From Arenicella chitinivorans (GTDB lineage: Bacteria > Pseudomonadota > Gammaproteobacteria > Arenicellales > Arenicellaceae), in NCBI RefSeq assembly GCF_014651515.1, contig NZ_BMXA01000003.1, positions 248,001 to 312,000 on the forward strand: a stretch of DNA of 64,000 nt. Reading direction: 5' to 3'. A model generated the notes under the pieces. The model was not told the DNA's origin, made no database searches, and saw only the letters and a list, made by a program, of their open reading frames with translations. Below are positions 1-64,000 of this stretch, in pieces (positions within the stretch are counted from its first letter, which is position 1; each line of letters begins with the position of its first letter). Both the position numbers and the translations under genes were made by a program.

Positions 1-159
1 ATTAGTTATGATGTCAACGAGAACCTAAATGTCGGTATAGAGGCAGTCAATCTGACCGAGGAAGAAGTGACGCAGTCGTGTGTGAATGAGGGTGCACTTT
101 TGTGCTTTCAAGGCTTAACGGATCGTCGGATTACCATCGGTGCTACGTATCGATTTTGA
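1..159 (+). CDS. TonB-dependent receptor, C-terminal end (partial)
   Basis: The first 53 codons are open in frame 1 and end at TGA 157-159. The residues finish in RITIGATYRF, the pattern of the last beta strand of an outer-membrane barrel with a terminal aromatic residue, as in TonB-dependent receptors. Two cysteines twelve residues apart lie in what would be an extracellular loop before the last strand. The rest of the gene is upstream of the window. It sits directly before an alginate lyase operon, so an alginate-oligomer receptor is the natural guess, but that rests on context only. Confidence 0.6.
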   Translation: MSYDVNENLNVGIEAVNLTEEEVTQSCVNEGALLCFQGLTDRRITIGATYRF

Positions 160-178
160 TCTCGTGATGTGAGCCTGA

Positions 179-221
179 GCAAAAGGGTGCTGTTGTCATG
201 GTGGCACCCTTTTGCTTTTTT
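179..221 (+). terminator. Rho-independent terminator after the receptor gene
   Basis: A perfect 12-bp stem pairs 179-190 with 204-215 around a 13-nt loop and is followed at once by six T residues (216-221). It begins 20 bases after the receptor stop codon, so the lyase genes downstream probably have their own promoter. Confidence 0.85.
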
Positions 222-272
222 ACGGCGAGCAAACAAGTAAGTCCAGGTTTTAGTTAAACATCGAGAGTCCAC

Positions 273-2531
273 GTGAAGAAAATTACATTCGCAATTATTG
301 TTTTGCTTGCGCTATCCACAAGCCCGGTGATTGCAGAAACGAAGTTGGTAGACGACATCGCTGCGTACCAAGTCGCACTCAATGAGGTGCAGCCAGGCGA
401 TACTATTCTGCTCAAGAACGGAGAATGGGCTGATTTTGAGATCCTGTTTGAAGCGCTAGGCACGGCCGACAAACCCATACGGTTGGCGGCACAGACACCA
501 GGTAAAGTGTTTATCACTGGTCAGTCAAATCTGCGATTGGCGGGTGAATACCTCGAAGTTTCGGGGTTGGTTTTCAAGAATGGTTACACGCCAACGAGCA
601 GTGTAATCGCCTTTCGCCGAGACGAACAACACGTGGCAAACAATTCACGCGTTACCGCTACGGTGATTGATGGATTTAATAATCCTGAACGGTATGAAAA
701 CGAGAGTTGGGTAATGCTGTATGGCAAGCACAATCGTTTTGATCATAATCACCTTGTGGGTAAAAGCACTCGTGGTGTGACTTTGGCAGTCCGGCTCAAT
801 TCTGCGGCCAGTCAGCAAAACCACCATCGTATTGATCACAACTACTTTGGTCCGCGCCCGATTTTAGGTTCCAATGGTGGTGAAACACTGCGGATCGGAA
901 CCAGCCACTATTCACTGACTGAATCGAACACGGTCGTGGAGAACAACTACTTTGATCGATGTGATGGTGAGTTAGAGATCATCTCAAACAAAGCGGGCGG
1001 TAATAAATTCATTGGTAATGTATTTTACCAATCGCGAGGCACGCTGACGATGCGCCATGGCAACGACACCTTGGTAGAAAAGAATGTGTTTCTTGGCAAC
1101 GGTGCAGATCATACCGGCGGTATTCGCGTTATCAATAAGCGCCAAACCGTACGAAACAACTATTTACAAGACCTTAAAGGTTATCGCTTCGGCGGCGCGT
1201 TAGTGGTGATGAACGGGGTGCCGAATTCAAAGATAAATCGGTATCACCAGGTGGAAGATTCCGTGATCGAGAACAACACCTTTGTGAACTCAGATCACAT
1301 TCAAATTGCCGCAGGCAGCGATTTTGAACGCACAGCTGTGCCGGTGCGGACAGGGTTCAAGAATAATTTGATTTATGTGGAGTCAGAACAAGACCCATTT
1401 ACCATCTACGATGATGTCAGTGGCATCACTTGGGAAAACAATTTGATCAATACTGCGGTTGATCAGCGATTGGCTGATGGATTCGTTGTTCGACAAATTA
1501 ATCCAGCGGCTGCGGCGAACGGGCTGCAATACCCGAAGGGCGAAGACGGTAGCACGCAGACCTATGGTGTCAGTCGTGATCTAACCGTGTTAGATAAGTC
1601 GCAAACTGGAGTGGACTGGTATCCAAAGCTTACTCAAAAACCACGATTCGATCATGGTGCGACACATCAGGTACGCCCCGGGCTGGATACGTTGGCAACC
1701 GCTGCGCGAAATGCCAGTGATGGGGATGTGTTGTTGCTTTCAGAGGGTGAGTATCAGATTAGTCGCATTATCCATTTAGATAAGGCGATTACGGTTCAAG
1801 CGCAAGCGCCGGGTAATGTGACGATCCGCTACGAGCGTGCGGCGCTATTTGAACTGGGCGAAGGCGGCAGCCTTAAACTGGATGGTGTTCGCATATCTGG
1901 GAGCGCGGCCCCTGATAGCGCAGGAAACAGCGTAGTGCGAACGCAACGCCGGTCGATGCTCAATAACTATGAGTTGGTTGTACAGAACAGCGAGGTTGTT
2001 GATTTAAACGTGAATCACTCATTTAATTTTCTCACTGTCGCTAAAGGTACATTCGCACAACGTATTCGCCTGGCAAACTCTCGTTTTAGCAATGTCACCG
2101 GCGCGATATTGGGACTGGATCACGAGTACGAAGACTTCGGGATCTACAACGCCGAGTACGTGACTATTGATAACGTCGTGTTCGACACAATCGACGGCGA
2201 TGTGGTCGATTATTATCGTGGAGGTACGGATGAAAGCACCTTTGGGCCGCACTTTACCATGACTCAATCAACCTTAAACAAGGTGGGCACCGGAAAACGC
2301 AATAAGTCAGCGAGCTCAGTTCTGTTGCATGGTGTCCAAGTTGCTCACTTGCAAGACAATAAGGTCATAGAGAGTGCACCGATCACAATTAACCACACGG
2401 TTGGTGAGCCAGTTACTAAGTTGATCGATAACCGGTTTGTCGCCACGCCAAAAACACAGATCCGTGAGCTATACAGCGATCAGATTGATACGGCTGAGTT
2501 GCGTGGCAATGTCTATCAATCTGGTGAGTAG
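273..2531 (+). CDS. PL6 family alginate lyase, two beta-helix domains, secreted
   Basis: This is a 752-residue secreted polysaccharide lyase of family 6 (chondroitinase B/alginate lyase fold), which cuts alginate by beta-elimination. A Sec signal peptide covers about residues 1-21 (cut near VIA/ET). The first parallel beta-helix spans about 25-390 and holds the signature GELEIISNK. Its K240 and, 21 residues on, R261 in LTMRHG match the catalytic Lys/Arg pair of the family, whose spacing in chondroitinase B and AlyGC is also 21. E233 and E235 fit the calcium ligands. A second beta-helix (about 460-750) makes this the two-domain architecture. The start is GTG at 273 behind a GAGAG element. It is the first gene of a co-directional alginate operon and is followed closely by the PL17 gene. 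Confidence 0.9.
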   Translation: MKKITFAIIVLLALSTSPVIAETKLVDDIAAYQVALNEVQPGDTILLKNGEWADFEILFEALGTADKPIRLAAQTPGKVFITGQSNLRLAGEYLEVSGLVFKNGYTPTSSVIAFRRDEQHVANNSRVTATVIDGFNNPERYENESWVMLYGKHNRFDHNHLVGKSTRGVTLAVRLNSAASQQNHHRIDHNYFGPRPILGSNGGETLRIGTSHYSLTESNTVVENNYFDRCDGELEIISNKAGGNKFIGNVFYQSRGTLTMRHGNDTLVEKNVFLGNGADHTGGIRVINKRQTVRNNYLQDLKGYRFGGALVVMNGVPNSKINRYHQVEDSVIENNTFVNSDHIQIAAGSDFERTAVPVRTGFKNNLIYVESEQDPFTIYDDVSGITWENNLINTAVDQRLADGFVVRQINPAAAANGLQYPKGEDGSTQTYGVSRDLTVLDKSQTGVDWYPKLTQKPRFDHGATHQVRPGLDTLATAARNASDGDVLLLSEGEYQISRIIHLDKAITVQAQAPGNVTIRYERAALFELGEGGSLKLDGVRISGSAAPDSAGNSVVRTQRRSMLNNYELVVQNSEVVDLNVNHSFNFLTVAKGTFAQRIRLANSRFSNVTGAILGLDHEYEDFGIYNAEYVTIDNVVFDTIDGDVVDYYRGGTDESTFGPHFTMTQSTLNKVGTGKRNKSASSVLLHGVQVAHLQDNKVIESAPITINHTVGEPVTKLIDNRFVATPKTQIRELYSDQIDTAELRGNVYQSGE

Positions 2532-2540
2532 GGGGTGGTT

Positions 2541-4754
2541 GTGAGTAAATTTAAAATCATAGCTTTGGTTGCTTGGCTCGTCGTGAGCTTCCTGGGCGCG
2601 GGCAGTTTGGCGTTGGCCGGCCCACACCCAGGACTCACGATGTCCGCACAAGAAGTAGTTGCGATGCGTTCGCAGCTGCATACCGTGCCAAAAGCAAAGC
2701 AGGCCTTTGACGATCTACAGGTTAAGACCGACACCAGCATTGAGCTGGGTGTTATTGTGCCTAAACCGGTTGATGCCGGAGGCGGGTATACGCACGAGCA
2801 GCATAAACGCAATTACCAACTTATGTTGGACGCTGGATTGTTGTATCAACTTTCTGGAAAGAAACGTTACGCCAACTATGTTCGTGATGTGTTACTTGCC
2901 TATGCAGAACTCTACCCGACGCTTCCACTGCATCCAAAGCAGAAGGAGCAGTCGCCGGGTAAACTGTTTTGGCAAAGTTTGAACGAGGCTGTTTGGTTGG
3001 TGCATACCATCCAGGCCTACGACCTCGTGGTGGGTGCGCTGACGGAAGCTGAGCGTAACTTGATCGAATCGTCATTGCTTCGTCCAGTGGCCAACTTTTT
3101 ATCCGAGGGCCAACCAGACACATTCAACAAGATTCACAATCATGGTACTTGGGCCGCTGCCGCTGTGGGGATGACCGGCTACGTACTGGATGACCAGCAC
3201 TTGGTAGATCAAGCGCTTTTCGGGCTGGATAAATCAGGCAAAGCTGGATTTATCGCGCAGATAGAACAATTGTTTTCCCCCGATGGTTATTACACCGAAG
3301 GCCCTTATTATCAGCGTTATGCCTTGATGCCATTCGTGCTATTTGCACGAGCAATTGAGGTTAATGAACCGCAGCGCGCAATCTTTGAGGCATCCGATGG
3401 GGCGATTTTAAAGGCGATTGAAACCGCCGTTCAGCTTAGTTACAACGGCCTGTTCTTTGGTATCAATGATGCAATCAAAGACAAAGGAATTGACACCATC
3501 GAATTGGTGCACGGTATTGCTATTGCCTTTGAGGTCACGGGCGACACGCAATTGTTGGATATCGCAAAACAGCAGAACCACATTTTGTTGACCGGTTATG
3601 GGTTTTCGGTAGCCAAGGCATTGCATGAAGGTCGGGACACGCCGTTCGATTTTCGCAGTTTGCAATTACGTGATGGTCAAGATGGGCAGCAAGGCGCTTT
3701 GAGTATCTTTCGCCATGGGCAGGGTAGTAAGCACCAGGCTTTGGTGGTCAAAAACACATCCCAAGGTATGGGGCACGGTCATTTCGATAAATTACACTGG
3801 CTGTATTTTGATAATGGCAACGAAATCATTAGTGACTATGGTGCGGCCCGGTTTTTAAACATCGAAGCCAAATACGGTGGGCATTATTTACCAGAGAACA
3901 ATGCTTGGGCCAAGCAAACGGTGGCGCACAATACCGTGGTTGTTGATGAGCAAAGCCACTTCAATGGTGACTGGCGAGTTGGTCAGCAGCATGCGCCCAA
4001 TATCCGATTTTTTGCCGCGCAAGATGGCATTCAAATCACCTCAGCTGAGATCGCCGCTGCGTACCCCACAACGACTTTACGTCGCACGATGGCCATGCTT
4101 GAGTTGGAGGGGCTCACACATCCTCTGATTCTTGACGTATTTAAGGTCAATAGCGTACGGGCCCATCAATACGACCTGCCGCTTCATTACCAAGGCCAGT
4201 TAATTTCGCACACACTTAAATTACAGGGCGCCAAGCAAGCTCTGAGTCCTTTGGGCGAGCAGCATGGGTATCAGTATTTGTGGGATCGCGCTCGCGCCGC
4301 GTTCCCGGCGGGTTTAGCGCAGCTAACTTGGCTCAATGATGGGCGGTTTTACACCTACAGTACGGTGGGTGGAACAGACCAGCAGATGTTGTTTGCGATG
4401 TTGGGTGCAAATGATCCTCAGTTCAATTTGCGTGACCAGCACGCGCTTATTCATCGAGTGAATTCAGCGCATGATCATGTCTTTGTGTCGGTGCTGGAGA
4501 CACATGGCGAATACAACGGACGAGCAGAGTACACCGTTGGTGCGCAGTCCAATGTAGTGGGCTTAGCGGTACGTGAACTCGATAAGTACACCGAGGTGAC
4601 CATTAACTTGGTCAACGGTCATCAAGCCACCTTGCTCTATACCGAACAAGGCGACGAAAACACACAGCATCAATTGGACAGTGCCGGTGGACAAGTGCAG
4701 TGGCAAGGGCACTTTGTGGTGCTTAAATCGCAGTCTAAACAGAGTGAACAATGA
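2541..4754 (+). CDS. PL17 family oligoalginate lyase (heparinase II/III-like), exported
   Basis: An exolytic oligoalginate lyase that should release unsaturated monouronate from the oligomers made by PL6. Numbering from the upstream GTG at 2535, the residues match those described for Alg17C of Saccharophagus with a constant offset of one: N202 and H203 in KIHNHGTW, Y259 in YTEGPYYQRY, Y451 in GGHYLPENN, and zinc ligands H416, D434 and H465. The architecture is an N-terminal alpha/alpha toroid followed by a C-terminal beta-sandwich, and the length of about 739 is normal. A hydrophobic signal peptide ends near LALAG. I prefer GTG 2541 as start because the G-rich element at 2531-2535 is then correctly spaced. 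The stop overlaps the next start in ATGA. Confidence 0.92.
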   Translation: MSKFKIIALVAWLVVSFLGAGSLALAGPHPGLTMSAQEVVAMRSQLHTVPKAKQAFDDLQVKTDTSIELGVIVPKPVDAGGGYTHEQHKRNYQLMLDAGLLYQLSGKKRYANYVRDVLLAYAELYPTLPLHPKQKEQSPGKLFWQSLNEAVWLVHTIQAYDLVVGALTEAERNLIESSLLRPVANFLSEGQPDTFNKIHNHGTWAAAAVGMTGYVLDDQHLVDQALFGLDKSGKAGFIAQIEQLFSPDGYYTEGPYYQRYALMPFVLFARAIEVNEPQRAIFEASDGAILKAIETAVQLSYNGLFFGINDAIKDKGIDTIELVHGIAIAFEVTGDTQLLDIAKQQNHILLTGYGFSVAKALHEGRDTPFDFRSLQLRDGQDGQQGALSIFRHGQGSKHQALVVKNTSQGMGHGHFDKLHWLYFDNGNEIISDYGAARFLNIEAKYGGHYLPENNAWAKQTVAHNTVVVDEQSHFNGDWRVGQQHAPNIRFFAAQDGIQITSAEIAAAYPTTTLRRTMAMLELEGLTHPLILDVFKVNSVRAHQYDLPLHYQGQLISHTLKLQGAKQALSPLGEQHGYQYLWDRARAAFPAGLAQLTWLNDGRFYTYSTVGGTDQQMLFAMLGANDPQFNLRDQHALIHRVNSAHDHVFVSVLETHGEYNGRAEYTVGAQSNVVGLAVRELDKYTEVTINLVNGHQATLLYTEQGDENTQHQLDSAGGQVQWQGHFVVLKSQSKQSEQ

Positions 4755-5113
4755 ACAGGAAAAGTAATCAAAGCCCCAGTTTTGTGGTTGCCAGCGAGCA
4801 ACCCGTAGAGCAGGTCGCGGATGGTATCAAGCGTCAGTTTTTGGGTTATGGTCCCGAACTCATGGCGGTCAAAGTCTGGTTTGATGAGGGTGCAATCGGT
4901 TATCAGCATCATCATCCCCACACTCAGGTCAGTTACGTTGAAAGCGGCGAATTTGAGGCCACTATCGATGGACAAACAACGCGGCTCAAAGCCGGTGATT
5001 CCTTCTATGTCGCCCCCAATCAAATGCACGGCGCGGTATGTCTAAAGGCCGGTGTGTTAATTGATATTTTCAGCCCACACCGAGAAGACTTTCTGGAGGA
5101 AACCCAATCGTGA
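4751..5113 (+). CDS. kdgF: KdgF-type cupin, unsaturated uronate ring-opening
   Basis: A 120-residue single-domain cupin. KdgF proteins speed conversion of the unsaturated monouronate released by exolyases into the linear 4-deoxy-5-keto form (DEH). The metal-site motif is visible: histidines H53, H55 and H57 with Q59 on the first cupin strand pair, and H93 in APNQMHG on the second, after the Gly-Asp turn at 82-83. There is no signal peptide, so it should act in the cytoplasm. It overlaps the lyase stop (ATGA) and the transporter start (GTGA), which implies translational coupling. The symbol rests on cupin type plus context. Confidence 0.82.
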   Translation: MNRKSNQSPSFVVASEQPVEQVADGIKRQFLGYGPELMAVKVWFDEGAIGYQHHHPHTQVSYVESGEFEATIDGQTTRLKAGDSFYVAPNQMHGAVCLKAGVLIDIFSPHREDFLEETQS

Positions 5114-6411
5114 CCATTCGCAATCTACGTTGGTGGGTTATCGCACTCATTGCGCTCGCCACCATCATTAACTACATCGATCGGCAATCACTGAATGTGC
5201 TGTGGCCGGAAATATCAGCGTCTTTGTACCCGGATAAAAGCGACGACGAACGCAAAGAGATTTATGCTCTTATTTCGGTGGTATTTGTGTTTGCCTACGC
5301 GTTCGGCCAGGCAATATTTGGTCGGATTTTTGACTGGGTTGGAACGCGTATCGGTTTCGCTTTGTCGATTGGAATATGGTCTATTGCCACCGCTCTGCAC
5401 GCATTTGCGCGCGGTGTACTGAGTTTTAGTATTTTTCGCGCTATTTTGGGTGTGGCTGAAGCGGGTAACTGGCCAGGTGCAACCAAAGGCAATGCAGAAT
5501 GGTTCCCAACCAAGGAGCGGGCATTAGCGCAGGGGATCTTCAACTCTGGTGCTGCCATTGGTGGGATTGTGTCGATTCCGTTGATCGCTTTTTTATCCGT
5601 GTACTTCAGTTGGAAAGCGATTTTTGTCATCGTGGGCGCAACGGGTCTGTTATGGCTAATCCCTTGGCTGGTGTTGGTAAAAGCACCGCCAAAAAACCAC
5701 CCGTGGATCAGTGACGAAGAGCGCAATTATATTCTCAGTGGACAGGTTAACCAGGACCGAAATGGCGATGGTGAGTTTGATGAGGGTTACAACCCATCAA
5801 CTAAAGAACTGTTGTCTCACAAACAAAGTTGGGGTGTCATTATTGCGTCCGCGGCTATCGATCCGATTTGGTGGTTGTTTGTATTCTGGATTCCGATCTA
5901 TCTGTCTGAGGTTTATGGCATGGATGTCAAGACCATCGGGATATACGGCTGGGTGCCTTACGTTGGCGCAATGTTGGGCGCCTGGTTCGGCGGCTTGTTG
6001 GCGCAGAATCGAATCAAGGCGGGCTGGTCAATCGACGCAACACGCAAGCTGGCGATTACGCTTGGATGTCTGATTATGCTACCGACGCTATTGGCTATGG
6101 CAAACCCGGGATCGCCCGTGACTGCCGTTTTGCTAATGGCTGTGATCCTGTTTGGTTTTCAGACTGCAATCGGTAACGTACAAACGCTGCCGAGTGATTT
6201 CTTCGGTGGTAAAACCGTCGGCACGCTGGCAGGTATTGCTGGCATGGCGGCCAAGCTAGGCGCGGTTGCGCTGACCTCGTTGGTGCCGTGGTTGACCTCA
6301 GGCGGTAACTATACGCCGGCGTTTGTGATCGGCGCGGCGTTGGCGTTAATTGCAGTCGCTAGTGTTTGGCTACTCTGCCCCAAGATCGAACCACTCAAAC
6401 CGGAAGCTTAA
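5110..6411 (+). CDS. MFS transporter, hexuronate/oligouronate family (ExuT-like)
   Basis: A 433-residue major facilitator protein with about 12 transmembrane segments, related to anion:cation symporters such as ExuT. The TM1 end reads NYIDRQSLNVLWP, typical of this branch, and a conserved AEAGNWPGATK follows. It probably imports unsaturated uronates or short alginate oligomers across the inner membrane. The central cytoplasmic loop contains DRNGDGEFDEG (residues 216-226), which resembles an EF-hand calcium loop and is unusual for a sugar acid symporter. GTG start at 5110 overlaps the kdgF stop, with a strong GGAGGA element at 5096-5101. The substrate is inferred from neighbours. Confidence 0.85.
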   Translation: MTIRNLRWWVIALIALATIINYIDRQSLNVLWPEISASLYPDKSDDERKEIYALISVVFVFAYAFGQAIFGRIFDWVGTRIGFALSIGIWSIATALHAFARGVLSFSIFRAILGVAEAGNWPGATKGNAEWFPTKERALAQGIFNSGAAIGGIVSIPLIAFLSVYFSWKAIFVIVGATGLLWLIPWLVLVKAPPKNHPWISDEERNYILSGQVNQDRNGDGEFDEGYNPSTKELLSHKQSWGVIIASAAIDPIWWLFVFWIPIYLSEVYGMDVKTIGIYGWVPYVGAMLGAWFGGLLAQNRIKAGWSIDATRKLAITLGCLIMLPTLLAMANPGSPVTAVLLMAVILFGFQTAIGNVQTLPSDFFGGKTVGTLAGIAGMAAKLGAVALTSLVPWLTSGGNYTPAFVIGAALALIAVASVWLLCPKIEPLKPEA

Positions 6412-6451
6412 GCTTCTGTTCCTCTAAAACTAAAAATTTGAAGTAAGAACA

Positions 6452-7204
6452 ATGAAACTGGAAAACAAAGTAATTCTTGTCACTGGCGGTGTCCGTGATA
6501 TTGGTCGCGAAGTGTCTAAGAAACTGGCGGCCGAAGGTGCGAAACTGGCTATCAATTATTTTGGTAGCGAAGCACAAGCAGCAAGTCTGCGAACCGAACT
6601 CGCGGCCATGGGAGCGCATGCGATCATTTTAAAAGGTGATATGACCAGTGCAGCCGACGTGGAAGCTTTGGTATCGCAAGCGGTTGCGGAACTGGGGGGT
6701 AAGATCGACGGCTTAGTAAACGTCGTTGGCGGCCTGGTCGAGAGAAAGACTCTGGACGAAATGGATCTGGATTTTTTCGAGCACGTTATCAAGCTGAACA
6801 CTACCTCGACGTTTCTGACATTCAAGGCGGCGGTGCCTCACATGTCAGCCGGCGCGTCTATCGTGAATCTCGCGTCACAAGCTGGGCGCGATGGTGGCGG
6901 CCCCGGTGCCTCCGCGTACGCCACATCCAAAGGTGCAGTGATGACATTTACTCGCTCTATGGCTAAAGAATTGGGACCGCAAGGCATTCGTGTTAACGCC
7001 CTATGTCCGGGTATGATCAGCACTACATTTCATGACACGTTCACCAATGATAACGTGCGTTCAAATGTGGCTAACGGCACGCCGTTGCGACGTGAGGGAC
7101 GTCCCGAAGAAGTGGCAGACACAGTGAGCTATTTGCTCTCTGACGAGGCGTCATTTCTGACCGGCGTTAATTTGGACATCAATGGCGGATTACTTTTCTC
7201 TTAA
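6452..7204 (+). CDS. SDR-family reductase, probable DEH (alginate monomer) reductase
   Basis: A 250-residue classical short-chain dehydrogenase. The cofactor motif is TGGVRDIG (11-18), the structural motif is NVVGG (90-94), and the catalytic residues are N116, S142, Y156 and K160 (YATSK). In alginate operons such enzymes reduce 4-deoxy-L-erythro-5-hexoseulose uronate (DEH) to 2-keto-3-deoxygluconate. R15 and R19 around the glycine-rich turn suggest NADPH rather than NADH; that is an inference. It lies 40 bases after the transporter and 41 bases before the KDG kinase. The alternative is another SDR such as a 3-oxoacyl-ACP reductase homologue, but the context argues against it. Confidence 0.82.
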   Translation: MKLENKVILVTGGVRDIGREVSKKLAAEGAKLAINYFGSEAQAASLRTELAAMGAHAIILKGDMTSAADVEALVSQAVAELGGKIDGLVNVVGGLVERKTLDEMDLDFFEHVIKLNTTSTFLTFKAAVPHMSAGASIVNLASQAGRDGGGPGASAYATSKGAVMTFTRSMAKELGPQGIRVNALCPGMISTTFHDTFTNDNVRSNVANGTPLRREGRPEEVADTVSYLLSDEASFLTGVNLDINGGLLFS

Positions 7205-7245
7205 GAGATTATCCAGCGAAACCTAATGCAGTCGAGTAAGAAGTG

Positions 7246-8202
7246 ATGTCAGTTTCAATTGCAGTGATTGGCGAGTGTATGCTCGAGTTGTCCCACACCA
7301 ACGGCGCAGAATGTGAGCATGCTGTGCCGTTGATGATGCGTTACGGGGGGGACACAATTAACACTTCGGTTTATCTGGCGCGGAATCACGTTGATGTTGC
7401 GTATGTGACCGGCTTGAGTGACGACATAATGAGCGACTGGTTGTTAAGCCAGTGGCAGGGCGAGGGCATCGATTGCGCATTGGTACAACGTCTACCGGGT
7501 TCAGTGCCTGCCATGTATATGATTAATGTGGATGAGCAGGGTGAACGCTCTTTTTTGTACTGGCGAAAGAACTCACCGGCGAGCCGAATATTTGATAGTT
7601 CCGACGCCGTCAACTTGCTCTTCGAGTCGCTGCGGCAATTTGACTATGTATATGTTTCGGGCATTAGTTTGGCAATTCTGCCGGCAGCAGGTTTAGCCAA
7701 TTTGTTTACCTTGTTATCCGATTATCAGAATCAGGGTGGACGAATTATTTTTGATGGTAACTATCGTCCGCGTTTGTGGGACAGCGTGGCCGAGGCCCAA
7801 GCCGCGTATCAGAGAATGTATTCCATCACGCACATTGCGCTTCCAACATTAGAAGACGAGTCAGCCTTGTTCGGGTATGAATCAGAACAACAATTGATGT
7901 CTGTGCTTGGGGACAGTGGGGTAGCAGAAATTGTTATCAAGATGGGTGGCGATGGGTGTCTGGCGCAAGTCGATGGCGCCACGCATTATGTTGATGCCGA
8001 ACTTGTTGAGCCAGTGGATACGACGGCGGCGGGTGATTCATTCAATGCTGGGTATTTGGCCGCACGCTTGCGAGGAGAGCCGGCGGTGACTGCATGCCGA
8101 GCTGGTCATGCCCTGGCGGCAAAAGTCATTCAGCATCGTGGCGCAATCATCCCTATGGAGTCCTTGTCTGGATCATCAATCGCCGAAGTAGGTTGCCACT
8201 AA
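7246..8202 (+). CDS. kdgK: 2-dehydro-3-deoxygluconokinase (KDG kinase), PfkB family
   Basis: A 318-residue ribokinase-family sugar kinase that would phosphorylate KDG to KDPG with ATP, the last alginate-specific step. The N-terminal substrate region holds RYGGDTINTSVYLAR (about 33-46), and the C-terminal PfkB signature is DTTAAGDSF with catalytic D264. FDGNYRPRLW is typical of KDG kinases. Start choice: GTG 7243 and ATG 7246 are adjacent; ATG 7246 has the better spacing from the TAAGAAG element. No KDPG aldolase (eda) follows, so it must be encoded elsewhere. Confidence 0.88.
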   Translation: MSVSIAVIGECMLELSHTNGAECEHAVPLMMRYGGDTINTSVYLARNHVDVAYVTGLSDDIMSDWLLSQWQGEGIDCALVQRLPGSVPAMYMINVDEQGERSFLYWRKNSPASRIFDSSDAVNLLFESLRQFDYVYVSGISLAILPAAGLANLFTLLSDYQNQGGRIIFDGNYRPRLWDSVAEAQAAYQRMYSITHIALPTLEDESALFGYESEQQLMSVLGDSGVAEIVIKMGGDGCLAQVDGATHYVDAELVEPVDTTAAGDSFNAGYLAARLRGEPAVTACRAGHALAAKVIQHRGAIIPMESLSGSSIAEVGCH

Positions 8203-8207
8203 CGCGT

Positions 8208-8228
8208 GTCACTCGAGGTTTGAGTGAC
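8208..8228 (+). other. Hairpin at the end of the alginate operon
   Basis: A perfect 7-bp stem (8208-8214 with 8222-8228, 7-nt loop) starts five bases after the kdgK stop. No T-run follows, so it may be a weak or Rho-assisted terminator or a 3-prime mRNA stabiliser. Confidence 0.4.
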
Positions 8229-8257
8229 TAGCGGTGCGCCCGGTTCAATCTTTGTGG

Positions 8258-8285
8258 GTGACACACACTAAAGAGTCGGTACAAT
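8258..8285 (+). promoter_or_regulatory. Putative sigma-70 promoter of putP
   Basis: GTGACA (8258-8263) and TACAAT (8280-8285) are separated by 16 bases. Each hexamer matches the consensus at five of six positions. Transcription would begin near 8292, about 60 bases before the putP start. Confidence 0.45.
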
Positions 8286-8353
8286 GCACTTCATTAGTTG
8301 CATTGAGCCGCCCGGTTTGATGTGGGAGTGAATGATCAACCTCAAGGGTGCGC

Positions 8354-9853
8354 ATGCAAACCGGTATCTATGTTTCTTTAGCGATTTATTTTGTGGCGAT
8401 GTTAGGCATCGGGTTTTATGCTTACCGATCCACAAATAATGATGTCTCAGGTTTTATGTTGGGTGGTCGAAGTTTGAGTCCGTCAGTCACCGCGTTGTCA
8501 GCGGGTGCATCCGACATGAGTGGCTGGATGCTGATGGGCTTGCCCGGTGCAATGTATGTGTCCGGGCTAAGCAGTGCTTGGATCGCTATTGGCCTAATTA
8601 TTGGTGCCTGGCTCAACTATTTGCTCGTTGCCCCCAGACTCCGTGTGTATACCGAGTTGGCGGGTGATTCGGTGACTATTCCACAATTTTTCGAACAACG
8701 TTTTGCGGATAACAGCCGCTTAATTCGTCTGGTTTGCGCGCTTGTCATCATCGTTTTTTTTGCAATCTATACGACGTCTGGTGTGGTGGCCGGCGGAAAA
8801 CTATTCGAAACATCGTTCGGGATGAGCTATTACACTGGTGTGTGGGTCACCGCCGGTGTGGTAGTCGCGTACAGCGCTTTTGGTGGATTCTTGGCCGTCA
8901 GTACCACGGACTTTGTCCAGGGCTGCATTATGTTTGTGGCGCTGGTGTTGGTACCGATCGTAGCGCTTATGCAGTTGGGGGGCGTAGCCCCTACCAAAGC
9001 CGAAATACTGGCGATTGATCCGAATATGCTGTCCTTGGGTGGCGCGTCGATACTGGCAATCATCTCTGCTGCTAGTTGGGGGCTTGGCTACTTTGGTCAG
9101 CCGCATATTATCGTGCGTTTTATGGCGATTCGTTCAGTTAAGGAAATGAAGACCGCGCGGCGAATCGGAATGAGTTGGATGATCGTGACCCTCATCGGAG
9201 CAACCATGGTGGGGTTAGTTGGGGTCGCGTATGTCTCGGCCACCGGTGCGACGCTTAATGACCCCGAAGCGGTATTTATTTTTCTGTCCACGACTTTGTT
9301 TCATCCATTAATCAGTGGATTTCTGTTGGCGGCGATTCTGGCCGCGATCATGAGTACGATTTCGTCCCAGTTACTAGTGACCTCGAGTTCTCTGACCGAG
9401 GATTTATATAAAACCTTTTGTCGACGTAACGCCGAGTCCGGGGAACTGGTGCTGGTTGGTCGGCTCGCGGTGGTCGCAGTGGCGTTATTGGCAATCGGTC
9501 TGGCGCAAAACCGCGACAACAGTATTTTGAGTCTGGTTAGTAATGCTTGGGCAGGTTTTGGTTCTGCATTTGGACCGGTGGTGCTTATTGGTTTGTTTTG
9601 GAAGCGCATGACACGCGCGGGGGCACTGGCGGGTATTGTGGTTGGCGCGGTGACCGTGCTGGTTTGGATATACGGTCCGTTCACCTATCAAGGTCAGGCA
9701 CTCAGCTCGTTGATGTTTGAACTGGTGCCCGGCTTTATTCTGGCGTCGTTAGCCATCGTCGTCGTTAGTGTGTTAAGCCCTGAACCGCCCATTCAATTAC
9801 AGCAATTGCATGCGCAAATGGAAGCCAAACTTGATGCAGATTTGCGTTCCTAA
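8354..9853 (+). CDS. putP: Sodium/proline symporter
   Basis: A solute:sodium symporter of about 499 residues with some 13 transmembrane segments. The N-terminus matches PutP: FMLGGRSLSP followed by LSAGASDMSGWMLMGLPG, the region that binds sodium and proline in this family. It would import proline for oxidation by the PutA encoded two genes on. ATG 8354 is preferred over GTG 8348 because an AAGGG element sits at the right distance. The C-terminal tail after the last membrane segment is short and acidic. It stands alone with its own likely promoter. Confidence 0.92.
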   Translation: MQTGIYVSLAIYFVAMLGIGFYAYRSTNNDVSGFMLGGRSLSPSVTALSAGASDMSGWMLMGLPGAMYVSGLSSAWIAIGLIIGAWLNYLLVAPRLRVYTELAGDSVTIPQFFEQRFADNSRLIRLVCALVIIVFFAIYTTSGVVAGGKLFETSFGMSYYTGVWVTAGVVVAYSAFGGFLAVSTTDFVQGCIMFVALVLVPIVALMQLGGVAPTKAEILAIDPNMLSLGGASILAIISAASWGLGYFGQPHIIVRFMAIRSVKEMKTARRIGMSWMIVTLIGATMVGLVGVAYVSATGATLNDPEAVFIFLSTTLFHPLISGFLLAAILAAIMSTISSQLLVTSSSLTEDLYKTFCRRNAESGELVLVGRLAVVAVALLAIGLAQNRDNSILSLVSNAWAGFGSAFGPVVLIGLFWKRMTRAGALAGIVVGAVTVLVWIYGPFTYQGQALSSLMFELVPGFILASLAIVVVSVLSPEPPIQLQQLHAQMEAKLDADLRS

Positions 9854-9889
9854 GATTAGAATAGGCGTAACGTAGATACGGAGACTGCC

Positions 9890-10384
9890 GTGACTAACTC
9901 TTCCCGAGAGCCGCACAAGCGACATCGAAAACTGGACCGGATTGATCGTGCGATTCTTCAGGCATTGCAGACTGACGGACGTATGTCTAACGTGGCGTTA
10001 GCCGAGAAAGTCCACCTAAGCCCGAGCCCCTGTTTGGAACGGGTCAAGCGATTAGAAGCCGCAGGTTATATCTCAGGCTATACCGCGCGACTGGACCCGG
10101 ATTTACTGGGTTACGGCAAAGTTGCCTTCATTCAAGTAACCTTAGAGAAGACCACCGAGGATGTATTTCTGGATTTCAAAAATCAGGTTATGGAGAGTGC
10201 TTTTGTGTCTGAATGCCATATGGTCGCCGGCGGTTACGACTATTTATTAAAAGTACGATTTGATGACATGGAAAACTACCGTACCGTGTTACAACAGATC
10301 GTGCACTTGCCTGGGGTAGCTCAGACGCACACCTATATGGTGATAGAGCAAGTCAAGAACGTGACCGATGTGCCGTTGGACTGA
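9890..10384 (+). CDS. Lrp/AsnC-family transcriptional regulator, probable proline regulator
   Basis: A 164-residue Lrp-type protein with an N-terminal helix-turn-helix (about 33-63, containing SNVALAEKVHLSPSPCLERV) and a C-terminal effector-binding ferredoxin-like domain ending near residue 155. It starts at GTG 9890 behind CGGAGA, 36 bases after putP, and converges on putA. In other proteobacteria an Lrp-type activator (PutR/BkdR style) controls putA in response to proline. Here PutA lacks its own DNA-binding domain, which makes that role likely, though unproven. Lrp paralogues for other amino acids look the same at this level. Confidence 0.85.
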   Translation: MTNSSREPHKRHRKLDRIDRAILQALQTDGRMSNVALAEKVHLSPSPCLERVKRLEAAGYISGYTARLDPDLLGYGKVAFIQVTLEKTTEDVFLDFKNQVMESAFVSECHMVAGGYDYLLKVRFDDMENYRTVLQQIVHLPGVAQTHTYMVIEQVKNVTDVPLD

Positions 10385-10403
10385 GCACATCGCTCAGCGA
10401 GGG

Positions 10404-13400
10404 CTACTCAGTTAGATTGAATAGCTGTGTGTTGCCGCCACGTGCGACCAGGTTGTCGGTTTTAGTGCGTTCAGCGATAAAGTAGCTTAGATAATTATCA
10501 AGCCGCGACGTCTGTACAACCCCATCATCAAACTCGACCAGTGCTGTGATTGGGCCCGGTCTTTTTGCCAACTCTTTCCTAGCAGCGACACGGACCGGAT
10601 TTGTGGTGTGGCAGACTGCAAACTTAACGTGTGATACGTGCAGCAAAGCAGTTAAAGGCGCGTCGAGCATGAGCTGCAGCGTGTTATCCGGCAGGCTGGT
10701 TTGCAACGCAGCGTGGAGCGTGATGGCGAGTGTACGACCTGCTGGCGACTCAGCGTGTAACAGAACCGAGTTTCCAGCAGCCAGTACGATATGGGTGATG
10801 CTGCTGAGCGAGGTCAGCGACTCATTGCCGTGGATCAGTATTAGACCTACTCCGCGCGCATGAATCGATAAAATGTTCTCTTCGCCCGTCGGTCCGGGCA
10901 GTTCGATCTCACGCTGAGAATGCGTGCACAGATAGTCAAGTGCGGGACTGACAGCCTCACTCCACTGCGGTTGGTTGCGGCTTAGCGCATCGCGTAATCG
11001 CGCACCACGAGCGCTCATATCCAGTTTTGCCCACTGTCGGTAACCCGTAACTGCCGAGGTGAGTTGTTTGTTATTATTGCTATCAAGCGAACCGGTGCTG
11101 AGTTCTTCTACCTTATGCTCCAAATTATTTTGTATTGGCAATAATGGTGATTGGAACCGGTGCAGATAGTTTGGGCCGCCGGCTTTGGGTCCAGTGCCAG
11201 ACAGGCCTTGCCCACCAAAGGGGTTGACTCCAACCACGGCGCCAATGATGTTACGGTTGATGTAGGTATTGCCAGCGTGTGTATTGCGGTAGATATACTG
11301 CGCCATCGCACTGATTCGGCTGTGTACTCCCAGCGTGAGTGCGTAGCCAGTGGCGTTGATTTGTTCGATAACGGTGGGCAGTTCGTTTATGTTGTAGCGA
11401 ATGATATGCAGTACTGGGCCGAATACCTCGCGCGTAAGTTGGCTGAGATCATCGATTTCGAACACCTGAGGTGTGAAATAGGTACCAGTGTTGAGTACTT
11501 CAATGCTGACAGGCACAGTTAGGTGGCGTTTCGCGCGAGGCGCGATATAGTCAATGTGTTTGGCCAATGTGGCGGCAGCGCGCTGGTCGATCACAGGCCC
11601 AACGTCGGATTGAATCTGGTCAGGTGAACCAACAGTCACGGTGTGCAATGCGCCTTCCAACATGCCGATCACTTTATCAGCGACGACGTCTTGTACGAAC
11701 AGTACTCGCAGGGCCGAACAGCGTTGGCCTGCGCTATGGAATGCAGAGGAGATTACCGCATCGACTACTTGTTCTGGCAATGCCGTCGAGTCCACGATCA
11801 TACAGTTCTGACCACCGGTTTCGGCGATCAAGGGAATGGTCGGCCCTGAGCGGTTCGCGATGACCTGGTTGATGCGTTGTGCAGTCTCAGTCGAGCCGGT
11901 AAAGGCGATGCCCTGAATGCGTGGATCCGCATTTACTAGATTCCCCACCACGGCGCCTTCGCCTAGAACGAGCTGTACTGCCTCGACCGGACAGCCGGCT
12001 TCCAGCAGCAACTCGATTGCGCGCACCGCAACGAGCGGCGTTTGTTCCGCTGGTTTGGCCAGCACACAGTTGCCAGCGACCAGCGCAGCGGCGAGCTGTC
12101 CGATAAAAATGGCTAGTGGGAAATTCCATGGGCTGATACAGAAAAATACGCCGCGACCGCGCGCTACGGAATGACCGGCGCTACCGGTGGTGGCTTGCAA
12201 GGCATAGTAGCGACAGAAGTCGACCGCTTCGCGGACCTCGGAGACACAGTCTGCTATTGTCCGCCCAGCTTCGAGGTTGATAATTGCCATCAACTCGAGC
12301 ATGTTGGTTTCCAGTAGCTCGGCGGTCTTATTGAGTATCGCAGCGCGGGCCTCAGGCGAGGTCGAAGACCACGTGTTAGTGTAGTCATAGGCAGTCTGAA
12401 GTGCGAGTTCAATGTCCTCTGTCGAGGCATAACTGCTCTCACCGATAACGTGCGATACGCGTGCAGGGTTGAAGATTCTGACTGCGGTTCCGGGTCGTTG
12501 CCTGCCAACGATGATCGAATGCGCGGCCATTGGCGACTGAGCGCGTTTTTCGATTTCGGCTGTAATGGTTGTGAGTGTCGGTTCGTCATCTAGGTCGAGT
12601 CCACGGGCATTGGGGCGTGGTTCGCCGGCCGCATGGAAGATATTCACCGGTAACGGGATTTTGCTGTGGCGATACGTGCCACGATCGGCGACTTCGTCGT
12701 ATATGTCCCGCACCAACTCGGATGCGGGCGTCTCGTTGTCTAGGAACCGGTTGACAAACGAGCTGTTGGCACCATTCTCGAGTAGACGTCGGACCAGGTA
12801 CGGCAGTAAGTCCTCATGCTCACCAATGGGTGCGTACACGCGCAGTGAAATATCTTTAGCACTGGTCAGCTTGCGCAAATGTTTGTACATCAGCTCGCCC
12901 ATGCCATGCAGTCGCTGAAACTCGAATTCAGTGTTCTCCAAGTGCAGTGCAATCTTTAACACCGCCATTGCGGTATACGCATTGTGGGTCGCAAACTGTG
13001 GATAAATCGCACCAGGTGCCCCCAACAGGTGTTGTGCGCAGTTTAAATAACAGATGTCGGTATTTACTTTGCGCGTAAAAACCGGGTAGTCGCTTAAACC
13101 ATGTTCTTGCGCGTGTTTAATTTCTGCATCCCAGTAGGCACCTTTGACTAGGCGAACCATCAAACGGCGATTTGTTGTCTGGCCGAGGGCAATTAGCCAC
13201 TGCGCTACGGCGGGCGCGCGCTTCTGATAAGCCTGCATCACAAAGCCAAGACCATCCCAGTTTTGGAGGTCGGGATGGCGACAAAGCGCTTCAAATATGT
13301 CGAGAGACAGTTCTAGTCGTGCGGCCTCTTCGGCATCGATACTTAGGCCGATGTTATAGTGCTTGGCTTTGCGACAAAGCTCGGTGATCCGGGGCAAGAG

Positions 13401-14219
13401 TTCCCGCATTACCGTGTCGGCATGTGATACATGGTACTGCGGATGCAATGCAGAGAGTTTTACTGATACGCCATCGGCGCAGTACACGTCTGATTGGGTG
13501 TTCAGCTTGCCGACCCGCTCCAAAGAGTCTGCGTAGGATTGATAGTAGCGCGCTGCGTCCTGGCGGGTTCGCGCTGCTTCGCCGAGCATATCAAACGAGA
13601 AGCGTGTGTTGGCATCGTTCTGTTTGGTGCCTTTGCGTATGCCTTCTTCTATGCTGCGGCCAAGTACGTACTGACCACCCATGATGCGCATGGCCTGATG
13701 GATGGCTCTGCGAACGACCGGTTCACTGAGGTTTGCGGTGAGACGTTTCACCCAGCTGCCGGGTTGTTGGGTGATCTCTTCGTCAAGAAAAACCAATTTA
13801 CCGGTGAGGATCATGCCCCAGGTGGCTGCATTTACAAACACGGATTCGGACTGTCCACTGTGACTGCGCCAGTCGCCAGAACTGATTTTCTCTGCAATGA
13901 GGCGGTCGGCAGTGGTGCTGTCGGGCACACGTAATAACGCCTCAGCCAAGCACATCAGCGCAACCCCTTCTTGGTTAGATAGTCCGAACTCCTGCAAGAA
14001 CGAGTCGAGCAGGGTTTGGCTACGTGTGTCTTCGCGGCAGGCCTGCACGAGTGTTTGTGCCTCGGCTGTCAGTGCTTCGCGCTCATGGCCGGGTAGGGAT
14101 GGTTTGGCAATTAGTCCGCTGACGAATTGATCTTCATCGACATGCTTTGTCTGTGTAATTGCGGTGCGTAACTCAGTCAACGACGATGGGTTCGAAGAGT
14201 AGGTTCGTGTTGTGTTCAT
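10404..14219 (-). CDS. putA: Bifunctional proline dehydrogenase/glutamate-semialdehyde dehydrogenase, type B
   Basis: A 1271-residue enzyme that oxidises proline to glutamate in two steps with channelling. An alpha-helical arm (about 1-140) leads to the FAD-binding proline dehydrogenase barrel (about 180-500), marked by IDAEEAARLE, RLVKGAYWDAEIK, THNAYT and the substrate-binding LLENGANSSFVNRF. The aldehyde dehydrogenase (about 560-1050) has E800 in LIAETGGQN and nucleophile C834 in SAGQRCSALR. The remaining C-terminal 200 residues fit the vestigial ALDH-fold lid domain of long PutAs. There is no ribbon-helix-helix segment at the N-terminus, so this is type B, not the autoregulatory E. coli type. 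It lies on the minus strand, convergent with the Lrp gene. Confidence 0.95.
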   Translation of the reverse strand: MNTTRTYSSNPSSLTELRTAITQTKHVDEDQFVSGLIAKPSLPGHEREALTAEAQTLVQACREDTRSQTLLDSFLQEFGLSNQEGVALMCLAEALLRVPDSTTADRLIAEKISSGDWRSHSGQSESVFVNAATWGMILTGKLVFLDEEITQQPGSWVKRLTANLSEPVVRRAIHQAMRIMGGQYVLGRSIEEGIRKGTKQNDANTRFSFDMLGEAARTRQDAARYYQSYADSLERVGKLNTQSDVYCADGVSVKLSALHPQYHVSHADTVMRELLPRITELCRKAKHYNIGLSIDAEEAARLELSLDIFEALCRHPDLQNWDGLGFVMQAYQKRAPAVAQWLIALGQTTNRRLMVRLVKGAYWDAEIKHAQEHGLSDYPVFTRKVNTDICYLNCAQHLLGAPGAIYPQFATHNAYTAMAVLKIALHLENTEFEFQRLHGMGELMYKHLRKLTSAKDISLRVYAPIGEHEDLLPYLVRRLLENGANSSFVNRFLDNETPASELVRDIYDEVADRGTYRHSKIPLPVNIFHAAGEPRPNARGLDLDDEPTLTTITAEIEKRAQSPMAAHSIIVGRQRPGTAVRIFNPARVSHVIGESSYASTEDIELALQTAYDYTNTWSSTSPEARAAILNKTAELLETNMLELMAIINLEAGRTIADCVSEVREAVDFCRYYALQATTGSAGHSVARGRGVFFCISPWNFPLAIFIGQLAAALVAGNCVLAKPAEQTPLVAVRAIELLLEAGCPVEAVQLVLGEGAVVGNLVNADPRIQGIAFTGSTETAQRINQVIANRSGPTIPLIAETGGQNCMIVDSTALPEQVVDAVISSAFHSAGQRCSALRVLFVQDVVADKVIGMLEGALHTVTVGSPDQIQSDVGPVIDQRAAATLAKHIDYIAPRAKRHLTVPVSIEVLNTGTYFTPQVFEIDDLSQLTREVFGPVLHIIRYNINELPTVIEQINATGYALTLGVHSRISAMAQYIYRNTHAGNTYINRNIIGAVVGVNPFGGQGLSGTGPKAGGPNYLHRFQSPLLPIQNNLEHKVEELSTGSLDSNNNKQLTSAVTGYRQWAKLDMSARGARLRDALSRNQPQWSEAVSPALDYLCTHSQREIELPGPTGEENILSIHARGVGLILIHGNESLTSLSSITHIVLAAGNSVLLHAESPAGRTLAITLHAALQTSLPDNTLQLMLDAPLTALLHVSHVKFAVCHTTNPVRVAARKELAKRPGPITALVEFDDGVVQTSRLDNYLSYFIAERTKTDNLVARGGNTQLFNLTE

Positions 14220-14254
14220 TGCCAGTAACCGGTTCTATAACGTGGTATAAAATG

Positions 14255-14352
14255 CGAATTTTTGCCGAAGTCACTAGCAAATATGTTTTCAAAATCGAAC
14301 TTTTTGCGATATTAATTGGCTGGAAATGGCTGTTTTCCTAGTGAAAAATTCG
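14255..14352 (-). promoter_or_regulatory. putA upstream region with three copies of an AT-rich element
   Basis: Between putA (start 14219) and the HIT gene, the element CGAA(T/C)TTTTT occurs at 14255-14264 and 14296-14305 on the + strand and at 14343-14352 on the minus strand. The first two copies are 41 bases apart, about four helical turns. AT-rich repeats on one face of the helix fit Lrp-type binding, but which protein binds is a guess. Confidence 0.3.
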
Positions 14353-14377
14353 ATTTGTATTGGTGTTTAGTTTGTCG

Positions 14378-14806
14378 TCACGGAGTAGGCAGGTCGAAAT
14401 TGTGTGTGTTCAGTGCCGTGGTGACGGCATTCCGTACAACCTCAAATTCCTCGCTGGTGTAGGTTTGCGTAGGCAAATTTCCCCACACGGGCGCAGGCCA
14501 CGCCGGATCGCTGGTATAGCGCACCACGACGTGCATATGCAGTTGTGACACGAGATTGCCAAGCGCGCCGATATTGAGCTTGTCTCCAGCAAATGTTTGC
14601 TTCACGGCCTGGGATAGGGTGGTAGTCTCATGCCAAAGTTGTTGCTGTTCCTTTGCGTTGAGTTGATACACCTCGTGGATCCCAGCGCGTTTTGGAATCA
14701 GTACGAACCACGGCAGGGTCGCGTTGTTCATCAGTCGGATTTCACACAAACTCAGGTCACAAAGATAGAGTGTGTCTTGCGCCAGTTGTGGGTGTAGTTC
14801 AAACAT
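14378..14806 (-). CDS. HIT-family nucleotide hydrolase/transferase-like protein
   Basis: A histidine-triad protein of about 142 residues. The active-site strand reads SQLHMHVVVRY: the first triad histidine is Gln and the next two are kept, a QxHxH form that recurs in one bacterial HIT branch. It is followed by the family pattern SDPAWPAPVWG. The N-terminus FELHPQLAQDT and the segment PWFVLIPKR are also typical. HIT proteins hydrolyse or transfer nucleoside monophosphates; the substrate of this branch is unknown to me. A longer frame begins at GTG 14869, but homologues as I remember them begin near FELHPQL, so ATG 14806 is chosen. Confidence 0.8.
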   Translation of the reverse strand: MFELHPQLAQDTLYLCDLSLCEIRLMNNATLPWFVLIPKRAGIHEVYQLNAKEQQQLWHETTTLSQAVKQTFAGDKLNIGALGNLVSQLHMHVVVRYTSDPAWPAPVWGNLPTQTYTSEEFEVVRNAVTTALNTHNFDLPTP

Positions 14807-14898
14807 GGATTTGCTGTATCTCTTTTTCAAGTTGTCAGATTCGTCTTGCCAGTACGTGAGATAGCACACATACAGGGTAGAGGGAGTATACTCTGGTC

Positions 14899-15432
14899 AT
14901 GAACAAACTTGACGAATTAGACCATCAGCTCACTGAGTCCAAACTGCCGCCAGTGCATCAATGGCGACCCGAAAAGGTAGGCAGGATCGACATTCACATC
15001 GATGCGCAGGGTGTCTGGTTTCACGAGGGCGGCGTGATCGCTCGCCCGCGTCTGGTGCGATTGTTTGCCAGTATACTGTGGCACGAAGCGTCACAGTACT
15101 TTCTGGTGACGCCGGTTGAGAAGCTTGCAATTGAGGTGGAGGACGTCCCATTTGTGGTGCAGAAGGTTGCCTGCGATAGTGATGTCTGGACTGCGGAAAC
15201 CAACGTCGGGGATGTGTGTCGGATTGGTATCGAGCATCCCGTGGCGCTACGGCAATATCAAGGCGTGTGGATTCCGTACGTGCGAGTCCGGTATGACCTG
15301 TGGGCACGCTTGAGTCGCGCCTGTTATCAGCATTGGGTGGATGTCGCAGTTGCTAAGGTTGGGGATGCTTACAAGGACGGTGAAACTTTGTCGTTGTCCA
15401 GTCAGGGTGTGGTTTTCCCGGTCGCAAGATAG
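14899..15432 (+). CDS. DUF1285 family protein
   Basis: A 177-residue protein of unknown function. PPVHQWRPE...GRIDIHIDAQGVWFHEG near the N-terminus and LVRLFASIL plus YFLVTPVEKL further in are the conserved features of DUF1285. It has no signal peptide, no membrane segment and no obvious catalytic motif. It runs divergently from the HIT gene, and 92 bases separate the chosen starts. The function cannot be told from the sequence. Confidence 0.8.
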   Translation: MNKLDELDHQLTESKLPPVHQWRPEKVGRIDIHIDAQGVWFHEGGVIARPRLVRLFASILWHEASQYFLVTPVEKLAIEVEDVPFVVQKVACDSDVWTAETNVGDVCRIGIEHPVALRQYQGVWIPYVRVRYDLWARLSRACYQHWVDVAVAKVGDAYKDGETLSLSSQGVVFPVAR

Positions 15433-15484
15433 TTAGCTCGGTGGTGCCCGTGCAGAATGCCATCAAGTCCACATCGAAATCCAA

Positions 15485-16546
15485 TCAGCTGCCTGCCAAA
15501 TTCAGCCCACGAGACTGTTGATCCAGAACAGCTTCTTTGATGCGCAGATAGCTCGCAAAACGCGGCGCCTGAATGTCGCCGCTTTCCACTGCCGCCAGAA
15601 CAGCGCAGCCGGGTTCAGATTCATGTTTACAGTCACGGAAACGACAATGTCCAATTAGTTCAGCGATTTCGACGAAGCCATGTTGTAGTTGCAGTGGATC
15701 GATGTGCCACAAGCTAAAATCGCGAATGCCGGGTGAATCGATAAGTCGACCGCCTGCAGGTAAATGCAAAAGTTTGGCTTTAGTGGTGGTGTGCGTGCCT
15801 TCACGCGTGGTCTCCGACAGATCCCCGATGGCCAAATTGGCGGAGGGTAGTAAGGCATTAATCAGCGAAGATTTACCAACACCAGATTGCCCGACCACGA
15901 TACTGGTGTGTTGATCGATCAACTCAGGCAATGCATCCAGTTGGGGTGTTTGATGGCGGGAACTTACAATCTTTACCGCCGGATAATCGAGTCGACGATA
16001 CACGTCGAGCAGTGTTTCAAACTGAGCCTCATTCGAGGTCGAGATTAAGTCTGCCTTATTTAATACAATGACCGCGCGTACGTTCATCAATTCGGCCGCG
16101 ACCAGGTATCGGTCAATCAAATTTGCCTGCGGTGCTGGCTCACAAGCGATCACGATGAGCATCTGGTCGATATTAGCGGCCACGGGTTTGAGTTTACCGA
16201 AATTGTCGGGTCGCTCCAAAATGCTGCTGCGGTCCAGTCGCGACACGATGACGCCCGTCAGATCCGAACCTGCACGCCAAATGACCTTGTCGCCTGCAAC
16301 GATCGATCCCAGGTTGGTACGCGTTGTGCATTGATGAACTTTGCCTAGATCGTCACCTTCCAGTGCTTCGACCTCAAAGTGCTTGCTGTACCGACAAATA
16401 ACCAGCCCTTGCTGTTCGCTACTGAGTTCGCCGGATTGGTTCTTGCGAGACAGATCGCGCGTTTTATTGAATGAGCGAGCCGTGCGTTCAGACTGGTTTT
16501 TTTCCGCCTGCCATTGTTGGCGGCGGTTTAGCTTGCGACGACTCAT
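15485..16546 (-). CDS. rsgA: Ribosome small subunit-dependent GTPase A
   Basis: A 353-residue circularly permuted GTPase that helps late 30S maturation. An N-terminal basic segment and OB-fold (about 40-110) precede the GTPase with its motifs in permuted order: G4 LNKAD (162-166), G1 GQSGVGKSS with K225, the G2 threonines in REGTHTTT (248-255) and G3 DSPG (270-273). The C-terminal zinc finger is C301-C306-H308-C314 (CX4CXHX5C). The open frame extends 32 codons upstream, but MSRRKLNRRQ is the normal N-terminus, so ATG 16546 is chosen; it overlaps the stop of the GIY-YIG gene (ATGA). Confidence 0.95.
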   Translation of the reverse strand: MSRRKLNRRQQWQAEKNQSERTARSFNKTRDLSRKNQSGELSSEQQGLVICRYSKHFEVEALEGDDLGKVHQCTTRTNLGSIVAGDKVIWRAGSDLTGVIVSRLDRSSILERPDNFGKLKPVAANIDQMLIVIACEPAPQANLIDRYLVAAELMNVRAVIVLNKADLISTSNEAQFETLLDVYRRLDYPAVKIVSSRHQTPQLDALPELIDQHTSIVVGQSGVGKSSLINALLPSANLAIGDLSETTREGTHTTTKAKLLHLPAGGRLIDSPGIRDFSLWHIDPLQLQHGFVEIAELIGHCRFRDCKHESEPGCAVLAAVESGDIQAPRFASYLRIKEAVLDQQSRGLNLAGS

Positions 16547-16803
16547 AGTGAATTCGAATGGTAAACCAGATTGAGTTTTTCGGAGCGACTGAGGCGTTTG
16601 AGCTGATGTTCTCGCTGACTCGCGGCAGATCGTGACTCGCACGGTTCTGCGTAGGCGAGTTTTACGGGGCGTCGGGCGCGGGTATAACGGGCGGCTTTAT
16701 GTGCGCAATGGTTGTGTTCATTCACACGTCGCTCTAGGTCTGTGGTGATGCCTGTATACAGGCTGTCATCGGCGCAGTAGAGCATGTAAACAAACCAGCT
16801 CAT
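16543..16803 (-). CDS. GIY-YIG domain protein, UPF0213 (YhbQ-like)
   Basis: A small protein of about 86 residues that is essentially one GIY-YIG nuclease domain. The two signature strands appear as VYMLYC and LYTGIT, followed by the conserved ERRVNEHN and then KAARYTRARRPVKLAYAE. YhbQ-type members are stand-alone domains with a proposed but poorly defined role in DNA repair. ATG 16803 is chosen; an in-frame TTG at 16818 is less likely. Its stop overlaps the rsgA start, so the two are probably co-transcribed. Confidence 0.85.
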   Translation of the reverse strand: MSWFVYMLYCADDSLYTGITTDLERRVNEHNHCAHKAARYTRARRPVKLAYAEPCESRSAASQREHQLKRLSRSEKLNLVYHSNSL

Positions 16804-17002
16804 CAGCGATTTAAGCAAGATTTTGGCATTGTACGACTATCATCAGCAGGTCCTTATCAGGCATTATTGGATTTCGTGTTGTGGGGGAATGGGTGAAACC
16901 CGCCTGGATTCTCTGATTGATCTCGAAACATGCCGATTATTATAGGCGAAAGTCAGGTTTTCGTGAAAAAAAAGCAAAATCGTTCAGTTGCTAGCGTAAA
17001 AA

Positions 17003-17029
17003 ACACTTTTTGATTAACAAAAAAAGTGT
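17003..17029. repeat. Inverted repeat, 9-bp arms
   Basis: ACACTTTTT (17003-17011) is repeated inverted as AAAAAGTGT (17021-17029) around a 9-base centre, overlapping the possible -35 element. Read on the minus strand it is followed by a run of T, so it could act as a terminator in that direction or as an operator. Confidence 0.5.
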
Positions 17030-17104
17030 AATGATGTATGTTATAGGGTCTAAACAATATTAATAACAATAATTTAAGCTCGTTATTTGTGAAACTTGCT
17101 TAGA

Positions 17105-17158
17105 TTGATTGGGGTCGCGGTTTAGGACTTGATCGTTTTTTTAACGGTCCCCAATCAA
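17105..17158 (+). repeat. Inverted repeat in the pilG leader, 10-bp arms
   Basis: TTGATTGGGG (17105-17114) and its exact complement CCCCAATCAA (17149-17158) enclose 34 bases that themselves contain CGTT-AACG around a T-run (17134-17146). It lies 85 bases before the pilG start and would form a stable stem in the leader RNA. Confidence 0.55.
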
Positions 17159-17243
17159 GCCTTTTGCAGTAAACAAAATTTCACGAGCTTGGTTTTGACC
17201 TCCTGGTTGGGTCAGACAACTCATATTTGATCAGAGTACTTGT

Positions 17244-17636
17244 ATGTCAGAAAGCTCTAAAAAACCGCCAGCGAAGAATCCCCGTGTGATGGTTATCGAT
17301 GACAGTAATACGATTCGTATGACTGCCGAAACCATTCTCAAGAAAGAAGGCTACGAGGTGTTCACCGCCACCAATGGCTTTGAGGCGATGTCGGTTATCA
17401 CTGATACGCGCCCGGATATTATCTTCGTCGACATCATGATGCCGCGTCTGGATGGCTATCAAACATGTAAGTTGATTAAAAACAACAGCTACTTCCGCAA
17501 CACTCCGGTTATCATGTTGTCTAGTAAAGACAGTTTGTTTGATCGTGCTCGTGGTCGAGTGGCTGGATCAGAGCAGCACATTAACAAGCCGTTTACTAAG
17601 AGTGAGCTGCTTGAGGCGATCAATCGCTATGTATAA
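17244..17636 (+). CDS. pilG: Twitching motility response regulator PilG
   Basis: A 130-residue stand-alone receiver domain. The acidic pair D19-D20, phospho-acceptor D63 in IFVDIMMPRLDGYQ, and K115 in the NKP turn are all present. The basic N-terminal extension SESSKKPPAKNPR is normal for PilG. In the Pil-Chp pathway PilG promotes pilus extension and cAMP signalling when phosphorylated by ChpA. It is the first gene of a six-gene co-directional cluster, and the gene order decides the assignment over the many similar receivers. Confidence 0.9.
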   Translation: MSESSKKPPAKNPRVMVIDDSNTIRMTAETILKKEGYEVFTATNGFEAMSVITDTRPDIIFVDIMMPRLDGYQTCKLIKNNSYFRNTPVIMLSSKDSLFDRARGRVAGSEQHINKPFTKSELLEAINRYV

Positions 17637-17691
17637 AACCCAGGATACGCAATCTTCGAAAACTGATAGAACACAAACGAAATAAGAGCTT

Positions 17692-18060
17692 ATGTCTACT
17701 AAAACTATTCTCGTTGTTGACGATTCCAAGACCGACTTCCTTTATGTGAAAAACATTCTTGATCATGGTGGTTACAAGGTGGCGTATGCGCCGTCCGGTG
17801 CCGACGGAATTCAGATGTCTAAAGATCTCAAGCCCGACCTCATTTTGATGGATGTGGTCATGCCGGAGATGAATGGCTTTCAGGCCACGCGTGCGATATC
17901 GCGCGAGCTAGAAACCGCCGATATTCCGATTTTGATGCTGAGCTCCAAATCACAACAAACTGACAAGGTTTGGGCTGAGCGTCAAGGCGCAACGGACTAC
18001 TTGGTGAAGCCGGCAAACCCTAAGTTGTTATTGAGCAAAATAAAATCGCTTTTGAACTAA
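17692..18060 (+). CDS. pilH: Twitching motility response regulator PilH
   Basis: A 122-residue receiver domain with D10-D11, phospho-acceptor D54 in LMDVVMPEMNGFQ, and K106 in LVKPANP. PilH follows PilG in Pil-Chp clusters and is thought to act as a phosphate sink or as the retraction-side regulator. It begins 55 bases after pilG and ends 12 bases before pilI. Confidence 0.9.
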   Translation: MSTKTILVVDDSKTDFLYVKNILDHGGYKVAYAPSGADGIQMSKDLKPDLILMDVVMPEMNGFQATRAISRELETADIPILMLSSKSQQTDKVWAERQGATDYLVKPANPKLLLSKIKSLLN

Positions 18061-18072
18061 TCAGCAAGTTAC

Positions 18073-18624
18073 ATGACCCAAATGCAAGAGAATGCTCCTT
18101 ATGAAGTTCTGAATACCATGCGCTCCGAAGCGATCGCTTTGGCAGCACAGGGACTCACTTATTCGACTCAGTCAGCCGGCGTCAAAAATATCGCGTACGT
18201 GATAAACGGAATCAACTTCTATTGCGACGCAACCGATGTGAAAGAAGTCTCTGTGTGTGAAAATTTGATGGTTGTGCCGCAGACCAAGGCTTGGATGCGC
18301 GGGCTAATTAATTCCAAAGGCGTTTTATATTCAGTCACCGACCTTTCGCTATTTGCAGGTTATGGCCGTGCAATTCAGGCCAAGAAAGGTCACCTTCTGT
18401 TGCTTGCGGATGATGCCGTGCAGAGCAGTTTGCTGGTTAATCGTGTCATTGGTTTTCGCTATTTTAATGACTCCGACCAAATGTCCGACCTAGAAGAAAA
18501 ACAAGAGGTTCTGGACGGATTGAGCGCATTTGTTGATAAAGGGTTTCGCACTGATGGGCAAGACTGGTTTCGTTTAGACGTACGAGCCTTGCTGGCATCA
18601 GAGCAATTTCGGGAGGTCCAGTAA
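18073..18624 (+). CDS. pilI: CheW-like coupling protein PilI
   Basis: A 183-residue CheW-domain protein that should link the receptor PilJ to the kinase ChpA. The CheW core (about 40-180) shows INGINFYCDATDVKEV, the MRGLINSKGVLYSVTDLS strand pair and a hydrophobic LLLLADD strand. The N-terminal 35 residues are an added helix. Its position between pilH and pilJ matches the standard order. Confidence 0.9.
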   Translation: MTQMQENAPYEVLNTMRSEAIALAAQGLTYSTQSAGVKNIAYVINGINFYCDATDVKEVSVCENLMVVPQTKAWMRGLINSKGVLYSVTDLSLFAGYGRAIQAKKGHLLLLADDAVQSSLLVNRVIGFRYFNDSDQMSDLEEKQEVLDGLSAFVDKGFRTDGQDWFRLDVRALLASEQFREVQ

Positions 18625-18717
18625 ATACTGGGCTTTATCATTTTATTGGGTAGTAGCAGCAAAGATACATGAACAGGCCGCCGTACGAAAAGAGTGGCAA
18701 AGGTAATAGGTGGAAAA

Positions 18718-20880
18718 ATGAGTGATCCAAATAAGCATGTTGATAACGACATCCTCGACCTCGATAACATCATCGACGACGACAGTGATTTGGCCAGTCT
18801 TTATGACGACGCTGAGTTGACTGATCTGGATGGGTTTGATGATCTCGAGCCCGAGGAGGCTGCACCAGCGGCCGTCGCTGACAAATCGTCAAATGAGCGA
18901 CTTTGGATGATTTTAACCTTGCTGGCTTTTGGTCTGGCGCTGTTGTCTACGCTGATTCTGTCGCCTGCAATTTCGTCCCAGAAGCAGCGCGCTAATCAAG
19001 TGTCCGAAGTTGTTAACAAAATCAATTTAACCACAACATCTGCATCCCAGGCGCTGTCCGAGGTTGGTGGACGATACGCGCCGCTGAAAAGCAACATCGA
19101 CGAAACTGAAGAGGCAATCAATGCTCTGGTTGCGCCAAATGGTTTATCCGAGAAAATCGCTGATGGCATATTTGGCAACGCAGCGGTAAATGGCGCGGTC
19201 ACTGAGCAGTGGAACGCATACAAATCAGCCACTACACAATTCCTAACCAATGAAAACGACGTGCAAGAAGTCAAGCAACGTTTGTTAGCGTTGACGGGTC
19301 GCTTAACGCAAGTGGTCGGCGACTCAGTAGGCTTCGTAGAGGCGGTAGCACGTGAAGGGCGTAACAAATCCACCGGCGCCTCGAAAGATAAATACCTCTT
19401 CTTGACTTCAGAGGCCTCCAATCTCAATGGTATTCTCGGGCGTTTGTCCACCACGCTGCGTGGCTACTTTCTGCCTGATTCAAACCTGCCGCAATTGGCT
19501 GATGCACAAAACGGCTTGATGGTTCGTTTACAAGAAACCCTAAATCGAATTGTGAGTAACTCTTCCACCGTTGTTGCCACCGCGGCTGAGCCTTTGCGTG
19601 CGCAGTATGCTGATTTGGAAACACGTGTTTTGGAAATTGGCGATCGTGCGACGGCGTTAAGCGAATCGCGCGCAGCATTGCAGTCGGTACGAGATCAAGG
19701 CGCGGCACTTGCACAGGCGGTACAGTCAGCCAGTAATCAAGGGTTAACGGCACGCTTGAGTCAGTTAGCAACATTGCTGCCACTTTTATTGGCCGCGTTT
19801 GGCGTGTTCAGTCTGTGGCGTTACAGTCAAGCGCAATCCAAAGAATTGGTCGCACACGATGCGGGCTTGGAAGAAACCTTAGCGGATCAACAAGAATCGA
19901 TTCTGAAATTGCTCGATGAAATGAGCGCACTGGCGGATGGTGACCTGACGGTCGAAGCCGAGGTGACTGACCAGATTACGGGTGCGATCGCTGACTCGGT
20001 GAACTTCGCGGTGATTGAGATGCGTGAGCTGGTGTCGCAGATTAACCGAGCTTCCATTCAAGTGGCGAACGAATCAGAGCTGGCGGTAAGTAACGCGCAG
20101 GCGGTATCGCAATCAAACATGACCCAGGCGGAACAGATCTCCGCGGCGGCGGCGTTGATGCAGGAAGTGACTGCTGGTATGCGCCAAATGTCAGAACAAG
20201 CGAACAGTTCATCTGACATGGCGTCCGATTCACTGAAAGCGGCGGAGCAAGGCGCACAGGCGGTACGCGATACGATTACTGGCATGGAAAACATGCGAGA
20301 GCAGATTCAAGATACGTCGAAACGCATCAAGCGACTGGGTGAGAGTTCGCAGCGCATTGGAGACATCGTCGCGCTGATTGATGACATTGCTGAACAAACG
20401 AACATTTTGTCGCTCAATGCGGCGATCCAAGCATCGATGGCTGGTGAAGCCGGTCGCGGTTTCGCGGTTGTATCGGATGAGGTACAAAGTCTGGCGGAAC
20501 GATCGACTGAAGCGACAAAGAAAATTGCCGAGCTGGTAACGACCATTCAGAACGATACCAACGACGCTGTTTTATCGATGGAAAAAGCAACCCAACAAGT
20601 GGTCAGCGGTACCAAGGTTGCCGACTCCGCAGGTAAGGCTCTGGCTGAAATTGAGAACATGTCGCAGCAATTGTCGAAACTGGTACAGGGCATCTCAGCG
20701 GGTTCTAACAAGCAAGCTGAAACAGTAACCCGTGTATCAGAGCAAGTAACACAAGTGAGTGATTCTTCAACTGAAACGTCGCGCAAAGCACAGGAGTCGG
20801 CGAACTCGATTGCAAAACTGTTAGAACTGGCGAAAGATTTGGAGACTTCTGTATCGCGATTCAAACTACCAGCGAACTAA
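18718..20880 (+). CDS. pilJ: Methyl-accepting chemotaxis protein PilJ, with acidic N-terminal extension
   Basis: A 720-residue receptor of the twitching chemosensory system. Residues 1-60 are very acidic (many Asp) and would lie in the cytoplasm ahead of TM1 (62-82). A periplasmic helical region follows, then TM2 at about 352-370, HAMP-like linkers, and a long coiled-coil signalling domain. The hairpin tip contains IAEQTNILSLNAAIQASM and AGRGFAVVSDEV (near 580), the PilJ form of the MCP tip. GTAATAGGTGGAA before ATG 18718 sets the start; an upstream GTG at 18694 lacks such a site. The acidic head is not something I know from Pseudomonas PilJ. Confidence 0.92.
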   Translation: MSDPNKHVDNDILDLDNIIDDDSDLASLYDDAELTDLDGFDDLEPEEAAPAAVADKSSNERLWMILTLLAFGLALLSTLILSPAISSQKQRANQVSEVVNKINLTTTSASQALSEVGGRYAPLKSNIDETEEAINALVAPNGLSEKIADGIFGNAAVNGAVTEQWNAYKSATTQFLTNENDVQEVKQRLLALTGRLTQVVGDSVGFVEAVAREGRNKSTGASKDKYLFLTSEASNLNGILGRLSTTLRGYFLPDSNLPQLADAQNGLMVRLQETLNRIVSNSSTVVATAAEPLRAQYADLETRVLEIGDRATALSESRAALQSVRDQGAALAQAVQSASNQGLTARLSQLATLLPLLLAAFGVFSLWRYSQAQSKELVAHDAGLEETLADQQESILKLLDEMSALADGDLTVEAEVTDQITGAIADSVNFAVIEMRELVSQINRASIQVANESELAVSNAQAVSQSNMTQAEQISAAAALMQEVTAGMRQMSEQANSSSDMASDSLKAAEQGAQAVRDTITGMENMREQIQDTSKRIKRLGESSQRIGDIVALIDDIAEQTNILSLNAAIQASMAGEAGRGFAVVSDEVQSLAERSTEATKKIAELVTTIQNDTNDAVLSMEKATQQVVSGTKVADSAGKALAEIENMSQQLSKLVQGISAGSNKQAETVTRVSEQVTQVSDSSTETSRKAQESANSIAKLLELAKDLETSVSRFKLPAN

Positions 20881-20935
20881 CTGAAGCACGTTCAGATAAT
20901 TAGATTCAGAAAATGAACGAACACTGAGACCGGAT

Positions 20936-28513
<7,578 letters not shown>

Positions 28514-28561
28514 TCCTGAGCAAACTTACGATAACGATAAAAAACCGAAAGTGACACACTA

Positions 28562-29017
28562 ATGAGTTCGCAAAGTCTTGATTGTTACATTATCCCGTCT
28601 GAACCCAAACCGATTCTGTTACCAGTGGAGTGTGTCGCTGAAGTGGTCGCTCAGCCGGTGATCGATAAGTTAGAAAAAGCGCCAGCTAAATGGATGCAAG
28701 GACACGTTAACTGGAAAGGTCAACGGCTTCCGGTGATGTCTTATGCCGGGTTGCTGGGTACCGCGAGTGACGGTAAAGAGCGTCCCGATCCGCACTTGGT
28801 GGTTCTAAACCCGATTCCGAATGCGGCACGAAAAGCCTACTCATCGCTCCTTTGCTTCGGCGATATCAAGCGCGTGACTGTGGAACCAAATTTGGAGTTC
28901 GGTGCGCCGCCCCAAGGTGGTGATCGTCGATATGTGGAAGCGGTAATTAAGCTTGGTGACAAGGAGTTTGTCGTGCCAAAATTGACTGCATTGAGTGTGG
29001 CGTTCGCCTATTTTTAG
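28562..29017 (+). CDS. chpC: CheW-like protein ChpC
   Basis: A 151-residue CheW-like protein following chpA. Features are LLPVECVAEVV, the WMQGHVNWKGQRLPVMSY strand pair and a C-terminal VVPKLTALSVAF. ChpC is a second coupling protein thought to connect extra receptors to ChpA. In Pseudomonas, chpB (a CheB-type methylesterase) lies between chpA and chpC; here only 48 bases separate them. An imperfect hairpin (about 29016-29050) with no T-run follows the stop. Confidence 0.85.
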   Translation: MSSQSLDCYIIPSEPKPILLPVECVAEVVAQPVIDKLEKAPAKWMQGHVNWKGQRLPVMSYAGLLGTASDGKERPDPHLVVLNPIPNAARKAYSSLLCFGDIKRVTVEPNLEFGAPPQGGDRRYVEAVIKLGDKEFVVPKLTALSVAFAYF

Positions 29018-29131
29018 TTGTCGCAGGTGTGCTTACTCCCGGCGACGACTGATCTCCAAGGCGTGCGAACTGCTTTGCGGTGCAAAAATAGTCAATATTT
29101 GACGTCCTTGTAAGGCAAGTAAAACCAAATT

Positions 29132-29140
29132 TGATATATT
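29132..29140 (+). promoter_or_regulatory. Extended -10 element before tkt
   Basis: TGA-TATATT at 29132-29140 fits an extended -10 element; no good -35 is seen at normal spacing. It leaves a leader of about 100 bases before tkt in the 232-bp gap that separates tkt from the Pil-Chp cluster. Nothing else is apparent in that gap. Confidence 0.3.
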
Positions 29141-29249
29141 ACGCGCTTCAACGGTGCGGCCTCACATGCTGTGCACGATTTAGGGCATTTATCGGTGTCA
29201 TCACGGCGTATTCGCCACTTGCAACAACTGCTAAACAAGGGTTTTCTTA

Positions 29250-31250
29250 ATGTCATCCACGAACCGTCAACAACTCGCTAACGCCATCCGTGTACTCAGT
29301 GCGGATGCGGTACAACAAGCTAAATCCGGTCATCCCGGCGCGCCAATGGGAATGGCAGATATTGCTGAAGTTCTTTGGAACGATTTTCTGGTGCATAACC
29401 CAGCGAACCCAAAGTGGGTTAACCGCGACCGCTTTGTGATGTCAAATGGGCATGGTTCTATGCTGGTGTATTCTCTGTTACATCTGTCTGGCTACGATGT
29501 CAGTGCAGACGATCTGAAAAACTTTCGCCAATTGCATTCCAAGACGCCGGGTCATCCAGAATTAGGTTACACGCCAGGTGTTGAAACAACCACCGGGCCG
29601 CTGGGTCAGGGGATTGCGAATGCGGTCGGCATGGCGATTGCGGAGCGTACCTTGGCGGCGGAATTTAACACCGACGCGCACGCCGTAGTCGATCATCACA
29701 CCTACGTATTCATGGGCGACGGTTGTCTGATGGAGGGCATATCACACGAGGCCGCGTCGTTGGCTGGCACGCTGGGGCTAGGAAAATTGATCGTGTTCTG
29801 GGATGACAATGGTATCTCAATTGATGGTGAAGTCGAGGGTTGGTTTACTGATGACACGCCTGCGCGTTTTGAAGCGTATGGTTGGCAAGTTGTTCCTGGT
29901 GTTGATGGTCATGACCCTGAGGCTCTGGTAGCTGCGATCAAGCAAGCTAAGGTTGAAACTAGCAAGCCAACCTTGATTTGTTGTAAAACGGTCATCGGTA
30001 AAGGTTCACCAAACAAAGAAGGAACTGAAAGTTGTCATGGTGCACCATTGGGTGACGAAGAAGTTGCTTTAGTGCGTGAACGGCTCGGTTGGGACGCGGC
30101 TCCGTTTGAGGTGCCTGCTGAGATTCAAAAAGCCTGGAGTGCCGTCGAAAAAGGCGCTAAGGCCGAAGCGGATTGGCAGTCTATGTATGACGAATACGTT
30201 AAGGCCAATCCGGCCCAAGCCGCGGAATTTGAGCGCAGAATGCGCGGTGATCTGCCTGCTGATTGGACAGAAAAAACAACCGAGCTTCTGACACAAGTGG
30301 ATGCCGCGCAAGCCACCATGGCAACACGAAAAGCCAGTTTGCAGTCACTCAATCAGTTGGGGCCATTGTTGCCGGAATTGATTGGTGGCTCAGCTGACTT
30401 GGCTGGTTCAAACTACACTATCTGGAACGACTCTCAGCCGATCAGTAAGTCCGATGCCAAGGGCAACTATGTGTACTACGGGGTGCGTGAATTCGCGATG
30501 TCTGCGATCAGCAATGGCATCGCGCTGCACGGCGGTTTTAGAACATACGCTGGCACGTTTCTAGTGTTTGCGGATTACATGCGCAATGGTATGCGGATGT
30601 CTGCGTTGATGAAACAACCAGTGACTTACGTGTTAACACATGATTCGATTGGTTTGGGTGAAGATGGTCCTACCCATCAGCCAGTAGAGCATGTTGCTAG
30701 TTTGCGTTTGATCCCGAATATGTCGGTTTGGCGTCCATGTGATGCTGTTGAGTCATTTGTCGCGTGGCGTTTGGCTGCCGAGTCAGACGACAAGCCCACT
30801 AGTCTGATTTTGTCACGCCAGAATCTGCCGCATCAAGTGCGTAGCACGGATCAATTGGCCGATATTGAGAAGGGCGGTTATGTGTTGTTCGACAGCGCTG
30901 AGACGCCGGAACTTATTTTGATTGCGACTGGCTCCGAAGTGGCGCTGGCCATGGATGCAGCGAAGAAATTGAGCGAAGAAGGCAGAGCAGTGCGCGTGGT
31001 TTCCATGCCATCCACTGACTATTTCGATGCCCAGGATGCTGAGTATAAAGAGCAGGTGTTACCAAGTAGCGTGACTAAGCGAGTCGCTTTGGAGGCTGGT
31101 ATTGCTGATTATTGGTACAAATACGTCGGCATGCACGGTGCGGTTGTTGGTATGACCAGCTTCGGAGAATCAGCGCCAGCGAATCAGCTATTCGACTATT
31201 TTGGTTTTAACGTTGACAACGTGCTCGATGTGATTCGCGGATTAGACTAG
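29250..31250 (+). CDS. tkt: Transketolase
   Basis: A 666-residue thiamine diphosphate enzyme of the pentose phosphate pathway, the normal length. H28 in [11 protein letters not shown] binds substrate and cofactor. The ThDP motif runs from G156-D157-G158 (GDGCLMEG) to DDNGISIDG, and E414 in VREFAMSAI is the glutamate that activates ThDP. It could also interconvert triose and hexose phosphates made from KDPG cleavage of alginate sugars. It is followed by pgk after 65 bases; the usual gap or epd gene between them is absent. Confidence 0.96.
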
Positions 31251-31315
31251 CAAGACGGTCACTGATTCTCAAATTGATAGAAAAGGCGATTCATCGGCAC
31301 GATGAGAGGTACATG

Positions 31316-32506
31316 ATGCAAGGACATAAAAAGTTTAAACGAATGCAGGACATGGATTTACAAGGTAAGCGCGTGTTGATCCGCCAGGATTTGAATGTGC
31401 CCATGGCCAATGGCGCAATCAGTAATGATGCCCGAATACAGGCTTCCTTACCGACCATTAAGCTGGCTCTGGAGAAAGGCGCGGCTGTGCTTATTATGTC
31501 GCATCTGGGACGACCAACTGAAGGTCAATTTGAATCAATATACTCGTTAAAGCCAGTGGCTGATCGGTTATCTGAAGCACTTGGTTTGACCGTCAATGTT
31601 GCGACGGACTGGCTGCAAGGTGTTGACGTGACACCTGGCCAAGTGGTGTTGTGCGAGAACGTGCGTTTTAATGTCGGTGAAAAAGCTAACAATGAGGCAC
31701 TGGCAAAAACGATGGCCGCCTTGTGCGATGTTTTCGTGATGGATGCCTTTGGAACCGCACACCGTGCGCAAGCGTCTACCGAAGGCGTAACGCGATTTGC
31801 GCCGACCGCTTGCGCGGGGCCATTATTAAGTAAGGAATTGGATGCGTTAGGTAAAGCGCTTGATGCACCTGCTAAGCCTGTGGTTGCAATCGTAGGTGGT
31901 TCGAAGGTGTCGACCAAACTAACCGTGCTCGACGCGCTCTCGAAACAGGTGGATCAGTTGATTGTGGGCGGTGGTATTGCCAACACATTCATCGCTGCGG
32001 CCGGACATCCAATCGGACAATCGTTGGTTGAGATGGATTTGATTGAAGAAGCGAATCGATTAACCGAAAAAGCGCGCGCGACTGATGGTGATATTCCGGT
32101 ACCAACCGATGTTGTTTGTGGTAAGGAATTCTCACCACAAGCGCAGGCCGAAACAAAATCGGTTGCCGATGTGGCGGAAGACGATATGATTTTCGATATT
32201 GGTCCGGACACCGCGACGCAATTTTCGGATCTGTTGAAAAACGCAGGTACCATCGTCTGGAATGGTCCGGTTGGTGTGTTTGAGTTCGACCAGTTTGGTG
32301 CTGGCACCGAAGCATTGGCTAGGGCGATTGCGGAATCATCCGCTTTTTCAATTGCGGGTGGTGGTGACACGGTCGCAGCCATTGAAAAATACGGCGTCGC
32401 CGATCAAATTTCGTATATCTCAACCGGTGGCGGTGCATTCCTTGAGTTTTTAGAAGGAAAGCCGTTGCCCGCAGTGGTTGCACTTGAGGCGCGCGCAGAA
32501 GGGTAA
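31316..32506 (+). CDS. pgk: Phosphoglycerate kinase
   Basis: A 396-residue glycolytic kinase. The conserved N-terminal [13 protein letters not shown], the SHLGRP loop, CENVRFN, and the C-terminal [13 protein letters not shown] with [15 protein letters not shown] are all present. The open frame reaches back to TTG 31274, but AGAGG at 31305-31309 is spaced for ATG 31316. The N-terminus [13 protein letters not shown] is slightly longer than usual. Confidence 0.95.
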
Positions 32507-32521
32507 TCGAGTTGCGCTGAC

Positions 32522-33019
32522 ATGAGTGGCTTTTCACCGATCGTCGGCGGTATGCCAAGAATTCTGATTCTCGGCTCGATGCCGGGGGTAAAATCGCTTG
32601 ATGCAGTGGAATACTACGCGCATCCTCAGAATGCATTTTGGTGGATAATGTCGCAACTTTTCGGGCTGAATCTAACCGCGGACTACCATCAGCGGTGTCA
32701 GGGACTCATTGGTGCCGGAGTCGCCGTTTGGGACGTCTTATATGATTGTGAGCGCCCCGGCAGTCTCGACAGCAACATCGTTCGTGGCACTGAGCAGGTG
32801 AATGATTTTGCGGATTTTTTCTCCGCGTGGCCGAGTATTGATGTGGTGGGATTTAACGGGCAGATGGCCGAAAAGTTGTTCGTGCGCCATTGTCAGCAAA
32901 TTCGAACGCGAGCTTCCGCCCTGCGTTTTGTTACGCTGCCTTCGACTAGCCCGGCGAATGCGCGACAAGACCGTGCTGCCAAGTTAGCACGCTGGCGTAG
33001 TCACTTACTCGAGCGTTGA
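32522..33019 (+). CDS. DNA-deoxyinosine glycosylase (UDG superfamily, family 6-like)
   Basis: A 165-residue member of the uracil-DNA glycosylase superfamily. The N-terminal motif GSMPGVKSLDAVEYYAHPQN and the C-terminal motif LPSTSPANA match the hypoxanthine (deoxyinosine) DNA glycosylases, which remove deaminated adenine. The active-site Asn lies in the HPQNAFW segment. It is cytoplasmic with no added domains. It starts 15 bases after pgk. Confidence 0.82.
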   Translation: MSGFSPIVGGMPRILILGSMPGVKSLDAVEYYAHPQNAFWWIMSQLFGLNLTADYHQRCQGLIGAGVAVWDVLYDCERPGSLDSNIVRGTEQVNDFADFFSAWPSIDVVGFNGQMAEKLFVRHCQQIRTRASALRFVTLPSTSPANARQDRAAKLARWRSHLLER

Positions 33020-33072
33020 GGCGTGTTTCAACCCGCCAACTTCGTCCTTTTTATAACCATTACGCCACCACA

Positions 33073-33531
33073 ATGACACAACAAGATCGTTTTTGGGAAT
33101 CAAAGTCCTTGTTCGACATGACGTCTGAGGAATGGGAGTCCGTGTGTGACGGATGTGGAAAATGCTGTCTGTCGCAGCTCGAGGACGAGGTATCTGGAGA
33201 GCTGGTGTTCACAGATGTGGCGTGTGATTTGTTTGATGCCAATTCTTGTCAGTGCACCGACTATAATAATCGTTCGGTGCGTGTACCGCAGTGCGTTACT
33301 ATGAATGCGGAGAATGTGGAAAGCGCCGCTGAGTTCGCGCCACCATCCTGCTCATATCGCCTGCTATTGGAGGGCAAGCCTCTGCCTGATTGGCATCACC
33401 TTGTGACCGGTTCAAGGAACACTATTCATGTCCGTGCTTGTTCAGCTCAGAATCGTGTGCGATTCCTCCGCGAAGTGCGAGAAGATGAACTCGAGAATTA
33501 TATCGTGGATTGGCCTTTGAATTGTGAATGA
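33073..33531 (+). CDS. YcgN-family cysteine cluster protein (UPF0260)
   Basis: A 152-residue protein of the CxxCxxxCC type. The cluster is CDGCGKCC near residue 26, and further cysteines lie at NSCQCTDY and VPQC. FWESKSLFDMTSEEW at the N-terminus matches YcgN proteins. Such proteins probably bind metal or an iron-sulfur cluster, but the role is unknown. An in-frame TTG at 33016 would overlap the glycosylase gene; ATG 33073 fits the family start better. Confidence 0.85.
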   Translation: MTQQDRFWESKSLFDMTSEEWESVCDGCGKCCLSQLEDEVSGELVFTDVACDLFDANSCQCTDYNNRSVRVPQCVTMNAENVESAAEFAPPSCSYRLLLEGKPLPDWHHLVTGSRNTIHVRACSAQNRVRFLREVREDELENYIVDWPLNCE

Positions 33532-33541
33532 ATCGCAATGG

Positions 33542-33569
33542 CTGACAGAGGCTAACGTTGGTGTATACT
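33542..33569 (+). promoter_or_regulatory. Putative sigma-70 promoter of dsbB
   Basis: CTGACA (33542-33547) and TATACT (33564-33569) are 16 bases apart; each matches the consensus at five of six positions. Transcription would start near 33576, about 35 bases before dsbB. Confidence 0.5.
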
Positions 33570-33610
33570 GTGTTCAGAATTTTTTTTTCGACTGATCGGG
33601 AGTGAATTTT

Positions 33611-34126
33611 GTGATAGCAGCACGTTGGTATTGGGTGGGCTTGTTGGGTAGTGGCGCTCTGTTAGCCATCGCATACTTTTACTTTCAATTAGAACTGGGT
33701 TTGCCACCATGCCCACTTTGCATGTTTCAGCGTGCTTGTTTGGTTGGGGTTGCTTTCTTCTGCTTGTTGGGCTTGATTTTCAAACCAAAAAAAATTGGTT
33801 CCAAACTACTGGCATTTGGTGGCCTTGTCAGTTCTGCGACTGGTTTGGCAATCGCCGGCCGGCAAGTCTGGTTGCAGAACCTGCCAGCCGATCAGGTGCC
33901 GGAATGCGGCCCCGATCTTGAGTTTATGCTCGAAGCATTTCCATTGATGCAGACTATTGAAACGGTGTTGTCTGGCAGTGGTGAGTGTGCTGAAATTCAG
34001 TGGCAGCTGCTGGGTCTGAGCATGCCAGCATGGATGGTCTTGGTATTTTCGGTCATGGTCATTATTTGCCTCAAACTGTTGTTTATCAAAGAGCGTAATT
34101 ATTTCTCGGGCGCATTGGGGCGTTAG
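33611..34126 (+). CDS. dsbB: Disulfide bond formation protein B
   Basis: A 171-residue inner-membrane protein with four transmembrane helices that reoxidises DsbA and passes electrons to quinone. The first redox pair is C34-C37 in PPCPLCMFQR; the second is C99 (PECGP) and C126 (GECAE) in the second periplasmic loop. GTG 33611 has the GGGA element at a proper distance, whereas GTG 33602 is too close to it. No dsbA is nearby. Confidence 0.93.
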   Translation: MIAARWYWVGLLGSGALLAIAYFYFQLELGLPPCPLCMFQRACLVGVAFFCLLGLIFKPKKIGSKLLAFGGLVSSATGLAIAGRQVWLQNLPADQVPECGPDLEFMLEAFPLMQTIETVLSGSGECAEIQWQLLGLSMPAWMVLVFSVMVIICLKLLFIKERNYFSGALGR

Positions 34127-34211
34127 TTCGTGCCCTGACAGTCATGATTGCATTAACCGGCTGCGCGATCCATTGTCGATTTGCCCGTGTATTAAATACC
34201 GCGTGGGTCGT

Positions 34212-34239
34212 TTGCCATGTCGATAACTTAACCTATAAT
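34212..34239 (+). promoter_or_regulatory. Putative sigma-70 promoter of the S8 protease gene
   Basis: TTGCCA (34212-34217), 16 bases, then a perfect TATAAT (34234-34239). The leader to ATG 34318 would be about 70 bases. Confidence 0.55.
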
Positions 34240-34317
34240 CAAGCCATACCATAATAATCGCCCGTTCTACGTCGGCGGAGTCGCTGGCCATAGAAAGAGA
34301 TTCGCACAGGTGCATGC

Positions 34318-36486
34318 ATGTCAAAAAAACCTCAATTCGGACGCACTAACCCAACTCTGACAAAGTTAAGCCGCGTAATAGCTGCGTCTATAGGACTGTT
34401 TGGCGTTACGCTCGGCGATGCGTATGGTCAGCAGATAGCATTACTGGATTCCGGTGTAGACCCTACACGAGGGTTCAATATCGCACCGGGTTTCAACTAC
34501 TACGAAAACACGGACGATACTTCCGACGTTTCAGATCGTGAAGGTGAAGGGCATGGTACGGTGTCGGTGCGTGTTGCCTCCGAAGCTTTTTCTGGTGAAA
34601 TTGTGCCATTTGTCGTTACCGACGGTGATCTTACCCGTGCGAATGAAGCGCAGGTCCGTGTTGCCCGTGATAATGCGTTAGCGGACATTCTAGGTCGTAG
34701 CAATATCCGAGTGGTCGGATTCACTTGGGGCACTGAAGGTGTGAGTGGTGCGGCTGCACCGCTGATGTCAGACTTGTCTCGAGGTGGCAAAGTCATTGCA
34801 ATTCTGGCTGGGAATGAGTTTGGTGCCCAGCCTAATGCGTTGTCAACTGCCAGCTTTAACCTGCCTGGCGTGGTCATTGTGGGCGCGACAGACGCCGACG
34901 GTGTGCTGTTGCCGGAATCCAATCGCGCGGGCAACACGGCTGAACGTTATGTCGCGGCCATCGGTCTACCCAATGCTGGCGCCACGCGCGGCGGTACATC
35001 TTGGGCAACCGCGCGTATTTCGGGAATTGCGGGTGCGGTATTTTTACAGAATCCGAATTTGACTGCCGATGAAGTGGTGGACGTGATTTTACAGTCCGCG
35101 GAAGATCGCGGGGCACAAGGGACTGATCCTGTGTACGGTCGCGGTGTCATTTTGTCGGCTGAACAGGTATTGAATAATGTTATCGGGCCGATTGAGGTGC
35201 CAACTGAACCCGAGACGCCACCGGTAACGCCGCCGAGCTCCGGCGGTGGCGGCGGCGGTGGTGGTGCCGCCATCCTATTGGTTGGCGGCGCGCTTGCGGG
35301 AGCTATTCTGCTAGCGAAAAAGTCCTCGACTAAGCTTGAGAAAACGCTGGTACTAGACTCTTATGGCCGAAGTTTTCAGCTCGACCTGAACGACCATGTA
35401 GAGATCAATGATGGTGCCTTACATCTCTCACAGTTTTTTAATGCCATGCAACATAAGTCCATTCATACTGGCTTTGAGGTGCCCGGGATGAAGACTCAAG
35501 TGGCGTTTTCAGCAACGGCACTTGCAGACCCTCGTATTGATTTCATAGAGTATTTTGCCAGCCCTGGTGATCGTGGCATCGAGCCGGTCAATACTAATCT
35601 ATCAGTCGCTATGACCAGCAAGCTGAGCTCTGCGTTATCAATGAATGCCGCTTACCAGGTCGACCCCAGTCGTGAACTCGGCGCAGTCGGTGAGTTGGAG
35701 CTCCATGAAGAGTTTGGCACCACGAGTTTCCTCAGTGGTGCGGCCTTTGATTCGGTGTTATCGGGGTTTGCTAACCAGGCCAATACGCTGAGTTTCCAGT
35801 ATCAGCAAGCTGATGCAAGCACCAGTTATCAGCTTGGCTTTGTCTCCGTGGATCAACCCAGTTCATATCAGCAACAGTCTCTCTCAACCATTTTGCAGGC
35901 CTCACACGCGTTTTCTGATCGAGGTGGTATTGCGTTGAAGTTTGGTCAGATTGAAGAGCGTGGCAGCGTGCTTGGCGGTGGTGCATCGGGCGTGCTTGGT
36001 GTTGAGACAGCAACGACGTATGCATTGGATTTGTCAGGCAATATTAAGTTGATTGACGGTGTATCGCTGGTGGCGAACTATGGTGTAGGTCGTACCGAGG
36101 TAGAATCCGCCGACAAGAGTTTATTGAAGGATTTTTCGACCTTAAGCAGTGACTGGTACAGCATAGGTCTGATTGGTAACAACGTGTTTCGTGCCAAGGA
36201 CCAGCTCGGTTTAGCCTGGTCGCAACCAATCAAAATTCAGTCTGGTGCAGTGAATTACTCGGTGCCCGACACTCGATTATCGAATGGCGATATCGGATTT
36301 AATACTGAGCGCATTAATTTGTCTGATACCAGTGCGACTGAACGTAACCTTGAAGCTTATTATCGCACGATGCTAAGTGATAAGTGGGAGCTAGGTGGGT
36401 TCGTGTCGTATCGGCAAAACCCAAATCACGTCAGTGGTTTGGGTGATGACACAATTGTGATGGCAACCTTGCGACTGTGGCAGTAA
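34318..36486 (+). CDS. S8 (subtilisin-like) serine protease, probable autotransporter, with internal Gly8-TM segment
   Basis: A 722-residue exported protein with a signal peptide ending near residue 37 (DAYGQ). A compact S8 protease domain (38-290) carries the triad D44 (LLDSGVD), H79 (GEGHGTVS) and S228 (GGTSWATARISG), with N165 (LAGNEFG) as oxyanion residue. A Pro/Glu/Thr linker (294-307) leads to eight consecutive glycines (309-316), a hydrophobic segment (317-333) and two lysines. The remaining 385 residues are beta-rich, with many amphipathic strands, and end in ATLRLWQ, an autotransporter-barrel-like end. The C-terminal part is not a barrel I can name, so autotransporter is an inference. 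It may mature surface proteins or digest external peptides. Confidence 0.75.
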   Translation: MSKKPQFGRTNPTLTKLSRVIAASIGLFGVTLGDAYGQQIALLDSGVDPTRGFNIAPGFNYYENTDDTSDVSDREGEGHGTVSVRVASEAFSGEIVPFVVTDGDLTRANEAQVRVARDNALADILGRSNIRVVGFTWGTEGVSGAAAPLMSDLSRGGKVIAILAGNEFGAQPNALSTASFNLPGVVIVGATDADGVLLPESNRAGNTAERYVAAIGLPNAGATRGGTSWATARISGIAGAVFLQNPNLTADEVVDVILQSAEDRGAQGTDPVYGRGVILSAEQVLNNVIGPIEVPTEPETPPVTPPSSGGGGGGGGAAILLVGGALAGAILLAKKSSTKLEKTLVLDSYGRSFQLDLNDHVEINDGALHLSQFFNAMQHKSIHTGFEVPGMKTQVAFSATALADPRIDFIEYFASPGDRGIEPVNTNLSVAMTSKLSSALSMNAAYQVDPSRELGAVGELELHEEFGTTSFLSGAAFDSVLSGFANQANTLSFQYQQADASTSYQLGFVSVDQPSSYQQQSLSTILQASHAFSDRGGIALKFGQIEERGSVLGGGASGVLGVETATTYALDLSGNIKLIDGVSLVANYGVGRTEVESADKSLLKDFSTLSSDWYSIGLIGNNVFRAKDQLGLAWSQPIKIQSGAVNYSVPDTRLSNGDIGFNTERINLSDTSATERNLEAYYRTMLSDKWELGGFVSYRQNPNHVSGLGDDTIVMATLRLWQ

Positions 36487-36590
36487 GCCGCAGCCAGCTG
36501 TCATCACCGCAGATCAATTTACTCAAGCAGAGATCAGCGCTGAATCGCTGAGTTTAAGTGTGTTTCCGAGCGCCATTCTCTAGGTGTTGG

Positions 36591-36599
36591 TGTTACAAT
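36591..36599 (+). promoter_or_regulatory. Extended -10 element before cysS
   Basis: TGT-TACAAT at 36591-36599 is an extended -10 element about 40 bases before the GTG start of cysS; no clear -35 is seen. Confidence 0.35.
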
Positions 36600-36637
36600 G
36601 CGCCGTTTAATCTGCATTGCATGGGCGTGTGTGCCTC

Positions 36638-38011
36638 GTGAAACTCTACAATACCGAAACCAAAAGCAAATTAGACTTCGAACCACTGGACCCAAACCAC
36701 GTTAAGGTTTATGTGTGTGGCCCAACCGTCTACAATTATTGTCATATCGGTAATTTTAGACCGCCGGTTGTGTTTGACGTCTTGGTTCGTGTCCTACGTA
36801 AGTCTTACCCCAAGGTAACGTACGTACGCAATATTACGGATATTGATGACAAAATTAATGCTGCAGCAGAGCAGCAAGGTGTGTCTATTTCGGACATCAC
36901 CACGCGGTTTACTGAGGCCTTCCATGAAGACTTGCTTGCTGTTGGTGTGTTGCCACCCGATGTTGAGCCCAAGGTTACTACTCACATTGCCGAAATCCAT
37001 AAGGAAATTCAAGCGCTTATAGATCGTGGTCATGCTTACGTTGAGCAGGGTCATGTGCTGTTCAGTGTTGGTTCGTTCGCGGAGTACGGTCAGCTTTCCA
37101 AGCGTGACCCGGAAGAACTGTTGGCGGGCGCACGGATTGATGTCGCTGCGTATAAACGCGATGCGGGTGACTTTGTTTTGTGGAAGCCGTCTAGCGATGA
37201 TCAGCCTGGCTGGGACAGTCCCTGGGGGCGCGGTCGACCGGGCTGGCATATAGAATGTACTGCTATGGCGGCAGCGCATCTTGGTGACACCATTGATATT
37301 CATGGTGGTGGCCATGACCTGATTTTTCCGCATCATGAGAATGAGCGAGCGCAGTCCATGTGCGCGCATGACGCGCCTTTCGTTCGGTACTGGATGCATA
37401 ATGGCTTCGTTAACGTCAACCAAGAGAAGATGTCAAAGTCCGTCGGGAACGTCTTGTGGTTACGAGATTTGTTGAAAGACTATGCAGGCGAAGCGATTCG
37501 CTATGTGTTGTTGGCTGCGCATTATCGTGCGCCGTTAGACTGGAGTGACGACGTCATTGAGCAAGCGAAAAACAGTTTGGACCGCCTGTATGGTGCACTG
37601 CGCAAACTGGTGGATGTCGACGTGGGTGAGTCTGTCGGTGCACAAGCGCCCGAAGCATTTTTGGCCGCATTGCACGATGATTTGAATACGCCTCGCGCAC
37701 TGGCCGAATTGTTTGCATTGGCGAAACAAGCCAATACAGCAGAATCTCTGGTTGAAAAACAGCGACTCAAGCAATCGATGTTAGCCGCGGGTGAGTACCT
37801 TGGTTTGTTGCAGCAAGACCCAGAGGCGTGGTTCGCTGGTAAGACGAGTGAACTGGACGCGCAGTTTATCGATGCATTGGTGGCTGAACGTACCCAGGCT
37901 AAAGAAGACAAGAACTGGGCCCGCGCGGATGAAATTCGCGACGAATTAAGTCAGCGCAATGTGGTGCTGGAGGATGGTGCTGACGGCACTATCTGGCGAG
38001 TGGAAGATTAA
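36638..38011 (+). CDS. cysS: Cysteinyl-tRNA synthetase
   Basis: A class I synthetase of 457 residues. HIGN (36-39) is the HIGH motif and KMSKS lies at 264-268. Zinc ligands fit C28 (VCGPTVY), the Cys in WHIECTAMA, and His/Glu in FPHHENE. GTG 36638 gives the normal N-terminus KLYNTETKS; the upstream TTG at 36617 is unlikely. It is followed directly by sufE, so cysteine charging and cysteine-derived sulfur transfer are next to each other. Confidence 0.96.
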
Positions 38012-38012
38012 T

Positions 38013-38435
38013 ATGGCGTCAATTACTGAAATACAACAAGAGCTGATCGATGAATTTTCCATGTTTGACGACTGGATGGCGCGCTACGAGTACGTGATCG
38101 ATCTCGGACGTCAGCTCGCAGATTTTCCGGAAGAATGGAAAACTGAAGACAATAAGATCAAAGGCTGTCAGTCGCAAGTGTGGCTGAACATGCAAATGCA
38201 GGGCGGTAAACTGCATATCGATGGCACCAGTGACGCCGCGATTGTGTCTGGTTTAGTGGCCATCGTTTTACGAGTGTATTCGGACCAGTCGCCGGACGAT
38301 ATTCTGGCCGCAAAGCCGGATTTTATTAAAGAAATCGGATTCAATGACCATCTGAGTCCAACCCGCAGTAATGGTTTGCATTCCATGCTTCGAACCATCT
38401 ATCAGCGCGCGGGCGCGCATCTCAGCGAATCCTGA
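38013..38435 (+). CDS. sufE: SufE-family cysteine desulfuration protein
   Basis: A 140-residue SufE domain that accepts persulfide sulfur from a cysteine desulfurase (SufS/CsdA) and hands it to the Fe-S scaffold. The acceptor cysteine is C52 in KIKGCQSQVW, the family signature. ATG 38013 lies one base after the cysS stop. No other suf or csd gene is in the window, so whether it works with SufS or CsdA cannot be told. Confidence 0.92.
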   Translation: MASITEIQQELIDEFSMFDDWMARYEYVIDLGRQLADFPEEWKTEDNKIKGCQSQVWLNMQMQGGKLHIDGTSDAAIVSGLVAIVLRVYSDQSPDDILAAKPDFIKEIGFNDHLSPTRSNGLHSMLRTIYQRAGAHLSES

Positions 38436-38513
38436 AACTCGATAGCAAGACCAGTGAATCAACCAGTACAATAATTGCCGAACCTCAGACCGGCGCACGC
38501 CGAACGTTTTCTC

Positions 38514-41105
38514 ATGCAACAAGAATATAACCCTCAATCTATCGAAGTCGCGGTTCAGAAATCCTGGGCCGATCGTGATGTGTACCGCGCTGAAGAAAAC
38601 AGCGATAAGGAAAAATTTTACTGCCTTGAGATGTTTCCGTACCCCTCGGGTAAACTGCATATGGGGCACGTGCGCAACTACACCATAGGTGATGTGATCA
38701 GTCGTTACCAGCGTATGCTGGGTAAAAACGTCTTACACCCAATGGGCTGGGACGCATTTGGGTTGCCAGCTGAGAATGCCGCGATCCAAAACAAGACTGC
38801 GCCAGCAGCTTGGACTGAGCAAAATATCGCCAATATGCGCGAGCAGTTGAAGCGGCTGGGTTTTAGTTACGACTGGAACCGAGAGTTCGCGACCTGCGAG
38901 CCGGATTACTACCGTTGGGAACAATGGTTTTTCACTAAGTTATACGAGCGTGGCTTGGTCTACAAGAAAGAGTCTGAAGTTAACTGGGATCCGGTTGATC
39001 AGACGGTGCTGGCCAACGAGCAGGTGATTGATGGCCGAGGATGGCGTTCCGGCGCCCTGGTTGAAAAGAAGAAAATCCCTCAGTGGTTTATCAAAATTAC
39101 TGATTACGCCGAAGAGTTGCTGGCAAGCCTGGATACATTGGATGGTTGGCCAGACGCGGTCAAAACAATGCAGCGCAATTGGATTGGTAAGTCGGTTGGC
39201 GCCGAGATCGAGTTCAAGATCGAAGGGGAAGCACCATTGCGTGTATTTACCACACGTCCAGACACGATTTTTGGTGTCACTTACGTCGCGGTGGCGGCGG
39301 ATCATCCATTAGCTATCCAGGCCGCTGAGTCATCAGCGAGCGTTGCTGAGTTTCGCCGTGAATGCGCTCAGTCCTCGACCGCAGAGGCGGATATCGAAAC
39401 CATGGAGAAGCGTGGCATTGATCTTGGCATCAGCGCGCAGCATCCGGTTACCGGCGAGCCAGTGCCGGTTTGGTGTGCTAACTTTGTGTTGATGAGTTAT
39501 GGGACCGGTGCCGTCATGGCGGTGCCTGGCCACGATCAGCGCGATTACGAATTTGCCAGCAAGTATGGCATCGAGATCAAGCCGGTGATCGAACCGCTGG
39601 AAGGTGAATTGGATATTAGTTCACAGGCGTTTACTGAACACGGACGCCTGATTAACTCCGGTCAGTTCGATGGTCTTGAATCGGGTGCGGCAAAGTCCGC
39701 GATTACGGCGTGGTTGGTTGAGCGTTCATTAGGTGAGGAGCGGATTAACTATCGTTTGCGCGACTGGGGCGTGTCACGTCAGCGCTATTGGGGTTGTCCA
39801 ATCCCATTTGTCTACGACGCTGAGGGCAATGCTTCACCTGCCCAAAACTTTCCGGTAACTTTACCGACGGATGTGGTGATGGACGGCGTTGGGTCGCCGA
39901 TTAAGAAGATGTCGTCGTTTATCGACACCGTGCACCCATTGACTGGCGAGCCCGCTATACGTGAGACTGACACTTTCGACACGTTCTTCGAGTCATCCTG
40001 GTATTACGCACGCTATTGCTGTCCGGACTTGGATACCGCCATGCTAGATGAGCGTGCCGACCATTGGTTGCCAGTTGATCAGTATGTCGGTGGTATCGAG
40101 CATGCCGTTATGCACCTGCTGTACGCGCGTTTCTTTCACAAGCTGATGCGCGACGTGGGGCTGATTAATTCTGATGAGCCGTTTACACGTCTTCTCACGC
40201 AGGGAATGGTGACAGCCGAAACGTATTATCGGATCGACGACGATGGCAAACGCACGTTCTTCAACCCGGCGGATGTCGAGTTGCAAACCGATGATAAAGG
40301 CAAGGTATTTGCAGCCGTCTCAAAGAGTGATGGTCAACCGGTGGAAATCGGTGGCGTTGAGAAGATGTCTAAGTCGAAGAACAATGGGGTTGACCCTCAA
40401 AGTATGATCGACAAATACGGTGCAGACACAGTGCGCCTATTTACTATGTTCGCGGCACCGCCAGACCAATCTCTCGAGTGGAACGATGATGCCATCGCGG
40501 GTGGTTCACGTTTCTTGCGTCGTGTATGGAATTGGTTTTATAAACATCAAGATGTATTGACTGCACAAAGACTGTCGCCTGTTGCCGAGCTTGACAATGC
40601 GAATGCTGCGACCAAAGCTCTGCGCTTGATCACGCATACCATTATTAAACGCGTTTTGTTTGACTACGAGCGTCAGCAATACAACACGGTAGTCGCTGCT
40701 GCCATGGAGCTGATGAACGCGCTGGAAAAGGCAGAGTGGTCTGAGATGGGTGTGCATGGCAATCTCGTGTTGGCCGAAGCGGCACACGCGTTGGTGAAAA
40801 TTCTGGCTCCGGTAACGCCGCACCTGTGTGACTATTTGTGGTCACAATATGGCAACCAGAACTGGCTTTTCGACGACGAATTTCTGGTACTCGATGAATC
40901 TGCGTTGGTGCAGGATGAAATCACATACGTCGTGCAAGTCAATGGTAAGCTCCGTGGCAAAATTTCAGTCCCCGCTGATTTGGGCAAGGCAGAAATCGAG
41001 CATCGTGCCCAGGAAGATGAAAATGTGGCCCGCTTTCTGACCGATGTGACGGTTCGAAAAGTAATTGTGGTGCCGAACAAGCTGGTTAATATTGTGGCAA
41101 ATTAA
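38514..41105 (+). CDS. leuS: Leucyl-tRNA synthetase
   Basis: A class I synthetase of 863 residues. The HIGH motif is HMGH (49-52) within [15 protein letters not shown] and the KMSKS loop is at 617-621. The editing (CP1) insert contains the conserved [12 protein letters not shown] and [17 protein letters not shown] 38514 gives the typical [11 protein letters not shown] start; the upstream in-frame TTG at 38475 is not needed. It heads the conserved leuS-lptE-holA order. Confidence 0.97.
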
Positions 41106-41180
41106 TGCCGCAGTGGTGTCTGCATGCGCTAGAATTGGCGACATGCCGTCATCGGAATATGAGAATAATAAGGTCAAACT

Positions 41181-41711
41181 ATGTTGAACTTTCAGCCCGT
41201 TAAACAATCACACACAGCACTGCGTTTCGCCAGTGTGATGCTTGTTCTGCTCACAATGACTGCGTGTGGCTTTCATTTGCGCGGAAATATCCCGTTAGCT
41301 GACAGCCTGAAAAACATGTATGTGATGGCACCGGACGGTACGTTTAAGGATCAGTTGGAAGAGGTGCTGACCAGTGCTGGTGCTGAGTTGGCGACCAACA
41401 AGGCCAGCGCAGACGTGATTTTGAATATTTCTTCTGCCTCTTCTAAGCGGACTGTCGGTACCATTGATGAACGTGGTAAAGCCAATAGCTACAACCTGAT
41501 ATTTAAAGTGGTATATACGCTTGATGACCCGGAAGGTGAGGCTATTCGAGCGCGAACAGTGATTAGTGAATTCCGCCGGTATGCCTTTGAGCCTGAGCTG
41601 GTATTGGAGTCTGAGTCGGAAGAAGCAGAGTTGTTGGGCGATATGGAGCAGGATGCTGCGTTACGCATCGTGCGTCAGCTTTCGACCATCACTGACTATG
41701 AGTCTAAGTAA
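41181..41711 (+). CDS. lptE: LPS-assembly lipoprotein LptE
   Basis: A 176-residue outer-membrane lipoprotein that plugs LptD during LPS transport. The lipobox TMTAC puts the lipidated cysteine at C29, followed by the family pattern GFHLRG. The mature alpha/beta domain ends around ALRIVRQL. It lies between leuS and holA, as in E. coli. Confidence 0.93.
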   Translation: MLNFQPVKQSHTALRFASVMLVLLTMTACGFHLRGNIPLADSLKNMYVMAPDGTFKDQLEEVLTSAGAELATNKASADVILNISSASSKRTVGTIDERGKANSYNLIFKVVYTLDDPEGEAIRARTVISEFRRYAFEPELVLESESEEAELLGDMEQDAALRIVRQLSTITDYESK

Positions 41712-41726
41712 TGTTGAGTTTATGCC

Positions 41727-42758
41727 ATGCGCGTGTCAACTGATGAGCTGGCTGCGCGACTAAGTTCCAATCAGTCATCATTGCCAGCAATGCTGTTGCT
41801 CAATGGCAACGAAGCATTGCTCATTGAGGAAGCGCTGGATCAAGCGCGAGAAGTGTTGAAGTCGCTGGGTTTCTCCGAACGGATCAAGTATCAGGCAGAA
41901 GCAGGGTTTGACTGGGCGCAGATAACCGGTGCCGGACAAGCCATGTCGTTGTTTGCAGAGCGTCGCATTATTGAGCTGCGGGTACCAAAATCGCTGGGTA
42001 CCGCAGGTACCAAAGCGCTGTCAGAATTTTGTGAGTTACCAACCTCCGATGATATTTTGATTGTGCAAATGCCCGCGCTGGATAAGCGGCAGCGTAATGC
42101 TAAATGGTTTAAGGCCGTTGAGTCGAAAGGATGGGTGGTTGATGGCCCTGAGATTTCAGCCCAGCAATTTCCAATGTGGCTCAAAAAACGTTTGCAAAGC
42201 CGTTCCCTGCGAGTGGAAAACGGCGTGATTGAACTCATGTCCGCACAGCTAGAAGGTAACGTGATGGCGGCGGCGCAGGAAGTGGATAAGTTACAAGTGT
42301 TAGCGCCCGACGGTGCCGTCACAATCAAGTTGGTCAACGACAGTCTGGCTGATCAAGCACAATTTGACGTCTATGCGTTGGCCGATGCCAGTCTGGCCGG
42401 TGATCTAACGCGCGTAATGCGTATAAAGCAGCGTCTGCAATCCGAAGGCGTGGAGCCGGTGATCGTGGTGTGGGCACTGGTGCGTGACATACGGCTATTG
42501 TGCGCGTTGGCAGCCGGTATTGCTGGTGGCCAACAGCGGGCTATGCTATTCAAACAACACCGCGTGTGGCGAAATCGCGAGGCCATCGTGAATGCCGCAC
42601 TGCAGCGATTGAATGCAAACCAGTGTTACGAATTGCTGGAACGTGCGGCTCACTTGGATCAAACAGTCAAGGGCCAGCGCTATGTCGACATCGGCGATAC
42701 TTGGTTTCAGATTGAAACCTTGTGTGCCGGGTTGTGTGGTATGGCCGAGATCGCGTAG
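41727..42758 (+). CDS. holA: DNA polymerase III delta subunit
   Basis: A 343-residue clamp-loader subunit that opens the beta clamp. The N-terminal region has [18 protein letters not shown] and the later segment [19 protein letters not shown]; the C-terminal helical collar holds [15 protein letters not shown]. Length and order (15 bases after lptE) match the family. Confidence 0.95.
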
Positions 42759-42805
42759 CAACGAAACTAAGCAAACTAAGCAAATCAAGTATATTGAGAG
42801 ACAGT

Positions 42806-44068
42806 GTGAACGTAACTGACTACATGCAGCAGGTGGGCCAACAGGCGCGTAAGGCGGCCTCAGAGATGGCGGTAGCGACCTGTGCTCATAAAGATGCCGC
42901 ACTGCGACACATCGCAGACCAGATAGAAGCGTCTTCGGCAGAACTCACACAGGCGAATGCCTTGGATTTAGACGCTGCCGAAACCCGCGGTCTGGATAGC
43001 GCGATGCTGGACAGGTTGCGTCTGACACCCGAGCGTATTGCAGCGATGGCCGAGGGTTGTCGTCAGGTGGCTGAGTTGCCGGACCCAGTTGGTGAAATCA
43101 GTGATATGTCGTATCGTCCAAGCGGTATTCAAGTGGGCAAAATGCGGGTGCCGCTCGGTGTAATTGGAATTATTTATGAGTCGCGCCCAAATGTGACTGT
43201 GGATGCGGCCATTTTGTGTATCAAGTCTGGTAACGCGACGGTATTGCGCGGTGGCTCAGAAGCGGCGCACTCAAATCAGGCAATCGCTAGCTGTATTGCA
43301 AAAGGTATGCACGCAGCAGGTTTGCCGACCCAAGCCGTACAAATCCTGAAAACCACGGATCGTGACGCGGTTGGATTGATGATCCGCATGCCCGAGTATG
43401 TCGATGTAATCGTACCGCGCGGCGGCAAAGGCTTGATCGAGCGAATTAGTCGCGAAGCCACGGTTCCAGTCATCAAGCATTTGGATGGAATCTGTCATGT
43501 CTATGTCGATGCCGATGCCGACTTAGCCAAGGCTAAATCAATTGCCTTCAACGCTAAGACACACCGTTATGGTGTGTGCAATGCAATGGAAACCCTGCTG
43601 GTGCATCAGCAAGTCGCGGCGCAATTTTTACCTGATCTGTGCGCTCAATATCTGACGCACGGAGTGGAGCTGCGCGGATGTGATCTAACACGTGAACTCG
43701 TCAATGATGATCGTCTGTTAGCGGCGACCGATCAGGACTGGGGAACTGAATACCTGGCTGCGGTTCTGTCCATCAAAGTGGTGGCGGATTTCGCCTCAGC
43801 GATCGAGCACATCACTACCTACAGTTCAGCGCATACGGAAAGTATCATTACTGAAAATTACACTACCGCACGACAATTCCTGCGTACAGTCGACTCCAGT
43901 TCCGTGATGGTGAACGCGTCAACCCGATTTGCCGATGGTTTCGAATACGGGCTGGGCGCTGAGATTGGAATCAGTACGGACAAACTGCACGCGCGCGGGC
44001 CGGTGGGATTGCAAGGCCTTACCTCGGAGAAGTACATTGTCTTCGGTGATGGCCATATACGAGTTTGA
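42806..44068 (+). CDS. proA: Gamma-glutamyl phosphate reductase
   Basis: A 420-residue ALDH-superfamily enzyme that makes glutamate semialdehyde in proline synthesis. The catalytic cysteine is C258 in [27 protein letters not shown] and [11 protein letters not shown] are family signatures, and the C-terminus ends in [19 protein letters not shown] 42806 has GAGAG five bases upstream. proB is not adjacent; proA is instead wedged between holA and nadD, with its stop touching the nadD ATG. The window thus holds both proline synthesis and breakdown genes. Confidence 0.95.
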
Positions 44069-45070
44069 ATGACCTCCGCAATCGGCGTTTTTGGGGGTAC
44101 GTTCGACCCCATTCATTTGGGGCATCTACAGGCCGTCACTGAGGCTGCGGATGTGTTAGGTTTAGAGCGCGTGCACTGGGTGTTAAGTGCACGGCCGCCA
44201 CACAAGAACAGCGTCTCCGCCAGCATCGCTCACCGTTTCGCCATGCTGCAACTCGCATTGGCCGATAAGGTCGGCTTTGTGGCCGATGATCGTGAGATAC
44301 GTCGCGCTGAAAAATCCTATACCATCGATACCGTGGCGTCTTTTGTTGCGGAGTATCCGAACGTGCGTCTGGTGTTGATTATCGGTGCGGACAGCTTGTC
44401 GGGCTTACCCAGTTGGTCTCGTTACGAGACGCTGGTCGAGCAAGTGAGTTGGGTTGTTTTGCAACGGCCAGGTTATGCAGTCTCCGTGCCAGATGAGCTG
44501 CAGGCGCGGGTGGTTGAGAACCCATCTGATCTGGTGCGCCGAGAGCCCGGCCACCTCTGGCTCTATGAAGACAGTAATATCGATATCTCATCTACTGAAA
44601 TACGTACTGCGCTCAGCACGGGGCATGAGAAACTTGCGCAGGAATATCTGCCAAGCAGCGTTTTAAACTATATTCGCACCAAGCAACTGTATAAAATACC
44701 GGGTATGAATCCAGAACAAATTAAAGATCAAGTGGTTGATGCCCTTGAAAACGTAAAAGGCCAGGACATTAAAGTCATCGATATCGCAGATATATCGGAT
44801 TTTGCTGATTTTATGATTGTGGTCAGTGGCACCTCGGACACACATGTTAAAGCCTTGGCGCGCGAAGCCTCAGACAGTCTTCGTAAGCAGGGTGTTAAAC
44901 CATTAAATGAAGATGGTGCTGACGTTGGTGAATGGGTATTAGTCGACTTCGGTGACGTGGTCTTGCATGTAATGCGACCGGAGGTGCGTCAGTACTACGA
45001 TCTTGAGAAACTGTGGGACGAAGACGTCCGTGCGTTGGTAAAACAGCATCGCGCACGGGAAGAAGAATAG
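44069..45070 (+). CDS. NadD-RsfS in-frame fusion: nicotinate-mononucleotide adenylyltransferase + ribosomal silencing factor
   Basis: One uninterrupted 333-codon frame covers two proteins that are normally separate. Residues 1-212 are NadD, the adenylyltransferase of NAD synthesis: GVFGGTFDPIHLGH carries the nucleotidyltransferase HxGH (HLGH), with PPHK and the C-terminal ISSTEIRTAL. Residues 213-333 are RsfS, which binds uL14 and blocks subunit joining in starvation: DFMIVVSGTSDTHVKALA, GEWVLVDFGDVVLHVM and YDLEKLW. An ATG lies exactly at the boundary (44705-44707), but no stop precedes it and no good ribosome site is seen, so a fused product is likely. Reinitiation at that ATG could also give free RsfS. 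Confidence 0.9.
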   Translation: MTSAIGVFGGTFDPIHLGHLQAVTEAADVLGLERVHWVLSARPPHKNSVSASIAHRFAMLQLALADKVGFVADDREIRRAEKSYTIDTVASFVAEYPNVRLVLIIGADSLSGLPSWSRYETLVEQVSWVVLQRPGYAVSVPDELQARVVENPSDLVRREPGHLWLYEDSNIDISSTEIRTALSTGHEKLAQEYLPSSVLNYIRTKQLYKIPGMNPEQIKDQVVDALENVKGQDIKVIDIADISDFADFMIVVSGTSDTHVKALAREASDSLRKQGVKPLNEDGADVGEWVLVDFGDVVLHVMRPEVRQYYDLEKLWDEDVRALVKQHRAREEE

Positions 45071-45097
45071 CGAGCGCCCAACACCGGGATCCAGATC

Positions 45098-45571
45098 GTG
45101 CGAATCAAGCTATTAGCCGTTGGCACACGAATGCCCTCATGGGTGGTGCAAGGGTACCAAGAGTACGCACAGCGAATGCCGCCGATCTGTCAGTTGGAGC
45201 TGCAGGAAATTACCGCCAAAAAACGGGGTAAGAATGCCGATACCGCACGCATTCTTCGTGATGAAGCTGAACTTCTCAAGTCGGCTGTGCCTGACAACGC
45301 GATAACAATAGCGCTGGATCGGCGAGGCAAACACATTGACACAGAAAACCTGGCGCGCCATATGCAACAATGGATTGATGAGAGTCAGGACGTCGCCATT
45401 TTGATTGGCGGTCCAGAGGGTATCGATGCCAACTTTTTGAATAACGTGCCACTTAAATGGTCGTTGTCAGCGATGACGTTCGCGCACCCGGTGGTTCGGG
45501 TTATGTTGGCCGAACAGCTGTACCGCGCGTGGAGCATCAACGCCAATCTGCCTTACCACCGAGGGGATTGA
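45098..45571 (+). CDS. rlmH: 23S rRNA (pseudouridine1915-N3)-methyltransferase
   Basis: A 157-residue SPOUT methyltransferase. The knot region shows AILIGGPEGI and the C-terminal LSAMTFAHPVVRVMLAEQLYRAW with INANLPYHR. It methylates pseudouridine 1915 in helix 69. It starts at GTG 45098, 27 bases after the nadD-rsfS gene, in the same order as in E. coli. Confidence 0.95.
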   Translation: MRIKLLAVGTRMPSWVVQGYQEYAQRMPPICQLELQEITAKKRGKNADTARILRDEAELLKSAVPDNAITIALDRRGKHIDTENLARHMQQWIDESQDVAILIGGPEGIDANFLNNVPLKWSLSAMTFAHPVVRVMLAEQLYRAWSINANLPYHRGD

Positions 45572-45575
45572 TTCT

Positions 45576-46151
45576 ATGCCTGAGTTGATACTGGCTTCTG
45601 GTTCACCACGTCGACGGGAGATGCTTACCCAGATGGGTGTCGATTTTACTGTGCAGGTACCCGATATCGATGAGTCACGTCGCGCGGATGAGTTGGCAGA
45701 AGACTACGTTACCCGTTTGGCACGCGAGAAAGCGCGCGCTGTAGCCGCGTCTCAGGCACACAACGAAGCGGTAATACTGGCGGCTGACACCGTTGTCGTG
45801 CAGGGTGAACGAATTTTTGGTAAACCGCGTGATTTTGCGCACGCACAGCAAATATGGCACAGCTTGAGCGCGACTAAACATCAGGTAATGACGGCGGTGT
45901 GCCTGCTGGTTCATGATAGACTGAACGTCAAGCTGGGGCTTACGGATGTTGAGTTTGCCACGATCACGGAGCGACAGATGCAGGCCTACTGGTCCAGTAA
46001 TGAGCCGCAGGATAAGGCTGGTGCGTATGCCATACAGGGTTTGGCATCGGCCTGGGTGAAAGTAATTCACGGTAGCTATAGTAATGTTGTGGGTTTACCT
46101 CTGCGAGAGGTGAATGAGTTATTAAGCGCTGTAGAGATGAACTGGCTTTAG
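45576..46151 (+). CDS. Maf-family nucleoside triphosphate pyrophosphatase
   Basis: A 191-residue Maf protein that hydrolyses dTTP/UTP or modified nucleotides and has been linked to septum control. SGSPRRREML at the N-terminus and ILAADTVV in the middle are the nucleotide-site motifs; the later DKAGAYAIQG is also conserved. It is four bases after rlmH and 55 before rng. The YhdE-type (dTTP/UTP) assignment follows from its place beside rng and is moderately sure. Confidence 0.92.
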   Translation: MPELILASGSPRRREMLTQMGVDFTVQVPDIDESRRADELAEDYVTRLAREKARAVAASQAHNEAVILAADTVVVQGERIFGKPRDFAHAQQIWHSLSATKHQVMTAVCLLVHDRLNVKLGLTDVEFATITERQMQAYWSSNEPQDKAGAYAIQGLASAWVKVIHGSYSNVVGLPLREVNELLSAVEMNWL

Positions 46152-46206
46152 TTGGTGCATGTGCGTCCAATCGAAAAGCCGCAGACTGAGTAGGTGTTGA
46201 GTTCCA

Positions 46207-47685
46207 GTGGCGAGCAAAGAAGAAATACTGATCAATGTTACGCCGCAAGAGACACGGGTTGCGGTGGTGGAAAACGGGGTTTTGCAGGAACTGCACATCG
46301 AACGCACCTTGTCGCGTGGACTGGTCGGTAGTATTTATAAAGGAAGAGTCGTTCGAGTATTACCGGGTATGCAAGCCGCCTTTGTGGACATTGGTCTGGA
46401 GAAGAACGGTTTTTTGCACGCCGCCGATATCGCTCGCAGTGATCCGGTCTTCAGCGGACAGCCCGCGCGGGAAGTTCCACCGATTCAGGAATTGGTGCAT
46501 GAGGGCAAGCATGTTTATGTGCAGGTATTAAAAGACCCTATTGGCAGTAAAGGTGCGCGACTGACCACTGAACTGAGCATGCCATCACGAAACCTGGTGT
46601 ATTTACCGAACGGCGCTGAGATTGGCATCTCGCAGAAGATTGACAGCGTCGAGGAGCGTGAGCGATTGCACGAAATCGTACAGCGTCAGATAGAGCAACA
46701 TGAGCTGACTGGTGGGTTTATTATCCGCACTCTGGCCGAGTCTGTTACCGAAGAAGATATCGCAAATGATATGCTGTTTCAGCGACGGCTCTGGCTGCAT
46801 GTAAGCGGCCGAATGCAAGACGCTGCGCCAGCCACGCTGATCCACGCGGATGTGCCATTGTCGATCCGTACCATGCGTGATTTGGTGCATGATAGCCTAG
46901 AGAAAATTCGCATTGATTCTCGTGAGAGTTACGAGAAAGCACGTGATTTCGCGCGTGATTTTATGCCGGAGTTGGTCGACAAGCTGGAGTATTATCCTGG
47001 TGAGCAGCCCTTATTCGGCCTGTATTCTATTGAAGCCGAGATCGAGAAAGCAATGCACCGCAAAGTCATGCTTAAATCGGGTGGGGATCTCATTGTTGAT
47101 CAAACCGAGGCGATGACGACGATTGATGTGAATACCGGCTCATATGTTGGTCGTCATAATCAAGAAGAAACACTGTTTAAGACCAACCTTGAAGCCGCTA
47201 CTGAGATCGCACACCAAATGCGCCTGCGTAATTTGGGTGGGATTATTATTGTCGATTTTATCGATATGCAGAGCCAGAACCATAAGAAGCAAGTACTGGC
47301 AGCGCTGGAGTCAGCCTTTGCAAAAGACCGAGTGAAAATCAAAATTACTGATATCTCACCTTTGGGCTTGGTCGAAATAACCCGAAAGCGCACGCGTGAA
47401 AGTCTAGAGCAAATTCTCTGTGAGGCTTGCCCAACCTGTCAGGGTCGAGGGACGGTAAAAACAGTGCAAACAGTGTGTTATGAGATTCTGCGTGAAATTT
47501 TGCGCGAGGATCGCCAATATAAGGCGCAGTCCTACACTATTGTGGCGGCACCATCGGTAATCGATCTTTTGCTGGACGAGGAAGCGAGCAGTTTGGCCGA
47601 TTTGCAAGAGTTCATTGATCGCCCCATCAGTTTGCGCGCCGACCCTCTGTGCAATCAACAGGAATACGATATCGCACTGGCATGA
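46207..47685 (+). CDS. rng: Ribonuclease G
   Basis: A 492-residue endonuclease of the RNase E/G family that trims the 5-prime end of 16S rRNA. An S1 RNA-binding domain (about 35-125) precedes the catalytic core. The metal-binding aspartates are D307 (TIDVNTGSYVG) and D350 (IIIVDFIDM), with the family spacing of 43. The zinc-link motif CPTCQGRG follows. It has no long C-terminal scaffold, which makes it RNase G rather than E. GTG start; the stop overlaps the yhdP ATG (ATGA). Confidence 0.95.
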   Translation: MASKEEILINVTPQETRVAVVENGVLQELHIERTLSRGLVGSIYKGRVVRVLPGMQAAFVDIGLEKNGFLHAADIARSDPVFSGQPAREVPPIQELVHEGKHVYVQVLKDPIGSKGARLTTELSMPSRNLVYLPNGAEIGISQKIDSVEERERLHEIVQRQIEQHELTGGFIIRTLAESVTEEDIANDMLFQRRLWLHVSGRMQDAAPATLIHADVPLSIRTMRDLVHDSLEKIRIDSRESYEKARDFARDFMPELVDKLEYYPGEQPLFGLYSIEAEIEKAMHRKVMLKSGGDLIVDQTEAMTTIDVNTGSYVGRHNQEETLFKTNLEAATEIAHQMRLRNLGGIIIVDFIDMQSQNHKKQVLAALESAFAKDRVKIKITDISPLGLVEITRKRTRESLEQILCEACPTCQGRGTVKTVQTVCYEILREILREDRQYKAQSYTIVAAPSVIDLLLDEEASSLADLQEFIDRPISLRADPLCNQQEYDIALA

Positions 47686-50600
47686 CCGAGCAAGCAGCAA
47701 ACAAGCGTTGGCGCAGCCTGAAACTGGTACGCAATCTTGTATTGCTGATGGCCGTCATGTATCTGTGTTTCTGGGGCAGTCTGGCGGTGTATTTCAGTTT
47801 TGCTGAAACACATAAAGATGCACTCCAATCGCAATTGAGTTCGATGTTCGACCGGCCGGTGAGTATTAGATCGGTGCGCACTCAGTGGCAAGGCATGTCG
47901 CCACATATTCAGATTCAAGGACTGCTGGTGGCAGGCGATACTGAGGCTCAACCGGCTCTGGCATTTGAGTCATTGTCCGCCTCGGTTCAGCCTTTATCAT
48001 TGCTTCGATTCTGGCCAAAATTTGATGAGTTTGCATTGGAGAAACCGGTGCTTGAGGTTGTGACTCACGAAGACGGTCAAATTCAGATCGCAGGTGTGTT
48101 GCTGTCTAAACAGAATAGTGGACGGGCCACGCCAGAGCGTTTGCTGCGGTGGATGTTGGACCAGCCTGCAGCGGCTTGGCACAGTGGTGAGATCGTCTGG
48201 GTCCGAGCTAGTGGTGAACTAAAGCGCTATCGTGATATTTCATTTGTCTATCAGCGCGAACAGCAATTACGGACGATTTCCGCAACGCTGACCAGTGACC
48301 GAGGCCCCTTAGCTTTCAAGGCAACCAGTCAGGGTGACCTCTTGGCCGACGACTTGTGGGATGCTTCGCTTGAGGTCTTAGGTGATCAACAAACCCGCAT
48401 CGTTCGGTCTCAGGATTTATCGTTGACGGTGGAAGATGGTCAGGGTCGGCTGCTATTGAAAGAGTTAGAAGTAGTCCGTGTTCGAGAGTTTCTTAGGTTG
48501 TTGGGCCTACGTCGTGACGCACGTTGGATCTTTGATGCTGATCTGAATGGTGTGCTCCATGACGTGGAATTTACTTTTTCTGGCCCACTGCTGGCGATGG
48601 AGAATTGGACGCTGTCGGCCGCCGCATCCGGGGTTGGTTTCAATGCAATCGACCCGATTCCCGGCATGAACAATTTGCGTGGAGAGCTCAATGCCTCTGC
48701 CGACGGTGGTGTGTTCGAATTTACCGCGGAGGATGCGCGCTTTGAATGGCCTAAAATTTACAACCGTGTGGTGCCGATCGAAACCGCGTCTGGTGAGTTC
48801 ACCTGGCGAATCAATGACGACGATACGGTAACCATTGGGCTGATCGAAGGTCAGTTGACCGATGGTGTTGCTTCTATTTCAGACTTAAATGCCACCTGCC
48901 GCCTAGAGCGAGGCATTGAAACGGTGACCAGTTTTGGTCAATTGTTCAAAGTCGAGTCGGTGCGTGAACTGAGTTTTGAAGATGGTCTGATTGTGAACAC
49001 GCCAGACAGTCTAAGCGAACGTCCGTTGATGGTGAACGCTAATGCGGAGTTCGCGTTTAATGATTTGAGTCGGTTCGTGGATTACCTGCCAAACGATTCA
49101 CGTGTAGACAAATTTCGAGAATGGTCAGAGTCTGCATTCGTGCGTGGTGAGATTTTTAATGGTCGCGCTAGCTACCGAGGAGAGTTGACCCGCAATGCCT
49201 TGATCGTTGGCAAGGCGCAGTTTGAAGCATCTGCTGACTTTGATAATGCGGAAGTCGATTATGGTTTCCAGCGTGATTGGCCAGCCGCTAAACAAGGGCG
49301 TGGTAAAGCGACAATTCGCAATCAGCTGCTGACCATCGTGCCCGATGCGCTTCAGCTCAATGGCGAGGCCGTGACCGATGGTCAATTACAGATTGCACGC
49401 TTGTTCGAGCCGACTCGTGCATTACTGGTTCACGGCAAAACTCAGACCTCATTGCGTAAAGGCATGGACTTTCTGTTCAAGGGGCCATTGATTAGTCCCG
49501 AGAGTCGTCCCGATACCCTGCCGGTGGAGGTGACTGGTGGCACTGTGGATATCGATGTTGCGGTTGAAATTCCGCTTGATGATATGGATAGCACTTCCGT
49601 TCGTGGAACAGCCGTGGTCCGTAATGGTAGCGGCGTGTTACCCGAAGGCGTGCCGCTGACGAAAGTGAATGGGGCAGTGTCGTTCACTGAACGCAGTGTA
49701 ACTTCGGAGAATGTACGTGCTCGGTTTCTGGGGGGAGATACCTATGGTCGTTTGGTAACCGTCCGTGAGGCTCAGCCGCCGGTGATGAAGTTGATAGCGC
49801 GTGGCGAGGCCGACGTGACCTCCCTCGAACCTTGGGTTGGTGAACATATCCTTACCTGGCTGGATGGTGTGGCGGACTGGCAGGGAGATCTGTTGATCGA
49901 TGGCCCGAGTTTGCAAATTAATGGTCAGTCTGAACTCTTGGGTGTGGCAGTGTCTGCGCCGGCACCACTGGCGAAGGCCGCCGATGAAGTTGCCAACCTG
50001 GCGCTGTCGATGACCATCGGTGATGATGATGTGTTGCCAAACTTAGCACTTAACTACAATGATGATGTCGCTGTGCGGATGCAGGGTGCAAAACCCATTG
50101 CCAGCAGCGGGACTGGATCCTCGTTGTTTGACCGGTCTCTTATTAGCATCGGCACTGGCCCTGCTCGGCAACTCAAGCCCGGTATCAACTTTGTTATCGA
50201 CGATGATGGCGTTAACCTTGATGACTGGTTGACCGCAGTGATTGATCTGGCCAGCCACACGCCAAAGCAAGAAAGTAACAATACTGACTTCCTTGATGCT
50301 ATGCGCTCGATTGAGATTCGCTCTGCCAACCCGGTATTGCTGGGGCGCGAATTCGGCAACCTGGCTGTCTCTGCGGCATCGGTGGATGGATTTAAATGGG
50401 TTGGAACCCTAGATGGAGACAACATTCGAGGCACCATGACGATGCGGCCGCGCGACCGGATCGGACAGTATGAGTTCGACCTGTCTGAGTTCCATCTCGT
50501 GGATGCACCCGAGGATGACACACCGGCGACGGCCATAGACTACACATTACAACCAAGTGCCTATCCGAGTATTACGCTGAATGTAGATGCGCTGAAGGTG

Positions 50601-51488
50601 ACTGGTAAGAATCTGGGTTCCTTACGATTTCGCGGGCGTCCGAAAGACGATCAATGGCTGACAGAGGAGTTTGTTGTCACGCAAAATGGGATTCGAACCG
50701 AAGCGCGCGGTGGTTGGCGCAATAATGCCGCCGACGGATCAGTCACTTCATTCGATTTTAATACGTCGATTGAAGAGGCTGAAGGCGCGCTTACCGACAT
50801 GGATTTTGATGGCGTGATTAAACGCGGCACCGGCACACTGAAAGGAAATATCAATTGGATTGGTGCGCCACATGAATTCGATTACGCACGACTCAACGGT
50901 GAGTTTGATTTGTCCGTGCGCGACGGAGAACTAATCCAAGTCGAGCCGGGGTCCGGTAAGTTGCTAGGGTTGTTGAATTTCAATGCCATCGCTCGCCGGC
51001 TCATTTTTGATTTTCGCGATGTGTTCGCGTCAGGTTTGAAGTTTGACCGCATGCGTTACAACGGTTTGTTGGCTGAAGGTGAAGCGATTTTCCGTGAGGC
51101 TTATATTTTTTCCCCAGCTGTGTTTGTGAGTATGGAAGGCAAACTCGACCTAGATGAAGAGCTCATCGATATGGAAGTTCATTTATCGCCCGAGTTGGGC
51201 GGTAATCTTACGTTGTTAAGTGCGTTGGCTAACCCGACGGCCGGTGCCGTGGTGTTTTTAACGCAGCGTATTTTTAAAGACGAAATGCGAGAATCCAGTT
51301 TTAAAAGTTACCGCGCACTGGGTACTTGGCAGGATTTTGAGATGGTTGAAATCAAAGATGGGCCAGTGACGCCGGATTCTGCACCCGTTTCCGATGTGGA
51401 TTCACCAACCCCACCAACAACGGATGCTTCAGGTCGGCAACCCAGCGAGTCTTTGGCTAGGACACCCGAACCCGAGCCGGAGTCGTGA
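47682..51488 (+). CDS. yhdP: YhdP-type AsmA-family envelope protein (DUF3971)
   Basis: A 1268-residue protein, nearly the size of E. coli YhdP (1266). One N-terminal transmembrane segment (about 15-40) is followed by a long beta-rich periplasmic region that should form the bridge-like lipid-transport groove of AsmA proteins. The C-terminal part shows the typical DLSVRDGELIQVEPGSGK and LLGLLNF. The last 40 residues are a Pro/Ser/Glu-rich tail. It would move phospholipid from inner to outer membrane. ATG 47682 overlaps the rng stop; a longer frame back to 47649 is not needed. Confidence 0.93.
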   Translation: MTEQAANKRWRSLKLVRNLVLLMAVMYLCFWGSLAVYFSFAETHKDALQSQLSSMFDRPVSIRSVRTQWQGMSPHIQIQGLLVAGDTEAQPALAFESLSASVQPLSLLRFWPKFDEFALEKPVLEVVTHEDGQIQIAGVLLSKQNSGRATPERLLRWMLDQPAAAWHSGEIVWVRASGELKRYRDISFVYQREQQLRTISATLTSDRGPLAFKATSQGDLLADDLWDASLEVLGDQQTRIVRSQDLSLTVEDGQGRLLLKELEVVRVREFLRLLGLRRDARWIFDADLNGVLHDVEFTFSGPLLAMENWTLSAAASGVGFNAIDPIPGMNNLRGELNASADGGVFEFTAEDARFEWPKIYNRVVPIETASGEFTWRINDDDTVTIGLIEGQLTDGVASISDLNATCRLERGIETVTSFGQLFKVESVRELSFEDGLIVNTPDSLSERPLMVNANAEFAFNDLSRFVDYLPNDSRVDKFREWSESAFVRGEIFNGRASYRGELTRNALIVGKAQFEASADFDNAEVDYGFQRDWPAAKQGRGKATIRNQLLTIVPDALQLNGEAVTDGQLQIARLFEPTRALLVHGKTQTSLRKGMDFLFKGPLISPESRPDTLPVEVTGGTVDIDVAVEIPLDDMDSTSVRGTAVVRNGSGVLPEGVPLTKVNGAVSFTERSVTSENVRARFLGGDTYGRLVTVREAQPPVMKLIARGEADVTSLEPWVGEHILTWLDGVADWQGDLLIDGPSLQINGQSELLGVAVSAPAPLAKAADEVANLALSMTIGDDDVLPNLALNYNDDVAVRMQGAKPIASSGTGSSLFDRSLISIGTGPARQLKPGINFVIDDDGVNLDDWLTAVIDLASHTPKQESNNTDFLDAMRSIEIRSANPVLLGREFGNLAVSAASVDGFKWVGTLDGDNIRGTMTMRPRDRIGQYEFDLSEFHLVDAPEDDTPATAIDYTLQPSAYPSITLNVDALKVTGKNLGSLRFRGRPKDDQWLTEEFVVTQNGIRTEARGGWRNNAADGSVTSFDFNTSIEEAEGALTDMDFDGVIKRGTGTLKGNINWIGAPHEFDYARLNGEFDLSVRDGELIQVEPGSGKLLGLLNFNAIARRLIFDFRDVFASGLKFDRMRYNGLLAEGEAIFREAYIFSPAVFVSMEGKLDLDEELIDMEVHLSPELGGNLTLLSALANPTAGAVVFLTQRIFKDEMRESSFKSYRALGTWQDFEMVEIKDGPVTPDSAPVSDVDSPTPPTTDASGRQPSESLARTPEPEPES

Positions 51489-52321
51489 GTTCGACCTCAA
51501 TCAAGGCGGGCTGTTTGCAGATGAACTCCGGTCCGGATGTGGCTGAGAACCTTGCATTCATCACCGCCAGCCTGCGCGCCGAGCCTGACCTGGATCTGCT
51601 TCTATTGCCAGAGAACGCAGTGCAAATGCCTGCGACCCGCGATCACCAATATGTTGAGCCTGCGACCGGTGGTGAAGTCCAGAGAGCCTTGAGTCGATTG
51701 GCGGCTGATACCGGCACGGCTATTGTGCTCGGGGCGCTGGCAGTGCTGGTCGAGCCCAACCCAAAGCCCTTCGCGCGGAGTCTTCTGTTTGACCAACAAG
51801 GGCGACTCTGTCATACCTATGACAAGTTACACCTGTTTGATGTTGATACCGGCGATAGCAGACAACATCGCTATCGTGAGTCGGAAACTTATCAGGCGGG
51901 GCCACTGACTCAGGCGCAAGCGAGCCCCAAAGCGCTCACAATCGGTGATTTATCGGTGCAGCTCGGCTTGAGCATTTGCTATGATCTGCGCTTCCCAGAG
52001 ATGTACCGTGCACTGGTGCAGCGTGGCGCACAGATCCTGTGCGTGCCAGCGGCGTTCACATACGAGACAGGCCAGGCTCATTGGGCTACCTTGCTGCGCG
52101 CTCGTGCGATCGAAAATCAGGTGTATGTATTGGCAGCAGCGCAACACGGAATACACGCTAATGGCCGTCAAACCTGGGGCCACAGTATGATCGTCGACCC
52201 GTGGGGCGAGGTGATTGTGCAACAAAATACTGGCCAGGGCTTGGTTTCTGCCACACTTGACCTCACAAAGATAGAATCACTCAAAGCAAGCTTCCCGGTG
52301 CAACAACACCGCCGGCTCTAA
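51485..52321 (+). CDS. Carbon-nitrogen hydrolase (Nit-type amidase)
   Basis: A 278-residue nitrilase-superfamily amidase with the triad E43 (LLLPENAVQ), K114 (YDKLHLFD) and C165 (LSICYDLRFPEMYR). DTGDSRQHRYRES between the Lys and Cys is typical of the Nit1/Nit2 branch, which includes deaminated-glutathione amidase and omega-amidase. That branch clears glutathione or glutamine transamination by-products; the exact substrate is not settled here. GTG 51485 overlaps the yhdP stop (GTGA), so it is co-translated. Confidence 0.88.
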   Translation: MSSTSIKAGCLQMNSGPDVAENLAFITASLRAEPDLDLLLLPENAVQMPATRDHQYVEPATGGEVQRALSRLAADTGTAIVLGALAVLVEPNPKPFARSLLFDQQGRLCHTYDKLHLFDVDTGDSRQHRYRESETYQAGPLTQAQASPKALTIGDLSVQLGLSICYDLRFPEMYRALVQRGAQILCVPAAFTYETGQAHWATLLRARAIENQVYVLAAAQHGIHANGRQTWGHSMIVDPWGEVIVQQNTGQGLVSATLDLTKIESLKASFPVQQHRRL

Positions 52322-52335
52322 TCAAATAAACGAGT

Positions 52336-53784
52336 ATGAAACAAGATCATTTTGGAACTGCTCAGGCAACATTGCTTGAGCCCACCGGCTTGTCCGCGTC
52401 CGACCTGGATGCGGTGATGCAGAAGTTAACTGGTGTGGGCGGGTGTGATTTCGCCGATATGTATTTTCAATACGCAAAACAAGAGAGCTGGTCGCTGGAT
52501 GAAGGCGTGGTTAAGACTGGCAGCTTTACCATCGATCAAGGTGTTGGTTTGCGCACCGTGTGTGGTGAAAAAACCGCATTCGCCTACAGTGAGGATCTGC
52601 ATGCGCCTGCGATTTTGGCGGCCGCCGATGTGGTGCAAGCCATTGGTCGTCAAGGCGGTGGTACACAAGCACCTCGGGCTTGGCGGCCGCGTACGCCGCG
52701 TGCATTGTATCCGCAGCAGGATCCAATCGCTGGTTTAGGCGATGCAGAAAAGGTCGCTATTCTTGAGGCAGCCGACCGAGCAGCCCGCGGCCATGATCCA
52801 CGCGTAGTCGAAGTCATGGCGAGCTTGGCTGGGGTTTACGAAGTGGTATTGATTGTCACCAGTGACGGACGTCAGGTGCCGGATGTTAGACCGCTTATTC
52901 GCTTAAATGTGTCGGTGATTGTTGAACAAGATGGTAAGCGAGAACGTGGGTCCATGGGGGGTGGCGGTCGTTTTGGGTTTGATTATTTTGATCATTCAAC
53001 CATTGAGCACTACGCGCATGAAGCAGTGCGACAAGCACTGGTGAGTCTCGAAGCGATCGATTCACCGGCTGGCACGATGCCCGTGGTGTTGGGGCCTGGC
53101 TGGCCTGGCATTCTGTTGCATGAGGCGGTTGGTCACGGATTGGAAGGTGACTTTAACCGCAAAGGCACATCCGCGTTCTCCGGTCGAATTGGGCAGCGTG
53201 TCGCAAGCGAGCTCTGTACGGTGGTCGATGATGGCACCATTGCTGAGCGCCGGGGTTCGCTGAGTGTCGATGATGAGGGTAACGAAACCCAGAACACAGT
53301 GCTGATTGAAAAAGGCATTCTCAAAGGCTATATGCAAGATGAACACAATGCACGATTGATGGGCATGAGCGTTACAGGCAATGGTCGTCGCGAGAGTTTC
53401 GCGCACTTGCCAATGCCGCGCATGACCAATACCTACATGCACAACGGCGAGCACGACCCAGAGGAGATAATTCGCAGTGTCAAGAAGGGCTTATACGCAG
53501 TGAACTTTGGTGGCGGTCAGGTCGACATTACATCCGGCAAGTTCGTGTTCTCATCCAGTGAGGCGTACTTGATCGAAGACGGTAAAATTACCGCGCCTGT
53601 AAAGGGGGCTACGCTTATCGGCAATGGGCCGGAAGCGATGCAAACCATTAGTATGGTGGGCAATGATATGAGTTTGGACTCCGGCGTGGGCGTGTGTGGT
53701 AAAGATGGTCAGAGCGTTCCCGTTGGTGTTGGGCAGCCGACCCTGAAGATGGATGCTTTAACTGTTGGAGGTGTACAGCTATGA
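52336..53784 (+). CDS. tldD: Metalloprotease TldD
   Basis: A 482-residue subunit of the TldD/TldE protease. The zinc site is HEAVGH (H262, E263, H267) in [18 protein letters not shown]. TldD/E matures some microcins and peptide cofactors (microcin B17, PQQ-like) and degrades CcdA in E. coli; its general housekeeping target is unknown. It begins 14 bases after the amidase gene, and its stop overlaps the pmbA start. Confidence 0.95.
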
Positions 53785-55139
53785 GTGCGCAAATGACTGC
53801 TAATAAGGCATCAGAAGCAGCGGGCATTGATTTGGTGCGCGCGGCGCAGATCGCACTAGATTATGCTGCCAAATGCGGCGTGGATGAGTCAGAAGTATCT
53901 TTGCATCACGGTACTGGTGTGTCGGTGACCACACGTCAACAAGATCTGGAAACGGTTGAGAAGCACAATGATGCGCAAATTGTTGTGAGTGTGTACCGTG
54001 ATCATAAGACAGGGTCGGCGAGCAGTGCTGATCTGAGTGAGGCCGGAATTCAGGCCGCGGTCGACGCGGCTGTGTCGATAGCACGATTTACTGGGTCTGA
54101 TCCGTGCTTGGGCTTGGCGGATGCTGATCGGATGGCAACCCATGCAATCGATCTCGATCTGTATCACCCGTGGCAGTTAGATGTGGCGAAGATGACAGAC
54201 ATCGCCCTCAAGTGTGAGGCTGCGGCGCTCGCTGCTGATGCTGCGATCACCAATAGTGAAGGGGCCACAGTGAACTCGTATTCAGGTAATACGGTGTATG
54301 CTAACTCACATGGGTTTATCAGTAATACGGCCGGTAGTCAGCATAGTATTTCGTGCTCAGTAATCGGTCAGCGCGAGTCTGCTATGCAGCGCGATTATTG
54401 GTATGACAGTAATCGCAACCCGAGCTTGTTGCAGGCCGCCGATGAAATTGGTCGTACCGCTGCCAGACGTACTGTCTCACGCTTAGGGGCGCGTCAAATA
54501 GACTCGCGTCAGGCGCCCGTTATGTTTGATCCGATGACGGCTAAGAGCCTATTTAGTCACCTAATCAGTGCACTCAAGGGTGGCGCTATCTATAAAAAAG
54601 CCAGCTTTATGCTGGACCGTGTTGAGCAACAGATTCTGCCGGACTTTATTCATGTTGCCGAGCATCCGCACGAGCTTGGTGCGGCGGGCAGCGCCTATCA
54701 TGATAGTGAAGGCGTTGCCACGCCGGAAAAGCGGGTGTTGGTTGATCAAGGTGTGTTGCAAGGGTATGTGCTTGGGTCATACACGGCGCGTAAGCTGGGC
54801 ATGGCATCCACCGCAAACGCCGGTGGTGTACGAAATCTGAAAATCAGTAATACCGGGCACAGTTTCGAACAGCTGCTCGGTGAACTGGGGACGGGTCTGT
54901 TGGTGACCGAGCTAATTGGTTCAGGTATCAACATGGTGACGGGCGATTATTCGCGTGGTGCTGCGGGCTTCTGGGTGGAAAACGGCGTGATACAGTATCC
55001 GGTCGAAGAAATCACCATCGCCGGTAATCTGTTGCAGATGTATCAACAGATTGTTGCTGCCGGTGCTGACTACGACCGCCGTGGAAACACCGAATGTGGC
55101 TCTATCGTTATTGAAAGTATGACGATCGCCGGAAGTTAG
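53781..55139 (+). CDS. pmbA: TldE/PmbA protease subunit
   Basis: A 452-residue partner of TldD. It lacks the HExxxH zinc motif, as expected for TldE, but keeps the shared fold marks such as [19 protein letters not shown], a central [18 protein letters not shown] and the C-terminal [23 protein letters not shown] overlap with tldD implies equimolar synthesis of the heterodimer. In E. coli the two genes are far apart; here they are coupled. Confidence 0.94.
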
Positions 55140-55142
55140 CGG

Positions 55143-55148
55143 TATAAT
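55143..55148 (+). promoter_or_regulatory. Putative -10 element before the fmdB-type gene
   Basis: A perfect TATAAT lies three bases after the pmbA stop and 70 bases before the zinc ribbon gene. A weak -35 (ATGACG, 55119-55124) sits 18 bases upstream. It may start the zinc ribbon-DUF502-aspS transcript. Confidence 0.35.
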
Positions 55149-55217
55149 GCGCGCCGCCTGGTTTTAAGTGAGGTTGATTTACCTTAATCCATTTTAAGAG
55201 TTACGAGTACGAGCCTT

Positions 55218-55502
55218 ATGCCAATCTATCAATATCGGTGTGCCGAATGTGGTCACAGTCTGGAAGCACTGCAAAAAATGAGTGATCCTAAACTGACGGA
55301 TTGTCCGGCATGTGACGCCCCTGCGTTAACCAAGCAAGTTACCGCCGCTGCATTCAAATTGAAGGGCACCGGCTGGTATGAAACTGATTTTAAAAACAGC
55401 GGTAAGCCTAAAGTAGCAGGTCAATCTGCGAAGACGGAGCCCACTTCTAAGCAGGGCTCTGAGTCGAGTAGCAGTCAGGCTGTCGGCGGAGAGTCAGCTT
55501 AG
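55218..55502 (+). CDS. FmdB-family zinc ribbon protein
   Basis: A 94-residue protein with a CxxC...CxxC zinc ribbon: C8-C11 (YRCAECGH) and C29-C32 (DCPACDAP). MPIYQYRC is the usual N-terminus. The second half is a low-complexity Ser/Lys/Gly tail. These proteins are often found upstream of aspS, as here; the function is unknown, perhaps nucleic acid or protein binding. Confidence 0.9.
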   Translation: MPIYQYRCAECGHSLEALQKMSDPKLTDCPACDAPALTKQVTAAAFKLKGTGWYETDFKNSGKPKVAGQSAKTEPTSKQGSESSSSQAVGGESA

Positions 55503-55503
55503 T

Positions 55504-56199
55504 ATGCAGCGAATTCGGCGTTACTTTATAGCGGGTCTTCTGGTTTGGTTGCCATTGGTTGCCACGTATGTAGTGCTGTCGTTTTCAATCCGGTTGATCG
55601 ACCGAAGCTTGCTGTTGTTACCACCGTCTTTACGCCCAGAGAATCTGATCGGATTTCAAATTCCCGGTCTCGGTGTGATTTTGACGCTGGTGCTAGTGCT
55701 GTTGACTGGGCTGATCGTGGCCAATTTCTTTGGCCGTAAACTGGTATCCGCTTGGGAATCGTTGTTATCGAGAATTCCTTTGGTCAGGACCGTGTATGGT
55801 GCGGTCAAACAGGTCACCGCTAGCCTGTTCTCGGATGCCAGTCAGTCATTTCGTGAGGTTGTGCTGGTCGAGTATCCGCGGCGTGGTTTATGGATGTTGG
55901 CTTTTGTCACTGGTGATACTCCGAAAAAATTTCAGCAGGTTGTTGGTCAGGACTTGATTAATATTTATGTACCAACAACGCCAAACCCAACGTCGGGCTT
56001 TTATATCATGGTACCGCCATCGGAAGTACGTCGATTGAGTGTGCCGGTTGAAGTCGGGCTTAAGATGATTTTGTCGGCGGGTGTCGTCAACCCGCTGGAT
56101 GATCCGGTCGAAGCAAAAAAATTGGCCGCTGAACTAGAACGTAAATCCGCCAAGCTGGCAGCAAAAAAAGAACGAGAGAAGCATGAAAGCACTTCGTAG
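55504..56199 (+). CDS. DUF502 family inner-membrane protein
   Basis: A 231-residue membrane protein. Two transmembrane segments are visible (about 5-31 and 48-75) before a soluble domain containing [13 protein letters not shown], the DUF502 signature, and [14 protein letters not shown]. The last 30 residues are a charged Lys/Glu helix. It starts one base after the zinc ribbon gene stop and overlaps the aspS start by 17 bases. Function unknown. Confidence 0.88.
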
Positions 56200-57985
56200 T
56201 CACCGATGTGGCCAAATAAATGAATCCCTGATTGACAATATCATCACCGTTTCTGGTTGGGCGCAGCGTCGCCGTGACCATGGTGGGGTTATTTTTATTG
56301 ACCTGCGTGATGCATCGGGTCTGTTGCAGGTGGTGGTTGACCCGGATGCGAAAGAAGCGTTCGAAATTGCTGATACCGTGCGCAATGAGCACGTCCTACG
56401 CATCACCGCTAAGGTGCGTGCCCGACCTGAAGGAACAACCAATAGCGATATGCCGACGGGTATGGTAGAGGTGTATGCCACTGAAATCGAAGTATTAAAT
56501 CGCTCAGAACCGATCCCATTCCAACTGGATGAAGAAGACGTTAGTGAAGCGGTGCGTCTGAAGTATCGATACTTGGATCTGCGCCGTGAAAATATGCAAC
56601 GGATTTTCCGCTTACGTAGTCAGGTGACGAAATTCTTCCGGGATTTCTTGGAAGCGGAGCATTTTGTCGATATTGAAACGCCGATTCTGACCAAGTCCAC
56701 ACCGGAAGGGGCTCGCGACTACCTGGTACCAAGTCGTGTACACGCTGGTGAGTTTTTTGCGTTACCGCAGTCACCACAATTGTTCAAGCAGCTGTTAATG
56801 GTGGCAGGGTTTGAACGTTATTACCAAATTGCTCGCTGTTTTCGCGACGAAGATCTTCGCGCTGATCGTCAACCTGAGTTCACCCAGCTGGATATCGAAA
56901 CTTCGTTCATGAATGAAGAAGAGATCATGGCCATGATGGAAACCATGATTCGCGATTTGTTCAAACAGGCGTTGGATGTCGATTTACCTGCTCAATTCCC
57001 GCGTATGACGTACGCGCAGGCCGTTGAACAATATGGTATCGACCGTCCGGACCTGCGTAATCCGTTGCAGTTGGTATCGGTCACTGACCTAGTTAAAAAT
57101 GAAGAGTTCAAGGTTTTCTCAGGACCGGCTAACTCGCAAGAAGGCCGAGTTGCGGCACTGCGCGTGCCCAAAGGCGCATCGCGTCTTAGCCGCAAAGAAA
57201 TTGATAACTACGCCGACTATATCGCGAACTACGGTGCCAAAGGCCTAGCCTACATCAAAGTAAACGATCTGGCCGCCGGGCGTGATGGCCTACAATCTCC
57301 CATCGTCAAGAATTTGTCAGATGACGCACTTGAGAGCATGATGCGCCGTGTTGGTGCTGAAGACGGTGACCTGGTGTTCTTCGGTTCCGATTCAGCGAAA
57401 ATCGTGAACGATTCACTGGCCGCTTTGCGCAACAAACTTGGTGAAGATCTGAAGTTAATTAAAGGGGCATGGGCGCCGATGTGGGTTGTGGACTTCCCGA
57501 TGTTTGAAAAGGACACCCAGAGTGGTAACTGGACCTCACTGCATCACCCGTTCACCGCACCGAAAACTGATCAGATCGACACGCTGTCCTCAGACCCAGG
57601 TTCAGTGTTATCTCGGGCATACGATATGGTCCTCAATGGCACTGAAATCGGCGGTGGCTCGATTCGAATTCATCAGTCAGAGGTTCAGAAACGAGCATTC
57701 ACAGCGCTGGGTATTGACGATGCCGAAGCAGAGGAAAAATTCGGCTTTCTGTTGGATGCGTTACGTTATGGTGCCCCTCCGCATGGCGGGATTGCCTTTG
57801 GAGTGGATCGAATTGTTGCGATGATGTCTGGCGTGGAGTCGATTCGTGATGTGATTGCGTTCCCGAAAACGCAAAAGGCATCCTGTCTGTTGACCGATGC
57901 GCCAAGCGGCGTAGACAAGACTCAGTTACGCGACTTGCACATTCGACTGAGTGCGTCGGCGCAAAGCGCACAGAGCGAGAATTAA
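56183..57985 (+). CDS. aspS: Aspartyl-tRNA synthetase
   Basis: A class IIb synthetase of 600 residues. An N-terminal OB-fold anticodon domain ([34 protein letters not shown]) leads to the catalytic core with motif 2 ([20 protein letters not shown]) and motif 3 near the C-terminus ([11 protein letters not shown]). The bacterial GAD insert domain is present (about 280-420). The length suits the bacterial type. Whether it discriminates Asn-tRNA cannot be read off. The start lies inside the DUF502 gene. Confidence 0.97.
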
Positions 57986-58054
57986 TTTGACTTATTGGTC
58001 GTCGATGGTCGCTGAGTCAGAGGCGCTTTCGGCGGCCGCCACTGCGAGCTGCTA

Positions 58055-59074
58055 ATGCAATTCCCTGCCGAGCTTGGCCTTCAGGCAGACGCCGATCTTC
58101 GTCACTACAACACCTTGGGCGTGCCAGCACGCGCTCGCTATCTCACCGTGGTAAATTCAACGACGCTGCTCACGCAAGCGTTGCAGTTTGCGCATGAGGC
58201 CAACCTAGCCGTCTTGGTGCTGGGTCAAGGCAGCAATACGGTGTTGACTCGAGACTTTGACGGATTGGTAATCCACAACCAATTACGTGGTGTCGATGTA
58301 ATTCAGGAGACCGATTCGTATGTCGAGTTGCGCGTTGCTGCTGGGGAGAACTGGCATCAGTTTGTGTCGTTCGCGGTCACTAAACACTGGTACGGTGTAG
58401 AAAATCTTGCGCTAATTCCGGGTCTTGTTGGTGCGGCACCGATTCAGAATATTGGTGCCTACGGCGTGGAAGTTAAAGACGTTATTACGGCCGTAGAATA
58501 TGTGGATCGGACTACATTGGCAATCCAGACCCTGTCAAACGATGCATGCCAGTTCGCTTATCGTGATAGCGTTTTCAAAAACGCCCTATGTGATGCCACG
58601 GTGATAACCGCCGTGCAGATTCGCCTGAATAAACGCGCAGCGCTTAATTTGGACTATCCCGCGTTGGCAGACCAAGCCGGCAAGCAGCCAAGTTTAGAGT
58701 CCGTGTTTGACGCGGTGTGTCGAATTCGCACGCAGAAGTTGCCGGATCCGGCTGCGATACCAAACGCAGGCAGTTTTTTTAAAAACCCAGTAGTGACAAC
58801 AGAACACCACCAGCGGCTAAAATCACAATTCCCGGACCTTATCGGTTTTGCTACAGACGATGGATACAAGCTGGCTGCCGGTTGGCTTATTGATCAAGCT
58901 GGATGGAAGAATAAGGAAATCTCAGGTGTGCGTGTTCATCGGCAACAAGCATTGGTGGTCATCAATCCGTCAAACCGGTCCGGTGCCGATGTGATGGCGC
59001 TTGCAGCTGCGATCCAGCAGGACATAGTGCGTATTTACGATGTTCAACTGGAAGTTGAACCAAGAATCTATTGA
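58055..59074 (+). CDS. murB: UDP-N-acetylenolpyruvoylglucosamine reductase
   Basis: A 339-residue FAD enzyme of peptidoglycan precursor synthesis. The FAD-binding region shows VLGQGSNTVL and ENLALIPGLVGAAPIQNIGAYG; YRDSVFK carries the active-site Tyr/Arg pattern and S240 in NAGSFFKNP is the catalytic serine that protonates substrate. The Tyr-loop insert makes it type I, as in E. coli. It is not in a dcw cluster here. It starts 69 bases after aspS. Confidence 0.95.
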   Translation: MQFPAELGLQADADLRHYNTLGVPARARYLTVVNSTTLLTQALQFAHEANLAVLVLGQGSNTVLTRDFDGLVIHNQLRGVDVIQETDSYVELRVAAGENWHQFVSFAVTKHWYGVENLALIPGLVGAAPIQNIGAYGVEVKDVITAVEYVDRTTLAIQTLSNDACQFAYRDSVFKNALCDATVITAVQIRLNKRAALNLDYPALADQAGKQPSLESVFDAVCRIRTQKLPDPAAIPNAGSFFKNPVVTTEHHQRLKSQFPDLIGFATDDGYKLAAGWLIDQAGWKNKEISGVRVHRQQALVVINPSNRSGADVMALAAAIQQDIVRIYDVQLEVEPRIY

Positions 59075-59293
59075 AATCGAAGCGGTTTCGGATGTACGCT
59101 GATAGGGAAGCAGCGACACCAGCCTCACCACCGCTAGGGTAGATTTAAGTACGCACAGCCTGCTGTGCCAAACGTCTACTCGTTGCAACGTGCCGATTGC
59201 AGCCAAACATTAACTAAAAGTAAGCTTGGAAGTGGCTTCTTCTCCGGTCAGTTAAATATTCAGGAGCTAGTAACTCGTAGATCGCGCATACCC

Positions 59294-60835
59294 ATGACTC
59301 ATAGATTTCGTCGAATCGCTAATCAGCCGTTCTCGGTGGTGCAACTGGCATATGCCAAGTGCCGCGTTAACCTATTGCTGCTCAGTTTTCTGAGCGTCTG
59401 CAGCGCCGACGTGTTAGCGCAACCGCCAGCACAGACTGCTGGCTGGCAGATTGACGTCCCTCAAGAACAATCGAATCAAAGCCAGCAAGCGCCAGAGCAG
59501 CGTGCCGAAGCACCAGTTAATGAATCCGCCCCAATCGCAAAGTCCGACGATCAAATAACGCAAGAGCAAATGTCAGTCTGGGAGGATACTGACGAGGAGG
59601 AGTTTAAGGCCATAGCAGAGAGTGAAAGCGAACCGCAGGCAAAACAAGAATTCCCCGTGCGGCCGATACTGGACCTCGAGCCAGAGCTAAGGATCAGTTT
59701 AGAAACAATTTTTGCACGCATTGTTGAACTTCAGGAAACCGAGGACGCATTCAGTGCCAATCTTGGGGAAGCTTATCTGACTTACGGTCAGGCGTTGGTA
59801 CGCGCGGGCCGCTTGCAGGAAGCGCGTAAAATGCTTGCGAATGCGTTGCACATTACGAAAATAAATAATGGTGTTAACAGTATCGAACAACGGCCAGTCC
59901 TGGCGAGCATGTTTGAACTGGCTATCGCACAGGAAAACCTCGAGGTCTCGCAAGAATTAGTCGAACGTATCCTGTGGCTCGAAAACAATGCAATGGACCG
60001 CCGTGACTTGGATGATTTTTCATTTCCATTTTTGGTCCGGCTCGGAAACAGTTACCTGGATCGGTATCTGTATCGACCAATTAAAAGTGCCACTGCATTG
60101 CATCAGCTCGAGCAGGCGCAGCGTTTTCTGACCCACGCTGTAAAGCGTTATGGAGATCGACCGTTGAACCAACTTTACATGCCGTATGGCGAATTAGCAC
60201 TGGTGCACTTAATCAAAAGTAAATTTAAGAAGGATGTTGAGCGGACTTGGTATCCGAGTAATGACCGTCGCGCCAACGAGTTGCTGCGACGTGGCGTCTC
60301 AGACCTGCCTGATTTTAAGCCAATTGGTAACGCCTACGGTCGCGCGGAACAGCAACTGTTTTCGTATCTTACAAAATCTTTGGAAGAGAATGAACTTGAA
60401 CACACCGTTAAGGCATTCATTAGTCTAGGCGATCTGAATTTGCTATTTAACTATCGAACCACCGCATCTCAGTACTATGAGAAAGCTTGGGAGTCAGCGC
60501 AGGCACTACCCGCGGGACACGCGCTACTGGAAAAATTTCAGCAGCCGACGGCACTCCCAGATTTCTTTTATGCCATGCAGCGCGAAGATGTGGAAGGCAA
60601 GTTAGCGACCGTGCTGGTGCCTCTGACCTTTGCGCTAGATAAGTACGGAAAAGTGGAGAATTTTACCGATGACACCGATGCAAGCACGTCACCCAAACTA
60701 ATCAGTCGCGCTAAGCGAACGGCACGACGCATGGTATTTCGGCCCGCCATTGAGCGCGGCAAAATGATGCCAGTTGAGCAAGTGTCTTATGAGGTAAAGG
60801 TCAAAGTGCCGCGAGACGAGGTCAATCAAGGTTAA
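59294..60835 (+). CDS. Exported TPR-like protein with TonB-C-like C-terminal domain
   Basis: A 513-residue periplasmic or envelope protein. A long basic N-region and a hydrophobic stretch (LLLLSFLSVCSADVLAQ, ending near 42) form a signal peptide. Residues 45-125 are Gln/Glu-rich and disordered. The middle (about 135-430) has repeated helical pairs such as GEAYLTYGQALVRAGRLQEA, like TPRs. The last 90 residues (VPLTFALDKYGKVENF, then ARRTARRMVFRPAIERGKM-like text) resemble the TonB C-terminal fold. No TonB membrane anchor is present. ATG 59294 is preferred to the far upstream GTG 59165. First of four tightly spaced genes of unknown role. Confidence 0.7.
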   Translation: MTHRFRRIANQPFSVVQLAYAKCRVNLLLLSFLSVCSADVLAQPPAQTAGWQIDVPQEQSNQSQQAPEQRAEAPVNESAPIAKSDDQITQEQMSVWEDTDEEEFKAIAESESEPQAKQEFPVRPILDLEPELRISLETIFARIVELQETEDAFSANLGEAYLTYGQALVRAGRLQEARKMLANALHITKINNGVNSIEQRPVLASMFELAIAQENLEVSQELVERILWLENNAMDRRDLDDFSFPFLVRLGNSYLDRYLYRPIKSATALHQLEQAQRFLTHAVKRYGDRPLNQLYMPYGELALVHLIKSKFKKDVERTWYPSNDRRANELLRRGVSDLPDFKPIGNAYGRAEQQLFSYLTKSLEENELEHTVKAFISLGDLNLLFNYRTTASQYYEKAWESAQALPAGHALLEKFQQPTALPDFFYAMQREDVEGKLATVLVPLTFALDKYGKVENFTDDTDASTSPKLISRAKRTARRMVFRPAIERGKMMPVEQVSYEVKVKVPRDEVNQG

Positions 60836-60859
60836 CCCTGTAACTGATTTGGAGGACGT

Positions 60860-61834
60860 GTGAAGAAAAAACAACTTGTCTCTGCCTGTCGACGCAGCGT
60901 GCGTCTTCTGTTGTTTGTAGCCGTCAGTATCATGCTGGTCTCCTGTGTCCAGCCGGTTGGCGGCCCCAGTGGCCCTAGTGGGCCGTCGCTACCGTTGCCA
61001 ATGCCTCCCTCTGGTGGCGGTGCCGGATTGCCTTCACCGCCATCCTTACCACAGCCTCCGAGCCCCAGTGGCAAACCATCTAGTCCTTCGTCGCCGTCCA
61101 AACCCAGTACAGAATCTGGTGAGAGTGGAGAGAGTCAGAGTGACGCTGATAAAGCCTCGGACGCGGAGTCAGACAGCGATTCCGAAGAGTCTGCAGACAA
61201 TGACGCAGAGTCCGGCACGCCCCCTGAGTGGGAAGATGATGAAGAAGGATCTGGGCAAGATGATGAAGCGCAGGATGCCCCAAGCTTTGAAGAACCTGAA
61301 CAACCCAGTCAAGGCGCGGAATATCAACAACCAACCTTTGAAGATCAGGGCGGTTTAACCGACGAAGAGTTAGAAGCACTCGAGCGCGAGTTGGAAGAGA
61401 CCATGGGTGAATTTGACGATGAAATCGCTCGTGAGAAAGAATATGCCGAAGATCGCGCAAATGAGAACACCGACGATCAGCTTGGTGGCATCGGCGAGTT
61501 CGAAGAGTACGATGAGCAGGAAGATGGTCGATCAAAACAGCGCGCACCGAGTCCGAGTGCAGCCTCCAGCAGCCAGCAGGAGTCAGCCAGTGGCGCAGAT
61601 TCGCAAAGTGCTGGTGGGGAGTCGTCTGACGTCGGCGAAGCACGTGAGTCCAACAGTAGCGAACAAGCCACGGCTGAAGGGGAGCCCACTGAACCGTCGG
61701 AAGATCAGCAAGCTGATCTCCGTAGGAATGACGACATTGTCGCGCGCCAAATTCGCGAAGCGGCCGAACGGGAGACCGATCCAGAGTTGAAAAAGAAACT
61801 GTGGGAAGAGTATTACAACTACAAACGTCAATAG
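60860..61834 (+). CDS. Predicted lipoprotein, Pro/Ser-rich then highly acidic, disordered
   Basis: A 324-residue protein I do not recognise. A basic start and hydrophobic stretch end in the lipobox LVSC (C29). Residues 30-80 are Gly, Pro and Ser rich; 80-240 are dominated by Asp, Glu and Ser with blocks such as DSDSEESADNDAE; a predicted helix with ELEALERELEETMGEFDDE lies near 170-190; the C-terminal 40 residues form a charged helix ending KKLWEEYYNYKRQ. The start GTG 60860 follows a strong GGAGG at 60851-60855. It lies 24 bases after the TPR gene. It could be a flexible spacer anchored in the outer membrane. Confidence 0.65.
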   Translation: MKKKQLVSACRRSVRLLLFVAVSIMLVSCVQPVGGPSGPSGPSLPLPMPPSGGGAGLPSPPSLPQPPSPSGKPSSPSSPSKPSTESGESGESQSDADKASDAESDSDSEESADNDAESGTPPEWEDDEEGSGQDDEAQDAPSFEEPEQPSQGAEYQQPTFEDQGGLTDEELEALERELEETMGEFDDEIAREKEYAEDRANENTDDQLGGIGEFEEYDEQEDGRSKQRAPSPSAASSSQQESASGADSQSAGGESSDVGEARESNSSEQATAEGEPTEPSEDQQADLRRNDDIVARQIREAAERETDPELKKKLWEEYYNYKRQ

Positions 61835-61845
61835 TGGAGGGTCTG

Positions 61846-63093
61846 ATGCTACAGCACGTTGTTAACGAGCCGTGGACGCGCATGCGTGTCGGGTTGCGGG
61901 GTCTTGCTTGGCTTTGCCTAACAGGGCTGCTGTCTGCGTGCTCTACCTTTGAGTATCATGAAACCAAAGAAGTCAAAATTAAAAAACTGACGGAACAACA
62001 GGAAGAAACTATTGATGAACAAGCGCTGCTCGACGTCGGCATTGTTCTGTTTGACCCGGGTATTGTGGATTTGGACGAGGACATACTCGCGTACTCCAGT
62101 GTCCGGCAGAGTGAATCAGTGTGGTTCACCAACCAACTCAAGCAGACTTTGGAGCAGAGTAATGCCTGGGGTCTGATCCGTGCTTTACCGAAAGCGGGCT
62201 TGCCAATGGACGTCACGGTGACAGGCGAGTTAATCGAGTCCAATGGTGAGGAGATTGAACTGCAAATTCGGGCCACTGACAGTACCGGTGCGGAGTGGTT
62301 TAGGCGCAACTATCAACAACGTGCCAGTGCGTATGCGTATCACCCTGAGGTAAAACTTCCGGGCGATCCATTTCAGGCGACGTTTAATCAGATAGCAAAT
62401 GATTTGTACGCGTATCAGGCTAGTTTGAGTCTTACTGCACGGCGTAATATTCGGAGTGTCTCGAGCGTGTTGTTCGCGCGTGATTTTGTGCCGAATGCGT
62501 TTGAGGAATATGTGCAGGAAGATCCTGAGTCCGGCACCGTGAGCCTGTTGAGGCTACCTGCGGATTCAGACCCAATGATGCAGCGAGTCGATCGCATTCG
62601 TGCACGAAATGATTTGTTTATTGATGTGATTCAAGACTATTACCGGGCATTTAATCGCACGATGGAAGCGCCGTATCAGGAGTGGCGAAAGTTCAGCTAT
62701 CGTGAAGTCGTGTACGCGCGCCAGTTGGCGGAGCAGGCGCGCAAAGAAAAAATCGCTGGTCTGGCAGTGATGGCTGGCGGACTGGTCGCTGCAGTGGAGG
62801 GCGATCGGGGAATCACACGTGGCGCAGGACACATCGGGATACTATCCGGTGCTCAAATATTTATTAATAGTTTTAAAAAACGCGAACAATCGCTAGTGCA
62901 CGCAGAAGCACTGCGTGAGCTGGGTACTTCACTGGCCTCGGAGCTAGAGCCCAGTGTGGTGGATTTGCAGGACCGGAGTATTACATTGTCAGGCACGGTA
63001 GATGACCAATTCACTGAATGGCGTCGTATCTTGCAACAAATGTTTGTGTTGGAACAGGGCGAAACTGACCCGACCTCGGAGGCATTGCGCTGA
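61846..63093 (+). CDS. Predicted lipoprotein of unknown function
   Basis: A 415-residue protein. The signal sequence ends in the lipobox LLSAC (C32). The mature part begins with a charged helix, then a mixed domain (about 55-190) with DVGIVLFDPGI and MDVTVTGELIESNGEEIELQIRATDSTG, which looks like a beta-strand-rich domain of the kind found in outer-membrane assembly lipoproteins. The later part is helical and contains a small-residue hydrophobic stretch (IAGLAVMAGGLVAAVEG, near 305). GTGGAGGG at 61833-61840 supports ATG 61846, 11 bases after the previous stop. I cannot name a family. Confidence 0.65.
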   Translation: MLQHVVNEPWTRMRVGLRGLAWLCLTGLLSACSTFEYHETKEVKIKKLTEQQEETIDEQALLDVGIVLFDPGIVDLDEDILAYSSVRQSESVWFTNQLKQTLEQSNAWGLIRALPKAGLPMDVTVTGELIESNGEEIELQIRATDSTGAEWFRRNYQQRASAYAYHPEVKLPGDPFQATFNQIANDLYAYQASLSLTARRNIRSVSSVLFARDFVPNAFEEYVQEDPESGTVSLLRLPADSDPMMQRVDRIRARNDLFIDVIQDYYRAFNRTMEAPYQEWRKFSYREVVYARQLAEQARKEKIAGLAVMAGGLVAAVEGDRGITRGAGHIGILSGAQIFINSFKKREQSLVHAEALRELGTSLASELEPSVVDLQDRSITLSGTVDDQFTEWRRILQQMFVLEQGETDPTSEALR

Positions 63094-63096
63094 TTC

Positions 63097-64000
63097 ATGT
63101 CTGACCAGGGTCTGCCTCACACTGAATCCCGAGCGGTGCAAAAAATATCGCCGCAGGTATTTTCTGCGCCTGCGCCGGATGTGCCGCCAACTCGTTCAAC
63201 CCCGGATGAGTCACACCACGAACGTGCATGGTGGCAATCGGAGTTCAATCTTATGCTAGTGGTATTTGGCCTGCTGGCCGTCGCCGCGTTTAGTTTCGTG
63301 GTGCTCGCACCGCCACCGGCTGTTACGACGCCGCTCAAGTCGGGTGTCGTGAGCGAGGCTGCGGAGCCTGCGACAACTTTAGTTGACACTGAAGCACCCT
63401 GGAACGATGCACAACGCGCGCAAGCGCGAACCGACTCGCAGGAGATTTTGGCTGACATACTTGCGCTACAGAAGGAACTCACAACACAAACCGTAACCGA
63501 ATGGGCTCCTGATCGGTTTGAAACCGCCCTGGCTATGGCCGCCACTGGCGACGAGTACTACAAAGCGCAGAACTTTCAAGCGGCAATCACTGCGTACCGG
63601 AATTCACTGAGTGAGTTAGAGAACATACGTGCTTTGATCCCCGATGTGATCGCCAGCAAACTCGCCACCGCCCAAGCTGCGGTGCGTGAAGGTAAGGCGG
63701 ATCTCGCGCGGCAACTCTATCAGTCCGTATTGTTGTTGGAGGCCAACAATATTTTAGCACTGACCGGTTTAGACCGCGTCGCAACACTCAACGAGGTGGT
63801 GGAGAAAGTGCAGAGCGCCAAGCGCTATGAAACACGATTCAAAACCACGGATGCCATCGTTGATTTACAACAGGCAGAACAGTTTTATGCCGAAGCGCTG
63901 GCGCTGGATGCGCGTTTTCAGCGCGCGATATCAGGGCAGGCTGCGGTACAGGCATTGATTCGAGATAAGCAATTTCGTGACGCCATGGGCGACGGTTTCA
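63097..64000 (+). CDS. Single-pass membrane protein with TPR-like periplasmic region (partial, runs off window)
   Basis: An open frame of 301 codons with no stop before the window ends. A 50-residue Pro-rich cytoplasmic head precedes one transmembrane segment (about 51-71, LMLVVFGLLAVAAFSFVVL). The periplasmic part is helical, with TPR-like pairs such as GDEYYKAQNFQAAITAYRNSL and GKADLARQLYQSVLLLEANN. It starts three bases after the previous stop, so the four genes are one operon. The missing C-terminus may hold an enzymatic or binding domain that would explain the cluster. Confidence 0.65.
   Translation, partial: MSDQGLPHTESRAVQKISPQVFSAPAPDVPPTRSTPDESHHERAWWQSEFNLMLVVFGLLAVAAFSFVVLAPPPAVTTPLKSGVVSEAAEPATTLVDTEAPWNDAQRAQARTDSQEILADILALQKELTTQTVTEWAPDRFETALAMAATGDEYYKAQNFQAAITAYRNSLSELENIRALIPDVIASKLATAQAAVREGKADLARQLYQSVLLLEANNILALTGLDRVATLNEVVEKVQSAKRYETRFKTTDAIVDLQQAEQFYAEALALDARFQRAISGQAAVQALIRDKQFRDAMGDGF

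Follow-up and report, generated by a model that had tools for sequence, protein, structure and literature searches.

In the genus Arenicella the genes nadD and rsfS are fused into one reading frame, and selection appears, from comparison of the fused genes, to protect the rsfS start codon inside this frame together with the DNA just before it. We consider it probable that the frame yields a NadD-RsfS fusion protein and that the 3' end of nadD and the linker double as the start region of rsfS, giving free RsfS as well.

One reading frame encodes complete NadD and RsfS domains

In the window, i.e. the whole stretch of 64,000 nucleotides of Arenicella chitinivorans DNA that was analysed, a single frame of 333 codons encodes a complete NadD followed by a complete RsfS, with no stop between the domains. 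The relevant features are:

44069-45070, + strand: fused nadD-rsfS open reading frame, 333 aa, including the TAG stop at 45068-45070 (open reading frame and profile matches)
44069-44692, + strand: NadD part, residues 1-208, with the conserved end ...YIxxxQLY (NF000839, TIGR00482; aligns with solved chains)
44660-44698, + strand: nucleotide-constrained element in the nadD 3' end, GTTTTAAACTATATTCGCACCAAGCAACTGTATAAAATA (strongest synonymous conservation in the gene)
44693-44704, + strand: linker K-I-P-G, four codons (4-25 in relatives; alignment)
44705-44707, + strand: retained rsfS start codon within the fused frame, Met213 (ATG in 15 of 15 fused genes)
44705-44731, + strand: start-region-like first rsfS codons (A as fourth base, GAA CAA ATT AAA; z 7-8)
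44705-45070, + strand: RsfS part, residues 213-333, presumed free RsfS product (TIGR00090, PF02410)
45098-45571, + strand: next gene, which we take to be rlmH, a YbeA-type methyltransferase; control gene (open reading frame)

That NadD and RsfS share a frame had been proposed in an earlier note on this DNA and is confirmed by the open frame and by both domains, which pass curated profile cut-offs. The first domain does so for NF000839 (residues 4-209, 204.4 vs 187 bits) and TIGR00482 (residues 7-208, 175.8 vs 112.45 bits), and it aligns with the solved NadD chains 1yul and 1k4k. Residues F8-P14, H16, G18, H19, S174, S175 and R179 are invariant in the 15 fused proteins, in agreement with GGTFDPxHxGH and SSTxxR, which we take to be the nucleotidyltransferase motifs of NadD. 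The second domain passes the cut-off of TIGR00090 (residues 219-316, 115.1 vs 56.9 bits, profile positions 2-99 of 99) and that of PF02410 (profile positions 2-98 of 98), and the RsfS chains 9q40, 30qz/7bl2 and 6sj6 align with it. RsfS, also called YbeB or Iojap, binds uL14 and blocks subunit joining. N-terminal extensions are nothing unusual for RsfS domains, as the match to the MALSU1 chain 5ool_u begins only at its residue 93.

An AlphaFold model based on a 15-row alignment shows a confident NadD with its final helix at residues 196-204, then an unstructured stretch (205-214) before the first helix of RsfS (215-227). The RsfS part has mostly pLDDT values of 44-68 and the model was used for the linker only; it suggests that the two domains are joined via a short unstructured stretch.

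PF02410 has a single match in the 4.03 Mb assembly, the fused gene. PF01467 is found in three proteins of the genome, the fused gene among them, and by sequence the other two look like CoaD and HldE. Hence, no source of NadD or of RsfS other than the fused gene was found in the genome, and its predicted NadD enzyme is the sole one of its type found there. The stop of the preceding gene, presumably proA, is immediately followed by the nadD ATG, and rlmH starts 27 bases past the end of the fused frame.

The fusion is widespread in Arenicella and found in some other lineages

Eighteen Arenicella genomes including that of the window were sampled, of which G010 is cut by a contig end, leaving 17 assessable. 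The survey of relatives suggested in the earlier note recovered the fused frame without a stop in 15 of these 17, the other fused proteins sharing 57-87% identity with the window's protein. In the two unfused genomes the genes are arranged differently: nadD and rsfS overlap by ATGA in different frames in G004, and in G009 a stop is followed by 78 bases and then the rsfS ATG. The same note had raised a missed frameshift near 44705. That a sequencing or assembly error conceals a junction stop or frameshift is so improbable that it can be set aside: the frame is open in 15 separate assemblies, 14 besides that of the window, and these differ in sequence and carry linkers of 4, 11, 20 or 25 codons, all in frame.

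In a tree built from four neighbouring proteins, the earliest Arenicella branches, G011 and G001, are both fused and the unfused genomes are nested; several nodes of this tree have a support of only 0.5-0.65, the placement of G009 being better supported. This branching suggests that the ancestor of the genus already had the fusion and that two losses followed. The two lineages with separate genes, by the tree a reversal, would fit a tolerated by-product, where nadD lost its stop, ribosomes run on, the RsfS tail of the fusion is without function and the internal start supplies the working RsfS. We regard this as quite unlikely, since the fused frame has been kept across deep splits, with identities down to 57%, and the changes in linker length always preserve the frame.

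Across Arenicellales, RsfS was found in 106 of 109 genomes and is fused to NadD in 20 of the 106, comprising 15 Arenicella genomes, G018 from the sister genus, G061 (family f2), G031 (f12) and G025 and G035 (both f6). For this count every frame of at least 297 aa was checked and shorter frames were taken as too short for both domains; the loci L146, L147 and L180, where one of the two genes lies beyond the stretch, are outside it. With fusions in four families of the order, the fusion is not a one-off accident.

Some of these fusions differ in their junctions. Those of family f6 (L018 in G025 and L026 in G035) have their domains joined by a glycine-rich linker, and the junction lacks a start codon; they are apparently obligate and provide a natural contrast to Arenicella. 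The 353-aa fusion of family f2 (L141 in G061) has kept the rsfS Met; as no fusion occurs in the remaining f2 genomes checked, it is apparently of separate origin from the others. In family f3 (L121-L138) most loci have the rsfS ATG over the last nadD Tyr codon (CTTTATG or TTATATG), with the two genes in different frames.

In a survey of the class, an even draw of 185 members contained RsfS in 178, and none of the 15 non-Arenicella frames of at least 265 aa among the matches listed is fused. Three Gammaproteobacteria rated 96-100% complete (G204, G226 and G259) gave no RsfS match in this survey. From a set of 565 named loci 80 were kept, five of them without RsfS in the stretch examined; three are fused, namely L041 from Arenicella and two metagenome-assembled genomes, L080 (Bdellovibrionales) and L087 (Lentisphaerae). 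The latter two thus carry NadD and RsfS in a single frame in unrelated phyla, with a Met ahead of RsfS in L087 and none in L080.

The rsfS start codon is retained inside the fused frame

The ATG which the earlier note had placed exactly at the junction is codon 213. Met213 aligns to residue 1 of the solved RsfS chains 9q40 and 6sj6, and the same ATG is the rsfS start in the unfused G004 and G009. The linker before it has 4 codons in 11 of the fused genes, 11 codons in two, 20 in one and 25 in one. On the tree no change was found at Met213, while residues 209-212 changed 7, 5, 9 and 11 times and residues 214-218 changed 3, 2, 2, 2 and 3 times. The invariance of Met213 is weak evidence by itself, as 55% of the RsfS columns are unchanged too. 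A Met at this position is dispensable in fusions, being absent in the two f6 proteins and in L080. The base after the ATG is A in 13 of the 15 fused genes; an A in this place is reported as a mark of bacterial coding starts in the accessible part of PMC5850271.

The earlier note had also seen no clear ribosome site before this ATG, which holds across the genus. The Shine-Dalgarno (SD) sequence is TAAGGAGGTGA. None of its 4-mers occurs at positions -20 to -4 in 14 of the 15 fused genes; the remaining one, L013, has a single AGGA.

Synonymous codon choice is constrained around the junction

To quantify constraint on the nucleotides, the share of identical codons at identical amino acids was determined for the 15 fused genes in windows of nine codons and compared to codon shuffles within the genes. 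All of the 20 highest-scoring windows fall within residues 194-220, with z up to 11.7 and an identical share of 0.74 vs 0.40 expected, the mean z of the gene being 2.1. After dropping the closest relative, L003, the peak z is 10.9, compared with 6.2 for the best window in the rest of the gene. With the same measure the control genes proA and rlmH have maxima of 5.7 and 5.3.

Parsimony on the tree, matched for amino acids, agrees with this. In the element upstream of the ATG 0.15 synonymous changes per opportunity were counted vs 0.42 expected (9 scorable columns), and after the ATG 0.19 vs 0.33 (8 columns); for each of the two groups none of 100000 amino-acid-matched draws was as low. Three of the nine upstream columns show zero synonymous change, a state found in 0 of 215 columns elsewhere. 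The preferred codons vary with the position: Ile is encoded by ATT in 13 of 15 cases at residue 202 and by ATA in 10 of 10 at residue 210 (gene-wide shares 0.43 and 0.22), and Leu by CTG in 10 of 13 cases at residue 207 (gene-wide 0.23). The use of ATT at 202, yet ATA at 210 and CTG at 207, argues for specific letters and against AT-richness alone as the cause.

Two other causes were rejected. An overlapping gene does not explain the constraint, as no alternative frame is open across the 15 genes, and neither does some property common to the gene starts of this operon, since z is at most 5.4 where proA ends ahead of nadD and about 3.5 at the rlmH start. The unfused families f9 and f2 have a nadD end of the form YIxxHxLY without comparable synonymous constraint (z 0.5-1.6); in f2, z rises to 8-9 only beyond this end, in the overlap of nadD with the rsfS start. 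The comparison group f3 gives high scores at many positions (mean z 6.7) and says little, probably because its genomes are close and its frames overlap their neighbours.

An obligate fusion would require another reason for this constraint. Only full-length NadD-RsfS would then be made, the ATG would be a relic, and the conserved codons would either make translation pause at the rare interdomain ATA or provide the genes downstream with an mRNA signal. We consider this unlikely. The ATA conserved in 10 of 10 cases, the junction without SD sequence and the obligate-looking fusions without junction start in f6 and L080 are consistent with it; the ATG invariant in 15 of 15 genes beside freely varying linker positions, the start-like codon constraint with A as the fourth base, and the start of rsfS at that very ATG in the unfused sisters argue against it. 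That the strongly conserved part is the internal start region would be expected both for the by-product described above and for the two-product reading that we prefer.

The earlier note had further proposed that a fusion ties RsfS dosage to NadD. While the fused frame stands, this is probably too simple: the rsfS start kept in all 15 fused genes and the strong nucleotide-level constraint around it point to RsfS also being made alone. A further suggestion of the note was that a fusion would couple NAD supply to translation control; this may be so, the only assay of such a fusion found in print being that of a Wolinella protein described below.

Conserved letters, folding and signals in the nadD 3' end

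The constrained stretch ends 6 bases before ATG213 and contains the blocks GTTTT, TATATT and, distally, TATAAAATA. TATATT is exact in 13 of the 15 fused genes. The distal block is exact in 8, differs by one base in L007 and by two bases in L005, and is missing in five (L010, L011, L013, L014 and L017). In G011, an early branch and the genome of lowest identity (57%), GTTTTAAACTATATTC and CAACTGTATAAAATA are identical to the window letter for letter. The distance to the ATG is greater by about 21 bases in L008, 48 in L012 and 114 in the unfused G009, yet the blocks have largely kept their position in these three; in the unfused G004 the blocks are lost. The ATGA overlap of G004 could restore translational coupling where the blocks are lost.

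The junction has an AT content of 0.63 vs 0.52, and its folding is among the weakest of each gene (on average 4% of the windows are as weak, in the worst case 21%). Compared to synonymous shuffles the difference is modest, with means of -4.4 vs -6.3 kcal/mol (Wilcoxon p 0.004).

On the + strand no sigma-70 match (-35 and -10 hexamers with a spacing of 16-18) was found at the junction. By eye, a -10-like TAAAAT within TATAAAATA sits where a leaderless start would need one, with no -35. On the - strand, positions 44695-44667 carry a sigma-70-like match (TTTATA-17-TATAGT, 9 of 12), which is within chance numbers for the region and whose -10 letters, by eye, vary among relatives. A search of Rfam gave no match over threshold, only a sub-threshold match to a plastid 3'UTR (21.4 vs 43 bits). 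As a genome-wide regulatory motif, CAACTGTATAAAATA was rejected: it has one exact copy, and with up to two mismatches there are 5 sites vs 10 for the reversed control. Since it is unrepeated elsewhere in the genome, no regulon supports it. CTGTATA corresponds to a LexA-like half site; this candidate was dropped, the second half not being conserved among the relatives.

A probable dual role for the end of nadD

In the two-product reading, translation of the full frame would give the NadD-RsfS fusion, and the last ~15 codons of nadD with the linker would form the start region for rsfS at ATG213, giving free RsfS besides. We infer that both proteins are made, with free RsfS acting on the ribosome as usual and the fusion serving mainly as the NadD enzyme, with an RsfS domain attached. 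The start region may take one of three forms. It may be an internal promoter with a transcript start at or next to ATG213, where the TAAAAT as -10 would place it; an AU-rich initiation site without SD sequence on the long mRNA; or an mRNA-processing site in the nadD 3' end. The blocks that are largely in place despite a more distant ATG in L008, L012 and G009 favour the promoter form, and the constraint running into the first nine rsfS codons together with the low folding favours the translation form. Both are weakened by the five fused genomes without the distal block.

A more specific version of the promoter form appears doubtful. Here, a promoter hidden in the coding end of nadD and formed by GTTTT, TATATT and TATAAAATA would give a leaderless or nearly leaderless rsfS mRNA, so that a steady NadD-RsfS able to carry NAD synthesis to the 50S subunit would coexist with separately switched free RsfS. 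In its favour are the blocks that stay largely in position in L008, L012 and G009, and their loss in G004, whose ATGA overlap offers another route to rsfS translation.

Relation to known systems

In many bacteria nadD, rsfS and rlmH are adjacent in the same order as in Arenicella, where they differ in that nadD and rsfS share a frame; in other Arenicellales rsfS lies directly 3' of nadD, often with an overlap of a few bases. Wolinella belongs to a different phylum from Arenicella. A NadD-YbeB fusion of Wolinella succinogenes has been assayed and had no pyrophosphatase or NAD-cleavage activity according to the available text of PMC3223725, and a two-domain NadD/YbeB fusion is mentioned in that of PMC5462765. 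With such fusions already in print, the NadD-RsfS fusion itself is not new. By the naming in these partial texts, rather than by sequence comparison, the Wolinella protein combines the same two domains; what we add for Arenicella is a constrained element at the junction. Nothing closer than these two papers was found in the literature on NadD-RsfS, NadD-YbeB or NadD-Iojap fusions, no paper was found that treats Arenicella and RsfS together, and nadD goes unmentioned in the RsfA paper (PMC3400551). Thus, the retained and constrained internal rsfS start at the junction looks new.

Genes with two products, such as those of two-polypeptide endolysins (PMC9430671) and Cas11b (PMC11899642), resemble what we infer for Arenicella in having, as far as the available parts of these papers describe, one frame, a shared stop and a conserved in-frame start. 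They differ from Arenicella, where the long product fuses two otherwise independent cellular genes and the short product is putative. An SD sequence is usual, although not strictly required, at the internal starts of two-product genes, whereas the Arenicella start has none in 14 of 15 cases.

The usual reading of a gene fusion is that one protein combines two functions. In Arenicella the fusion has been kept through most of the genus, yet the independent start of the second gene has been kept too, and protein-coding DNA is pinned at the synonymous level around it. For annotation this is a warning that a fused open reading frame can conceal a second product. As fused and free RsfS would be separable by single synonymous or stop changes, Arenicella offers a clean test of whether the linkage of NadD and RsfS matters, a point relevant to the long-standing question of why their genes travel together.
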